From contig OX419759.1 of NCBI GenBank assembly GCA_948567375.1, positions 62,772,593 through 62,836,592 of the forward strand: DNA of 64,000 nt, given 5' to 3'. The notes beneath the pieces were generated by a model. The model did not search any database and was not told the DNA's origin. It worked only from the letters and a program-made list of their open reading frames with translations. Below, in pieces: positions 1-64,000 of this stretch. The stretch's first letter is position 1; each line of letters opens with the position of its first letter. The position numbers and the translations under genes were made by a program. Origin of the DNA: Lunularia cruciata (Eukaryota > Streptophyta > Marchantiopsida > Lunulariales > Lunulariaceae).

Positions 1-387
1 GTTGGCACTTGGTGGGGTACTTGCGGTTGCAACTTGCGGTTGCGGTTGGTGGTTTGGGTTTGCTGTTGCGGTTACTTTGTCATGACAAAGTTCTTTGGAG
101 ATTCCAGAGGAGTTAGCCCTGCAATACATAGTAGGTTTACTCGGAGTGGTGCTTGATATCAATCTGTATCTCAGGTCCCAGTGAGGGAGGAGATTGACTC
201 TGAGTTAGAGTTTGACACAGGAGCTAATTCAGTTGAGAGTGCACTTGGTGTGGCCGCACCGTTGTTGTAGGACATGGACAAGATTTATGGGGCCTCCAAA
301 GGCCCTAGGTGTTACTTTAGTACAATGGGTACCATTGAGTTGGATGACTTCATCCAAGAGTTTGGTAGTTGGTGTGATCTACAGTAG

Positions 388-1710
388 ATGCGGAACCTGA
401 CTTTGTTCATACCTTTCATGGCATGGAAGGGGTTGTTTCAGCACTTGGAGGGTCCGCCGATGGATGACTACCATGAGTTCAGGAGAGCTCATTTGGAGGA
501 GATTGAGTTATGGAGACAATATTGGTCTCCACACTATGTCTCTATCACTTTAGGTTTGGTAGCCAGGAGTAGATTGGCTGTACCTACGAGTTCTAGCTTG
601 AGTAGTGTTGGTGGAGCTAGTGGAGGTGCACTAGTTGGAGATAGTATTACTACGAGTGGAGGTACCACTGTAGGAGGTGGTGTGGTAACGAGGTTTAACC
701 CCATGGTGGAATTCTTCCTGTGTTTGAGGCAAAACTACCAGGGAGTACGGACTGACAAGCTGAGGAGCTTGCAGGAGTTCCAGTGGAAGGCTAAAGAGAG
801 CCTACACGAGGCATACACTCGCATGAGGCGGCTGATCAATTTCACTCAAGGAGTTACTAAGGCCCTGGCAGTCCTATTTTGGTATGGAATATTGGACAAG
901 GAGTTGCAACATAGATTTTGTGATGCTACGTTGTTATAGGCTACTTTGCCTACTTTGGCAGTGGTCTTTGGTTTGGTTGAGCGTATTGAGCTCAACATGG
1001 TGGAGGAGAGAGTGGTGACATCTGGATTTGTTAGGGAGACCTCATCCACGGCTGTGAATTCTTCTAGAGTGCATTAGAGTGCACCACGCCTAGTTAGTTT
1101 TCAAGGACAAGGTGGACAGACCAGATCCTATGGAGCGAGTGGAGGTCCTAGTGGAGTTAGATCCTTACCCTCATTTTCAGGTTAGCAACAGCCAGTGAGT
1201 GGTGGTGTTGCTTGTTGGACTTGTGGTGGATCTCACCATCGGAGAGAGTGTACTCAAGATAGTGGACTTGATACCTCGGGTGCATCACAGCCAACACAGA
1301 GGTAGTGTGAGCATTGCCACAAATTTGGTCACACTAGTGACCGGTGTTTTGATCTACACCCGGAGTTACGGAGTGGTAGGGCTGCTATGGCTGGTAGTAG
1401 AGGAGCTCCAGTTCATGGAAGACAAGGTGGTGGTAGAGGATCTACACCTAGTAGGGGTGCAGTACCTGCCCTTACTTCTGACACAACTATGGCTACTCCG
1501 ATTGAGTAGTTGGAGCAGAGATTGGCTAGTATGGCTATTGCTCAAAGGAGATTAGATTTGAGTGCTGAGGCTTCCACCTCATATGCTGGTGATAGAGATG
1601 CTTTGGACTTCATGTGCAGAGCAGCACAAGCGGATGCATCTGTAGCAGTGACTAGGAGTGCAGTACGTGCTCCAGAGCCTAGAGGAGCATCAGTGGAGTT
1701 GAACCTATAG
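388..1710 (+). pseudogene. family A gag with tandem zinc knuckles (decayed)
   Basis: This would be the capsid/nucleocapsid protein that packages element RNA. The frame starts near 388 and stays in phase to at least 1710, crossed by TAG codons at 937, 1075, 1183, 1303, 1507 and 1708. An N-terminal alpha-helical gag-like part (LRQNYQGVRTDKLRSLQEF region) is followed by a Ser/Gly-rich linker. Two nucleic-acid-binding knuckles follow, CWTCGGSHHRREC and CEHCHKFGHTSDRC; the second has the classic C-x2-C-x4-H-x4-C spacing. The copy at 29.8-31.2 kb on the minus strand is homologous throughout. Not translatable as it stands without readthrough. Confidence 0.8.
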
Positions 1711-1728
1711 AGAGGAGAGGTTGGGAGA

Positions 1729-2664
1729 TAGGTTAGACTTCCCCAGTATTTCATGCTACTTGAGGCATTGCAAACAATATCCATGGTTCCTGGACGTCCC
1801 AGTGTAGGTGTGGTAGGTGGTGATGGAGTACATGATGGACTACCTGCTAGTCAGCCTCCTGCTACTACACAGACTGAGTCTAGCATGATGTTGAGGGCGA
1901 CTCAGCTGATTATGCGCCGTGTTTTGTTTTTGGCTAGTGATATGTTTATATTGGGAGTTGACCCAACCCTAATATTCTGATTGGCTGCCATGTTGTGTGA
2001 GAGTATGGATGGTGTAGTTCCTACTACTAGAGCAGAGGTGGTTGGTAGTGGAGCTGACTTGGTTGAGGAGCATGGGATCCATTCAGCGACCAATGGTTTA
2101 TGGCAAGCAGCAACGGCTAGACTGGAGGAGTTGCCAGCTAGACCGGCCTTTGAGAGAGCACGGTTCACACCTAGTGTTGTCCTATTGGATAACCAGAGGG
2201 GGATTTTTGGTTTGGTGGGACCTTTAAGGAAGGTCTATACACCATAGAGAGTCTTGTTAGACTTTGGTGCATAGCCCCTTATGTTGGAGAAGGCTGCAGT
2301 TGTTGGTCTGGAGTTATGGAAGACCGATGTGGAGAGGTGTCCATTTCAGATCCAGACATCTCTAGGTGGTGGTTTGACACACTACATCACACGTGAGGAG
2401 CTTGTTGTCCAGGTTCAGCCTGGTCATCCGACTAATAGTTTGGTGGTGAGAGCTCAAGCTATTGCAACGATAGCTGAGTCATATGATGTGCTAGTTGGGG
2501 GAGCAGTGTTATACCCCATGGGTTTCATCATTGACTATTGGGAGGAGACAACCTCTTATAGACCTGGTTGGCAGTCTGGTGAGGGACGGGTATGTCACCT
2601 ACTTGTACGCTTCAGTAGTGGCAGTCTTGGCTCACTACATGGCAGCATCAGTTTTAGCTTTTAG
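1729..2664 (+). pseudogene. family A protease region (decayed)
   Basis: This continues the gag frame. Near 2248-2280 it reads RVLLDFGA-stop-PLML, which matches the retroviral-type aspartic protease active site (D-S/T-G-A) with Ser replaced by Phe and a TAG where the A2 copy has CAG. Downstream are the hydrophobic strands expected of a protease (VVLLDNQRGIFGLVG just upstream, DVLVGGAVLYPMGF downstream). Stops are TAG 1729, TGA 1978, TAG 2245, TAG 2272 and TAG 2662. Homology to A2 continues to 2758, where A2 is cut. The assignment rests on position and the active-site motif. Confidence 0.6.
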
Positions 2665-2878
2665 TGGTGTAGTTACTTGGCCTAGTGACTTGTTGGAGAG
2701 GAACGCCCATGTAGAGGATACTCCAGTACCAGAGGAGATCACTCGGCTTTGGAGTACGAGTGGGATTGTTCCATCCACCTTGGATGTTGTGGAGTTTAGA
2801 GGAGGTATTGCAACAACATGTAGATCAGTTGGTGCAGTAAGCTTGGAGTGGAGCCTTCATACCATCAAGAGATGAGTG

Positions 2879-3918
2879 TGACGATGAGCCTCTAGAGGTG
2901 ATTGCTTTGACACCTCTGGATACCACACTCATTGCTTGGTAGTATCCAGTAGAGGGGATATGCTTATTGGAGTTGTTTGGTGGGATCAACACCAGACTAA
3001 CTATGGTGTTACAAGCGGGTATCCAAGTACAAAGGTACTTGTATGTAGAGAGAGATGAGACTGCTAGGCGAGTCTCTCTACATCATGTGGCACACTTGGC
3101 CTATTGGTATCCGGAGTTATTACCGATGTCAACAGTTAGAGGTTACCAAAAGGCCCTACTAGGAGACATTTCCTTATTGGGGGCGCATGACCTAGAGAGA
3201 CATGGGCCTATTTACTTGGTGATTTCTGGATGGCCATGTCAGGGACATACATATACAGGTAGAGGATTGGGTCTTCAGGATCCTCATTTTGGTGTGTTTT
3301 GGGAGATGTTATGGATACTATGACATCTCTAGGTTCATCAGTCTGTTTCTCTAGCTTACCTTTTGGAGAATGTTCCTTTGATGGGTGATTCTTGCACTAA
3401 GAGTTGTGGTGAGTACACATCAGGTCCATTCTTGGATGGGACCTGCTGTATTGTTAGATGCATCCAGAGTGGGATCACGGGTTCATCGTCTTTGTCTTTG
3501 GTGGATGAACTTCTTACCCAGAGAGGTTCTACCGAGCGCTTATGATGGGATTCAACGACTTGACCACATCCTTGTTAATGATATCTTGGATGTTGGGCGT
3601 CAGCCTCAAACAGTGGTAGTGGCTGATTGGTCACCTATGGCAGTGGTGAACCTAGTTGGACAACCTAGAGCTGCATTTCCCACACTCATGAGTTTCCCAG
3701 GCTCTCATGCTTTTTGAGAGAGAGGACCTGGACTTGTTTGGGACTCATAGTTACAATAGTTAATGGAGCCTAACGTTGATGAGAGAGAGCGGGTGATGGG
3801 TTTTTGCACCAATATTACCGCTGTTCCAGTAGTGTAAGAGGCATCCAGGCGTAAGGTGTTAGATCAGGCTATGGACCTAAACTGTTTGACCTGGATTGTG
3901 AGCCTTGGCTTGGCCGAG
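2879..3918 (+). pseudogene. captured cytosine-5 DNA methyltransferase domain (DNMT3/DRM-like) inside a gypsy pol
   Basis: The C5-MTase motifs appear in canonical, non-permuted order. The SAM-binding motif I is LLELFGGIN (about 2964). Motif IV is ISGWPCQGHTYTGRG, with the catalytic Cys of PCQ, near 3220. It is followed by GLQDPHFGVFWEML. Motif VI is LLENVP (3360-3377), with the catalytic ENV. A motif VIII-like HR is in VLLDASRVGSRVHRLCLWW (about 3450-3506). A C-terminal motif IX/X-like part has RERVMGFCTN and RRKVLDQAMDL (about 3786-3880). The spacing over some 320 codons and the DASxV...HR...W signature resemble DNMT3/DRM catalytic domains, although the PCQG block also looks Dcm-like. It is inactive here: TAG 2940, TGA 3321, TAG 3330, a frameshift near 3370, TGA 3715 and TAA 3835. 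It lies between protease and RT, and the A2 copy lacks it by deletion. Confidence 0.8.
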
Positions 3919-4458
3919 CAGCAGAGGATGTGCTTGATAGGCATCACCACTCAGACACTTGTGAGTCTTGTGTCTATCGAGACGATTCAGGCACATGCTA
4001 GGGGCGATGGACCGAGTAGACATGGTATTCTTGGGACACATCCAATAGCTACTAGGGAAAGTGGTCTACTTGGAGTCCATCCAGGTGAGCGTGGGCTACT
4101 TGGATTACACCCTTGGTCCACATGGGATGCAATTTGAGGACGTGTGGAGCTTGCAACCAGAGTGGAGGGAGTTTTTCACACAGAGGTTGGGACCTCTAGT
4201 GGTCTAGAGCATGACACTATTGCTCCCAAGGGCCCAGTGTAGCAGTCAGTCAATACGTCTTCCACTCCTACTATAGTTACAGAGGATACTTGGGAGCCAG
4301 ATCTTGGACCCAAGCTTACTGGAGAGGAAAGATGGAGTGTTTGGAGGTTCTTGAGGAGTCACACGAGTTGTTTTGCCCTCAATCTGAAGGATTTGGGTGC
4401 TCTAAAGGGACCTGGTATACGGATTGAGTTGACTAGCGACACACCAATTTTCTGACGT
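3919..4458 (+). other. linker between methyltransferase and RT
   Basis: The frame used by the methyltransferase C-terminal half stays open to 4137 (Gly/His-rich, with repeated short LGxHP units such as LGTHP, LGVHP and LGLHP). It then continues with stops towards the RT, where an FxRPYQY-like lead-in precedes the RT N terminus near 4450. The only recognisable domain is the RT approach at the end. Confidence 0.4.
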
Positions 4459-5700
4459 CCTTATCAATATAGTGATATGGAGAGGACATTGATTCAGAGC
4501 CGGAGTAGTGACCTTTTTAAGGCTGGTTTGGTGGAGATTTCACATGGAGAGTATGCATCAACAACAGTGATGCCAGCCAAGAAGGATATGCATGGCAATT
4601 ATACAAATAGGCGGATGTGTAGAGATTACCATCCTATCAACCGACAGACCAGGGCTGATTGGTATGCCATGCCTACACCGGAGGAGATTTTTGATCCGAT
4701 TGGGCATGCAAAGGTCTTTAGTACTTTGGATCTTTGAGCAGGATATCATCAATTGCCGATCAGGAAGGAGGATAAGTCCAAGACAACATTTTGGGCTATT
4801 GATCCTCATGGCAAAGATGTGTTATATCAATGGAGGTTCTTACTATTTGGTTAAAGAATGCTCTTGTTGAGTTCCAGAGGGTCATGGATAGGATCCTAGT
4901 TGGATTGGATTTCACTCGGTGCTATATTGATGACATTTTGGTTTATAGCACTATTGTGGAGGAGCATGAGAGACAGTTGTTGGAGGTGTTTGAGAGGTTG
5001 AGATCTCATGGACTCAAATTACATCCTGGGAAGTGTAGGTTCTTCCACGAGCAAGTTGAGTATTTGGGTCACACTATCTATCTTGGAGGACTTGGTGTTC
5101 AACAGACCAAGGTGGAGGCTATTGCACGTATTCCTCGGCCTACGGATGTGAGCAGAGTGCGAGCATTCCTTGGGTTGGTGAACTTCTATTGCTGCTATGT
5201 TAGAGGATTTAGTGCCATTGCCAAGGCCTTGATGAAGCTAACCAAGCTTACACAAGAGTGGTGTTGGGGAGATGAGTAAGAGTGTGATTTTGTAGAGCTC
5301 AAGGAGAGGTTGACATCTGCTCCTATTTTGAGGAGACCGATCAGGGGATGACCATTTCAGGTTCACATTGATTGGAGTATGTTGGGGCTTGGAGCGGTGC
5401 TCACCCAGCATGATGATGAGGAGAAGGAGTTTGTGGTGGCATATGCTAGTCGCTCCAACAATTCAGTGGAGGTGAAGTATAGTTCATATGAGGGAGAGTG
5501 CTTGGCAGCAGTTTGGGCAGTAGCACATTTTTGATGTTACCTATTTGGTAACCCCTTCACTCTCATCATTGATCATCAACCGCTGAAGTGGTTGATGGCG
5601 TCTGACAAGCTTTCAAGGAAGCTGCACAATGGGCTCTGATTTTACATGAGTATGATTTCACTGTTGTTCATAGACCTTGAGTGGTGAACCGTGATGCAAT
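4459..5700 (+). pseudogene. family A reverse transcriptase and RNase H (decayed)
   Basis: The RT includes RMCRDYHPINRQT, VFSTLDL-stop-AGYHQLPI, a broken LLFG motif near 4845 where the frame shifts, and the catalytic CYIDDILVYS at about 4920-4950 (xDD box). FLGLVNFY follows in the connection segment. RNase H follows with [16 protein letters not shown] (first Asp), [11 protein letters not shown] (Glu) and IIDHQPLKWL. TGA 4738 replaces the Arg usually seen before AGYHQ. Further stops lie in the RNase H part. It is clearly Ty3/gypsy and clearly dead. Confidence 0.85.
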
Positions 5701-5739
5701 ATGGGTTGAGTAGAAACCCATGTCCCAGCCAACAGGATC

Positions 5740-7013
5740 AGACCGGAGCACGTTGGCATGGTGAGACAGATGAGGAGATGGTGCCAAGTTGGCATGCATT
5801 GGCCTTTTTGTGTATATTTGCAGAGGCTTTGGTGGTATCTCTCTCAACGCATATAGGAGGAGTTATTGAGGTCACAGATCCAAAGAGTGAAGATATTGGT
5901 ACAGTTCAGCAAGACATTCATGATGATGTCTTAGTGATGGACTATCTTCACACTGGTGTTGTGGGTGGCACAGTTGGGGCCAAGGAGAGAGACCATGTTC
6001 TTCAGCGAGCCAGACGGTTCAGATTGGAGGGTAGACACCTTTTGCGTGTATGGGAGGATGGTAGAGTGCGAGTAGTACCACTTCCATCTCAGAGACCACA
6101 ATTGGTCCGTCATGCTCATGAGGAGTTAGGACATTTTGGAGTAAAGCATACATATAGCTTACTCTAGAGTCATTATTGGTGGCATAGTATGCAGACCGGG
6201 GTACAGCAGTTTGTTGCCAGATGTGTGGTTTATGACCGAGTTAGAGTATCATTCAATGCTCCTACGCCACAGTTACACCCATTACCTATCATGGGATTGG
6301 GTTACCATTGGAGTTTGGACTTTGCCGGACCTTTACTATTGACTATGAGACATCATCGATATGTTTTGGTGATGGTGGAGCACTTCTCCAAGTGGATTGA
6401 GTTGGTGGCACTTCTTGACAAGTCTAGTGAAGGGACAACTTACTCGTTCTTGGATCAAGTTCTTAATCATTTTGGTGCACCAGCTAAGGTTTTGACTGAT
6501 CAGGGTACAAAGTTCTTGGGGGAGTTTCAAGTCTTGTGTGACAAGGCTTTGATTGATCACCGTACTACCTCCCGAGATCACCCTAAGGTAGATGGCTTAG
6601 CAAAGAAAGTGGTTCAGACGGTGAAGAGAGGATTGCAAAAGTATGGTTTGTAGAGAGGCCACTTGGGAGATTGGGATCTCTAGTTACCTTGGTTGGCCAT
6701 GGGCTATCGGTTCAGCCGGCAAGCCTCTTTAGCATCCTTCTCTCCATACTTTCTACTCTATAGACGAGATCCAGATTTACTTGGAGCCATTTGTCGAGAT
6801 GCTACTGTAGTTTTGGACTTGGATGACCCCAATGTATGGATGAGTGCAAGTTCTCAGCGGGTAGAGATCTTTCGGAGAGTGATGCCAATGGTCTTTGAGA
6901 ACTTGGCGATTGCTCAGCATAGAGGTACTTTATGCTATGCTACCATTCAAGGAGGAGGTTATAGACCCTCGATCCGTTGATTTCATCCAGGAAACTATGT
7001 ATATCTATAGTAG
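5740..7013 (+). pseudogene. family A integrase (decayed)
   Basis: The N-terminal HHCC zinc-binding part is visible (HAHEELGHFG, then YWW and FVARCVVYDR, the last with one Cys lost). The catalytic core has Asp in YHWSLDFAGPL and Asp in VLTDQGTKFLGEF. The third catalytic residue, expected as Glu in the DGLAE block, reads Lys (VDGLAKKVVQTVKRG, about 6590-6625), consistent with a GAG to AAG change. Stops include TAG at 6166, 6651 and 6680, TGA 6978 and TAG 7008 and 7011. A PHD-containing tail follows in place of a chromodomain. Confidence 0.82.
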
Positions 7014-7055
7014 ACAACACCAACAACACTTGATGTTTCTACAAGCCGCACTATC

Positions 7056-7355
7056 TTGAGAGTGCGTGAGGTTTTGCCATATGGAGTCCTTGTGTTAGAA
7101 GGACGTGATGGTATTGTTTGGAAGGATCATGTGCGCAATTGTGCGCCATGCCACCTCCTAAACATTGATGGTACTATGGACCCAAGCTTGGCACTTGTAC
7201 GTGTAGGCTTGATGTGTATGTTATGTGGCTCTTCTGGTGGAGTTGCTACTATGTTAGTGTGTGATAGTTGTTCAAGAGGATGGCATATGGCATGTATGAC
7301 TCCTTCCTTCACGGTGGTTCCTCAGGGACAATGGTTATGTCCTAGATGTACTTGA
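7056..7355 (+). pseudogene. integrase C-terminal tail with PHD finger
   Basis: An open 99-codon piece ends the pol of A1. An integrase-tail-like stretch (LRVREVLPYGVLVLEGRDG, with VWKDHVRN) is followed by a complete PHD zinc finger at about 7215-7352. Its ligands are C54, C57, C69, C72, H77, C80, C95 and C98, with the typical W two residues before the last CxxC. PHD fingers usually bind the H3 tail and read K4 methylation. Here it stands where chromoviruses carry a chromodomain, so a role in choosing integration sites is a reasonable inference. It is labelled pseudogene because the upstream pol is broken; the finger itself is intact. A2 has the same finger at 20357-20674. Confidence 0.85.
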
Positions 7356-7524
7356 CCTATAGCTAGTTCATTCTTTATATGGTATAGATTGCAAACAGGC
7401 GACTAACAATGGGGCTTTATAGCACCCGACCTCCTGATCTTTGCCCATTAGAGGGTATACCATATACTTAGAGTAGATGGCTATCTGGAGTTAGAGGGGC
7501 CTAACCGCCAGCTAGGGGGGCGAT
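7356..7524 (+). other. family A 3' untranslated region and polypurine tract
   Basis: This is non-coding sequence between the pol stop and the LTR. It ends in a purine run, gctaggggggcg at 7511-7522, directly before the LTR start TGTGGCAC, as expected of a plus-strand primer. A2 has the matching run at 20188-20200 on the minus strand. Confidence 0.7.
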
Positions 7525-8083
7525 TGTGGCACTTTAGAGTCTATGTATGACTTATGTGTGAGTTGTGCTCCTATAGTGTATGATGTTGACAGCGATGTAT
7601 GTTGTGTAACAATGTATATATGCACAACAACTGTCACACCATTTGTAGTATTGCATCTAGATTGCTTGGACACTAGAGTCCCAATGATAGTAGTTAGAGT
7701 TATTTCAGTAGTATCTTAGAGACTACTTTTTGACAATCAAATTTCATGTTCGGGGTACTGACTTCATGGTGGGGGCCCACTGTCACTTTGCACCATTTGC
7801 ACCGTCGAGTGTGCCGTCAGTAGGACCGTTAGGGTTTCAGAGCTAGCTTGAGTCCAGGGGGCATAGTATCAAAGTGAGCTCCAGAGAGCTCATTTCTTTG
7901 ATGTTGAACCTTTGAGTTCTTGGCTATGGTGGACAGAGGCCATCTAGCATCACTTGGATTCTCTATGCTTGAGTGAGTGTGGCTTGACTGTAATTAGTGC
8001 CCAGTTGTTGGCAATTTATAGAGTGATAGATCAAGTACTGATATGTGTTGAGTTGAGTTGAGAGTGTTAAGCAATATGATTAT
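7525..8083 (+). repeat. family A 3' LTR of copy A1
   Basis: About 559 bp, beginning TGTGGCACTTTAGAGTC after the polypurine tract. It aligns along its length with the A2 3' LTR (20187-20026 plus 14377-13977, minus strand) and with the A2 5' LTR (39717-39270, minus strand). The A2 5' LTR ends in TTTGATTACA, whereas this LTR ends in TGATTAT and is followed at once by a second copy of the first ~107 bp of the LTR. Confidence 0.8.
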
Positions 8084-8190
8084 TGTGGCACTTTAGAGTC
8101 TATGTATGACTTATGTGTGAGTTGTGCTCCTATAGTGTATGATGTTGGCAGTGATGTATGTTGTGTAGTGATGTATATACGCACGACAGC
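8084..8190 (+). repeat. R1 unit: repeated start of the family A LTR
   Basis: Starts TGTGGCACTTTAGAGTC and follows the first ~107 bases of the LTR at 7525. After it the sequence changes to unrelated DNA of element C. An inverted copy closes the other side of element C at 13864-13976. Confidence 0.7.
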
Positions 8191-8199
8191 GATGAGCAC

Positions 8200-10140
8200 T
8201 TGAGATGGGCTATGGTGAGAGAAGATTGCATCTAAGAACAATTGAGCTAGTTGTGAAGCAATCCGTCCTTGGTGGTAGGCTATACATGAATCATTTTGCT
8301 GAGTTGATCAAAAAAGACTATGATGGAGTTGAATCCCGAGGTGGTCTCAAGCAATTCACAAACTAGATACATACTCACTTGTTCCCAACATTGTGTAGGA
8401 ATAGGAAGTGGTTGAAGGAGTCTTATAGGAGCTTGATTAAATGCCTTGTTTTATTATTAGAGTAGGAAACTCTAAATGTATTCCATCACATTGTTGCTCA
8501 TCTGGGGCCAATAGTAATGGAACTGGATTGCATCCAAGGTCTTGTCCATTCCAACATGACATGCAATGGCAGAATCATGACATTCTACTATGATGGTGGT
8601 GCATAATTCTATGGTATTTGGGATCCAGAATCTACCATCACAAAAGGTGAGTCCTTGAATGCTTATTATGCCTTTGGATGATTGAGCTCCTACAATCTAT
8701 GGATCAATTTTTGTAGCAACTAGAATCTATGGCCAAAATTCAGGGCTCATTTTAACCTCTATCACCAAATTATTTGCCATCGGCATTTGGGTGAATGCAT
8801 CTACAAGTTGCTTCTTGCCTTCCACATAGGTGATTGTCATGTTGAGTCATTGTTGCCACTCTACCACCAAATCTGGCAACAAGATAGATTTTCTTGCATC
8901 TCAAGGTAGACTAGAGGTTTGTGGTTTGTCTCCACTACAAATTCCTTCTTGCCAAGATAGTGCTTCCAATGCTTGGTTGTAAGGACAATGACCAACTCTT
9001 CTCATTTTGTGGTATGATAGTTGTGTTTTGCCAATAACAACTTTTGAGAGAAATATGCAATTAGATGCCATCTGTCATGCTACTCCTATTGTAGGATTGC
9101 TTCTATTGTTATGCTTGATGCATATGTAACCAACTTGATTGGACGTTTTTGGTCATACCAATTCAAGATTAGTGCATGTAGCAATGCGTCTTTCAATTCT
9201 TGAAAGGCCAACTCTTGTGCAGTTCATCATGTCCACTTTGTCCCCCTTGCAAAGAAGTGCTATTAAAGGTTATGTAACCTTGGAGAGGTCTTGGAAAAAT
9301 CAATGATAAAATCTAGTCAACTCCAAGAAGCTCTTGAGTTGAGTTTGTTACTTTGGAGCGCTTCATTCTTGAATGACCTCTACTTTATCTATTAATATTT
9401 GGATACCCTCTGCACTTACTCTATGTCCCAAGTAGTCTACTTCCGATTGGCAAAATTTTCACTTTGAGCTTTTGCATACAATTGATTTTGTTTTAGAATC
9501 TAAAGGACCTCTTATAGATGCTATTTGTATTCCATCATTGTCCTACTATATACTAAGATATCATTTAGGAAGACAATAATAGACTTATCCAAATATGGAA
9601 AAAATATATCATTCATCAGACTCATGAAAGTGATAGGTGCATTGGTGAGCCCAAATGGCATCACTAGGTACTCAAAGTGGCCATACTTCATTCAAAAGGC
9701 AGTTTTGTATACATCTTCCTTTGCAATCTAGATTTGATTGTAACCACTCCGTAGGTCAAGTTTGGGGAGGTGTTTTGTTCCATTAAGTTGATCAAACATG
9801 TCATCCACGCATGGTGAGGGGGTATTTATTCTTCATTTTTGCTGATTGAGGCACTAATAGTCAATGCACATGCATATTGTACCATCCTTTGTCTTCACAA
9901 ACAAGACAAGAGCTCCATATAGTGATACATTGAGTTCAATAAACCCTTTCTGTAGTGTATCCTCAATTTGAGCCTTACACTCCTCCAATTCATGAGATGA
10001 TAGACAATATGGGGCCTTCCAAGGAAGCATCTTCCTCAAAATTATCTTGATTTTATGATCTAATCTCTTTTTTGGTAGTAATTCTAAAGGTAGATCATTT
10101 GGAAAGATATCTTGAAACTCATTAACCACATCCTTCAATT
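8200..10140 (-). pseudogene. family C pol: RT, RNase H and integrase remnants
   Basis: At 10138-9854 the frame holds the RT N-terminal part (VVNEFQDIFPNDLP, then GFIELNVSLYGALVLFVK and DGTICMCIDY). Further down, about 9780-9540, come [26 protein letters not shown] and [10 protein letters not shown]. The last is the xDD box with Asp changed to Asn. The part from about 9.5 to 8.2 kb keeps scattered RNase H/integrase-like stretches with many stops and frameshifts, and is assigned mainly by order. Confidence 0.72.
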
Positions 10141-10529
10141 TCTCAAGAATTTTTCCATTGAGTTTTGCACTTTAGACTTCTCTTATTAGACCCATGAAAC
10201 ATCAATCTGTCTTACTGATAGCTATTGTCCCTACGATATAGAGAGGCATTTCTTACCTATGTGATTTTTCTTTAACCCTAGTGATTGTCCACTGGTGGGT
10301 GCTCACTACTTTCCTCCTCCAATCTACTATAGGGTTATAATAATCTATCCATGGCATCCTAATTTTGCATCACAAATGAGCTAATTGTATCAATTGCCAC
10401 TCTATTGCTTCATAATATTCTCCTACAAAGAGTGTTATTCTTCTAGGTAACTACTCAATCTTCTCTATTTCCCCACTAGGTAACTCTACTTCTTTTCTCA
10501 TTCTTCTCTAAATCCATCTCCAATCTTAT

Positions 10530-11396
10530 TGCAACAAGGCAAGACAAGAAATTCTTTATTGCTCTAGGATCTATCAATACTCTCACTTGATTGCCTTTTA
10601 GGACTCCATTCACAACAATCAATTTTTGTCTTTTTGGATCTTTGCACACTCATCTTCTTCCTCCCCTCACTTTTTTTCTTCCCTATTGAGCCAATGAGGC
10701 CGCAAGGTAAATTAACTAGCAATCTTCATTTTCTGAGGTGATTTCCACATCCTCTTCTTTGGTGCGTTGCTCCATGTTGTTCAAAGATAGCATGTATGGA
10801 GGCCAAGGTCCTCTAGGGAGACGAGCATGACAATTGATAAATATGTGTCCAATATAGCCACAATTGTAGCAATGATGTTGTTTTCCTTGGGTTCTTTCTC
10901 CCTGTAGGAATCTATCTCTCAGTTCTTCTACCCGTCTCTGCTCTCCTTAAAGCGGTTGTGCTCCTTGGTCTTGAAACCAAAGTTTGCTCAATTCCATAGG
11001 TATTAGTCCACCAACATGTGGCATTTCAGTCCAGTAATGTTGTGACTAAACTACTCCTTCACCTCCTCCAAATACCCTTGCTATTCTTTGAGTGCAAGCA
11101 ATGGCTTCAAATATAATGCAAGGATTTTGTACCATGACTTCTTGGCAAATCCACTCCTTCAATCCTTGTTAGAAATTGTCTAGAGCCTCTATTGGACTCA
11201 TGCTGATTATTGCAACTTGTAGACAAAAAAATGCATCCACATGCTCTTGTATGTTATTCTTTTGTTTCAATCCCCATAATCGGATTTGGGCCATTTGCAC
11301 GGAATCCATAGATTGGAAATTCTTAAGCAATCCTTCTTGCATTACCGTCCATATGACATCTCTTCTTTTTGCCAACATTGATTGTTTCCAAGCATC
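10530..11396 (-). pseudogene. family C protease, zinc knuckle and 3' part of gag
   Basis: On the minus strand, 11378-11169 encodes a gag segment (MLAKRRDVIWTVMQEGLL, then IRLWGLKQKNNIQEHVDAFF). Near 10890-10845 a nucleocapsid knuckle reads HCYNCGYIGHIF, with C-x2-C-x4-H and the last Cys position degraded. Near 10590-10555 the protease active site reads VLIDPRAIKNF where VLIDSGASHNF-like sequence is usual. The gag is interrupted upstream at 11397 by an LTR insertion. Confidence 0.62.
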
Positions 11397-12900
11397 TATA
11401 ATACCGATAACTAGAAGAATGATCTAAAGATGAAATTTGGTTTGGTAACATTTGTAAGGATGAGGGACTAAGGAGATAAGTTAGAAGTATCACCAAAAGA
11501 TTACTTTTACTAATGGGCCATAAACCAAAACATGCTTGGAAACTTTAGAATCAATAGTTAGGCAGATGATCTAGAGGTGAAACTTAGAGTAGTGACATCT
11601 CAAAGTATGTTACATATGATGGAGAATATAGATCAAATAGTGGTAACCAAAAGAGCACTTCTACTATTAGGGAAAAAGCCAAAAATAGTGTAATACTTTG
11701 AGGACAAGAGACCTAAAGAGAAACACACCATGAGAAACACACAATTTCACACTCAAACCTCCAATGCCCCAAAGGAACACCTTCTCTTTATTATATAGAT
11801 AAAGAGGATCTCCTCCAAGGAAGCTCCACCATAGGATTAGGCACACAGATAGGTGACATGCTAGCACACTCCACACTTGAATGACTTACTTGGATGGGTG
11901 ACATGTCGGTCTTGGTCCTATGTGGTTGGTCAAACAAGCTTTGACTAGAGGGAATATTTTAGGGAATCTTCTTATAGGAATCTCAAAATCATGTGAGTGA
12001 GGTACCATTGGAAAGCTCTTGACAAGACAAACCAAGGGGGAGGGAAAGCTAGCCTTCCCTCTTTTGGGGGGGGAGGAATCCACACATTTTCAAGGTCTAA
12101 TTCATCCATTTAGGCCTTCAAAATTGCTTTAAAGATTTGAGGTATATTTTGGTTCCTACTCTATTAGTAAGAGTCCCCTCTTGGTGATACCTCTTTCTGA
12201 TCTACTTAGTCCATCATGTGCAACATCCTTCTAGATGTTACCAAACCAATTCTCACCTTTAAATTATATGTCTAACTATTGGTTCTAAGGTTTTCAAGTC
12301 TATTTTGATTTTTGCCCTATTAGTATAAGTACCTTTTGGTAATATTTCTATCTGATCTATTTTGACCATTATGTATAACATCATTCCAGATGTTACCAAG
12401 ACAAATTTCTCATCTAGATCATATGGCTAGCTCTTGGTATTACAAATAGCCTCTAAACTTTAAAGCCATTTTTGGAGGCCTAAACAAATGAATTGGGCCT
12501 CGAAAGTAGAACAATTCCCCCTCCTCAAGGAAAATAGGCTTGCATTCTCCCCTCATGATTTGTCTTGTCAGGAGCTTTCCAATGGTACATTACACATGCA
12601 ATTCTAAGCTTCATACAAGAAGATTTCCTAAAGATTTCCTTTGGTCAAACCCATTTGACCAACTAGATAGGAAAATGATTGACATATCACCCATATAAAT
12701 AACTAATCCAAGGATGGAGGTTTTTGACAGGTCACCAATCCATGTATATGATCCAAGGGTGGAGATTCCTTTGAGGGGATCTTCTTTGCTATATAATAAA
12801 GCAAAGATGCCCCTTTGGGGCATTGGAGGATTGAGTGTGAAATCTATATTTTCTCTCTTGTGTCTCTCTTGAAGAGTTCTCTTGTCCTTGGAGTATTACA
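11397..12900 (+). repeat. family E LTR (outer, plus orientation), split
   Basis: The two halves 11397-11688 and 12445-12900 together align with the plus-oriented E LTR at 41236-41992. The left part begins tataatacc and the right part ends gagtattaca. It lies in the gag of element C. The flanks gcatc and atatc agree at three of five positions, with both differences being transitions, so a mutated target-site duplication is possible but weak. Confidence 0.7.
11689..12444 (-). repeat. family E solo LTR inserted in another E LTR
   Basis: A 756-bp unit reads tgtaatac...ggtattaca, TG to CA. It is flanked by a perfect 5-bp duplication aatag (11684-11688 and 12445-12449). It lies in the opposite orientation to the LTR it interrupts. 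No internal coding region remains, so it is a solo LTR. Confidence 0.82.
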
Positions 12901-13850
12901 ATATCGTACCATGTGAGAGCTTTGTCTTGGTGATCTCCATTGAGAACAATCAAAAGTATCAATTCATTCTTGAGGTCCAATTCTCCACTACTCCCATAGA
13001 ATGTTGCCCCTTGTAAGGCTCAATGTTGCATGCCTTCTCCACCCATAGTAACAATGTGGCTTCATCGTTGACCGGGTTCAATGTCATAGGCAAGGATGCC
13101 TCTCGTAGTACTTCAATTGTATATATTTGGTTTTGAGATAGTTCTCTTTCTTGCATTGCTTGATCATTCATGAAGATCTATACATAACTTTGTAATGCCT
13201 CCATGGTCATTTTGATCTCTCAAAACTTGTTCGACATCCCTTACATTCCTTGCATCGGCTCTTGTAACTACGGATCTATGGTTCTTGCAAATGCTCAATT
13301 GCTACTTCCTACTTCAATAGAGAGTTAATATGATCATTGGGATGGTGCATAAACTATTTAGACTACCATTAGGACTTCAAAAGCTATCAACGTTGATAAT
13401 ATTCCTTACCAAAATTCTTCACTACAAAATCCCTAAATATTATTTTTGGTCTAATTACATAACAAATTTCTACTTGAATATTGAAAAGGAGAGGATTTGG
13501 GACATTAACATCCATCACAACAAAATTTAGATTATCAAATCCCTCTCTTTGTTGTAAATCACAACATGCATAATCATCGGGTTTGGTGAATTCATCATTA
13601 TGTCCATGAACCATGCTCCAAAATGGTAAATCAAATATACTCTCACTTTTTCTTATTGGATGTACATGACCTTGATGTGAAATGGATTCAAGAATGGAAA
13701 ATAATTGTCCTCTATGAGCCTCCATCCCATCCTCTCTTTAAAATACTGCTAACCAATCAATTGCTCTATGGTTTTTTCCCAAAATTATTCATTCTCAATA
13801 GCTCGTATTCTTCCAAGAAGGGTGATCCACTCTTTTGGATTGAAACACTT
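12901..13850 (-). pseudogene. family C 5' leader and gag N-terminal part
   Basis: Reading the minus strand, the stretch after the primer-binding site leads into a gag start region. Its pieces include MNDQAMQERELSQNQIYTIE and, after a gap, LKNELILLIVLNGDHQDKAL. The latter joins, across the E LTR, the gag piece at 11378-11169. Several open stretches on the plus strand here (for example 13623-13868) show no family resemblance and are not called. Confidence 0.45.
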
Positions 13851-13862
13851 GCTCAAATACCA
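13851..13862 (-). other. primer-binding site of element C
   Basis: The minus strand reads TGGTATTTGAGC, nine of twelve matches to the plant tRNA-iMet complement TGGTATCAGAGC. It lies one base inside the presumed end ...ATTACA of the adjoining R1/LTR-like unit. Confidence 0.55.
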
Positions 13863-13863
13863 T

Positions 13864-13976
13864 TGTAATGTTATTGTGCATATATACATCGCTACACAAT
13901 ATACATTGTTGTCAAAATCATACACTGTAGAAGCACAACTCACACACAAGTCATACATAGACTCTAAAGTGCCACA
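13864..13976 (-). repeat. R1 unit, inverted copy at the other end of element C
   Basis: On the minus strand the 113 bp read TGTGGCACTTTAGAGTC at the start and ATTACA at the end, with TG and CA termini. It matches the first part of the family A LTR and the plus-oriented unit at 8084-8190. Next to the primer-binding site it could serve as a very short 5' LTR of element C, but no direct partner is found at the other end. Confidence 0.6.
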
Positions 13977-14377
13977 ATAATCAAATTGTTTACCACTCTC
14001 AACTTAACTCAACCTAGATCAGTACTTGATCTGTCACTCTATAAATTGCCAACAATTGGGCACTGATTATAGTCAAGCCACACCCACTCTAGCTAAAGGA
14101 ATCCAGGTGATGCTCGTCAGCCTCTGTCCACCATAGCCAAGAACTTGAAGGCTAAACATCAGAGAAGTGAGCTCTCTAGAGTTGCACTTTGAAAATATAC
14201 TCCCTAAACTCAAGCTAGGTCTGAACCCTAACGGTCCCTCTAACGTCACACTCAATGGTGCAAATGGTGCAAACTGATGGTGGGCCCCACCGTGAAGTCA
14301 GTACTCCAAACACAAAATCTGACCGTTGGGAAGTAGTCTTTGAGAAACTGCTGAAATAACTCTAACTACTATCATTG
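13977..14377 (-). repeat. family A 3' LTR of copy A2, distal part
   Basis: Aligns with 7650-8083 of A1 (minus strand here), including the GTGGGGCCCACC-type block and the CAATTTGATTA end. It is cut from the rest of the LTR by element B1; the target duplication cattg lies at 14373-14377. The next unit on the minus strand is again R1, as in A1. Confidence 0.8.
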
Positions 14378-14800
14378 TGTAAAAGACTGAATCCGAGGAG
14401 AGAAATAGGAGAATGGAAACTCACATTGGGACACTTGAATGAGGGAAAACTCCAAATGCCTAGCATGAGCTTCGGCTTTGGTATTTATAGGTAGCATACA
14501 AGACCCTTGAAGCTTCTCAAGAAGCTTCCTTGAGCCGCTTTCTTGGAGTGCAAGCCAAGTTAACCAAGAAGCTTCTCAAGAAGCTTTCTTCTAGAAGCCG
14601 CCTACTTGGCGTGCAAGCTAAGCTAGTTAGAAGCTTCTAGAAGCTTCCTTCTAGAAGCTACCTGCTTAGGGCACAAGTTAACTAGTTTGGAAGCTTCCCA
14701 ATAATCTTCTTAGATGCTTCTAGAATATTCTAGGCTATTTTGTCTTATTCTCTACTTTGTAAGCCCGACTAACTTCATCACTAAACTCCATATTGTTACA
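14378..14800 (-). repeat. B1 3' LTR
   Basis: The plus strand reads tgtaaaagactg...tattgttaca, TG to CA. The element runs on the minus strand, so this is the 3' LTR. Next to it at 14801-14815 is the polypurine tract, reading GCGGCGGGGGAATA on the minus strand. Confidence 0.93.
14480..14735 (-). promoter_or_regulatory. TATA box with heat-shock-element cluster in B1 3' LTR
   Basis: The minus strand has CTATAAATACC at 14490-14480. Upstream of it, at 14509-14735, are repeated alternating GAA/TTC pentamers, best at 14630-14647 (GAAGCTTCTAGAAGCTTC, four perfect nGAAn units). This is the binding-site pattern of heat-shock transcription factors, at promoter-like distance from the TATA box. Confidence 0.68.
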
Positions 14801-15034
14801 TATTCCCCCGCCGCTAGTTGATGACGTCCTCGTCGCCAATGAAGCTTCAAATTCCTTGATGGCCATTTGTGCATTTTGGAGGTAGGAAAGAGGTTCCCAT
14901 GTGGCATCATGAAGGGGATACCCTTTCCAAAGGACCTTGTACTCCGTATGTTGGCGATGGCCTTGTTGAATATGACGACGCGCAAGGATACGATCAACTT
15001 CATACTCCTCATGATCATTGATAGGGACAGGCAA
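14735..15034 (-). pseudogene. B1 integrase tail with chromodomain
   Basis: The minus-strand frame reads EEYEVDRILARRH, YKVLWKGYPLHDATWEPLSY and LQNAQMAIKEFE, a textbook chromodomain with its aromatic cage positions (Y, W and the TWEP block). It is the C-terminal part of a chromoviral integrase, thought to guide integration to heterochromatin. The frame runs into the LTR. Confidence 0.88.
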
Positions 15035-15049
15035 AGGAGGAGGTTGGAC

Positions 15050-16342
15050 TCAAGAGGAAAAGGAAGAGGGGTTAGGAATAAAGGGTTTCAACTTGGAAAC
15101 ATGAAAGACAGGATGGATATGCATGTGACAAGGCAAGGCAAGTTGATAAGCAACAGGAGAGACAATGTGGGTGATATTAAAGGGTCTTATCCAATTAGGA
15201 GTAAGTTTATGAACTTGGGTATCAAGTGGAAGAGGGAGGTTACTAGTGGATAGCATGACTTTATCGCCAACTTCAAAGGTGAGATCACGACGATGGTGGT
15301 CTACATATTGTTTTTGGTGATTCTGAGCAACAAGGAGGTGAGACTTGGCTTGTTGGAGAGATTGGGATATAGTGGTCAAGAATGTGGAAGTATGAGGAAC
15401 CTAAGAGGGAGGGGGAGCAAGAAGAGAATCTGGAACAAGCGGATCTTGGCCAAAATTGAGAAAGAAGGGAGAAAACCCTGTGCTTGCATGTTTGGAATTG
15501 TTGTAGGCAAATTTTGCAGCTGCAAGACATTCATCCCAGTTGGTATGGTGGACATTGACAAAGGCCCGCAACACATCCTCTAATGTACAATTGGCGCGTT
15601 AAGTTTGTCCATCAGTTTGAGGATGATAGGCCGTGGACAAAGCAAGCTTGGTGCCGAGTATCTGGAAGAGTGCTTGCCAAAACTTCTCGGTAAATTGAGG
15701 ATCACGGTCGGGGATGAGTACATGTGGCATCCTATGATGCTTGAAGATGTTGTCGAAGTAGATTTGCATTAAGGTTGGAGCATCCATAGTATCAAAGGTT
15801 GGTGCCAAGTGGATTTGCTTACTAAGCTTATCCACAAACACCACGATTGTGGTGTGTCCTTGTTTTGTCTTTGGCAAGGGTGTGATGAGATCCAAGCTCA
15901 CATGCTCCCAATGAGTGGATGGAATGGCGAGTGGTTGAAGGAGTCCACTCGACTTCTGGTTGCTGGCCTTGTTCCGTTGGCAACTCTCACATGATAGGAC
16001 AAAGTCTTGAACATCTCGTGTCATGTTGGGCCACCACCATTGGCATTGGAGGGTGCCCAAGGTCTTGTCCACTCCCATGTGACCAGCTATTGGTAAATCA
16101 TGGGCTTCTTGAAGGCGTACAAGTCGAAGATCCCCTTTGACTGGAACATAGATCTGGTTTGCATGGAATAAAAGGTCTTCCTTGAAGGAGAAGGTGTTGT
16201 ACTCCTTGTCACGTGCTGTTAGACAACCGTGTAGCATATGGAAGAAGAGATCTTGTTGTAGAGCTGATTGAAACTCATTATGGACCTTAGGGTCAATAGA
16301 CACCATTGTAATTGCCGCCATGATGAGAAGAAGATCCTTCAA
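15050..16342 (-). pseudogene. B1 integrase
   Basis: The frame 16342-15599 reads the zinc-binding segment (HDLPIAGHMGVDKTL, WWWPNM, CESCQRNKA). It then reads the DDE core: Asp in HVSLDLITPLP, Asp in IPDRDPQFTEKF (usually SDRD), and AYHPQTDGQT, which leads to the catalytic Glu. A stop follows TDGQT at 15600. The C-terminal half continues from 15379 (FEVGDKVMLSTSNLPLP, FNITHIVSPVAYQLALP). Confidence 0.85.
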
Positions 16343-16359
16343 ATCAGGTCATCGTGATA

Positions 16360-17868
16360 GAGCATCAGGGATGACATGGAACCGACCTGGTTTGTACTCA
16401 AGTTTGATATCAAACAATTGGAGTTGCTCTTCCCATCGATGATGCCGACTCTTCATGTGCTCCAAGTGTAAGGTCTGCAACAATGGCTTGTGATCAATTC
16501 AAATGATCACTTGTTTACTAAGAGATAATGCCTCCATACCTTGGTGGCATATACCATTGCAAGTTGTTCCTGATCTTGAGTAGAGTAATTTCTTTCAGTT
16601 GTATTTAGTCGGCAAGACACAAAGGCAATAGGATGTAGTCCATCTGGAAATTCTTGTTGCAACACAGCTCCAATTGCAAAGTTAGAAGCATCAAAATCAA
16701 CCACACAAGGTAGTTGAGGATCATATGGTTGAAGAATAGGTCTTGAAGACACCATATGCTTTAACTTCTGGAATGCTTCTTCATGCTTGGTGGTCCATTG
16801 GAAGCTCAAGTTCTTTCCCAAGAGGTCAGTCAATGGTGCAGCCATGTGAGCATAATAGTGGATGAACCGTTGATAAAAATTGGCCAATCCATTGAATGCT
16901 TGTACTTCGGTAGCATCCTTTAGGGTAGGCCAATCAGTAATGGCCTTGATCTTCTTTTCTTCCATTTTGATCCCCTCTGATGAGATCTTATGACCCAAGA
17001 AGGTAACCTCCTTTTGCCAAAAAGCACACTTTGACTTCTTGCAGTAAAATTTCCACTGTTGTAGTCGTCTTAGGACTTCTGGCACATGATTCATGTGTTC
17101 TGCCTCTGTCCTACTATAGATTAGGATATCATCTAAGAACACTACCACGGACTGATTCAATAGTCCCTCCAACACCCAATGCATCTGATCCATGAAGACC
17201 GCTGGAGCATTAGTGAGTCTAAAAGGTAGAACTCTCTACTCAAAATGTCCATACCTTGTGCAAAAGGCAGTCTTTTGCACGTCCTCTCCTTCAATAGGAA
17301 TTTGCCAATAGCCGCTACAAAGATCTAGCTTGGAAAAGTAGCGTGCTCCACTTAGTTGATCAAGCAGGTCATTGATCCGAGGCAAGGGATATGCATTCTT
17401 CACGGTTTGCTTATTGAATCCACGGTAATCAATACAGAAACAAAGTCCTCCATCCTTCTTTGGAACAAATAGTACCGATGCTCCCCAAGGAGAGGTACTA
17501 TGTCATATGAAATCCTTCTCCAAAAACTCTATAAGTGTTGTTTGCAACCCCTCCAACTCCTTTGGTGGGAGCCGATAGATTGGTCTACTCACTGGAGTAC
17601 TCCTTGGTAATAACTTGATCTTGAAGGGCATACCTCGATCGGAGGGTAATCCCTTTGGCAGATCATCTGGAAATACATCTGCAAACTCTTGAACTATCCA
17701 ATCAACCATTGCTTGATGCGGCAGTTGGCCTTCCTCAGATTGTTCTTGTGCAATCGGCTTGATCCACACCGCGAATATAGACTTTTCTTGCTCCAAAGCT
17801 TGCTCTATGGTTGCTTCATTAACAAACTTCCCTTCTAGGGACTCATCTCTGTTCCCAGCTTGCTCCAT
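16360..17868 (-). pseudogene. B1 reverse transcriptase and RNase H
   Basis: The RT begins about 17740 with [17 protein letters not shown] and PIYRLPPKELEGLQ. The catalytic box is FLDDILIYSR near 17145-17115, then VTFLGHKISSEGIKM and FNGLANFYQRFIHYYAHMA. RNase H has CVVDFDASNFAIGAVLQQ and NYSTQDQEQLAMVYATKVW. A TAG at 17236-17238 stands inside HFE-stop-RVLPF, a site that is normally aromatic. The same stop occurs in B2. Confidence 0.87.
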
Positions 17869-18045
17869 GGTTGCCTTCTTGGCAACCTTCCCATCTTGGG
17901 ACTCATCTCCCTTCCAGATTTGCTCTATGGCTACCTTCTTGACAAACTTCCCATCTTGGGACTGACTATTCTTAGGTGTCTTACTCAGAGGTGCCAGAAA
18001 ACCTAATCAGAAATTCCTACCTTGGTGTTGTACTTGAATTTGGCG

Positions 18046-18399
18046 TTAGGTCCAATCAAATTGAACCTTATGACGTTCAAGCCAAGGTAGACCTAGAATG
18101 ATATCATAGTGTAGAGGTGCCACTACAAATCTCATACACTCCAAATACTCCTTCCCAATCTTGAAGGTAACAGGATGCAAGGTGCAAAATACAGAACCCT
18201 TTCTACCATCCGCCATCATCAAACTACTTCCAATCATTGGCTTGATAGGAATACCCAATTCCTTTACTACTTGCATAAACATGCAATTCTCTGAACTTCC
18301 AGAATCAACCAAAATTCTACAACCCCAATTAGATATCATACCTTGCAAGTGAAGTAGACTTGCATAAGTCAAGCCTTCAATCCCATTGGAACTAATCAA
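18046..18399 (-). pseudogene. B1 protease
   Basis: This 117-codon frame reads CRILVDSGSSENCMF, the D-S-G active site of a retroviral-type aspartic protease. Later strands are FKIGKEYLECMRFVVAPLHY and DIILGLPWLERHKVQFDW, the typical end of chromoviral protease. It lies between the gag knuckle and the RT. Confidence 0.85.
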
Positions 18400-18491
18400 G
18401 CTCCTTGTAGGCGGCTTGAAATCTCCTACTGGGACTCCTTGTTTCCCTGATCATTCCGCTCCACAACCTCCACTTGGGCAACTTGTCGAGG

Positions 18492-19348
18492 TCATCCATT
18501 CTTGAGTGGACATTCAGCAATGCGATGCCTGAACTGGCGACAATAAAAAAAACCACCATTTTGTCGCAATTTCTCCCTATCTGCCATGCCTAGTGGTCTT
18601 TGTTGAATTGCATCAATCTCCATTGGTGCTAGCTCCTCCACTTGTGTGTAGTGTATTGGTAAGCTTTGTGGGGGTCGAGGCCGAGACCAAGTTGTTGCCA
18701 CCAAGGAATCAAAATGTTTGGCCAACTGCATGGCTTCCTCCAAGTGTTGTGGCTCTTGCATGGTTACCTCTTATTTGGTTCTTGCTTTCAAGCCCCTCAC
18801 AAATCGATCTAGAGCTTCACCTTCCAAAATATCTGGAATTTGCATGATGGTGTTTTGGAACTACGTGATGTAACTTCTTACAAAGCCAATTTGTTTCAAC
18901 TCTACCAACTTATCCCGTGTAGCTTGTGCGGCATTTATAGCTTGGAACTGACTTATTATTGCGCTCTTGAATTTTGCCCATGTCAAGATTGGTGCAACCA
19001 TTTGTCATTTGGCTCGCTCCACTCGGAATCTCCACCATAGCTTTGCTACTCCATCCAATTGGCTAGAAGCCAAGAGAATCTGTTTTCGCTCATCTTGTAG
19101 ATTGGTAGCTTCAAAATAACATTCACAATCAAACACAAAATTCTCCACTGCACCTGGGAGATTCTTGCCTTCAAATACCTTGGGTTTAGGGAATCTGATC
19201 TGATCTTCTCTTTGTCAAATTGGTATTCTCTCCACCTGCTCTTATTGTCGAAGATCTTGTTCATCCAACAATTGAGTGAGGTGCTCGATTTGTTGTTGCA
19301 TAGCAAGGATAACATCAGGTATTGCCGCCATGGTTGCTCCTCTATCAC
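18492..19348 (-). pseudogene. B1 gag
   Basis: The minus strand encodes a gag homologous to B2: ENFVFD...YFEATNLQDERKQILLASSQL, LWWRFRVERAK, then the knuckle YCRQFRHRIAECPLKNG at 18540-18495. The first knuckle Cys and the Gly are changed. The frame is broken by stops near 18785, 18870 and 19010. Confidence 0.8.
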
Positions 19349-19602
19349 ACCACTCTCAATATATCTAATTTATTAACACATAGAAACAACACGTCCACCG
19401 TCCTCCATAAGTTACAACCGAAAGCACCAAGGGTTCCTCAGATATGGTGATCATATACAAAAAATCTTGTCCAAAGTGTGAGGTGATGAACTGTGTGAAA
19501 CAATGCTTGGGTAGTATTTGGACGCAAAAATCCCAATGGTTTGGTGGAAGTGGATTTGGTGGTCCATAAATTCCATCCATCCTATTCCTACTCTAATACC
19601 AA

Positions 19603-20025
19603 TGTAAAAGACTAAATCCGAGGAGAGAAATAGGAGAATGGAAACTCACATTGGGACACTTGAATGAGGGAAAACTCCAAATGCCTAGCATGAGCTTCGG
19701 CTTTGGTATTTATAGGTAGCATACAAGACCCTTGAAGCTTCTCAAGAAGCTTCCTTGAGCCGCTTTCTTGGAGTGCAAGCCAAGTTAACCAGGAAGCTTC
19801 TCAAGAAGCTTTCTTCTAGAAGCCGCCTACTTGGCGTGCAAGCTAAGCTAGTTAGAAGCTTCTAGAAGCTTCCTTCTAGAAGCTACCTGCTTAGGGCACG
19901 AGTTAACTAGTTGGGAAGCTTCCCAAGAAGCTTCTTAGATGCTTCTAGAATATTTTAAGTTATTTTGTCTTATTCTCTACTTTGTAAGCCCGACTAACTT
20001 TGTTGCTAAACTCCATATTGTTACA
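19603..20025 (-). repeat. B1 5' LTR
   Basis: TG to CA, 423 bp, nearly identical to 14378-14800. Just inside it (19590-19601, minus strand) the primer-binding site reads TGGTATTAGAG, a mutated form of the tRNA-iMet complement kept in B2. Being the 5' LTR, it carries the promoter that would drive the element. Confidence 0.92.
19706..19960 (-). promoter_or_regulatory. TATA box with heat-shock-element cluster in B1 5' LTR
   Basis: TATA is at 19715-19706 on the minus strand (CTATAAATAC). The GAA/TTC arrays upstream span 19734-19960, with a perfect four-unit array at 19855-19872. Same layout as in the other three B LTRs. Confidence 0.7.
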
Positions 20026-20187
20026 CATTGGAACTCTAGTGTTCGAGCAATCTAGATGCAAGACTACAAATGGCGTGATAGTTGTCATACGTATATACAT
20101 CGCTACACAACATACATTGCTGTCAACATCATACACTATAGAAGCACAACTCACACACAAGTCATACGTAGACTCTAAAGTGTCACA
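20026..20187 (-). repeat. family A 3' LTR of copy A2, proximal part
   Basis: Begins on the minus strand with TGTGACACTTTAGAGTC and matches 7525-7690 of A1. The polypurine tract CTAGGGGGGCAAT lies directly before it (20200-20188). It is cut at 20026-20030 (cattg) by B1. Confidence 0.82.
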
Positions 20188-20356
20188 ATTGCCCCCCTAG
20201 TTGGCGGTTAGGTCTCTCACACTCTAGATAGCTACCTACTCCAAGTATATGGTATACCCTATAATGGGCAAAGATCAAGAGGCCGGGTGCTATGGAGCCC
20301 CATTGTTAGTTGCCTATTTGCAATCTATACCATATAAAGAATGAAGTAGCTATAGG

Positions 20357-20674
20357 TCAAGTACATCTAAGACATAACAATTGTCCCTGAGGAACCACCG
20401 TGAGGGGAGGAGTCATACATGCCATATGCCATCCTCTTGAACAACTATCATGCACTAACATAGTAGCGGCTCCACCAGAAGAGCCACATAACATACACCT
20501 CAAGCTTGCATGTACAAGTACCAAGCTTGGGTCCATAGTACCATCAATGTTTGGGAGGTAGCATGGCATACAATTGCACACATGATCCTTCCAAACAACA
20601 CCATCATGTCCTTCTAATACAAGGACTGAAGATGGCAAAACCTCACGCACTCTCAAGATAGTGCGGCCTATCAA
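20357..20674 (-). pseudogene. A2 integrase tail with PHD finger
   Basis: Homologous to 7056-7355. The finger keeps CMLC, the second CxxC position as HDSC (first Cys changed to His), GWHMAC and a final CLRC. One zinc ligand is therefore altered and the Pro of the last CxxC is lost. It shows that the PHD finger is a family trait and not private to A1. Confidence 0.82.
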
Positions 20675-20698
20675 AACATCAAGTATCGTCGATGTTGT

Positions 20699-21790
20699 CT
20701 ATTGTAGATATCCATAATCTCTTGGATGAAATTGATGGATTGAGGGTCTATAACCTCCTCCTTGAATGGTAGCATAACGTAAAGTATCTCTATGCTGAGC
20801 AATCACCAAGTTCTCAAAGGCCATTGGCATCACTCTCCAAAAGATCTTTGCTTGCTGAGAACATGCGCTCATCCATATATCGGGATCATCCAAGTCTAAA
20901 ACTATAGTAGCATCTTGACAAATGGCTACAAGTAAATCTAGATCTCATCCATAGAGTAGAAAGTACGGAGAGAAGGATGCTAAGGAGGCTTGCTAGCTAA
21001 ACTGATAGCCCATGGCCAACCATGGTAACAAGAGATCCCAATCTCCTAAGTGGCCTCTCTGCAAACTATACTTTTGCAATCCTCTCTTCACCGTCTGAAC
21101 CACTCTCTCTGCTAAGCCATTTGCCTTAGGGTGATCTCAGGAGGTTGTATGGTGATCAATCAAAGCCTTGTCACACAAGACCTGTAACTCCCCCAAGAAC
21201 TCTGTACCCTTATCAATCAAAACCTCAGTTGGTGCACCAAAATGACTACGAACTCGATCCAGGAACGAGTAAGCTGTCCCTTCACTAGACTCGTCAAGAA
21301 GTGCCACCAACTCAATCCACTTGGAGAAGTGTTCCACCATCACCAAAACATACCAATGATGTCTCACAATCAGCGGTAAAGGTCCAAAAAAGTCCAAACT
21401 CCAACGGTAACCCAATCCCATGATAGGTAATGGGTGTAACTATGGTGTATGAGCATTGAATGATGCTCTAACTCAATCACAAACCACACATCTGGCAACA
21501 AACTACTGTACCACGGTCTGCATACCGCACCACCAATAATGACTCTGGAGTAAGCTATATGTACGCTTTACTCCAAAATGTCCTAGCTCCTCATGAGCAT
21601 GACGAACCAACTATGGTCTCTAAGATAGAAGTGGTACTACTCGCACTCTACATTCCCTCATAACGCAAAAGGTGTCTGCCCTCCAATCTGAATCGTCGAG
21701 CTCACTGAAGAACACAATCTCTCTCCTTGGCTCCAACTGTGCCACCCACAACACCAATGCAAAGATAGTTTATCACTAAGACATCATCAT
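20699..21790 (-). pseudogene. A2 integrase
   Basis: Minus-strand pieces: 21421-21137 with YRWSLDFFGPLPL (first Asp) and VLIDKGTEFLGEL (second Asp), then 20893-20699 with the downstream MDDPDIWMSA segment and IHQFHPRDYGYLQ. The zinc-binding N terminus lies around 21600-21480 with stops. Where A1 has TAG at 6651 this copy has CAG; where A1 has TGA at 6978 it has CAA. Confidence 0.78.
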
Positions 21791-22320
21791 GAATGTCTCA
21801 CTAAACTGTACCAACATCTTCACTCTCTAGATCTGTGATCTCAATAACTCCTCTTGTATGCGTTGAGAGAGATACCACCAAATCATACTCTTGTAAAATC
21901 AGAGCCCAATGTGCAAGCTTCCTTGAAAGCTTTTCGGAATCCATCAACCACCTCAATGGCTGATGATCAATGATGAGAGTCAAGGAGTTACCAAATAGGT
22001 AACATCAGAAATGTGCTACTGCCCGAACTGTTGCCAAACACTCTCCCTCTTATGAACTATACTTTGCCTCCGCTGAATTGTTGGAGCGACTAGCATAGGC
22101 CACCACAAACTCCTTCCCCTCATCATCATGCTAGGTGAGCACTGCTCCAAGCCCCAACATACTCCAATCGTATGAACTTGAAATGGTCATCCTTTGATCG
22201 GTCTACTCAAAATATGAGCAAATATCAACCTCTCCTTGAGCTCTACAAAAGCTCTCTCTTGCTCATCTCCCCAACACCACTCTTGTGTAAGCTTGGTCAG
22301 CTTCGTCAAGGCCTTGGAAA
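21791..22320 (-). pseudogene. A2 RNase H and connection segment (5'-truncated pol)
   Basis: Reads KALTKLTKLTQEWCWGDEQE at 22320-22260, continuing through RNase H to TLIIDHQPLRWLMDSEKLS at 21983-21930. It starts abruptly at the E fragment; the RT proper is missing. GAR-to-stop differences from A1 occur throughout (here GDEQE, in A1 GDE-stop). Confidence 0.75.
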
Positions 22321-23045
22321 TGTGTATACTCTGAGTACAAGAGAGAGAGAAAACACATATTATACACTCAAACATTTGATGCCCCAAAGGAGCACCTTCT
22401 CTTTATTACATAGACAAAGAGGATCTCCTCCAAGGAAGCTACACCATAGGATTAGGCACGCAGATAGGTGATGTATCAGCAAGCTCCACCCTTGGATTAC
22501 TTACTTGGATGGGTGACATGTCTGGTCTAGGTCCTATCTGGTTGGTCAAAGAAGCTTTGACCAGAGGGAATATTTTAGGGAATCTTCTTGTAGGAATCTC
22601 AAAATCACGTGAGTAAGGTACTATTGGAAAGCTCTTGATGAGAAAAGGAAGGGGGAGGGAAGGCCAACATTTCCTTTGATGGGAAGGAGGGAGAATGTGC
22701 ATATTTTTGAGGCCAATATTGCCTTCAAAGATTTCAGGCATATTTTGATTCCTACTCTATTAGTAGAAGTCCCCTTTTGGTGATACCTCTTTCTGATCTA
22801 TTTAGTCCATCATGTGTAACATCTTTCCAGATGTTACCAAACCAATTCTCACCTTTAAATTATATGTCTAACTATTGGTTCTAAGGTTTTCAAGTCTATT
22901 TTGGTTTCTGCACTATTAGTAGAAGTACTCTTTTGGTGAGTGATACTTCTATCTAGTCTATTTTGACCATCACATGTAACATCATTCTAGATATTACCAA
23001 ACCAAATTTCACATCTAGATCATATGAGTAGCTCTTGGTATTACA
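22321..23045 (-). repeat. family E LTR
   Basis: 725 bp. The plus strand reads tgtgtatactctgag...cttggtattaca. It aligns with 11689-12444 and 39718-40287 in the same orientation and with 41236-41992 in reverse. Confidence 0.82.
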
Positions 23046-23274
23046 CACCTCTCTCCTTTTAAGAAGCAACGTCCTTGTTGTACAATTATTGCTCAAATGC
23101 TTGTACCAACACCGGTGCTTGTGTCAAATTGGTAGTGGGCTCCCAGGTTGCTTCATAGAGGAGGCAACCTTTCCATTGTACTAGATAGTCCACCCACGGA
23201 TGGCAAGTACCATGCATACGTTTTTGGAGAATCTGCTCCACCTTGTATTCCTCTTTGCCATCAATGAAGGTACA
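22321..23274 (-). mobile_element. 5'-truncated family E element replacing the methyltransferase-RT block of A2
   Basis: On the minus strand the fragment reads a chromodomain tail, a stop, a purine-rich tract (TTAAAAGGAGAGAGGTG, 23061-23046) and a complete E LTR. A2 sequence ends at GGAGTACG (A1 2751-2758) on one side and resumes at CCAAGGCCTTG (A1 5221) on the other, so 2.46 kb of A is missing. This shows E is a gypsy chromovirus. Confidence 0.75.
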
Positions 23275-23394
23275 CGTACTCCAAATCCGAGTGATCTCCT
23301 CTAGTATTAGAGTATCCTCTACATGGGCATTCTCCTCCAACAAGTCACCAGGCCAAGTAACCACACCACTAAAAGCTAAAATTGATGTTGCCAT
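23086..23394 (-). pseudogene. fusion frame: A2 post-protease segment joined to an E chromodomain
   Basis: One open frame starts in family A sequence (ATSILAFSGVVTWPGDLLEE, matching A1 2645-2700). It crosses the junction near 23274 and continues in a chromodomain (EEYKVEQILQKR, VDYLVQWKGCLLYEATWEP, LTQAPVLVQAFEQ). The chromodomain belongs to the E fragment because the E purine tract and LTR follow directly. The join is in frame by chance or selection; no evidence of function. Confidence 0.7.
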
Positions 23395-24208
23395 GGTCTT
23401 GGACTATAGTGAGCCAAGACTACCACTACTGAAGCATACTGGTAGGTGATATACCCGTCCCTCACCAGACTGCCAACTTGGTTTAAAGGAGGTCGTCTCC
23501 TCCCAATAGTCAACACTAAAACCCATGGGATATAACACTACTCCCCCAATTAGCACATCATATGACTCAGCTATTGTCGCAATAGCCTGAGCTCTCACCA
23601 ATCGAGCTATAAACCGGATGACAAGGCTGAACCTGGACAACAAGCTCTCTACGTGTGATGTATTGTGTCGAACCACCACCTAGAGATGTTGGGATCTGAA
23701 ATGGACACCTCTCCACATTGGTCTTCCGTAACTCTAGACCGACAACTGTAGCCTTCCCCAACATAAGGGGCTGCACACCAAAGTCTAAAAAGACTCTCTA
23801 GGGTGTATAGATCTTCCCTGAAGGTCCCACCAAACAAAAAATCCCCCTTTGGTTATCCAATAGGACAACACCAAGTGTGAACCGTGCTCTCTCAAAGGCC
23901 GGTCTAGTTGGCAACTCCTCTAGTCTAGCCGTTGCTGCATGCCATAAACCATTGGTTGCTGAACGGATGTCATGCTCCTCAACCAAGTCAGCTCCACTAT
24001 CAACCACCTCTACTCTAGTAGTAGGAACTACATCATCCCTACTCTCACACATCATGGCAGCCAACTAGAACATTGGGGTTGGGTCAACTCCCAATATAAA
24101 CATGTCATGGGCCAAAAACAAAGGATGCCGCATAATCAGCTGAGCCACCCCCAACATCATGCTAGACTCAGTCTGTGTAGTAGTAGGTAGTTGACTAGTA
24201 GGTAGTTC
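23275..24208 (-). pseudogene. A2 protease region and end of gag
   Basis: Homologous to A1 1825-2758. It includes the active-site neighbourhood, where the sequence reads GVQPLML (CAG in place of the A1 TAG at 2272), and the VLLDNQRGIFCLVGPSGK strand. TAG codons in front of RVLLD-type and LAAM-type sequence are partly shared with A1. The downstream edge is the E fragment and the upstream edge is B2. Confidence 0.72.
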
Positions 24209-24213
24209 ATCAT

Positions 24214-24628
24214 TGTAAAAGACCAAACCAAGGAGAGAAATAGGAGAATGGAAACTCACATTGACACTTGAATGAGAGAAAACTCCAAATGCCTAGCATG
24301 AGCTTCGGCCTTGGTATTTATAGGTACAAGACCCTTGAAGCTTCTCAAGAAGCTTCCTTTAGCCGCTTTCTTGGAGTGCAAGCCAAGTTAACTAGGAAGC
24401 TTCTTAAGAAGCTTCCTTCTAGAAGCCGCCTACTTGGCGTGCAAGCTAAGCTAGTTAGAAGCTTCTAGAAGCTTCCTTCTAGAAGCTACCTGCTTAGGGC
24501 ATAAGTTAAGTAGCTAGGAAGCTTCACAAGAAGCTTCTTAGATGCTTCTAGAATATTCTAGGCTATTTTGTCTTATTCTCTACTTTGTAAGCCCGACTAA
24601 CTTCATCGTTAAACTCCATATTGTTACA
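24214..24628 (-). repeat. B2 3' LTR
   Basis: TG to CA, plus strand tgtaaaagacc...tattgttaca. The polypurine tract GGCGGGGGAATA (minus) lies at 24629-24640. Confidence 0.92.
24314..24563 (-). promoter_or_regulatory. TATA box with heat-shock-element cluster in B2 3' LTR
   Basis: TATA at 24323-24314 (minus). The GAA/TTC arrays at 24337-24563 include a perfect four-unit array at 24458-24475. Confidence 0.66.
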
Positions 24629-24905
24629 TATTCCCCCGCCGCTAGTTGGTGATGTCCTTGTAGCAAATGAAGCTTCAAATTCCTTGATAGCCGTCTGTGC
24701 ATTTTGGAGGTGGGAAAGAGGTTCCCATGTGGCATCATGAAGGGGATACCCTTTCCAAAGGACCTTGTACTTCGTATGTTGGCGACGGCCTTGTTGAATA
24801 TGGCAACGCGCAAGGATATGATTAACTTCGTACTCCTCATGATCATTGATAGGGATAGGAAGAGGAGGTTGGACTCAAGAGGAAAAGGAAGAGGGGTTAG
24901 GAACA
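24600..24905 (-). pseudogene. B2 integrase tail with chromodomain
   Basis: On the minus strand this is the same chromodomain as in B1 with few changes (EEYEVNHILAR, KYKVLWKGYPFHDATWEPLSH). The frame lacks a nearby ATG, as expected for the inside of a polyprotein. Confidence 0.8.
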
Positions 24906-26172
24906 AAGGGTTTCAACTTGGAAACATGAAAGACAGGATGGATATGCATGTGACAAGGCAAGGCAAGGCAAGTCGATAAGCAACAGGAGAGACAATGTGG
25001 GTGAAATCAAAGGGTCCTATCCAATTAGAGGCAAGTTTACGAACTTGGGTATCAAGTGGGAGAGGAAGGTTACTAGAGGATAGCATGACTTTATCACCAG
25101 CTGCAAAGGTGAGATCACGACAATGGTGGTCCGCATATTGTTTTTGGCAATTCTAAGCAACAAGGAGGTGAGGCTTGGCTTGTTGGAGAGATTGGGATAT
25201 AGTGGTCAAGAATGTGGAAGTATGAGGAACCTAAGATGGAGGGGGAGCAAGAAGAGAACCTGGAACAAGCGGATCTTGGCCAAAATTGAGAAAGAAGGGA
25301 GAAAACCCAGTGCTTGCCTATTTGGAATTGTTGTAGGCAAATTCTGCAGCTGCAAAACATTCATCCCAATTGGTATGGTGGACATTGACAAAGGCCCGTA
25401 ACATATCCTCCAATGTACAATTTGCGTGTTCGGTTTGTCCATCAGTTTGAGGATGATAGGCCGTGGACAAAGCAAGCTTGGTGTTGAGTATCTAGAAGAG
25501 TGCTTGCCAAAACCTCCCGATAAATCAAGGATCACGGTCGGAGATGAGTACACATGGCATCCCATGATGCTTGAAGACGTTGTCAAAGTAGATTTGCGCT
25601 AAGGTTGGAGCATCCACAGTATCACAGGTTGGTGCCAAGTGGATTTGCTTACTAAGCTTATCCACAAACACCACAATGGCGGTGTGTCCTTGTTTTGTCT
25701 TTGGCAAGGATGTGATGAGATCCAAGCTCACATGCTCCCAACGAGCTGATGGAATAGCAAGCGGTTGAAGGAGTCCACCCGGCTTTTGGTTGCTGGCCTT
25801 GTTACATTGGTAGCTCTCACACAATTGGACAAATTCTCGAACATCCTGTGTCATGTTGGGCCACCACCATTGACATTGGAGGGTACCCAAGGTCTTGTCC
25901 ACACCCATGTGACCAGCGATGGGTAAATCATGGGCTTCTTGGAGGCGCACAAGTTGAAGATCACCTTTGACTGGAACATAGATCTGGTCCGCATGGAATA
26001 GAAGGCCTTCCTTGAAGGAGAAGGTGTTATACTCCTTATCACCTGTTGTTAGCCGACCATGTACCATTTGGAAGAAGGGATCTTGCTGTAGAGCTAACCA
26101 AAACTCGTTATGAATCTTGGGATCAATTGACACCATTGTAATTGCTGCCGTGATGAGAGGAAGAGACTTCAA
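24906..26172 (-). pseudogene. B2 integrase
   Basis: The frame 26172-25525 reads HDLPIAGHMGVDKTLG, WWWPNMTQDV, CESYQCNKA (one Cys of the CxxC lost), HVSLDLITSLP and LISDRDP. The catalytic SDRD is intact here, unlike B1. A stop follows at about 25527, then the C-terminal half continues in other frames towards the chromodomain. Confidence 0.83.
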
Positions 26173-27673
26173 ATCAGATCGTCGTGATAGAGCATTAGGG
26201 AGATATGGAACCGACCTGGTTTGTACTCAAGTTTGATATCAAACAATTGGAGTTGCTCTTCCCATTGATGATGTCGACTCTTCATGTGCTCTAGGTGTAA
26301 GGTCTGCAACAATGGCTTGTGATCAGTTTGCATGATCACTTGTTTCCTAAGAGATAATGCCTCCATACCTTGCTGGCATATACCATTGCAAGTTGTTCCC
26401 GATCTCAAGTAGAGTAATTTCTTTCAGCTGTATTTAGTCGGCGAGACACAAAGGCAATAGGATGTAGTCCATTTGGAAATTCTTGTTGCAACACAACTCC
26501 AATTGCAAAGTTAGAAGCATCAAAATCAACCACACAAGGTAGTTGAGGATCATATGGTTGAAGAATAGGTCTTGAAGACACCATATGCTTTAACTTCTGG
26601 AATGCTTCTTCATGCTTGGTGGTCCATTGGAAGCTCAAGTTCTTTCCCAAGAGGTCAGTCAATGGTGCAGCCATGTGAGCATAATAGTGGATGAACCGTT
26701 GATAAAAATTGGCCAATCCATTGAATGCTTGTACTTCGGTAGCATCCTTTAGGGTAGGCCAATCAGTAATGGCCTTGATCTTCTTTTCTTCCATTTTGAT
26801 CCCCTCTGATGAGATCTTATGACCCAAGAAGGTAACCTCCTTTTGCCAAAAAGCACACTTTGACTTCTTGCAATAAAATTTCCACTGTTGTAGTCGTCTT
26901 AGGACTTCTGGCACATGATTCATGTGTTCTGCCTCTGTCCTACTATAGATTAAGATATCATCTAAGAACACTACCATGGACTGATTCAATAGTCCCTCCA
27001 ACACCCAATGCATCTGATCTATGAAGACCGTTGGAGCATTAGTGAGTCTAAAAGGTAGAACTCTCTACTCAAAATGTCCATACCTTGTGCGAAAGGCAGT
27101 CTTTTGCACGTCCTCTCCTTCAATAGGAATTTGCCAATAGCTGCTACGAAGATCTAGCTTGGAAAAGTAGCGTGCTCCACTTAACTGATCAAGCAGGTCA
27201 TTGATCCGAGGCAAGGGATATGCATTCCTAACGGTTTGCTTATTGAGCCCACGGTAATCAATACAGAAACAAAGTCCTCCATCCTTCTTTGGAACAAATA
27301 GTACCGGTGCTCTCCATGGAGATGTACTATGTCGTATGAAATCCTTGAAACGTATGAAACTCTGTAAGTGTTGTTCAAAACTCGATGGTCTGCTCACTAG
27401 AGTACTCCTTGGCAATAACTTGATCTTGAAGGGCATACCTTGATCAGAGGGTAATCCCTTTGGCTGATCATCCGGAAACACATCTGCAAACTCTTGAACT
27501 ATCCAATCAACCATTGCTTGATGCGGCACCTGGCTCTCCTCAGATTTTTCTTGTGCAATTGGCTTGATCCACACCACAAATACAAACTTATCTTCCTCCA
27601 AAGCTTGCTCTATGGCTGCTTCATTAACAAACTTCCCTTCTAGGGACTCATCTCTCTTCCAAGCTTGCTCCAT
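26173..27673 (-). pseudogene. B2 reverse transcriptase and RNase H
   Basis: Reads [15 protein letters not shown], then an altered stretch where the B1 sequence PIYRLPPKELEGLQ is replaced by [33 protein letters not shown] and [15 protein letters not shown] follow, then HFE-TAG-RVLPF (stop at 27065-27067, shared with B1), FLDDILIYSR and RNase H CVVDFDASNFAIGVVLQQ. A frame break near 26405 separates off the last RNase H part (LRKQVIMQTDHKPLLQTL). Confidence 0.87.
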
Positions 27674-27811
27674 GGTTGCTTTCTTGGCAACCTTCCCATC
27701 TTGGGACTCATCTCCCTTCCAGATTTGCTCTATGGCTACCTTCTCAACAAACTTCCTATCTTGGGACTGACTATTCTTAGGTGTCTTACTCAGAGGTGCT
27801 AGACAACCTAA

Positions 27812-28204
27812 TCAGAAATTCCTACCTTGGTGTTGTACTTGAATTTGACATTGGGTCCAATCAAATTGAACCTTATGACATTCAAGCCAAGGTAGACCCA
27901 GAATGATATCATAGTGTAGAGGTGTCACTTCAAACCTCATACACTCCAAATACTCCTTCCCAATCTTGAAGGTAACAGGATGCAAGGTGCAGAATGCAGA
28001 ACCTTTTCTACCATCCACCATCATCAAACTACTTCCAATCACTAGCTTGATAGGAATACCCAATTCCTTTGCTACTTGCATAGATATACAATTCTCTGAA
28101 CTTCCAGAATCAACCACAATCCTACAACCCCGATTAGATATCGTACCTTGCAAGTGAAGCAAACTTGCATAGGTCGAGCCTTCAATCCCATTGGAACTAA
28201 TCAA
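27812..28204 (-). pseudogene. B2 protease
   Basis: A 130-codon open frame reads CRIVVDSGSSENCIS (active site), FKIGKEYLECMRFEVTPLHY and DIILGLPWLECHKVQFDW. Close to B1 18046-18399. The flanks are intact, so this domain alone could still fold. Confidence 0.86.
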
Positions 28205-28296
28205 GCTCCCAGTAGACGGCTTGAAATCTCCTACTAGGATTCTTTGTTTCCCTGATCATTTTGTTCCACAAACTCCATCTGGGCAACTTGTCGAGG

Positions 28297-29135
28297 TCAC
28301 CCATTCCTAAGTGGACATTCAGCAATGTGATGTCCAACTTGGCAATAATAAAAGCAACATCTATTTTGTTGTAATCTTTCTTTATCTACTGTGCCAAGTG
28401 GTCTTTGTTGGATAGCATCAATTTCCATTGGTACCGGTTCTTCCACTCGTGGTACTGGTAGGTTTTGTGTAGGTCGAGGTCGAGACCAAGTTGTCGCAAC
28501 TAAGGAATCAAAATGCTCAGCCAATTGCATGGCTTCTTCTACATTTTGTGGCTCTCGCATGGTCATCTCCAATGAATCTGGTTCGTGACTTCAATCCTCG
28601 CACAAATTGATCCTGAACTTCACCTTCTTGGATATCTGGAATTTGCATGATGATATTCTGAAATTGTGTGATGTACCTTCTCACTGAGCCAATCTGCCTC
28701 GACTCTGCCAATTTATCTCGTGCAGCTTGGGTGGCATTTATAGTATGAAATTGACCAAGTATTGCATCCTTGAATTCTGCCTTTGTCAAAATTGGTGTAA
28801 CAATTTGTCGTTCAGCTCTTTCTACTTGAAATCGCCACCAAAGTTTTGCCACGCTATCCAACTGGCTAGAAGCCAAGAGAATTTGTTTCCGCTCGTCTTG
28901 AAGATTAGTGGCTTCAAAGTAACATTCATAGTCAAACACAAAATTCTCCACTGAGCCTGGAAGATTCTTGCCTTCAAACACCTTGGGTTTTGGAAATTGA
29001 ATGCGATCTTCTCCATCTCAAACTGGCGCTCTGTCTATTTGTTCTCGTCGTTGTTGGTCTCGTTCATCCAACAATCGAGTAAGATGCTCGATTTGTTGTT
29101 GCATTGCAAGGATAACATCTGGTATTGCCGCCATT
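28297..29135 (-). pseudogene. B2 gag
   Basis: The frame 28981-28517 reads GSVENFVFDYECYFEATNLQ, LWWRFQVERAERQIVTP and DKLAESRQIGSVRRYITQF, a typical retrotransposon gag domain. A second frame at 28572-28297 reads the nucleocapsid knuckle YYCQVGHHIAECPLRNG. Upstream lies a coiled-coil start (QIEHLTRLLDERDQQRREQI). Confidence 0.82.
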
Positions 29136-29392
29136 GCTATTGCTCTATTCCACTACCCTCAATTTATCAAGTTGATTAATACATAGATACAACACATCCA
29201 CCGTTCTCCATAAGTTACAACTGGAAGTATCAAGGGTTCCTCTGACATGGTGATCATATGTAGAAAATCTTGCCCAAAGCATGAGGTGATGAATTGTGTG
29301 AAATGATGCTTTGGTAATATCTGGACATGAAAGTCCCAATGGTTTGGCGGAATTGGATTTGGTGGTCTATAAATTCCATCCATCCCATTCCT

Positions 29393-29404
29393 GCTCTGAT
29401 ACCA
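29393..29404 (-). other. B2 primer-binding site (tRNA-iMet type)
   Basis: The minus strand reads TGGTATCAGAGC, the exact complement of the 3' end of plant initiator methionine tRNA. It is one base from the LTR end at 29406. Confidence 0.9.
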
Positions 29405-29405
29405 A

Positions 29406-29816
29406 TGTAAAAGACCGAAACCGAGGAGAGAAATAGGAGAATGGAAACTCACATTGGGACACTTGAATGAGGGAAAACTCCGAATGCCTAGCATGAGCTT
29501 TGGCCTTGGTATTTATAGGTAGCATACAAGACCCTTGAAGCTTCTCAAGAAGCTTCCTTGAGCCACTTTCTTGGAGTGCAAGCCAAGTTAACTAGGAAGC
29601 TTCTTAAGAAGCTTCCTTCTAGAAGCCGCCTACTTGGCGTGCAAGCTAAGCTAGTTAGAAGCTTCTAGAAGCTTCCTCCTAGAAGCTACTTGCTTAGGGC
29701 ATAATTTAACTAGTTAGAAAGCTTCTTAGATGCTTCTAGAATATTCTAGGCTATTTTGTCTTATTCTATACTTCGTAAGCCCGACTAACTTCATCACTAA
29801 ACTCCATATTGTTACA
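29406..29816 (-). repeat. B2 5' LTR
   Basis: 411 bp, TG to CA, shortened by a few bases against the other three B LTRs in the GAA/TTC-rich part near 29710. Confidence 0.92.
29509..29748 (-). promoter_or_regulatory. TATA box with heat-shock-element cluster in B2 5' LTR
   Basis: TATA at 29518-29509 (minus). Arrays at 29537-29748, with a perfect four-unit GAAnnTTCnnGAAnnTTC at 29658-29675. Confidence 0.7.
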
Positions 29817-29821
29817 ATCAT

Positions 29822-31242
29822 GCACTCCATCATCACCTACCACACTTGCACTGGGACATCTAGGAGCCATGGATGTTGTTTACAATGCCTTAGAAAGTGT
29901 GAAAGACTAGGGAAGTCTAACCTATCTCCCAACCTCTCCTCTTTGTGGGTCCAACTCCATTGATGCTCCTCTAGGCTCTAGATCACATATTGCACTCCTA
30001 GTCACTACTATAGATGCATCCACTTGTGCTGCTCTGCACATGAAGTCCAAAGCATCTTTGTCACCAACATATGAGGTGGAAGCCTCAGCACCTCTGATCT
30101 CCTTTAAGCAATAGCCATACTAGCCAATCTCTGCTCCAATTGCTCAACCTAAGTAACCATAGTTGTATTAGAAGTAATGGCAGGTACTGCACCCCTACTA
30201 GGTGTAGATTCCTCTACCACCACCTCTACCACCTCGTCCTCCATGAATTGGATCTCCTCTACTACCAGCTATAGCAGCCTTACTACTCTGTAACTCCAAG
30301 TGTAGGTCAAAACACCGGCCACTAGTGTGACCAAATTTGTGGCAATGCTCACACTATCTTTGTGCTGGCTATAATGCACCCGAGGTATCATGTCCATTGC
30401 CCTGAGTACACTCTCTCCAATGGTGAGGTCCACCACAAGTCCAACAAGCAACACCACCACTCATTGGCTATTACTGACTCAAAAATGAAGGTAAGGGTCT
30501 AATTCCACTAGGCCCTCCACTCGCTCCATAGAATCTAGACTGTCCACCATGTCTTCAAAAACCAATCGGGCGTGGTGCACTCTACTGCACTCTAGAAGAA
30601 GTAACAACTATGGATGAGGTCTCCCTACCAAATCCAGATGTCACCACCCTCTTCTCCGCCATGTTGAGCTCAATACACTCAACCAAACCAAAGACCACTG
30701 CCAAAGTAGGCAAAGTAGCCTATAATAACTTAGCATCACGAACTCTACGTCACAACTCCTTGTCCAGTATCCCATACCAAAACTGGATTGTCTGGACCTC
30801 AATAACTCCCTGAGTGAAACTGATCAACCACCTCATGCAAGTGTATGCCTTGCATAGGTTCTCTCCAGCCTTCTGCTGGAACTCTTACAAGCTCCTCAAC
30901 TTGTCAGTCCGCACTCCTTGGTAGTTTTGCCTCAAACATTGGAAGAACTCTACCATGGGGTTAAACCCCGGTACCACACCACCTCCTACAGAGATACCTC
31001 CACTCGTGGTAACACTATCTCTAGCTAGTGCACCTCCACTAGCTCCACCAACACTACTCGACCTAGAACTTGTAGGTACTACCAATCTACTCCTAGCCAC
31101 CAAACATGAAGTGATAGAGACATAGTTTGGAGACCAATATTGTCTCCATAGCTTGATCTCCTCCAAATGAGCTCTCTTGAACTCATAGTAGTCATCCATT
31201 GGTGGACCCTCTAGATGCTAAAACAACCCCTTCCATGCCATG
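29822..31242 (-). pseudogene. A2 gag
   Basis: Homologous to A1 419-1825: MDDYYEFKRAHLEEIKLWRQ, the Ser/Gly linker, FQCLRQNYQGVRTDKLRSL, then CWTCGG and CEHCHKFGHTS knuckles near 30440-30330. TAG codons at the sites matching A1 937, 1075, 1303 and 1729 are also present here. The sites matching A1 1507 and 1708 read CAA. The 5' edge is cut by element D at 31242. Confidence 0.8.
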
Positions 31243-34200
31243 TGTGGTACCCACATTTTTTGTTTTTTATGGTTAGTAGTGTTTAAGAGACGAAGTAAGC
31301 ACAGAAAAGTCGAATTGCAAACAAAGAAGGGGTGAAAGTAACTTAGGAGGAAAGCCGAAGAAGCTGACATCGGATCCGATGATGGAGGTACTCGGAAGAG
31401 GAGTATGCCGGAAGCAGGCCAAAGATCATCATCTTCGGGTTGGAAAATGCAGGAATGATGAAGACCGTTTAACAACCTCGGTACGTGGCAAGAAAGTACA
31501 TTTCAAGAAACGGCGGGGGCAAAAGAAGCATGTCTTGACAGTAACCGGGAGTGCACACAGAAGAGAGAAACTCACAGACAAAATTGACTGAAGAATGACT
31601 ATGATTCAGGGCAATATAAAATTGGGAATGCGCAGGGGGAAGTTGAATTTGCTAAGTAAATTTCCAATTCCTTTGAGTAGTCATCCTGTAGGAATGCGTG
31701 TCTAAAAGCCCGTCGAGAGTGAAATTTTCCGAAACCCTGAGGGAGTTAGAGTGTCTTGTACAGGAGAGGGGCTGATCTTCCAACAGCGTAGAACGAGAGA
31801 ACAAATCATGGCAAAGAAGGTGGCCAACGTGCTGGTAGTGAGAGGTTTTGCAATTCAAAGAGTAGATGTAGTAGCTAGGATCAAAGTCTTGGTTAGACTT
31901 TGTATCACCTTTTTAGCATGGAACTGGAATTTCAATTTCCCGGGAGTAATGGCAGAGATCGATGCTAGTAATTGTGAAGAGGGTCCCAAAGTGGAGGGGA
32001 AGAGAGGCAATCCGGCTTGATGGACTGAGTCGGATTGGAAGTTAGTCCTGGAGAGAGAAGCAAGAGAGCCAACAAGAATCACCTTCTATCGGAAGTGTGA
32101 TGCTGCAGAGGAGACGGCGGAGATTCGTAATTCGTTTTTCGCTCCAAGAACTACGAATGGTTACAAGGTGGAGTCCTATCGGGACCCAATCCGAAGAAGT
32201 ATCGTAGGGGCAATGATGGCCATGTTCAAGCCGGAACAACGTATGTAACCATGCAGCAGGCGGTTTTCTTCCACTAGATGTTTGCAGGAGTACCTGTGAA
32301 TTGGGCAAAGTGTTTCCATCACCGAACCAGGCAGATGGTAGTGAATTGGCAAATGCGCTCGCCACCGCATTATTTTGCACCATTTGTAGCACATTTCTAC
32401 TTCGGCCTAAACTTGCTCTTTGAAGACGAGCGGCATCGTATGGTCTCCCACATGCACCCTGATTTGAGACAAGAAGCCGATGAAGAGGAGCAACAGTATA
32501 TGCTTCAGCTGCGGGTGAATGACGAATACTTTGCAAGAACGGGATAGTGGAAGATCAAAGATGTGGCCAGTCCAAAGACGAAGAAGCAAAGTAAACCCAA
32601 AGAAGCTAAACCATCACCCATCCAACACAAGACTCGGAGGCTAATGTTGAAGACCACTAACGTCATGAGAAGAGCATCTTTGGGAGTGGAGTCGGATGAA
32701 GAAACTGAGTCGCAAGAAGAGGACTCAGAAGAAGAAGAGCTCACGTTAAAGAGTGGGGAGTCGGGTAGCAAAAGTGATGGAGAGCCCGAAGTCCAACAAT
32801 TGGTAGTGGTCAGTGAAGCTGGTGAGGCAATGATGGAGAACAAGCCAAAACCTGAAGCAAAGAAAGAGTATCCCGCGGGGCCGAGTTCAAGAGGCCAAGA
32901 CGAAGATAGTGCCGACACTACGAAGATACAAAGATTGCGACTTCGGATGAAGGAGCCGATGACCCAGGAAAAGACTCCAGACAAAGGAGGCAATGATGAA
33001 GAAGAAACTTTTGGCGGGATAGCAGATTTGACAAGGGTTATCACACCTATGCTCAAGCTATTGAAAGAACATTGTATGGGAATTGCCCAAGATCGAGTAA
33101 AAGGGATGAATGAGCTGCAGGTGGTGGAGCATCTGTTGAAGGAAGTGCAGGAGCTACAAGAGCATCAAATCCGAAGAAGTGCGGAAATTGAAGATCTTCG
33201 GAGGGAGGAAGACTTGAGGAAGAAACTGCTGAGCTTGTTATAAGAGAGTTGCACAAAGAAGGAGAACGACCTGCAAAAGCAAGCCGGAGAGTTGAGGGAG
33301 CAGGCAATGTGGCTCAGCAAGATGCAAGAGGAAGTAAGTACTGTGCACGTCAAGAATGTCCATTTGAAGGCGATGACAATCGTAATGGAGCAAGAATTGG
33401 ACAGCTTGAAGAAGAGTGCCGCAACAAAAGATCAAGCATGGCAGAGAAAATTGGCGTCCAAGCAAGAAGAAGAAGAGCATTTGCGTGAACTTGTCAAGAG
33501 TGTGGAGCAAAAGAAAATGCAGTATGCAGAGGAGAAGAAGATGCTTGCTACAGAATACGAAGATGAGTTGCAGATGTATCAGGAGGAGTTGAAGGTGGAG
33601 CGTTCTTGAGGATACGCATCAGAATCAGTAGGGGACATTGCGGGGAAGCTACGAGTAATTTTAAGCACGGAGGCTGAAGGAAGATTGGAAGAAGCTCGTC
33701 TGCATGAGTTGAAGTTACTTGTGCAGGAGACTCGGAAGCAAAGAGCCAAGGATGTGGACATGAACACATTGCTGATTCGGTTGAGAGAACATGTAGATAG
33801 AAAAATGTTGGAGGTAGAAAATAATGTTAGTCTTAGGCTAGATTTAGTCAATTCAGAGTTAGAGAAAATTCGGAATAGTGTGACAGAAGAGAAGAAACCC
33901 GATGTCACAGAAGTAGGAATTCAAGTGTCATCGGACTTGCTAATTGACATCGTAGAGAAGAGTGGGTCAGGACATAAGAGTGTAGATGGAGTAAACCAGA
34001 GCTCAATTGAAGACTGTAGTGAAGAAGTTATAGAATTAGTAAAGAAATTAGTAGAATCAGTCATACCCAAAGAAGGTGAGATAGCAAGAAGATCATCGGG
34101 TTTGGAAGCCGATGATGAAGTCGACATCGGATCGGGATAGAAGTCAATTTTGAGATAGGAAAGGACAGATATGAAACGATAGATTGTCACTTAGGATTTG

Positions 34201-34939
34201 TAGGTAGGAAGAGATGTTAGGAAGCGGTGCTTAGGTAGGCAAGTCTACCGTTTGCTTCAGTATTTAAGTGGAGCACTCGCAGTACGATGTTATTCAATAT
34301 TCATATTTCTGAAGATAGATAAAGCAAAGTGTTGTTCCCAGTACTCGTCACTTAAGCTTAATTCCGATTGTCAATTTTGTGTGTGTATTTGTGAGTGTGT
34401 GGAGAATTCCGAAGAGCAAGTCAGTGTGTTTGTGGATGTTGGAATCTACAGCCTTGATCTTCATTCTGTGTGTTTGATCCTGAGTGAAGTGCATCAGAGC
34501 AATGCCTTGACAGATCTGAGAGGAATTGTAGTGTTGGTAGTACTCTGCATTGGTGAGTGCAGCACGAAGTTGATGTGAAGCAATTTTGATCAAGGAAGTT
34601 GTGCCTTCAGTGGAGGGGTGGAACACAATTCTGAGGCAAAATCGGTCTTCGCTATGAAGTGCCGTCTTCGGGAGAATCTGAATCATCACAATCAAGAGTT
34701 GTTTGGACAAAATTGACTATGATGTGATTACATGTGTGTATTTGTGACAAGTTGTAAAGATTGTGAGCTTGTTACTCTCTTCTAGGTGTAGTTTCTACCT
34801 GAGAGATTAAAGAAGCAATCAAGAAGAACTGCAATTGTGACTTTTGACTTTGTATTTGACCAATTCTGGATAGTATCTCTGCAGGAACAAACTTTACTTA
34901 CCCAATTACCGCAAAAGTGATATTTGCCGGGTTGTCACA
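31243..34939 (+). repeat. putative long 5' LTR of element D
   Basis: Starts TGTGGTACCC at the junction with A2 and ends GGTTGTCACA just before the primer-binding site, giving TGTG...CACA ends. It is 3.7 kb long and contains a coding frame (32248-34140) and a TATA-like box (cagtatttaag, 34258-34268). A second LTR is not present in the window, so LTR identity is inferred. Confidence 0.5.
32248..34140 (+). pseudogene. long acidic coiled-coil protein frame upstream of the element D primer-binding site
   Basis: One reading frame holds for about 630 codons, broken only by TAG 32275, TAG 32545, TAA 33241 and TGA 33607. The first part (MFAGVPVNWAKCFHHRTRQM, HYFAPFVAHFYFGLNLLFED) is globular and unrecognised. 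Then comes an acidic Glu/Ser-rich stretch (ETESQEEDSEEEEL), followed by two long heptad-like coiled coils (about 33080-33610 and 33680-33900). A further piece at 31809-32250 in another frame may be its N terminus. Function unknown. It could be an extra ORF of the element or captured host sequence. Confidence 0.5.
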
Positions 34940-34945
34940 TGATTT

Positions 34946-34961
34946 TTGGCGCCACTGCCGA
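34946..34961 (+). other. element D primer-binding site region
   Basis: Reads ttggcgccactgccga, close to the ttggcgccgttgccgggg block that follows the 5' LTR in many plant gypsy elements. It lies 6 bases after the presumed LTR end ...CACA. Confidence 0.6.
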
Positions 34962-35075
34962 GGATACAAATCTTGGAAGTGGAAGAATACAAAGCCAAAT
35001 TTGAAACTGGGTGTCCACGCAATATGAATGTCTGCATCGAGAGAACAATGGGAAGAGAGAGCTCAAAGATGAGCA

Positions 35076-36794
35076 GTGCAACGTGAAGAAGATGAGCGTT
35101 TGAAAGCCCCATACACTTCAAACAAAATCAAACGAGAAGAGTTGGACTTTCAACTTCTCCACGAAGTACAAGCAGCCCTGCGCAAACTTGACCAAAAGAG
35201 ACGCAAAGGAGGTTGGCAAGGCTACTTTTCATCCCCGTCTTCCAAGAACAAGAAAGACTTGAGCGAGCAAACATACGCGCTACGACCCAGTACACCGACT
35301 TCTCCTAAAGCTATAAAGGAAGTTGATTTCATTAAGAAGTTCATTCAAAAAAAGATAGCTCAAACACTTACGGAAGAAGAGTGTCAGCATCTGGTACAAA
35401 AAATTCCTTGGTTATCCCGAAGAAGATTCAAAGATCAGACTGAAGTTATGGACTCTCTTACTTCTGATCGGGTTGAAGTCGACAACACCAGAGAAGAAGA
35501 AATTGTCGAAGAAGACCCCAATTTGAACTTGACAAATTGGAACCCATGGGCAGACAACATGGCGTCCATACCAAGTAGCTCTGCGGTTCTTGTAAGTTCA
35601 AACTTACCACACCCAAATCCACCACACCAAATGATGTCTTCGTTACCCGTGACCCGACATGCTTATCAAAAGTACAAAAGTATAGAGCAAGATGAAGATC
35701 CTGACAAATTCATTAAGGAATTTGAAGTCATTTCCTTTGCCAAGGAACATGACTCTGCGGATCGACTACGGATTTTTCCAAGTCTGCTCCGAAAGAAGGC
35801 TCGGAGCTGGTATACTCATGTAACACAGAAGGGATTTACCCCAATGGACTGGGTAGACTTACGGAATGGCTTCCTAGAACAATTTTGGGAAGTGGATTAT
35901 GATACAAGTGTCTTCGCAGCACTCAATGATTTGGATCGAGGAAAGAAGGTAAAATTGAGAGATTACTCTCAACGGTTCATGGCCTTATTGAACCGAGTTC
36001 CAAAGCAATCCGGGGTGGTGGGGTATTCCGATGCCCAAGCCATTACCTGGTTTCTTGGCGGAATTTCACCGGAGATTCAAATCATTGCCAGGGAGAGAAA
36101 TGTAACCTCTGTGGACAAAGTCCTCAATTATGTTGCCCGATATGAGGCGGCTCATTCTAACTTGTCCAGTAATCAAAGAAATTGTGAGAAGAAAGGCAAA
36201 AAGCCAAGACGAAGAGCTTCACGTAGTACTTCTCCTTCTTTGGAAGAATCCTCCACTTCTTCTAGTTCTTCTTTGGAATCCGACGAAGAACCCGAGCCGA
36301 GAAAAATACAAAGACGTAGGGGAAAGAAGCCCGTAACACCGCCAGTAAAGAATATATCCAAGGCGGATCAAAAGTTGGAAACTATGATTAAAGAGTTTGC
36401 GGATTTTAAAATTCAGATGATTGGGGCAAAGGACCAAAGAAAACCTTTGTCATTTGGACGACCAAATGTATGGTGCACTGCGTGTGGTAAATCCGGCCAT
36501 GCTAATACGGAGTGTTTAACTCGCACAGCATTTCTAGTGCAACAAATAGATTGGGTTCTTGGATGGGATCAAGGCAAAGAAGAAGATACGGTATATCAAA
36601 CCCAATATACACAGCCTCCATCAAGCACATCATATCAAGGTCCCATGTTTGGACCACGGGAGTACAATCCTACTGTTCCTCCACAAAGACCCCCGATGGG
36701 TGGTCAGAATAGACCTCAAAATGTGGCACCGGGTGCTTGTTACAATTGTGGCTCAATGGAACATTGGTCTCCAAATTGTCCGGAGCCAAGATGA
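35076..36794 (+). CDS. element D gag polyprotein (open, 572 codons)
   Basis: The longest intact frame in the transposon part. A basic N terminus is followed by a retrotransposon gag domain (about residues 200-360: YKSIEQDEDPDKFIKEFEV, LRKKARSWYTHV, FLEQFWEVDYDTSVFAALND, VKLRDYSQRFMALLNRVP, AITWFLGGISPEIQ). A Ser/Arg/Glu-rich hinge comes next, then knuckles CTACGKSGHANTEC and CYNCGSMEHWSPNC (both C-x2-C-x4-H-x4-C). It ends at a single TGA, beyond which the same frame continues with a third knuckle, so the stop is probably a recent mutation. The start is the first ATG after an in-frame stop. Confidence 0.85.
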   Translation: MQREEDERLKAPYTSNKIKREELDFQLLHEVQAALRKLDQKRRKGGWQGYFSSPSSKNKKDLSEQTYALRPSTPTSPKAIKEVDFIKKFIQKKIAQTLTEEECQHLVQKIPWLSRRRFKDQTEVMDSLTSDRVEVDNTREEEIVEEDPNLNLTNWNPWADNMASIPSSSAVLVSSNLPHPNPPHQMMSSLPVTRHAYQKYKSIEQDEDPDKFIKEFEVISFAKEHDSADRLRIFPSLLRKKARSWYTHVTQKGFTPMDWVDLRNGFLEQFWEVDYDTSVFAALNDLDRGKKVKLRDYSQRFMALLNRVPKQSGVVGYSDAQAITWFLGGISPEIQIIARERNVTSVDKVLNYVARYEAAHSNLSSNQRNCEKKGKKPRRRASRSTSPSLEESSTSSSSSLESDEEPEPRKIQRRRGKKPVTPPVKNISKADQKLETMIKEFADFKIQMIGAKDQRKPLSFGRPNVWCTACGKSGHANTECLTRTAFLVQQIDWVLGWDQGKEEDTVYQTQYTQPPSSTSYQGPMFGPREYNPTVPPQRPPMGGQNRPQNVAPGACYNCGSMEHWSPNCPEPR

Positions 36795-37815
36795 CAAATT
36801 GGGTACGTACCCCTTTGTGGGAATTGTAAAGGATCGAGGCACGCAGGAAACCAGTGCCCACAACCACCCAATCTGAAGCCCCTTGTCAAGTATGTTCAGA
36901 CTCTTGCTAAGCGTGCTGCGCTTCAAGCGAAGGGGGACGCAACCGTCAATTGTATTACCCTTGAGGAAGAAAGTCCTCAAGAAGGAAGTCCGGCTTCAGA
37001 AGGAGATTGGCCGGACCTCAAAATTTTGAAGGTAGAAACTCGTGCGGAGAGAAGGAATAGAGTTTCTGAAGAACCAAGTATGGCGGCGTCTTCCTCCTGG
37101 AAAATGAAGAGACTGCGACCAAAATCTATTCTCTCTACAAAGGAAGAAAAGGTCCTAGCAAAAGCAAAAGCAAAAGCTTTGCAGAAAGAAATTAACGAAG
37201 CAGTACTACGCACGCGGGAGATGAGTGTGGAGGCAAATGCAAAGACGCAAACCCTTGTATTTCCGGCAGATATCAGGTCTGAAGTAAAAGACTTGATCCA
37301 AGCCAAAGTTGGTCAACTCGATGATCATCGGGTCAACCACCTACGCCCACTGGTTACCATCCTCAAGCATCCCAAATTTCACTTTGAACCGGCACACAAT
37401 TCAGAACCAAAGCCAAAGACGAAGCAGGTGAAATTGGGAGGAGTCCCACAGTACGATATTGTGGCAAATATGGCGTCTACAAGCGCAAATGTCACATTTA
37501 AGCAATTATGGGAGGACAATAAGCTCTATAAAAAGCAACTAAGCTCAGCTCTCAAGAAAGTGAGGGCGATGACGAAGAAGGACTTGCCCGCAATTTATCG
37601 TATTGAACAGGAAGACTTGGGATCTCCCAAGGTGGATGCGGAGATAGCAGGCTGCATGATTGCATCCATACCCATTGATTTGGGGTTGGGTGTAAATGTC
37701 ATGACAGAAGACACTGCACATCGACTGGGGTACACAACATTTGAACCAACACCCCGGATTCTTAAGTTTGCGGATCAAACCAGGAGACGGCCCTTGGGTT
37801 TAGGGTTGAATATTA
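36795..37815 (+). pseudogene. element D third knuckle and protease, truncated
   Basis: In frame with the gag after its TGA: CGNCKGSRHAGNQC, then a Lys-rich coiled region (EKVLAKAKAKALQKEI), QYDIVANMASTSANVTFKQL and a protease-like end (MIASIPIDLGLGVNVMTED, HRLGYTTFEPTPRILKFADQ). The active-site D-x-G reads DLG. The element ends at 37815. The frame then runs 24 codons into family A leader DNA and stops at 37889. Confidence 0.72.
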
Positions 37816-37820
37816 CCATG

Positions 37821-39269
37821 AGATACAAGCTGATACCAAGTACTACTCCAAGTAAACCCACTGCGTACTATAAGGCTATCTCCTCTTGAATCACCAAAGA
37901 ACTCCGTCATGATAAAGTAACCACAACCGCAAATTGCAACAGCAAACCAGAACCACAAATTGCAACTGCTAGTCGCAATTGCAAGTACCCCACCAAGTGC
38001 CAATACCAACTAAGCACCACCTACTAATGTAACTCTAACCGAGATAACTACACTAGGAGAACGGGCAACCTGTAACCTGTCATCACAACACGCACTCTCA
38101 TGGTCTGCAGGTCATCACTTCTTGCCTCACCGGAGAGAAACAAAGATAGTCTAACTGGTCATCACTCCAGCCTCACTCCCAAGAGCACACTAGAGCACCA
38201 ACGTTAGGGCACCTCACACAAACGTAGTGCACAAACAAGAAGTAGAGGATGGAGGGGGTCCAATCACAAGAAATCTAAACAAAAACCCTCCATCTCATAA
38301 AACAATATGGGATTGACTCTACCACCATTTGGCATTTGACACAAGAGAAGTTCGTATCTAAGTCCTAAGCTACCAAGATCACTAGGAATGAGATCAAATT
38401 GCCTCTCCTAGCCAAAGCTACAAGTGTATAGATAATAATGGCACAATCACTAGGACAACAAGTGAGGGTGGACTAGTTGGCTAGGGCACCAATCTAGGAA
38501 CAAGAGATCTAGAGGTCAAACCCTATTACGCACAATCTAGCAAGAAAGGCAGATTTTTCCAACCAATGACCAAGATCTACTCTAAACTAGCTAGCCTCAC
38601 GCTAGCAAGCTGGCTTGCTAGCCCTTCTGGCCCTTTTAGGCCTTTGTAGCCTCTCTCATAGCCCACAGCCCTATGCCAAAATTTAGCCAAATGAAGCCTT
38701 TCTTCTTGCCACTTTGAACCTCTTCCAAAATTTGGTGAAACTCCTCTAAACTTGCAAAAGTCCTCCAAACTAGCAAAACTCCTCCAAACTTGCAGAAGTC
38801 CTCTGAACTAGCAAAATTCCTCCAAATCTGGCCAAAATCTGGCGTAAAATCCAGCCAAAATTTGATATAAACCCTAAAGTTGGCTGACCGCCAAATCCTC
38901 CACTAACTCTTCACTTGAGCTAAATTGAAAACACGGGTTTTCCCAAATCACAAATTCACGAGAATAGCTTCCCAACTCCACCTTCAATTTTACTTTCTAA
39001 GCCCAACTTGCAACAAATTTGTCCTACCTTCACCTCTTGAGCTCAAAATCACAACCATTGCTCAAAATTTGCTCGTTTTGTGCTCAAAAATTGGCCAGTG
39101 CTTTTGCACACCGTCTGCCTTACTGCCAAATCTCCATCAAGCAATGAGCTTCTGCACACTAGGGAAAAATCTGAACTTCAATCTAGCTTCCAACGATCCA
39201 TTGAGCTTGGAGATACCACCAACACTCAAAGTTCCTACACCCAATTTCCCCTTGATTTCACTTCTTTGA
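37821..39269 (-). other. A2 5' leader
   Basis: The part next to 37821 matches A1 1-173 (minus strand), including the ACTTGCGGTTGC-like repeats. The rest, about 1.3 kb, has no counterpart in the window and no coding frame I can recognise. It lies between the 5' LTR and gag. Confidence 0.65.
38738..38830. repeat. short tandem repeat in the A2 leader
   Basis: About five units of 18-19 bp of the form aactcctccaaacttgcaa, alternating between cttgcaa and ctagcaa ends. Adjacent sequence has further related catctggccaaaatctgg-type units. Confidence 0.6.
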
Positions 39270-39717
39270 TGTAATCAAATTGTTTACCACTCTTAACTCA
39301 ACTCAACTCAGATCAGTACTTGATCTATCATTCTATAAACTACCAACAACTGGGCATTGATTACAGTCAAGCCACACTCACTCTAGCTAAGAGAATCCAG
39401 GTGACGCTTGCCGGCCTCTATCCACCATAGCCAGGAACTTGAAGGCTCAACATCAGAGAAGTGAGCTCTCTAGAGCTACATTTCAAAAGTATACCCCTTG
39501 GACTTGAGCTAGGTTTGAACCCTAATAGTCCTGCTAATGGCACACCCGATGGTGCAAATGGTGCAAAGTGACGATGGGCCCCACCGTGAAGTCAATACCC
39601 AAACACAAAATCTGACTATCAAGAAGTAGTCTTTGAGAAATTACTGAAATAACTCTAACTACTATCACCGGAACTCCAGTGTTTGAGTAATCTAGATGCA
39701 ACACTACAAATGGCGTG
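39270..39717 (-). repeat. family A 5' LTR of copy A2 (first ~110 bp replaced)
   Basis: On the minus strand it runs from TCACGCCATTTGTAGT to TTTGATTACA and matches A1 7640-8083. The LTR start (R1 part) is missing because an E LTR abuts at 39718. This is the only A LTR here with a clean CA end. Confidence 0.78.
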
Positions 39718-40287
39718 ACAATGTTTTGAGGATAATAGAGAACACAAAAGAGAAAAAACAAGTTTAACACTCAAAACTCTAATGCCCAAAAGGAGCACTT
39801 TTTTTTATATAGCCAAAGATGATCCACTCCAAAGAAACTCCACTCTTGGATCAAATACATGGATTGGTGACCTATTAGTGAGTTCCACACTTAGATTAGT
39901 TGCTTGGATGAGTAAGATGTCGATCCTTGCCCTATATGGCTGGTCAAATAAGTTTTGAATAGAAAGAATCTTTAGGGAATTTTCTTATAGAAATATCAAA
40001 ATCACATGGATGAGATACCATTAGAAAGCTCTTGTATAGATAAGCCTAGGGGAGGGAAGACCAACCTCTCCTCCATTGGGCGAAAACTTGCATATTTTTG
40101 AGGCCTAATTCATCCTTTTAGGCCTTCAAAATTGCTTGTGAAGTTTTAAGTACTCTGCATTATTAATAGAAATACTCTTTTAGTGATACTTGTATTTGAT
40201 CTACTTAGTTTGTCATGTGTAACATCCTTCCATATGTTACCATACCAAATTTCACCTCTAGATCATATGTCTAGCTATTGGTATTAC
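39718..40287 (-). repeat. family E LTR, degraded
   Basis: The plus strand reads atgttttgaggataatag...ctattggtattaca, about 570 bp, shorter than the other E LTRs by internal loss. It adjoins the A2 5' LTR and the copia remnant. Confidence 0.68.
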
Positions 40288-40459
40288 ATATATATGGTAA
40301 GGCTTGAGATATTTTCTAATGTTCAAACATTATGAAACTAAGACAAAGAACCCAACGTGCTTCCACAAATAGCATGAGATTGGATACCATCTAGTGGATA
40401 GAAGACAATACAAAAGGTAAGTGTTCACTTGCCATGGAGAATTGTAGGAAGTTAAAGTG

Positions 40460-40640
40460 TCATAGGTTTGACAATGGAGTAGAATAAAAGCAAAATGAAT
40501 TTGGTAACTTTTGCAAGGCTAAAGGAATTGTTCATCACTTCACTAATCTTAGCACTCCTAAGCAAAATTAACTGGCACATGGATAAATAGAACCTTCTTA
40601 GACAAAGCTCGAAGTATATTGATAAATGTAGGATTTGAAA
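40460..40640 (+). pseudogene. copia integrase remnant
   Basis: Reads RFDNGVE, FGNFCKAKGIVHHFTN and STPKQN-stop-LAHG, matching the copia integrase stretch with DNGGEF, FCKxxGIxR and TPQQNGVAER. It includes the second catalytic Asp. Confidence 0.72.
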
Positions 40641-41235
40641 CATAGTTTTGGGTAAAAAATTTAAATATAACAAGTGTACTAGTAAAGTTCTCTCCATCTA
40701 TAGTTATTGATTGTTAGATACCAAAGGAAGTTTGGAGAAGTAGTCTTGCAACATTTAAACTATTTAGATTTCCAATACAACACATAGTTAGAGAAGATCT
40801 AAGTTTTTGTTTAAGCTATGAAATGTATATTCCTAGGTTACAAAAATATATGGAAAAATATAGGAGGTGAGATCATAGTAACAACTATATTGTGGTAAAT
40901 AGATATATGAGGTTTGATGAGATATGTTGGGAGACATAAACTACTATAAGGAAGATAGCTTGACTACACTTGATATACTTGAGGTGCTTGATGTGGAATT
41001 AGTGTCCTCAAACCTATATAGGAGGATGTCTCAAATAAAGGAGGATGTCTCAAATATTTCTACATTCAAGGATTAGGACTCACAACAATCCCAACATTGC
41101 AATTCACCAAGAAAAAATAGAGCACTAGAGAGGTTTTGCTATTGAACTATATTGCCTTTTTGATGATTGCAAAAAATGCTTAGCCATGTGTATTTTAGGA
41201 GGCTATAGATGACAAATGTCATAAAAATGGAAAAT

Positions 41236-41992
41236 TATAATACCAAGAGCTAGCCATATGATCTAGATGTAAAATTTGGTATGGTAACATCTGGAATAAT
41301 GTTATACATGATGGTCAAAATAGATCAGATAGAAATATCACCAAAAGGATATTTTTACTAATAGAGCATAAACCAAAATAGACTTAAAACCTCAGAATCA
41401 ATAACTAAACATATGATTTAAAGGTGAAAATTAGTTTAGTAACATCTCAAAGGATGTTACACATGATGGATTGACTAGATCAAAAAGAGGTATCACCAAA
41501 AGGGGACTTCTACTAATAGAGTAGGAACCAAAATATACCTGAAATCTTTGAAAGCAATTTTGGAGGCCTAAACGGATGAATTAGGCCTCAAAAATATGCC
41601 CATCTCCCTACTCTCCTGGTGGAAAAGAGGTTGGACTTCCCTCCTCCCTACTTTTTCTTGTCGAGAGCTTTCTAACAATACCTCACCCATGTTATTCTTA
41701 GATTCCTATAGGAAGATTCCCTAAAATATTCCCTTTGGTCAAAGCTTGTTTGACCATATAGGAATCAAGACCAACATGTCACCCATCCAAAGTACATAAT
41801 TCAAGGGTAGAGCTTGCTTGCATTTCACCTATTGGGGTGCCTAATCCTAGGGCGGAGCTTCCTTAGAGTAGATCCTCTTTGTCTATATAATAAAGAGAAG
41901 GTGCTCTTTTGGGGCATTGGAGGTTTGAGTGTGAAATCGTGTGTTTCACATGGTGTGTTTCTTCTTAAGTCTCATATCTTCTAAGTATTACA
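41236..41992 (+). repeat. family E LTR (solo) in the copia element
   Basis: 757 bp in plus orientation, start tataataccaagagctag, end ctaagtattaca. The flanking bases aaaat and aaaca are only partly alike. It contains a TATA-like tatataataaag near 41884. Confidence 0.78.
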
Positions 41993-42000
41993 AAACAAAA

Positions 42001-42900
42001 GATGGAAGAAGAGATGGAGTTCTTTCATAAGACTTAAATAAGGGGTTTGGTGAAATTGCCTTCTAAAAAGAAGGCAATTGGCGGCAAATGGATGTACAAG
42101 ATGAAAGAAGGATATTTTGTAGTTAGTGGAACCAAATAAAAGGCCAAGCTTGTAGCAAAAGGGTATGCTTAAAAGGAAGTTAAAGGTTTAAATAATGAAA
42201 TGTATCTTTTATAATAAAAATCACTTTTGATGGAGTTCTACCTGATATTATTGCACATTTGACATTGAATTAGAGCAACTTGATGTTACCTCGTCTTTTC
42301 TCCATATAGATTTAGAGGAAGATATTTACATGAGCCAAGAAAAAGGTTCTCAAATCCCAAGGAAGGAGAATAAAGTATGTAGGTTGAAGAAATCAATATT
42401 CATACTAAACTAGAGTACTTGACAATGATATAAGCATATTTGAATGCTTTCATGATGAACCAAGCTATAGGAGAAGTGAGTTTGATTGTTTTGCATATTT
42501 CAAACAAGTTGAGAAGATCAGTCCATGTAGCTCTATCATTTTGTTGCTTTTTGTAGATATTATGTTGATTTTAGCTCAAAGGATATTTGAAATTAATAGG
42601 CCAAAGGGAGTAGAGTAGAGAGTGGAGGATAGACTTAAGATTTGCAAAGAAGATGCTAGACATTGATAAATCTAAAAGGATAAGAAGATGTGAAAATTGT
42701 GGATATCATAGGAGAAATCTTGAATATCTTCTTAGTATGATTATGCAAGAAGATATTGATGTATTTTGATATGGAGAATCTAAAGGTAGTGAGTATTCCT
42801 TTAGCTTCTAACTTAGAAATGTCTTTTGCATAGTATCTAAAGATTGAGTAAGATAGGAAGTCTATGGTTATAGAAAACCTTATATATAAAATGGTTTTCA
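42001..42900 (+). pseudogene. copia reverse transcriptase remnant
   Basis: Reads MEEEMEFFHKT, GLVKLPSKKKAIGGKWMYKM, AKLVAKGYA and, after frame changes, LEQLDVTSSFLHIDLEEDI and YMSQEKGS. These are the conserved N-terminal RT blocks of copia elements (WELVxLPxGKKAIGCKWVYK, LDVxxAFLxGxLxEEIYMxQP). The catalytic YVDD box is not clear. Confidence 0.75.
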
Positions 42901-43049
42901 CTAGAAAATATATGTTGTTTGGAGTTAGTGTGTACTCCAATGTCTAAAAAGTGTGTATTATTGCACATGTATATTCTGTTAATTCAAAGCACAAGAGTAG
43001 AAAGGAGATCAAGTCTTTGTTGATGCTTATTTTGCTAGAGATGTAGATA

Positions 43050-43460
43050 AGAGAAGGTTCTTTACATGGTGTGCCTTCACACTTGTTTGTTGACTTGTAT
43101 GTTAAAAGATAGCGGTAATAGTCTACAAAATCACTTTTGACTATTAAAGTTGAGTACATTGTTGTAACAAAAGTAGTTAAGGAAGTGATTTTGCTCAAGA
43201 AGTTCATGAATGAGAAAAATTAATCTATACTAAGATCAAATTCTATCATAGTATGATAGCTAGAGCATAGTAAATTTGGCTAGGATTAAGGTATTTCACT
43301 TGAGGAAAAAACATATAGATTTCATTATATTATAGATATCATCAATACTAGAGATGTGCATTTGCAAAAACTAGATGCACAAGAGAATGTTGTTTATTTA
43401 TTGACAAAATCTACTATAATGGAAGGTTTTGATTGGACTTGAAATACTAGTTGGTGCAAG
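43050..43460 (+). pseudogene. copia RNase H remnant
   Basis: Pieces resembling KVEYIVVTKVVKEVILLKKF (family STTEAEYIAxxxAxKEAxWL) and, later, HLQKLDAQENVVYLLTKST (family ENxADxxTKxL) mark the end of copia pol. Confidence 0.65.
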
Positions 43461-45872
43461 AATGATCTAGTTTTTTAGAGATATTTAGTTTAGTATTACA
43501 ATTACTTGGAAGATGCTTTTTGTTTGGATTTAACCAAGATTTTGAATCAACAAGGATTAGATAGAGTTGTTGATTGCCCGAGTAGAGTGTGTCATATTTT
43601 AGAGGAGTTTAAAAGTGTGAGCATCACTAATTGAGATTTTAGTACATCAACTCTACATTGTTATCAGATATTTGGCTTTGATTAAAAGTTGAAAACTCTT
43701 GGATCCATAAACCTTTTTGGTATAAACTTTTCCTTTAGTCCAAAGATAGTTCATGTGAAGGAATAGTTTACTTGTTGGATCTAGATAAGAATACATGCAT
43801 ATAAGATTTTTTCTAGAAGTTTGGATATTTCTTTGGATTTTTGACCTTTAATAACTTCTTTGCTAGTTGATTGAGCTTCTCCAATCATGAATAATTTTTG
43901 GGTGTACAAATGTTATAGGTATATAAACAAGGGATGAAGAAGTACTCATCATTTTTTCATTACAACTAGCTTGAGTTGTAGAAGTGCCTTGGAGGAATGC
44001 TATAGAGTTTGGTTCTTTGACTTCCAAAGTCTATGATGTGCCTCTTTAATAACTAGCCATGGAACTTTATCTTGAGTAAGAAACAAGCTGGTTCATAGAC
44101 CTACTCAATAATGGAATATTTGATATAGATGCATCCGATAGGTATAGGATAGGTATAGGATAGGTATAGAAGAGAACATATAGGTAGGGTATTGTATACA
44201 AATTGGCAAAATACAAGACAAGGGGTTGATATATATGATGTACTCTGCCATTATGAGTCCTAATGGAGGGCTTTACCCTCTAACTCCTTATAGTCCCCCT
44301 GGGTTCTAAAGGAGACGGAGGTTATTGTTATTAGTTAACGTTATAAATGTTATTTAGTTCACCCTTTGGAGGAGGTGCATCAACACTCTTCTCTAAGATA
44401 ACCCAATTTAGCATATATCTTTACCTCCTTCTTTAATTTTACATATGAAGTTTTTATGTATATAATAATATATTAGTGTATATATATGCCAATCCTTTCA
44501 ATGTTTGATAAAATGTAATACCATATAACTATTAAACGGACAATGACATTGAATTTTATAAAGTAAATAAACATTGGCTTGAGTTTCTTATATGAGAGTA
44601 GCGTTGCTCGTACCTTGAACGGAGCAGCAGAGTTCTTGACCTAAACATCTGTTATTCTTCTGTATTAGCAGTGAATGTGTGGTGCAAGCGGAGAAGAGAG
44701 GATGTTGCCTCTTCCTCCTCGTAGGCAGGTCTTTCCAGCCAAAATAGCGGGAGATTAAGATAGCTCACGACGACAGCTTATCCCTGTGAAGTCTTTCAAC
44801 TAAAGTTACAGTTCAAGACCAAATTCCACTGAAAGCTAATTCAGAATCTCTTTCCTTTCCGCGATCAAGTGCTTGACGGGCATTAGAACCCGTCAGTAGA
44901 TTCGCGGAGTCGAGAACAAGGTGGTACAAAGACTCTTTGAAGGGAGAGAAGGGCGACAAGGCCGTCACTCAATTTGTCTCTTCCTCGCCTCCTGAAGGCT
45001 TGCTCTGAGAGCTTGGCTTTGGCTTTTGCTTACTACAGTACTACTACTGTACGCGCTTCATCTCCCTCTCGCGTATGTCTGCCCTAAACTCTCCATCGCC
45101 ATCACTACCCACGACAGGAAAACTTTGAATTTTCGCTTTTGCTTTGGGTGTGTGCAAGCAGCAGCCAAGCAGGCCTTGGTCTGTATAGCGATTCTGTTGC
45201 CGCTGGTGGGGTGTCCACATTGCGAAATTACCGCATACATTATATGTGTACCTTTCTCGCAACTCTCATATTGACTGAGATTAGTAATCGTTGAATGAGT
45301 TGAAAGTTTGGGCCCGATTCGTGCGGCGCGCATGGAAGATTGCTTGAGACTGCGGGTTTGGAGACAGGGCACTTGACCTAGGCCGGTCACCAGAGGTTGG
45401 AAATTGCTGGCGAAAGTTGGATTTATTTTCCATCATACTTTGTGTCTGGGTATGTGATCTTTAGTGGTCTTCAGAGTAGTGTATTCCACTTTTGGGAACA
45501 TAGAATGTTTATCTGGTGCGGACGGTGTTAACAACCTTCTCCAATTTTGCTGGGAAACTCCTCTTGGGAATGAGCTGAGGAAGAAACTTCTGTTGATACT
45601 GAGGGGAAATTGAAATTGACTGCAACCGTGGCAACCCTTTGGAAGCACTCCCAAAAAATACGGCTGCAAAGGGACTGGATAGACAGTGTGGACGAAAGAA
45701 CTTACATGTTCTATTTAGCGTGAACGGGATGGTCGCTTTTTAGGTTGTAGACAGGGGTCCTCAGGCCATGATCAGCTCTTGGAGGTTGCCGTGAGGAAGG
45801 TGACACAGGCTAGGCTCTTTAGAGCGGGTGTTAGATTGGTATATCTTTGACAGAGGGAAGTCAGTGGGGGTT
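43461..45872. other. transition from transposons to gene space; upstream region of U2AF65
   Basis: 43461-44590 is AT-rich with no recognisable gene and may hold the rest of the copia element. From about 44.6 kb the base composition becomes more balanced and repeats stop. The 5' UTR and promoter of the downstream gene should lie in 44.6-45.87 kb, but I cannot fix a transcription start. Small open frames here (for example 45026-45274) show no family resemblance. Confidence 0.5.
44137..44169. repeat. minisatellite-like tandem repeat
   Basis: Three copies of an 11-bp unit gataggtatag in a row. Confidence 0.75.
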
Positions 45873-48800
45873 ATGGCAGGGGACGACGACGATCGGTATG
45901 GTAGTGATTTGAGGGACTCACCCCCTGTTCGAAGTCGATCTTATCACAGAAGCCCGGAGGATGATGGGAGAGAGGCTTCTCCTCCGGATATTCGTGAAGG
46001 GAGAGAAAATGGGGATCGTTATCGGGAGGTATGTGGCCCCTTCGTAACTATTGCTTCTTGCGAAATCATCCTTATTGCAAACAACATATTAGTAAACAAT
46101 ATCCTAGTACGTCCTTTGGCTAGCCACAGTCTCCTCCATCACGGCGATGTGTAGTTACTGATAGGCATTGTCGCAATACATGCACGGCATTAAATCTCTA
46201 AAATTTTGGCACCTTAAGCAAACCTAAGTAGGCGTTTGGTATGCACGTCATATCTTCTTGTTTACACAGTTCGAGGGAAACAATTAGTCCTCAGCAAAAT
46301 TTTCTGGTTTGAGAACCAGAAAATTTCGTTTCGTACAATCCTCTCCTCTCCGTTAGGCCTTCGATCTTCTTTTGGTATGCGCTCTTCTTCATACCTGGTA
46401 TATTAATTCCGTTAAAATTATTTTCTCATGGTAATGTCGAGCTTTAGAATAGGCTTTTCATACCCTACTTCCACAATTACTGCTCTGGCTTGATATTGCC
46501 GAGGCTGTCATAACCTGCCCAAGAGAACTACCTTCTTGGCATCTTGAGAATCATCTCTGAACTCTCGAGTTTCTAGTCTATTCGATCTTAACAGGAATGG
46601 GTCATGTTCATATCCAATGTACCCTTCGTTTTGTGACTCTGCTGGGATTTCTCACTATAGGATCCATATACCGTGATTGGAAAGTATCAATTTGCTCATC
46701 ATGTTCACCCTTAGACCTTCAGAATATCAACTGAAGACACCTTACAGAGCATACTCTGGATGTCATAAAATAAGAACCAGGGAAGATTTATACAAGGAAA
46801 GAAACGAAAGATCAATGCATAAGGAAAGATTTGGGAGTTATGTTCCACGAAGCCCACCCAGCATTCAAATATCTAAATTTAAAAAGCAAACAAACTCTGG
46901 TGTACGCTTGCCTGAGCATGCTGGATATTTTAAAAGGATTCGATGAGCATCCGTGATATCCTGAAGACCTCACACCTAAACAATTTCTATTAATGAGAAG
47001 TTCACTTAACTGGAGACCATGAGGCGATTATCGTGTTCCACTTCATCTCCTGTCTCGCTAGGAATGAATTTATCTCTAAATCATGTTCTGTATATTAAGT
47101 AAATTGAGATTCTAATTTCGTTGGTCTTTCTGTTCTCGCAACTGCTATGACAAAAGCAATGGTACCTTAACACAGGATTAAGTTTGACGTGGAAGGTAGG
47201 AGTTAGATTACAAATAAGGTTGTGTTATGCTCTATCGTCATTTGTAACATCAAGCAGCTTGTGGTCACCACTAAACCTATCTGCCAACTTTCATGCAGCG
47301 AGGGCCTCGGGAAGATGAGAGGAGTAAGGATAGAATAAGAGAGGATGGTGGACATCGAGAGCGTCGTCGAAGGGAAGACCGCGGTGATAGAGAGAGGGAC
47401 CGGGGTGATCGGGAGCGTCGTCACAGGGATGATGGTGACAGAGGAGAGAGAATGGATCGAGAGAGGTATTAGACCTTATTTTGCAACCAACAGTCCCCGT
47501 TTTTACCACTGTTTTTCATCGAACGCCTGCTTGTGTCGAGTAGGACCGAAATCGAGGAATTATTACAAGTTGAAATGCTGACATTGATTGAAAAGATTCA
47601 ATCGCTGATGACTCTTTGTGCCTGTTGCAACTGACTTATCCATGCATGCACACAGGTCAAGACACGACCATGATCGAGACAGGCAGCGGAGGCACAGGCA
47701 TCGGTCACGCTCTCGTTCCCAAGGTCGATCTCGGGATCATCGTTCTCGCTCTAGATCAAGGTCCAGGGATCGGAAAAGGTATGCTTTCATGATTTGGATG
47801 TGTGCTGGGCTGAAAACATTATTGGGCATCATTAGTAGTAGACGCATCAATTCCATGGACAAAGCACCTCTTTAAAGCCGGGTTTGCAGCATTTTTTATT
47901 ACCATGATCAAAGTACAAGACGCATGACAATTAAAAGTCGTATAAATGGTTCGCGAAATTGAAAAAGAGTACCGTGTTTCTATGGAGGTATGAGTGCATA
48001 TGCATTGCATCTGAGCCGACTCAAATGTCGCGAAGCCGGTCATTTTAAGTTTCTAAGTGTTTTTTGGTGGGTTGTCCTTTCCTTGTTTTGGGGTCTTGGG
48101 GTGAAGGGTCTCTGTGATGCAGAAGCCTTTGGTGCCAGTGTTGCAATGTTGTTTTGGAACTCGCTGGAGCCAAAGAAAGTTCATTGACCTAGCAGTCGTA
48201 GACACATTCTAAATGTACTTAAAAAGGCCTAGTTCCTTCTTCTCTTTAGAACCGTTCTTGAATTCTCTTTACAGGAAGGGTTAAGACATTGATTTTGCCT
48301 TTGACCGAAATATCGCAGCAAGCGGACAAGTGGATTTGACATGGCACCTCCCGGTGCCGCTGTAGTGACAGCTGCTGCAATGCCAGGTGTGTGAAGATCA
48401 AGTTGCTGTTACCTTTGGAAATTTGGAGTACTTTATCGAGTACTTACAGTCGTGCATGTCGAAGATGTTTTTACTCTAATGCCAGTTTGATCGTGTCTCC
48501 ATATCAATCGTCTAAGGCGTCAGCAATGTGTTGTTCTTAATTACTACCCATGAGATTGTTTATGAGTTAGGAAATGCAAAGTTAGGTGTTTCTAGGTCAT
48601 CTAGAAGTTGCAAATGTCGCTCTTACAGTTCTAGAAGCTAGTCACCACTGTATTGAGTTACACAGACGTCAAATTGAAGTTTTACTTCTGTCCATCTGCC
48701 TAGATCAGTAAACGTCATTATACTATTTTCGTTTCCCATTAGGTAGGAAGTGAATATCCTTACTGCTGCATTGAATCATCACGGGTGGAGACTGAAGAAA

Positions 48801-51800
48801 GTTGTCGCTCGTTCATTGTCTTTCTTTGGATGGTCTGTGTTTGTTGTGTCTGTTTTGTTTGCTTTGTGGTCGCGGATGGCATGACGAGCCCATAGTCATC
48901 TGTGCCTCTCAACGAACGTGTCTTCGAAGGCTATATGCACAACGAAGGAGTTTGGGGCACCTTATTATGCATGATTGAACACCTCTGCCCACCCATGGGC
49001 GTGGCCTTGCCTACCCATCTCTTCCTGCCCGTACTGGAGGAATTGCTTTGTTATGTCGATCAGGAGTGGGTATACAATAGAAGTTTGGCTCAACTTCAGA
49101 TCTGCTGCTCAAGGTGTAAAACTATATAGAGCCTCCATGCTTTGGATACTTGCATGGATCAATAGACCTCAAGGGCAGCCTTTTAGTGCAGCAAGAGGGC
49201 TTCTGGATATATGGCATTCAGTGGCTGACCATGCATGAGATTAGGTTCAATGCTCAACCCACAAACAGGGGTACTACCATCAACGGCTGCGGGTGCTGGA
49301 AGTGCCTTATCATCTCTAGGTACCTCCCATATCGTCTCACTAAGTTGGATTTGTGGTTATCATGATAATCGTTGTGAGTGGTTTACATCAGACGTTCTAC
49401 GCACTTTTCCTGTTTGTATAGCTGTTTCAGAGGAATTTCTACCTTTGACCATGACTTGACCACGACACTTCTGTTATGTTTGTCGTCGAAATAATCGGAT
49501 AGCAACCTCCGGCTGTCTTAAATGCGTACCAAATGATTTTGTGGAGCATTTTGCCTCTTTATTAGAATCAAGTGGTTGCTTTTGGGGTCATGTGAACTAC
49601 GAGCTCACATTTCTTGATTCTGCAGGCCAGATCCCAGGGATGGGGCAGCCTCTCCCTGGTGTCTTCCCGTCGATGTTTCCTTTTGCTGGTGGGACACAGG
49701 TATATATTCGGCCCCAAATTTTGTACTTTGAGGTGATCGGCATGGGTTGCTACCTAACTACGACTTCATGTTTGGTGCACCTTTACTTTTGATTCTTTCA
49801 TCTACTTGACTCTAGTGAAACCAACTCATACGCAGAAGTTTGTACAACAGGGTAGAACAGTTCTATTTATAGGTTGGGGTGTGCGATCAAGCGTGGCCAG
49901 CCCCATGATGCCTCGTGCATATCGTCACATGCTTTCTGTACCATTTCACTCGCGCTCTTCATGTCTAGAAGAAGTCGTGCTTCTAACCGTCAACTCCTTT
50001 GCAGTTTGGAGGCCTATCAGCCATGCCTGCACAAGCATTGACCCAGCAGGTGTGCTCTCAGCTTCTACAATTCGCCCTTCCGACAGCTGACAGGGGAAGA
50101 TTTGGATCTGTCAGATCTCTCCTAAACTAGCTTTGTGTGGATGGAGGTCTTGGTACTCCATACCTTAATAGCCCTCAGAGAACTGGTACAGAAAGCTTAA
50201 GAAAAGGAACTGGTACAGCAATCATGTGACGGGACGAGCTATCTACTGGCCACAAACACAAAACCTATTGTGCGTGGGTGAAATTTTTTCTTTCATCATA
50301 ACCTTCAAATGAGGGGGCTTACTGCCTTATCTATCATCCATATTTGCCGAACTTACGTTTCACATCTACCCGAGTGGAGTCCACCTGGATGCTCCGCTCA
50401 CAAGATCTCTCCGAGCTATCCCCATGAAAGCTCCTTCACAACTGTGTGTTAATTTCTCTCTCCTTGCCCGCAATGACGACTGTGGTTGTCAGTTGACAAT
50501 CTAAAAGCTATGAGCTGCTTTCAGTTGTCGTCCTTTTTCTTGGAGGCTATTCTAGCACACTTGCGGCAGGGGTTACCTTCAGTTCACGCTCACCTAGCCA
50601 TTTGCTTTCAGTTTCGCCCAGCCATAAAGACCTCTCTAGACTAAGTCTAGAGAGGTCTTTATGGCTGGGCGAGTCACGTTTGGCTTACCGAGCTCACTAC
50701 CTACTCTATTTTCTTTGGGCACCATCATTATATGTTTAGACGAGCTCTGGAAGGCTGAAGGGAACTGCTTTCTGGTTGATCTGAGCTAACTAGGTGCCTT
50801 CTACCTATCTAGATTACTATAGGTCAAACTTTCAGCTGAGCTGATTGGGTATACTTGGGATGGTTTTGGAAGTAGCTTCAACTTATGTGCGAACTGCAAT
50901 ATCCTACCTGATCTTTACTGGGAATGGAACCCGATCAGGTTGCTGTGTGGTTTGCCTTTAGGGAAGATTCTCACTCAAGGAAGTAAATCGTTCAAAATTT
51001 GGTTTTGTGTGTGATACTGCCTACAACTCCCCGGTGGGGGTCTTGCACATTGGCACATATTGCAATCAATGAGGTGATCACAGTCAATACCCCCGCCGAC
51101 ACTCTTGGTATATCCATGAGGACTGTCCGCATTAGCTGGCCATTGTGTCTTGTGTTTCGTGGCCTGCCGTCCTTGGCTAGAGTCTGGTCCTGTTTTAGAA
51201 ACCGTGTGGAGAATCAGGCCAGGCAACCTGAACTATCCGAGGCTTGTCCGTCTGCTTCATTAATTGAGTATGCATTTATTGAGTTCTGGATCCCCCCTTC
51301 TTCGAACAGCTTCTGCTCTCGTGTCCTAATATCTGTGGCTTGTGCGTCTGCCTCACAAGATAGAGCTTCGTCGGAGCATGTTTGACACTCTTGAAATAGT
51401 ACCTGTTTGTTGATGGTGGTCGATTTGCTCCATGACACTCCTAGCTGCTCTTTCCTGTGATGTGCAGGCAACGCGGCATGCCCGCAGAGTGTATGTAGGA
51501 GGTCTACCTCCAATGGCCAACGAGCAGGTTAGACATATCTTGATGCGCTCTAAGCACAATAGGTGGTCATGAGGCATTCACGTCTTCTACCTGGTACACT
51601 ATGTCATGTCTTGTGCAGTCTTCCGTGAGTATAGAACCTTTCTTAACGAAGGGGTTCCATATTCATACCTTCAATATATCGATACGCTCTGGGTCGGTGA
51701 AAGATGGCTATGAGGGATTTGCTGCTCATACCTTGCTCACAATGTCATGTCTTGTCCAGTCCGACATGGGGTTATGGAACCATGTTTAAAGGACTGGGAT

Positions 51801-54800
51801 TTATATTCATTCACTCATTCTTTACTGAGTACGCTGTAAGCATTTACTGGCATTGGTGCTCAATGATGTTGCGATTACTAGGAAGCTAGTACGGCTGTGC
51901 TTTAGTGAGGGGAAGAAGAGTAACTACCGGTCGCATTGGGCTGTGATGGGCATTATCATACTCCTACGGTTTCTTCATTTTGACTTCAACAATTTCTGTC
52001 TACAGAGCGTTGCCACATTTTTCAGCCAGGTGATGGCAGCCGTCGGCGGTAACACTGCTGGGCCAGGTAAGGTGGGATGTCTGGGCAATGTGTCGATCCT
52101 CCATATTTGTCTGGTAGCGAGGCGAACAAGGCAGTTTCTATGGCACCTAAGTTGGACGCTGTTAACACGAATAGGGGGCCAACTATCTCGTTGCAGATTT
52201 GTGCCTCCATCCTCTAACTTATTTTCCGTTCGTGTAGGGGATGCCGTTGTGAATGTCTATATAAATCAAGAGAAGCGGTTTGCTTTCGTAGAGATGCGAA
52301 CTGTCGAAGAAGCCAGTAACGCCATGGCCTTGGATGGCATCATTTACGAGGTATTCAGGATTTGCTATCTATCGAAGCGCTCAAGACATAACAATGCATT
52401 AGAATTACAGTTTCTAAACGTGTAAGTGGCTTGGAAGTTTATGGAACGCTGTAGCAAGCCAATTCAGACCGATGCAGCCTTGACAAGACTGCAGTAAGTT
52501 GATGTAGTGTGTCAGAAGACCAAACACACTTCTCGCTCCTAGATTCCTAGATTCTTTCACACATCCTTCTCTTTTTTCTTTCACTCATCTTGTCTCTTCT
52601 CCCTAGCACACATAGATGTTTCTGTTCACCGTTCTCTTTCTTGGACACAAGCGCCTTTCTGTCCATCAATATGTTAGATTAAGCATTTACTGAAAGTCAA
52701 TTTGAGAGTTGAGAAGCTTGTTGGTCAACTATAGTGCACCTGTCGTCTTGTCATGAAGCTCCCTGAATAGTCAGTTGATAATTACAGAGTTCACACTGGA
52801 AACTCGTTTGGGTCTAGAAGTCGGTATCTCAGTCGAGTCCGCACATTTTTCTTCGTTAGGCGTCACTTACTTGGTGCAGAAATTTTCCCTTCTTACGTGT
52901 GTATTTATCCCTTCTTTTCTAAAGTACATCTTGAAAGTGTGTATAAGCTATCGGGAGAGCTCATATTTGTTATAGGTGGATATCAGGAGTTTGGGCTTCG
53001 GTGGGGACATAATCTACGACGTTTGCCTCTAACTTACGTTTGGTTTTGTTCGCTCGTCAGGGTGTATCTGTGCGCGTAAGAAGACCTAGTGATTACAATC
53101 CATCTATGGCTGCAACCCTTGGGCCAAGTCAGCCAAGTCCGCATCTGAATTTGGCAGCTGTTGGACTCACTCCTGGGTCTGCCACGATAATCTCAATTGA
53201 TTTTAGCTTCTCACTACATCTCGGCTTTAGCAAAGCATTGTGCAGTTTTACGTCCATGGTTAGTAGTGAAGTGATCTGTCTGTTCACGCATTTTGGTAAA
53301 GTACGATCTCGGCACATCCCTCATATCCGGACAAAATATCTGTGTCGGTCCTTGAGCAGGGCATCTGGTGGTGCTGATGGACCAGATAGGATTTTTGTGG
53401 GAGGTTTGCCCTATTACCTCAGCGAAGAGCAAATTATGGACCTTTTGTCCTCTTTCGGGTACCTGCTTCAAACTGTTTTGGAAATGAAGCTTAATTAGAT
53501 CTTTCTTTCGCTCAGTTTTGCAACTTGTCACTTGAGCTCACCAGGGTTTGTCTTATATATAAAGTACGTGGGTATAGAACCTTGTTCAACGAACGGGTCC
53601 CATATTTGGACACGCAATATGTAATGCGTTCTTTCTGTGATATGTATCATCATAGGCCAGATCTTCTGTAACTCCAATTTGAAGTAGTTCTGGCTTACGT
53701 TTAACTTCAGAGTACGTGACTAAGCATCTTTAATCTTTCAATCATGTAGGCCATTACGCGCATTTGATCTGGTGAAAGATCGTGATACCGGCAACTCAAA
53801 GGGTTATGGTTTCTGTGTATACCAGGTTTGTAATTGCAGTGTGGTTCCGTCTTTCATTAGTTCATTTTAATGTAACCTAATTAGACCAAGTGAAGAACCA
53901 CTTCACTAAGTTGATCCATTCACAAGTGTTATAGGTAGGGGGCCTCTCGTAATTACACACTGTTAAACCAACTCCTGTTAGTAGGACAAACCAATTGGAC
54001 GCGCTGACTTTACTGAAATAATCTGATTTCCTTATTCGTGATGGAAGAAAGCAATCTAAGTGAATATCTCAAGGTAGTGGAGGATTGCTATTACTATCCC
54101 TGATAGCTGATATGTAGCGGACTGGTAAAAATACTGCTGGCAGGATCCTTCTGTTATGGATATTGCGTGCGCGGCACTGAACGGGTTGAAAATGGGTGAC
54201 AGAACCCTAACTGTGCGGAGAGCTTCTGCAAGGTTTGATATCTATTCTTCTGTTTTCTGGTTTATATTCGTAAAAATTTTGTGGTGGCCGTCTTGGCAGC
54301 ATTGCTTGTCTGACGAAAGAAGCGGAGGTGTGACTTGACAAGATAGTACCCATCGAATGACACTCGACTGGCATGTCCGGTGCCTTTGAGTCTTCAGAGT
54401 CCATTTGACACGCTTGATCCAAGCTGTATTGCCTTTCTGTTTCGTAATCTCGTCGGAAGTGCTCTTTTAATTCTTTCTTTCATACTCGCACAGTGGTCTG
54501 GCACCTGGATTGAGATGGTGTCAGAGGGCTCTGATTGTGGTTTTCCGTAGTCATGTTCTCTGTGCGTGGGTCGACTTGTTCCATGCCTGTGTTGTCTATA
54601 GGAATCCTCGTTTAAGAAGCTTTATCGTTACAATGTAATAGTTTGTAAACACTTGATATTTGTTTGAATGAACGTGTATGTAATTAGCGCATAACGTGAC
54701 GAGTTCCCTGCCTCATATCTACGCAGTGGTCAACCGAAGCCTGACCAGGCGAACGTCCTTGTGCAAGCGCAACAACAAATAGCTTTGCAGGTGTGTACAT

Positions 54801-56021
54801 TTACCAGTTTTGGGCGTTGATTTATTTGTGAGACCGAGGTACTTTGCAAGTCGTTTCTGAGAATTTGTCCAATTTATGACGTTCAATTATCTTATGATTT
54901 TGTGGATCTGAGTCTGAGAGCTTGTGGCCTTGTCTGTTGGCTTGTTCCAGATCTTCTCTCAGGTCAGTGAAACCAGGTTTCATAAGCAGTTGAGGTGTTT
55001 TGCCTTCTTATAGTAGTACAGATGGACAGATGCGGACAGTAGGTAACTTGTGTGGTGCCTTGCAGAAGCTAGCATTACAAGCAAGTGGGGCAAATGCTGT
55101 TTCACTGGGTTCGATGGGAATAACTGCTGGAATGATTCCTGGCATGAATTCGAGCATGATGTCTGGTATGCTACCGGGTATGGGTGTTGTGGAAACCGAA
55201 GTTCCAACCAAAGTAGTCTGCTTATCGCAAGTGAGTACACAATCGAAACATATTAGGTTCTTCAGAACCTGATCACGTTAGATCGGTAATTAGATATGGG
55301 TGGCACTACAGTAGACGCAGTAGCCTAGGAAACCTATTCAATGCACCTTACTGTTTCAATAATTTTTCTCTCCTCTCTTCTCTCTTGTCAAGATCAATTA
55401 GAAACTCTTGTTGAGCTTTCGGTAGTGAGAGACTGGTGTCCGAAAGTCCAAACTAAACCCTAAACTCGTCATTTGTTCCCGTGATTAAATCGCGTCAGAT
55501 TTTCTAGCTGCTGCTATGTGGCTAACACTTTATCTTTACTCTAGGTTGTGTCTCCTGATGAGTTAAAGGAAGACAGCGAGTACGAGGAGATCCTGGAAGA
55601 CATGAAGGATGAATGCGGGAAGTATGGTAAGAATAGTGCTGGTCAACACTTTTGCAGGTGAAGATATCTCGTTAGTTGGAATTGTTTTAACATAAAATTC
55701 GGACTTGGTGCAGGTACGCTAACGAATCTGGTGATACCTCGACCGAATCCATCAGGCGAGGAGGTCCCTGGTATCGGAATGGTGAGTCCGATGCAATATC
55801 ACTTAGAACCGTCCATCGTTTCAGCTTTCGACAATATAGATCATTGAACAACCCGCGTGCTGATGCTTTCATTCGTGTGTTAGGTTTTCGTGGAGTTCGT
55901 GGATACGCAAGGAGCTGCCAAAGCTAAGGCAGCCTTGCATGGGCGTAGATTTGGAGGCCATACAGTGATTGCAACATATTACTCCGAAGAAAAGTTTACA
56001 CATGGGGATTATGGAGGATGA
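45873..56021 (+). CDS. U2AF65: splicing factor U2AF large subunit (U2AF65), 18 exons
   Basis: U2AF65 binds the polypyrimidine tract at 3' splice sites in the nucleus and recruits U2 snRNP. Proposed exons: 45873-46028, 47299-47465, 47656-47778, 48319-48386, 49626-49699, 50005-50049, 51468-51527, 52006-52066, 52238-52350, 53061-53176, 53360-53458, 53750-53825, 54144-54232, 54727-54790, 55066-55230, 55545-55626, 55714-55781 and 55884-56021. They sum to 1764 nt with matching phases, 587 residues and TGA. All introns are GT-AG. Domains: RS-rich N terminus (1-115); SGFDMAPPG; RRM1 (about 216-297, RRVYVGGLPP and KRFAFVEMRTVEE); RRM2 (about 336-415, DRIFVGGLPYY and KGYGFCVYQ); C-terminal UHM (about 484-587, ending FTHGDYGG). 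The sequence follows plant U2AF65 closely. The start is the first ATG leading into the RS region. Confidence 0.93.
48273..48318 (+). promoter_or_regulatory. tandem 3' splice sites before U2AF65 exon 4
   Basis: The AG that keeps the frame is at 48317-48318 (atcgcag), with a weak pyrimidine tract. An upstream AG at 48273-48274 follows a good tract (gttcttgaattctctttacag). Using it adds 44 nt and gives a TAA at 48282-48284. This would truncate the protein after the RS region and expose the mRNA to nonsense-mediated decay. Confidence 0.5.
50615..50671. repeat. perfect 27-bp inverted repeat with 3-base loop in U2AF65 intron 6
   Basis: Arms 50615-50641 and 50645-50671 are exact reverse complements around taa. 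In RNA either strand would form a 27-bp stem. There is no target-site duplication or transposase relationship I can see. Confidence 0.85.
51595..51790. repeat. imperfect direct repeat in U2AF65 intron 7
   Basis: Two stretches share acaatgtcatgtcttgtccagt-like sequence (about 51600-51622 and 51742-51763). The downstream tagaacctttcttaacgaag block (51632) recurs in intron 11 at about 53575. These look like local duplications. Confidence 0.4.
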
Positions 56022-59000
56022 TGCATTTTCCGGGCGGTAACGTGTACACCAGGTCCCCGTTGGACCATCTAGCGTTGTGGATTTATCGACCCTCTCTTTC
56101 GGAGCTGCTGTAAATGTTGAGATCTCTATCCTCGAGAGCTTTTTGTTTTGTCCAAGCCTATGGTTTAGAGGGGAATATACGTACGCCTTCAGTGGCTTGT
56201 ATCCGAGCTGGCTGGTTCTAATCTTGGACCTCCATTGTTGTTCTTGTATGTTTTCTTGTGGAAATGAGAGAACCGGACGAAATTGCCTTTGATGGAAGCA
56301 AAACACCTACATTTTGCTAGGTTGATAGTAAGAAACACGTTTCTTCGGGTCTACATAACATGTTACGTCATCATTGTGACATCTGCCTTGTATCAATCCC
56401 GAAGGCACGAAGGAAGATGGCAGTGAATACAAGATATGTGAGGGAGACTCGCAATCAAATCACGAGCTGGGTAGAGGCAGCGTTTTGCCGGGTGGCAAAC
56501 TGTCACCACTTTTGTAGCACGAAGTGCATCTAGACAAGTAATGAATGAGTGCCCACTTCAAGTGGGCAATTTCTAGTATCCTCAATGATGATGGTTCCGA
56601 GATTGTTGGCTGGATTGAACTTTTGAGGATGTATATCCGGTTTCTCTCAACTTTTTCGTTTTATCTAACCTTCTTCTAGTATACCATGGTTGCATCCAAT
56701 CGTGGATTTTCATATGACAAGATACAATATCTATTTAGACATAGTACGTAGTTGGTGTCCTGTTTGTGCAACAACCACCACAAACACTTCTGCATGCGTT
56801 CTTCACGGTGTCGTCGGAGACAAACGTGCAGAACGCGGGTCAAAATCTCTTCGTATGAGGGTTTAGGCTACTGGCATAGAAGCACAGTTAAAGAATCCTA
56901 TTCTAATACTCTGGATGGCGTGGAGGAAATACAGGAATGCGAAGATACTACCAAAGCACAGAACGTCGAACTACTTGGTCCAAATCGCGCGTTCCTTGAC
57001 TATGTGTATTATCTCTTATTCGGCAATGTTTGCAGGGTAACACACAGGTTCTGAGCCACGATGGTGTAGAAGATCCTAGATATACTGAATTTCTGTCTAG
57101 GAAGGTGTGTGTTTGAAGATGAAAATCAGACTGAAGTATTCCACAAGCAGCTGAAGTCTTGATTTTGTTTAAAAACATTCGCGCCATGAGGATAGGCTGC
57201 CAAAGCGTCGTACCTTTTAGTCTCACAAACTACAAATATGGAATGCATGCCTAAAGTGAACTCATCAAATCTGGTTTGGGGATAGACATACTCTGAGTAA
57301 GCTGGTGAAGGAAGACAACATTAAACGTAAACTCGAGAGTAGTAAAATTAGCGATCAAGGATTTAGTTTCCCTGCTTTGCCCCCGATTTCAATGCCCTAC
57401 CTTGTTGATGGGGTCTCCCCATCCTTCATGTGTTCTACGGGTCGCCTTTTCCCCTTGAATTAATCGAGATCGTATATACATCAAATGGAAATCTGCGCGG
57501 AATCTGTAATCTGCACCAAAATGCCAGAAATCATCACTTACGGCAGACGCTTTGACACCTCTGGGACGGCGCTATTTTAGCACGTTGTGAAAGATAACGA
57601 GATGGCTCACGAGGAAGGTGTTTACAGTAGTTCATACCGTATGTCTTGTCGAACTCGCGATGGCGGCGGAGTAAACTTGCGCCAGATGGCCGTAATAAAA
57701 TTCTCGCAATTGTATCTTTGCATTTTGAGGACCAAAGTTGTGTATCCTTCCATGCTGTGTCCAGCATTACTGTCTGTGAGGACGATAGAGTCCGCCATTG
57801 TTTATTGTTTCGGAAGAGCCAATCGACAGCGAAGATGAAGTTTCATCCCTAGTTACAGCAAGCCCGTGTCTTCACTACTCTTAATCTTGCAGTCAATGGC
57901 CGATTCAAGTAGAGTTCCCTTAGTTTTGCAGGACTCAAGGTTTAGCAAGTTTACAACGCAGATCATAAGGCATTTCTCCTCACCGGGACGCTAACATCAA
58001 TGCACCGGTTAAACTTCACTGCCCGGGGGTTTCCAGGTACACTACTGTGAATCGCAGAACACTCGCGACGAGAGAAGGTCTGCGGAACGTGAATTTCTTA
58101 CATCCGGAAATTTCAGTTGATATTTGAAATCAGTGTGATGATTGAATTTTTACGTCCATGACGTTATAATACAATATGTGCAGTTCTAAAAGTGCAAGTT
58201 GCCCTCAATATACACCGTAGCGACTAATCGTTCGGATTTCGAGTGATTGCACGAACGGTGAACGATAACTTGATGAAAAGAATCAGACTCCAATTCTCTT
58301 CATGATATCCGCTCTGAACGCAAGAATGTCACCGTATATCACCCAATTACAGATACGACCTTGACTGACTCTGTGTAGATCGTTTTGTCAAGCTTATGTA
58401 CCCAAGATCACATCCTGCGCAGCCGTGAATGGTCTTTGTTTCCTTATCAGTCCATCGTCAGTCAAAAGGAAATGCAGTTCAGTCTGTTTAAGATACTAAA
58501 GAAACTGTACAATCAAGCCCGGATCAGCATAGCAACAAGTGCATCTCAAAGAATCGCCAATCTCAAGTTGGAAATTCAACAGTGTCTCCTATACTCGAGT
58601 AGGGTATATCTGGTAGCACGACATCTAGGGGAACCCGACAAAAGACTGAAGGGGTAGAAGAGCAGTTGGTTCTCTCTGTTAGGGCAGCTCGAGAACTGTG
58701 ACAGGAGTGTTCGTACGCCCCATGCGTGTTCTTCCCTGATATGATATTCAGAAATCGTTTTCCCCCATCAGGAGCTGCAGACAACCGCAATAAGGCCGCT
58801 TGTCCCGCATGCAGGTTGGAGACCGACGAAATCAGCTGGAGACTGCATAGTGGCTGACGAGTCCACTATATTCCGTTCTAGACAGAAGAATGGAGGGTCA
58901 AGAGTGGGGCCCTAATGGACAACTGTCGGTTACGCTATGCGTTGCTGTAGTCCGACTTTGAATCATCGCAAGTCTTTCTTATTGGTTCAATATGGAGGTA

Positions 59001-59373
59001 GAGCGTTGAAATTGTGCAGAAGAAAGCTACTCGGAGCTTACAATTTGATGTGGGTAATTGCATCCTGCACTTTTGGAGATGATAAGAAGGATAGGTTGCA
59101 AATGCACCTTGCACATGCTTACTGGGTTTCTCATCGAGTCGCTTGGTGATGAAGCGGAAGCTTAGACGAGCAGATAGTCCCGCCTTCAGGACGGGTTTTG
59201 TTCGGCTGGAGAATTGTCGAGAGTTTGATTTGATTTCGCAAGGGAGAGAGAGAGAGAGATAGAGATGCGCCATGATTGTTCGGAGATGACAAAGTTGTGT
59301 GTGCATGTCCATGTTTACTATCAGTTTTAGTTGTCGTGTACGTTATTGGTGGGAATTCAAGTAAGCTAGCAAA
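56022..59373. other. intergenic region between U2AF65 and the NADH dehydrogenase gene
   Basis: No coding frame here resembles a known family and none shows a convincing exon pattern. The first few hundred bases should hold the U2AF65 3' UTR, and the last few hundred the promoter and 5' UTR of the next gene. No RNA gene recognised. Confidence 0.5.
59247..59266 (+). promoter_or_regulatory. GA-repeat tract upstream of the NADH dehydrogenase start
   Basis: A purine run of GA dinucleotides about 110 bp before the ATG. GA tracts in plant promoters and 5' UTRs bind BPC/GAGA-type factors; whether it acts here is an inference. Small upstream ATGs follow it. Confidence 0.4.
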
Positions 59374-61344
59374 ATGCGGGCAGGCCGCTTTGCGAGTTCT
59401 CTGTTACGTCGTGCGTGCGATCACGTTTCCCATGCGTCCAATTCGTACAAGCAATTGGGTGCTCCAAAGCAATGCAGCCAATTACCGATAGTCGGTCAAT
59501 CGTCTCGAGGGTTTTTCACATCTCGAGCAATTGTAGAGGAAATCCCTCGACAGCAAAATTCTGCGCTCAGATCCACCTACTTTTGGAGGAGGAGCCACTC
59601 GTACAGACCAATTCTGTTAGCAGCGGCTGCAACAGGTTGTTTGGGGGGATTGTTTGTGATTGTCGCAGATTCAAGCACTGGCAACGAGCCAGGGAGTTTG
59701 ACCCCGAAAAAGAAGCTTGCCGCAGATCCAAGAACTGGCAAAGAGCCAGAGCGTTTGACCCCGAAAAAGAAGATTGTCGTCCTCGGGACAGGATGGGGAG
59801 GTATGAGTTTCCTGAAAGGGATCGACACAAATTTGTATGAAGTCCAGGTGATATCACCGCGGAACTACTTCGTGTTCACTCCACTAATTCCCAGCGTCAC
59901 AAATGGGACCGTGGAGGCCCGTAGCATAGCGGAGCCTATCCGGAGAATGTGCAGGAATAAAAAGAAGGACGTGAAACTCTACGAAGCGACATGCTTGGAA
60001 ATTGATCCCAACAGCAAGAGGCTTCTGTGCCGAGATGAATCACAAGTTACTGTGAAGGGAAAGGAGGATTTCATCGTCGACTATGATTATCTGGTTATTG
60101 CAGTGGGGGCTCTTACCAATACCTTCGGTACTCCCGGGGTGGAGAAGTACTGTCAATTCCTTAAGGAGTTAGAGGATGCCACGAAAATTAGACAGACTGT
60201 TGTCGACTGCTTTGAGACCGCGTGCTTGCCTCACCTCACCGATGAGGACAGGAAGAAGATTCTCAGCTTCGTCATTGTGGGCGGCGGTCCAACCGGGGTG
60301 GAGTTCGCTGCAGAGCTCCATGATTTGGTCCACCAAGATATGAGTAAACTGTACCCGTCCGTGCAAGAGCATGTCTCCGTGACAGTGATTGAGGCCGTCG
60401 GTCATATACTAAATACATTTGATGCACGAATTCAAGCGTACGCTGAGCAGAAGTTTCAGCGAGATGGCCTGCACTTGAAAACAAATTGTCAAGTGAAGAA
60501 AGTTAACGAAGGAGAATTGATGTACTTCGATAAGAAAGCCAACGAGGAGGTTACTCTACCTTTTGGTCTTGCAGTGTGGTCCACAGGGTTGGGGACCCGA
60601 CCCTTAGTGAAAGATCTGATGCAGCAGATTGGACAAAGTGACAGAAGAGTCTTGGCTACTGATGAGTGGCTCAGAGTCAAGGGATGTGATTCCACTTATG
60701 CGCTTGGGGACTGCGCAACGGTGGAGCAGCGCAAGATTGTTGAAGACATTAACGTTCTGTTCAACTTGGCAGATGCAGACAAGTCAGGAAAATTGACTGT
60801 AGACGAGTTCCAACAGATGCTGGAGCTTGTGCGGGAGAGGTATCCTCAAATTGACACCTATATGAAGAAGAAACAGCTGAAGGATTTGAGGGCTCTCATC
60901 AGACATGCAGAGGCTAACAATGAGACGGATGAAGTGGAGGTCGATCTTGATAGATTCAAGATGGCAGTGGAGCAGATCGACTCGCAGATGACAAAGTTCC
61001 CTGCAACTGCTCAGGTTGCAGCGCAACAGGGAGCTTACGTAGCACTTTGCTTTAATCATCTTCCTTTTGAGTCTGAAGCAGCAGAAGGACCTCCACGCGT
61101 AAGAGGTGAGGGTTTTCATAGATTCAAACCTTTTCGGTATAAACATCTGGGACAATTTGCACCTTTGGGAGGAGAGCAAACTGCAGCCCAGCTACCCGGA
61201 GATTGGATCTCCATAGGTAGAAGCACTCAGTGGCTCTGGTACTCGGTGTATGCAAGCAAACAAGTGAGCTGGAGGACAAGGGCCCTCGTGCTGTACGACT
61301 GGACCAAGAGATTGTTCTTTGGTAGGGATTCCAGTCGCATGTAA
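59374..61344 (+). CDS. NDB: external alternative NAD(P)H dehydrogenase with EF-hand (NDB type), intronless
   Basis: This type II NAD(P)H:quinone oxidoreductase oxidises cytosolic NAD(P)H at the outer face of the inner mitochondrial membrane without pumping protons. It has 656 residues, longer than the usual 570-590. An Arg-rich presequence-like N terminus and a hydrophobic stretch (about 79-98) come first. The FAD-binding GTGWGG is at 138-143 and the NAD(P)H-binding GGGPTG at 303-308. The strand after the latter ends VTVIEAV; Glu there is typical of NADH rather than NADPH use. A canonical EF-hand loop DADKSGKLTVDE is at 467-478, so calcium control is expected. The C terminus YDWTKRLFFGRDSSRM is the family end. 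Residues 98-135 are a 19-residue tandem duplication. The single exon and the first ATG of the long frame fix the start. Confidence 0.94.
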   Translation: MRAGRFASSLLRRACDHVSHASNSYKQLGAPKQCSQLPIVGQSSRGFFTSRAIVEEIPRQQNSALRSTYFWRRSHSYRPILLAAAATGCLGGLFVIVADSSTGNEPGSLTPKKKLAADPRTGKEPERLTPKKKIVVLGTGWGGMSFLKGIDTNLYEVQVISPRNYFVFTPLIPSVTNGTVEARSIAEPIRRMCRNKKKDVKLYEATCLEIDPNSKRLLCRDESQVTVKGKEDFIVDYDYLVIAVGALTNTFGTPGVEKYCQFLKELEDATKIRQTVVDCFETACLPHLTDEDRKKILSFVIVGGGPTGVEFAAELHDLVHQDMSKLYPSVQEHVSVTVIEAVGHILNTFDARIQAYAEQKFQRDGLHLKTNCQVKKVNEGELMYFDKKANEEVTLPFGLAVWSTGLGTRPLVKDLMQQIGQSDRRVLATDEWLRVKGCDSTYALGDCATVEQRKIVEDINVLFNLADADKSGKLTVDEFQQMLELVRERYPQIDTYMKKKQLKDLRALIRHAEANNETDEVEVDLDRFKMAVEQIDSQMTKFPATAQVAAQQGAYVALCFNHLPFESEAAEGPPRVRGEGFHRFKPFRYKHLGQFAPLGGEQTAAQLPGDWISIGRSTQWLWYSVYASKQVSWRTRALVLYDWTKRLFFGRDSSRM

Positions 61345-62869
61345 TTCTTTTACAGAGCAGCCTTCTCCCTGATGTTAAGATCTTGGGATGTTCTTTGATA
61401 GTCAGGTACACGAATGCGATTTCTCTCCTCTGGTTTATCAGCCACGTTCGAAGTCTTTCCAGGTCATATCTTTTATCTTTTGAGATCGACAATTTAGACA
61501 TTCGAAACGGTCAATAGAACGTCATAAATGCAGCTGATGTTCGAAGGATCACATCACAGGCAATCTGCGGATGATCTGCAAGCCAGTCAGTAATACTGCC
61601 AATACCGCCAAAAGCTTACTAATAAGCAACTTTCATTGTACATAGAACGACTACTTGGCCTCGAGAATCTTCAGCTTCCTACATTGGAAACAATCTCGTA
61701 TTGCATGTATCCTCATTGAGTTGTACCATGTAGTTGAATGAATTTCTGGTCGAGGTTGATTCAGCAGAAGGAAAGAGAGTATGAATATGTCTCTCTCTTT
61801 TACCATTGCTGCCCTTCTGATCAAATTTCTGAACGCCATGCGCATTTATAGAGCTAGTTGTCGTAAACAAGAAATGTCTCCTTTTTGTAACTTCTTTTTG
61901 CTCGCGGGATTTACAGGAGCAGTAAGGACAGTGTTGTTTATTTGCTTTATCTTAGATCATCCAATAACATAGTTGATCTTTTCTTGTGGGAATTGTGTCA
62001 ATGTAGAGTTCCATATGGATTTCGGGGTTTCAGTGTGGTGTGTGATGATCCTTAGAAGGTATGTTAATGCAGACGTCCTTAGATGGTGGAGAACGAATAT
62101 TTACCATTATGAATAATGAGTCTTGTCAACATCACTAAAAATACGCATAAAGCGATTGGTATAAGCGTTCAGCTAACGGAGTATTATTTCCTCCTGAAAG
62201 ATGGACATGAAGTAATCGGTACAAGATTTCAGCTAACTGAGTATTATTTCTCCTGTTAAATTGAAGAGGAACAGTGTGAGAAGAGAGTAGATGGTAAAAT
62301 GACACATCTATTTCAACCTGTACTCTTTAATAAGAAAGGAGACAGAAGATTTCAAGAAGAGAAGAGGATGCCTGGATAGTCTACAAAATCAGCGTAACTA
62401 AAGGGGGAATTTTCTGTTTAAGATTAGTCATGACTGATACACTGGGCCCCATACAATGCAAGATGAATCTTCTATAATCTTGGCTCCTACTTTGGACTGG
62501 CAACAACCACGCAACACCCTTAGTAAATTTTGTACATGCCGTTAAGCCCTTCATTGCACAACCTTAAGTATCACTGGCATCATCCCCACCAGAATACATT
62601 CAACTACGCTTGCTAATGCTGCTAGGACCTTCATGCCAAAGGAGAAGATCCCGTCTCTATAAGAGATCTGCGGATTGGAATGTAACTTTAGGTTACCCTC
62701 GTGACAACCTCCTACCCGAAGGATGTGGTGATATGCTTGTAACCGGAGCATATGGTTTCAATCGGTTGCTGAATATTGATAGAAGGATTAGTAAATGCAA
62801 CCGCGGAGATCTTAACGTATGAAACATTTGGGGCGTGTAGAGCCACAACGTCAAGATGCCGAACACGAC
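61345..62869. other. 3' flank of the NADH dehydrogenase gene and intergenic DNA
   Basis: No coding frame with a family match. Two short near-repeats of the form taatcggtacaag...cagctaac(t/g)gagtattatttc (about 62150-62190 and 62215-62250) lie side by side. A run of tac units at 62878-62895 is at the tail of the next gene. Confidence 0.45.
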
Positions 62870-64000
62870 TGCGCCGCCTACTACTACTACTACTGATAAC
62901 GGGACTCCTTCTCGATGGTTCCCACATGCGGGGCTAACAGAAGTTCCAAATGCGGTAAACACACACTGTGCCAACGGCAATTTACGCAGTGAATATCTCG
63001 CTTCAAAATGACGTTGCAGAGCAACCGGACCACCACATACGCGGTGTTTATCAGACATTGTTTTTCGAGCGTTCTCCCCAAATAAGTCACGATTGTGAAG
63101 AGTGCGAGAAAGAACGCTAGTGAATCAAATCCCCAAAAATTCCTGTCTAGATCTTCACGATTTCTGCCATGCACTTGTACCGTGGTAGGTGGTTGAAGCA
63201 TGGCAGCGAAAACCACTCCTCCTAGCAATGCGGTCGTCACCTGAAGTGTGTTTTGGGTATCCTATGCAGCTTTGTTCTGATCGTTGATGGCGCCCATCAA
63301 AGCTGTGTTTGAGGGGATGTCATTCCAGCATGTCGAGCGCGCGATGTAGATCATCTACTTCATTGCTGTATTCGGATTTGCGAGTAGTATTCTCCTGAAC
63401 GATACGCTCACTGCGGGTCCGGGGGAAGGCTCTCAGGACTCCAGTCATCGAGAACCTTAGCCATGCAAGTTTCAGCGGGGTCTCGGTTCTGCAGTTGTAT
63501 AGGGCATGTTTGTAACTAGAATTATTACAGAAGCTCGCAGCTATGTCCACAAGATCTTCTCGAGCACATTGCACGAGCACATCGCACGGCGATGTGAAGT
63601 GGAGAGTCATCCACCTCATAACGCCAGAACCTCTTGTAACCTTTCTGATCATCCAATTCGTCGAACCCGTCTAAATGGAACTGTTTCCTTTGGGAAACCA
63701 AGGAGCTTTACCCTCAAGGTCTACTTTGCTCAATTGAGCTTTCAACTCCACCGGCGGAAACAAGAGCAACTGCTAAAGGACTCCATTGCTCCCGCACCTA
63801 TAGCGCAATGCAGAGGAGTCATGCTTAAATCAAGCTCCTCAGCGAGATCATTCACCTTGATGCCATCGTAGTGAACAAGGTGAGCCACAAGGTTGGCGTT
63901 ATTTTGTGTCACAGCCATGTGCAGGACAGAGTGCCCAAGGATTGGTACGTCAAACCTTTTGTACAGGTCCTCGTCGACATGTTCCCCGCTGCTCGTCTCG
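62870..64000 (-). pseudogene. ankyrin-repeat protein with PGG-like membrane end, broken; continues past window
   Basis: On the minus strand, ankyrin-type units are readable: GHSVLHMAVTQNNANLVAHL (about 63940-63880), LDLSMTPLHCAIGAG and VDDSPLHIAVRC (about 63610-63575). Then comes TETPLKLAWLRF, and a membrane part VTTALLGGVVFAAMLQPP (63243-63190) with LAFFLALFTIVTYL, as in plant PGG-domain ankyrin proteins. A further hydrophobic run (PLSVVVVVGGAVVFGILTLW) follows in a shifted frame at 62910-62850. Frame changes near 63770, 63570 and 63330 and an in-frame TAG at 63262-63264 argue for a pseudogene, although unseen introns could explain some breaks. Confidence 0.6.

Follow-up and report, generated by a model that had tools for sequence, protein, structure and literature searches.

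Retrotransposons that carry a DNA methyltransferase (MT) were described in charophytes and dinoflagellates in 2018, as the original prediction for the present locus had stated, and the main text of that paper agrees with this (PMC5890265). The closest described system is KnitGypsy-Dnmt3 of Klebsormidium nitens, in which a DNMT3-type MT lies in a gypsy Pol and the repeats follow an A-coding-B-A-B arrangement that the main text calls DIRS-like (PMC5890265). Retrotransposon DNMT3s have been restated for streptophytes and dinoflagellates in the text of PMC12344493. The genome of the liverwort Lunularia cruciata is about twice the size of others, mainly via Ty3/Gypsy bursts, and the word 'methyltransferase' is absent from the open text of the paper that reports this (PMC9985172).

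DNA methylation is a main plant defence against transposons, yet the liverwort transposon family analysed here carries a methylating enzyme whose catalytic residues are kept. We describe this family from one of its copies, located in a 64,000-nucleotide stretch of the L. cruciata genome (contig OX419759.1, positions 62,772,593 to 62,836,592, forward strand), which is referred to as the window.

Results

The window contains a DNMT3-type C5-cytosine MT domain at about 2946-3891 (+), inside a Ty3/gypsy element and between its protease (PR) and reverse transcriptase (RT). The original prediction had read the C5-MT motifs I, IV, VI and VIII-X in order between these two regions, and this reading was confirmed. 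The copy is broken. Its domain is split over two frames, with two stops in the first piece and four in the second; WPCQG and LENV are legible despite the decay, and by its sequence the copy is dead. A tblastn comparison with the MT of an intact paralogue, L006, gave 84.9% amino acid identity over 2946-3401 and 82.9% over 3400-3891 (E about 1e-145), and the class of the domain is taken from intact copies. Because the window copy is broken, its pieces score poorly on their own: fragment 2943-3323 gave E=0.13 for PF00145 and E=0.0038 for NCBIfam dcm, both below cut-off. The 623-aa open frame of L006 passed the PF00145 cut-off of 22 bits, scoring 34.9 bits (E=1.5e-8). The DNA_methylase assignment thus holds on the intact copy, with the window fragment itself below threshold, and the sequence matches exclude chance similarity as the source of the window domain.

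All parts of the element lie on the plus strand. A gag-region fragment (388-936) has no Pfam match and sits in the same place as in the other copies with a complete domain set. The PR region (2107-2424) is 87.7% identical to that of L006, on which Asp_protease_2 was sub-threshold (E=0.14). The stretch between PR and MT (2422-2945) aligned to L006 in three tblastn pieces, and that between MT and RT (3892-4239) is 84.5% identical to L006. These are followed by RT (4456-5276; RVT_1 E=2.4e-15 on 4803-5279), by an RNase H region (5352-5531) that is 93-97% identical to most other copies and corresponds to RT_RNaseH in related proteins, and by an integrase (IN; 5688-6977) with an H2C2 zinc finger (Integrase_H2C2, E=1.2e-4), an rve DDE core (E=5.3e-12) and a C-terminal part. 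A PHD finger (7215-7349) ends Pol, and a polypurine tract, AGGGGGG (7514-7520), which is identical in the 13 other copies shown there, directly precedes the first B repeat.

A probable second copy, interrupted by other DNA, lies on the minus strand at 13876-39718. It has parts from gag to PHD and no MT match, and we read these parts as a single copy. The window also contains RT, RNase H and IN pieces of other gypsy elements at 15599-17235 and 25525-27064 (both minus strand), whose RTs are near-identical to each other in the RT tree. A 573-aa open frame at 35073-36794 (+) with Retrotrans_gag and a zinc knuckle is another retrotransposon gag. A 659-aa open frame at 59365-61344 (+) matches type II NAD(P)H dehydrogenase and has an EF-hand stretch (Pyr_redox_2, 4e-48; NDH2_C, 1e-15); it is plausibly a host gene in one open frame.

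We searched the L. cruciata genome (565,766,749 bases). Queried with the MT domain, it gave 13,055 candidates, of which 126 were scored, at E<1e-198 and with 313 or 314 of 314 residues covered; these are best-scoring rows, biased to intact copies. The Pfam family gave 123 scored of 2161, host genes among them, and the totals represent neither copy numbers nor upper bounds. The host genes include a DNMT3 (L001) and a DRM, recognized by its rearranged order (L002). No internal stop was present in 77 of the 126 best MT matches; the stops found were 52 TAG, 12 TGA and 1 TAA. Among 19 copies picked by their MT match, 16 had every queried domain from gag to PHD in the same order, the exceptions being L016 (no gag and PR matches), L028 (no gag) and L025 (no IN end and PHD). 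Because these 19 copies had been chosen by MT, a second sample was drawn by RT: 20 of the best 150 RT rows (33,592 loose candidates) were taken by hand down the list, and their MT slot alone was examined. The MT was present in the expected slot in 19 of the 20, and in the remaining copy, L085, the region that precedes the MT stood at that place. The proposal that the MT belongs to a Ty3/gypsy family is therefore borne out by many copies with the domain in the same slot.

The host DNMT3 occupies a locus of its own, and its coding pieces fall in different frames. L004 (about 1501-1665) contains a further DNMT3-like coding piece of the host, whose match includes a stop and which may represent a second host DNMT3 gene or a pseudogene. 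In viral contigs, three stretches matched a pattern, and none of them encodes a relative.

To place the enzyme, the L006 MT was compared with the PDB, and DNMT3A came first (E=1.1e-10). A 19-row MT profile, built from 18 hand-chosen members of 112 related proteins plus L006 (the structure alignment), matched DNMT3A at E=1e-21. The plant entries 4onj and 4onq, which we take to be DRM-type, and DRM2 by name scored 2e-9 to 2.5e-7, HhaI 3.6e-6, and the tRNA enzyme DNMT2 was weakly similar (E=0.0012 to 0.0021); no entry named DNMT1 was among the 54 profile matches at E up to 0.01. An AlphaFold model of the element MT (pLDDT 75, pTM 0.79, residues 213-268 mostly of low confidence) recovered DNMT3 entries among the 50 matches listed in a fold search (best E=2e-15, query TM 0.59, rmsd 8.4 Å). 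Judged by profile and predicted fold, the nearest solved relatives of the element MT are DNMT3A/B.

Motifs I to X of the element MT stand in unrearranged order, without the DRM rearrangement. All 30 element MTs in the tree set (see below) have the catalytic Cys of motif IV, and all 29 rows that reach motif VI have the Glu of ENV; in the RT-chosen copies the Cys is kept in 19 of 19 and the Glu in 18 of 18 covering the site. Motif X reads GQAMDLN in liverwort element MTs and GN(S/T) in DNMT3s, a difference that we treat, on the sequences, as divergence within the DNMT3 class. The original prediction had pointed to both a DNMT3/DRM and a Dcm-like relationship, and only the DNMT3 part of it stood. 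A DRM-like class was ruled out by the scores and the unrearranged motifs, and a Dcm-like class by the scores and the motif order; the PCQ block is no sign of Dcm, since the plant DNMT3s compared have PCQ too. In several rows of the kind with the MT between RNase H and IN, motif IV reads WECQD, compared with WPCQ elsewhere, so that a Glu replaces the Pro before the catalytic Cys.

Self-comparison of the window and its upstream DNA gave the layout A(449)-coding-B(107)-A-B. B1 (107 bp) occupies 7523-7629 and is followed by the B-A junction at 7630-7633, a 2-nt spacer plus TG as judged from other copies, which reads ACTG in the window. A2 (449 bp, 7634-8082) is 89.8% identical to A1, located upstream of the window (L009:3332-3779), and B2 (107 bp, 8082-8188) forms the 3' end of the element, as indicated by self-comparison and by the other copies. 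With full ends, an element reads TG-A1-coding-B1-GC-TG-A2-B2-CA, having A at one end and B-A-B at the other and not one LTR at both.

Both ends were located in 13 of the 19 fetched copies, a set that does not include the window copy. All 13 had the outer ends TG, ahead of A1, and CA, where B2 ends, and 11 of them had an exact 4-bp target duplication; the control, in which 5' flanks were compared with the 3' flanks of other copies, gave 0 of 156. The two copies without the duplication, L017 and L023, have the most diverged A1/A2 pairs (91% and 89%, against 93-99% in the remaining 12 copies measured). In the window copy TA stands where the others have TG, and a target duplication is missing. The B1-A2 junction, GACA-GC-TGTC, was exact in 9 of the 14 other copies shown and had one-base variants in L013, L014 and L022; L012 differs, and L028 is cut off after B1. 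A2 and B2 join at the identical base in 14 of 14. From its sequence, the B1-A2 junction corresponds to the two outer ends brought together across a 2-nt spacer. No canonical primer binding site, which would start with TGGYR, was seen by eye after A1, and a tRNA scan of L006 gave no match. The Pfam-scanned pieces, which cover part of the reading frames, had no tyrosine recombinase match and an rve integrase instead. The flanks of L015 and L027 (L053:1063-1701; L046) contain further A or B repeats, suggesting clustered or tandem insertions.

The PHD finger lies downstream of the integrase core (PF00628, E=2e-10, residues 68-112 of 7014-7355), and no chromodomain match was found by Pfam in this region after the integrase (7014-7355). 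The original prediction had mentioned neither this finger nor the split-repeat ends. With L019 as query, the nearest solved PHD fingers were those of CHD4, PHF12, KMT2D, KMT2C, KDM5, DPF3, PHF21A and AIRE. Many of these fingers recognize an H3 tail whose K4 is unmodified. A PHD finger likewise stands at the end of the Marchantia relative P0028, and it ends six of eight scanned related polyproteins (P0110 just below cut-off); the remaining sequences, P0058 and P0070, are fragmentary and break off ahead of the PHD position. In a metagenome MT-IN-PHD polyprotein, P0102, residues 1191-1239 matched a Tudor domain of PTM/DIR17-like type (6e-8), which might serve as another chromatin reader.

Protein searches showed this MT to occur also in Calypogeia fissa, Marchantia polymorpha, Sphagnum and metagenome proteins. 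It lies as well in the Pol of a gypsy element from a chlorophyte, Monoraphidium neglectum (P0070). No named K. nitens protein was among the matches listed. The MT occupies one of two slots. The first, PR-MT-RT, is that of Marchantia P0022 and P0079, with MT-RT seen in P0050, P0110 and P0111; the second, RNaseH-MT-IN, is that of P0102, P0103, P0107, P0108 and P0109, with RNaseH-MT seen in P0104 and P0070.

An MT tree was built from 57 hand-chosen rows: 30 element MTs (27 of the 112 related proteins and three own copies), nine plant and 16 other DNMT3-type rows (of 120 listed, 511 found), the host L001 and E. coli Dcm. In this tree, which has long branches and no sure root, the 30 element MTs form one side of a branch (100/100, length 1.14), apart from the 10 plant DNMT3s, the 16 other DNMT3-type rows and Dcm. 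A group of ten RNaseH-MT-IN rows has support of 97/98 and includes P0056, known as an MT alone. The host's own DNMT3 clusters with MpDNMT3b and Riccia (100/99), a placement that indicates a marchantioid liverwort. Recent capture from a liverwort DNMT3 was rejected, with p-AU 3e-46 for liverwort element MTs and liverwort DNMT3s as one clade. As for a deeper source, neither a grouping of the elements with plant DNMT3s (p-AU 0.29) nor one with the other DNMT3-type rows (p-AU 0.35) was rejected. A possible clade of MT-bearing elements was weakly supported (47/47 in the RT tree and 69/89 in the IN tree). One element MT inside the element clade, P0031, was deposited as Candidatus Obscuribacterales bacterium, and may be misbinned eukaryotic DNA.

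The MT of L019 is 64-74% identical to those of five liverwort relatives, while identity falls to 52-56% in the piece ahead of it and to 36% in the piece behind. Its RT parts share 70-81% with P0079, P0022 and P0101 and 50-59% with P0106; RNase H shares 62-83%, the IN parts 43-83% and the PHD finger 81% (one relative). Against the Sphagnum proteins P0101 and P0016, the MT shares 48% and 59%, respectively. Because its identity across liverworts exceeds that of its flanks, these comparisons argue that the MT has been maintained between species, less strictly than RT. Within the genome, the dN/dS of the MT was 0.40, compared with 0.48 and 0.83 in shifted frames, and gave no clear signal of selection; the other domains scattered from 0.16 (an RT part) to 0.93 (another RT part), with 0.64 for the IN core. 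For the MT of KnitGypsy-Dnmt3, the main text of PMC5890265 gives a Ka/Ks below 0.2, as against the 0.40 within the Lunularia genome.

Private C>T changes per site amounted to 0.0190 in CG, 0.0180 in CHG and 0.0045 in CHH context, the first two about four times the third, in a count that omits 35 of 294 changes with unclear context. The pattern is consistent with methylation by host enzymes. The CpG observed/expected ratio was 0.41 in the element, 0.12, 0.12, 0.33 and 0.39 in four other gypsy stretches and 0.64-0.82 at two host gene loci. Since the element is not below the other gypsy stretches, CpG depletion was rejected as a mark of self-methylation, and there is no specific mark of this kind.

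Discussion

The identity and architecture of the element are close to certain: it represents a Ty3/gypsy family with Pol in the order PR-MT-RT-RNaseH-IN-PHD, a DNMT3-type MT and split repeats. The MT is probably enzymatically active in some copies. We propose that it would travel with RT and the integrase and methylate de novo the cDNA of its own element, ahead of insertion or during it, and that a new copy would arrive looking like resident methylated DNA. The PHD finger would steer the integrase complex to chromatin, a function that chromodomains are thought to have in chromoviruses. The repeat layout would arise if the DDE integrase cut a circle with two LTRs (LTR = B+A) open at the B-A junction and the 2-nt spacer were lost. 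For this insertion route the chances appear even, and for self-methylation of cDNA as the selected role of the MT they are slightly worse than even. As a whole, the explanation that combines the architecture, self-methylation and circle opening is the one that we favour by a little over even chances. Symbiodinium retrotransposon DNMT3s offer a precedent, as they methylate CG de novo in yeast; against it, the K. nitens gypsy MT produced no methylation there, a result that the main text calls inconclusive, human DNMT3B having given none either (PMC5890265). The element may transpose without the MT.

The MT and the PHD finger might act instead on chromatin at or near the insertion site, silencing the new copy or its surroundings and lowering the cost to the host. 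Their presence in one Pol fits this reading, as does the C>T excess at CG and CHG, by which copies look methylated after insertion; however, host MET1 and CMT enzymes make CG and CHG methylation, which is expected anyway. A similar idea is discussed in the main text of de Mendoza et al. (PMC5890265), and we consider it unlikely for this family, though the strongest of the alternatives. Less likely again is that the MT serves without catalysis or on the RNA side, for instance by binding the genomic RNA or methylating it. RNA methylation has been raised for LINE elements (PMC5890265, main text) and motif X is altered (GQ versus GN), but the nearest class is DNMT3, similarity to the tRNA enzyme is weak, and the catalytic residues are kept.

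Slightly more doubtful still is that the MT at present serves no function and, as a hitch-hiker, is decaying in old copies. Many copies are indeed broken: stops are absent from only 7 of the 19 MT stretches in the RT-chosen set and from 8 of the 17 domain copies; the dN/dS within the genome is uninformative, and the probable second copy in the window has no MT match. However, the MT is conserved between liverworts above its flanks, most of the best genome matches are stop-free, and the sampled copies retain the Cys and Glu. That a host gene landed once, by chance, in one gypsy copy, or that the assembly is at fault, would fit the sub-threshold score of the window fragment alone, but is refuted by the 126 scored copies, the shared slot in 19 of 20 and the separate host DNMT3 locus.

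Beyond the favoured explanation, a broader and rather improbable scenario may be put forward tentatively. The elements would form an ancient green-lineage gypsy clade with one old MT acquisition and a PHD reader, in which the MT moved between the PR/RT and RNaseH/IN slots and the DDE integrase opens a circle-type junction inside the LTR, a route between those of LTR and DIRS elements; one family would have joined the gypsy-driven doubling of the Lunularia genome.

A DNMT3 in gypsy Pol with A-coding-B-A-B repeats is already published for K. nitens, as the main text of PMC5890265 describes. In the open-licence PMC texts searched, without supplements, no description of land-plant elements, a PHD partner, a chlorophyte relative or target duplications was found. 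Apparently new, then, are the land-plant hosts (Lunularia cruciata, Marchantia, Calypogeia and Sphagnum), the chlorophyte relative, the PHD finger and the target duplications. The single element-MT clade in the sampled tree and the rejection of recent descent from a liverwort DNMT3 also appear to be new. Split-repeat ends together with a target duplication pose a concrete puzzle for how such elements replicate and insert. Marchantia has established genetics, and the relatives found there make the question of 2018, what a retrotransposon gains from a DNMT, testable in a land plant.

With conventional LTR retrotransposons the element shares TG..CA ends and a short target duplication, but not identical terminal LTRs. 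Chromoviruses are Ty3/gypsy elements with a chromatin-reading module after the integrase; the Lunularia element has such a reader in the same place, with a PHD finger for the chromodomain, plus the MT. DIRS, PAT and Ngaro elements have split direct repeats in common with it, but use a tyrosine recombinase and make no target duplication, whereas the Lunularia element has an rve integrase, TG..CA ends and the 4-bp duplication (11 of 13). Plant DNMT3s (MpDNMT3a/b and the host's own) share the DNMT3-type catalytic domain with PCQ and ENV; host-type DNMT3 genes carry PF11926, which was not seen in the element MTs.

SymbioDIRS-Dnmt3 and SymbioLINE-Dnmt of Symbiodinium are also DNMT-bearing retrotransposons, and the DIRS type shares the A-B-A-B layout (PMC5890265, main text). 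They are tyrosine-recombinase or LINE elements of a dinoflagellate, unlike the Lunularia element with its rve (DDE) integrase and 4-bp duplications. The PHD finger and target duplications are present in the Lunularia element, and neither 'PHD' nor 'target site' occurs in the main text of PMC5890265. KnitGypsy-Dnmt3, likened here by its published description, differs in its host, which is an alga; the present family lives in a liverwort, its relatives coming from a chlorophyte and from further bryophytes. Both elements have the gypsy domain set, a DNMT3-type MT within Pol with unrearranged motifs, an intronless structure and the A-coding-B-A-B layout (PMC5890265, main text).
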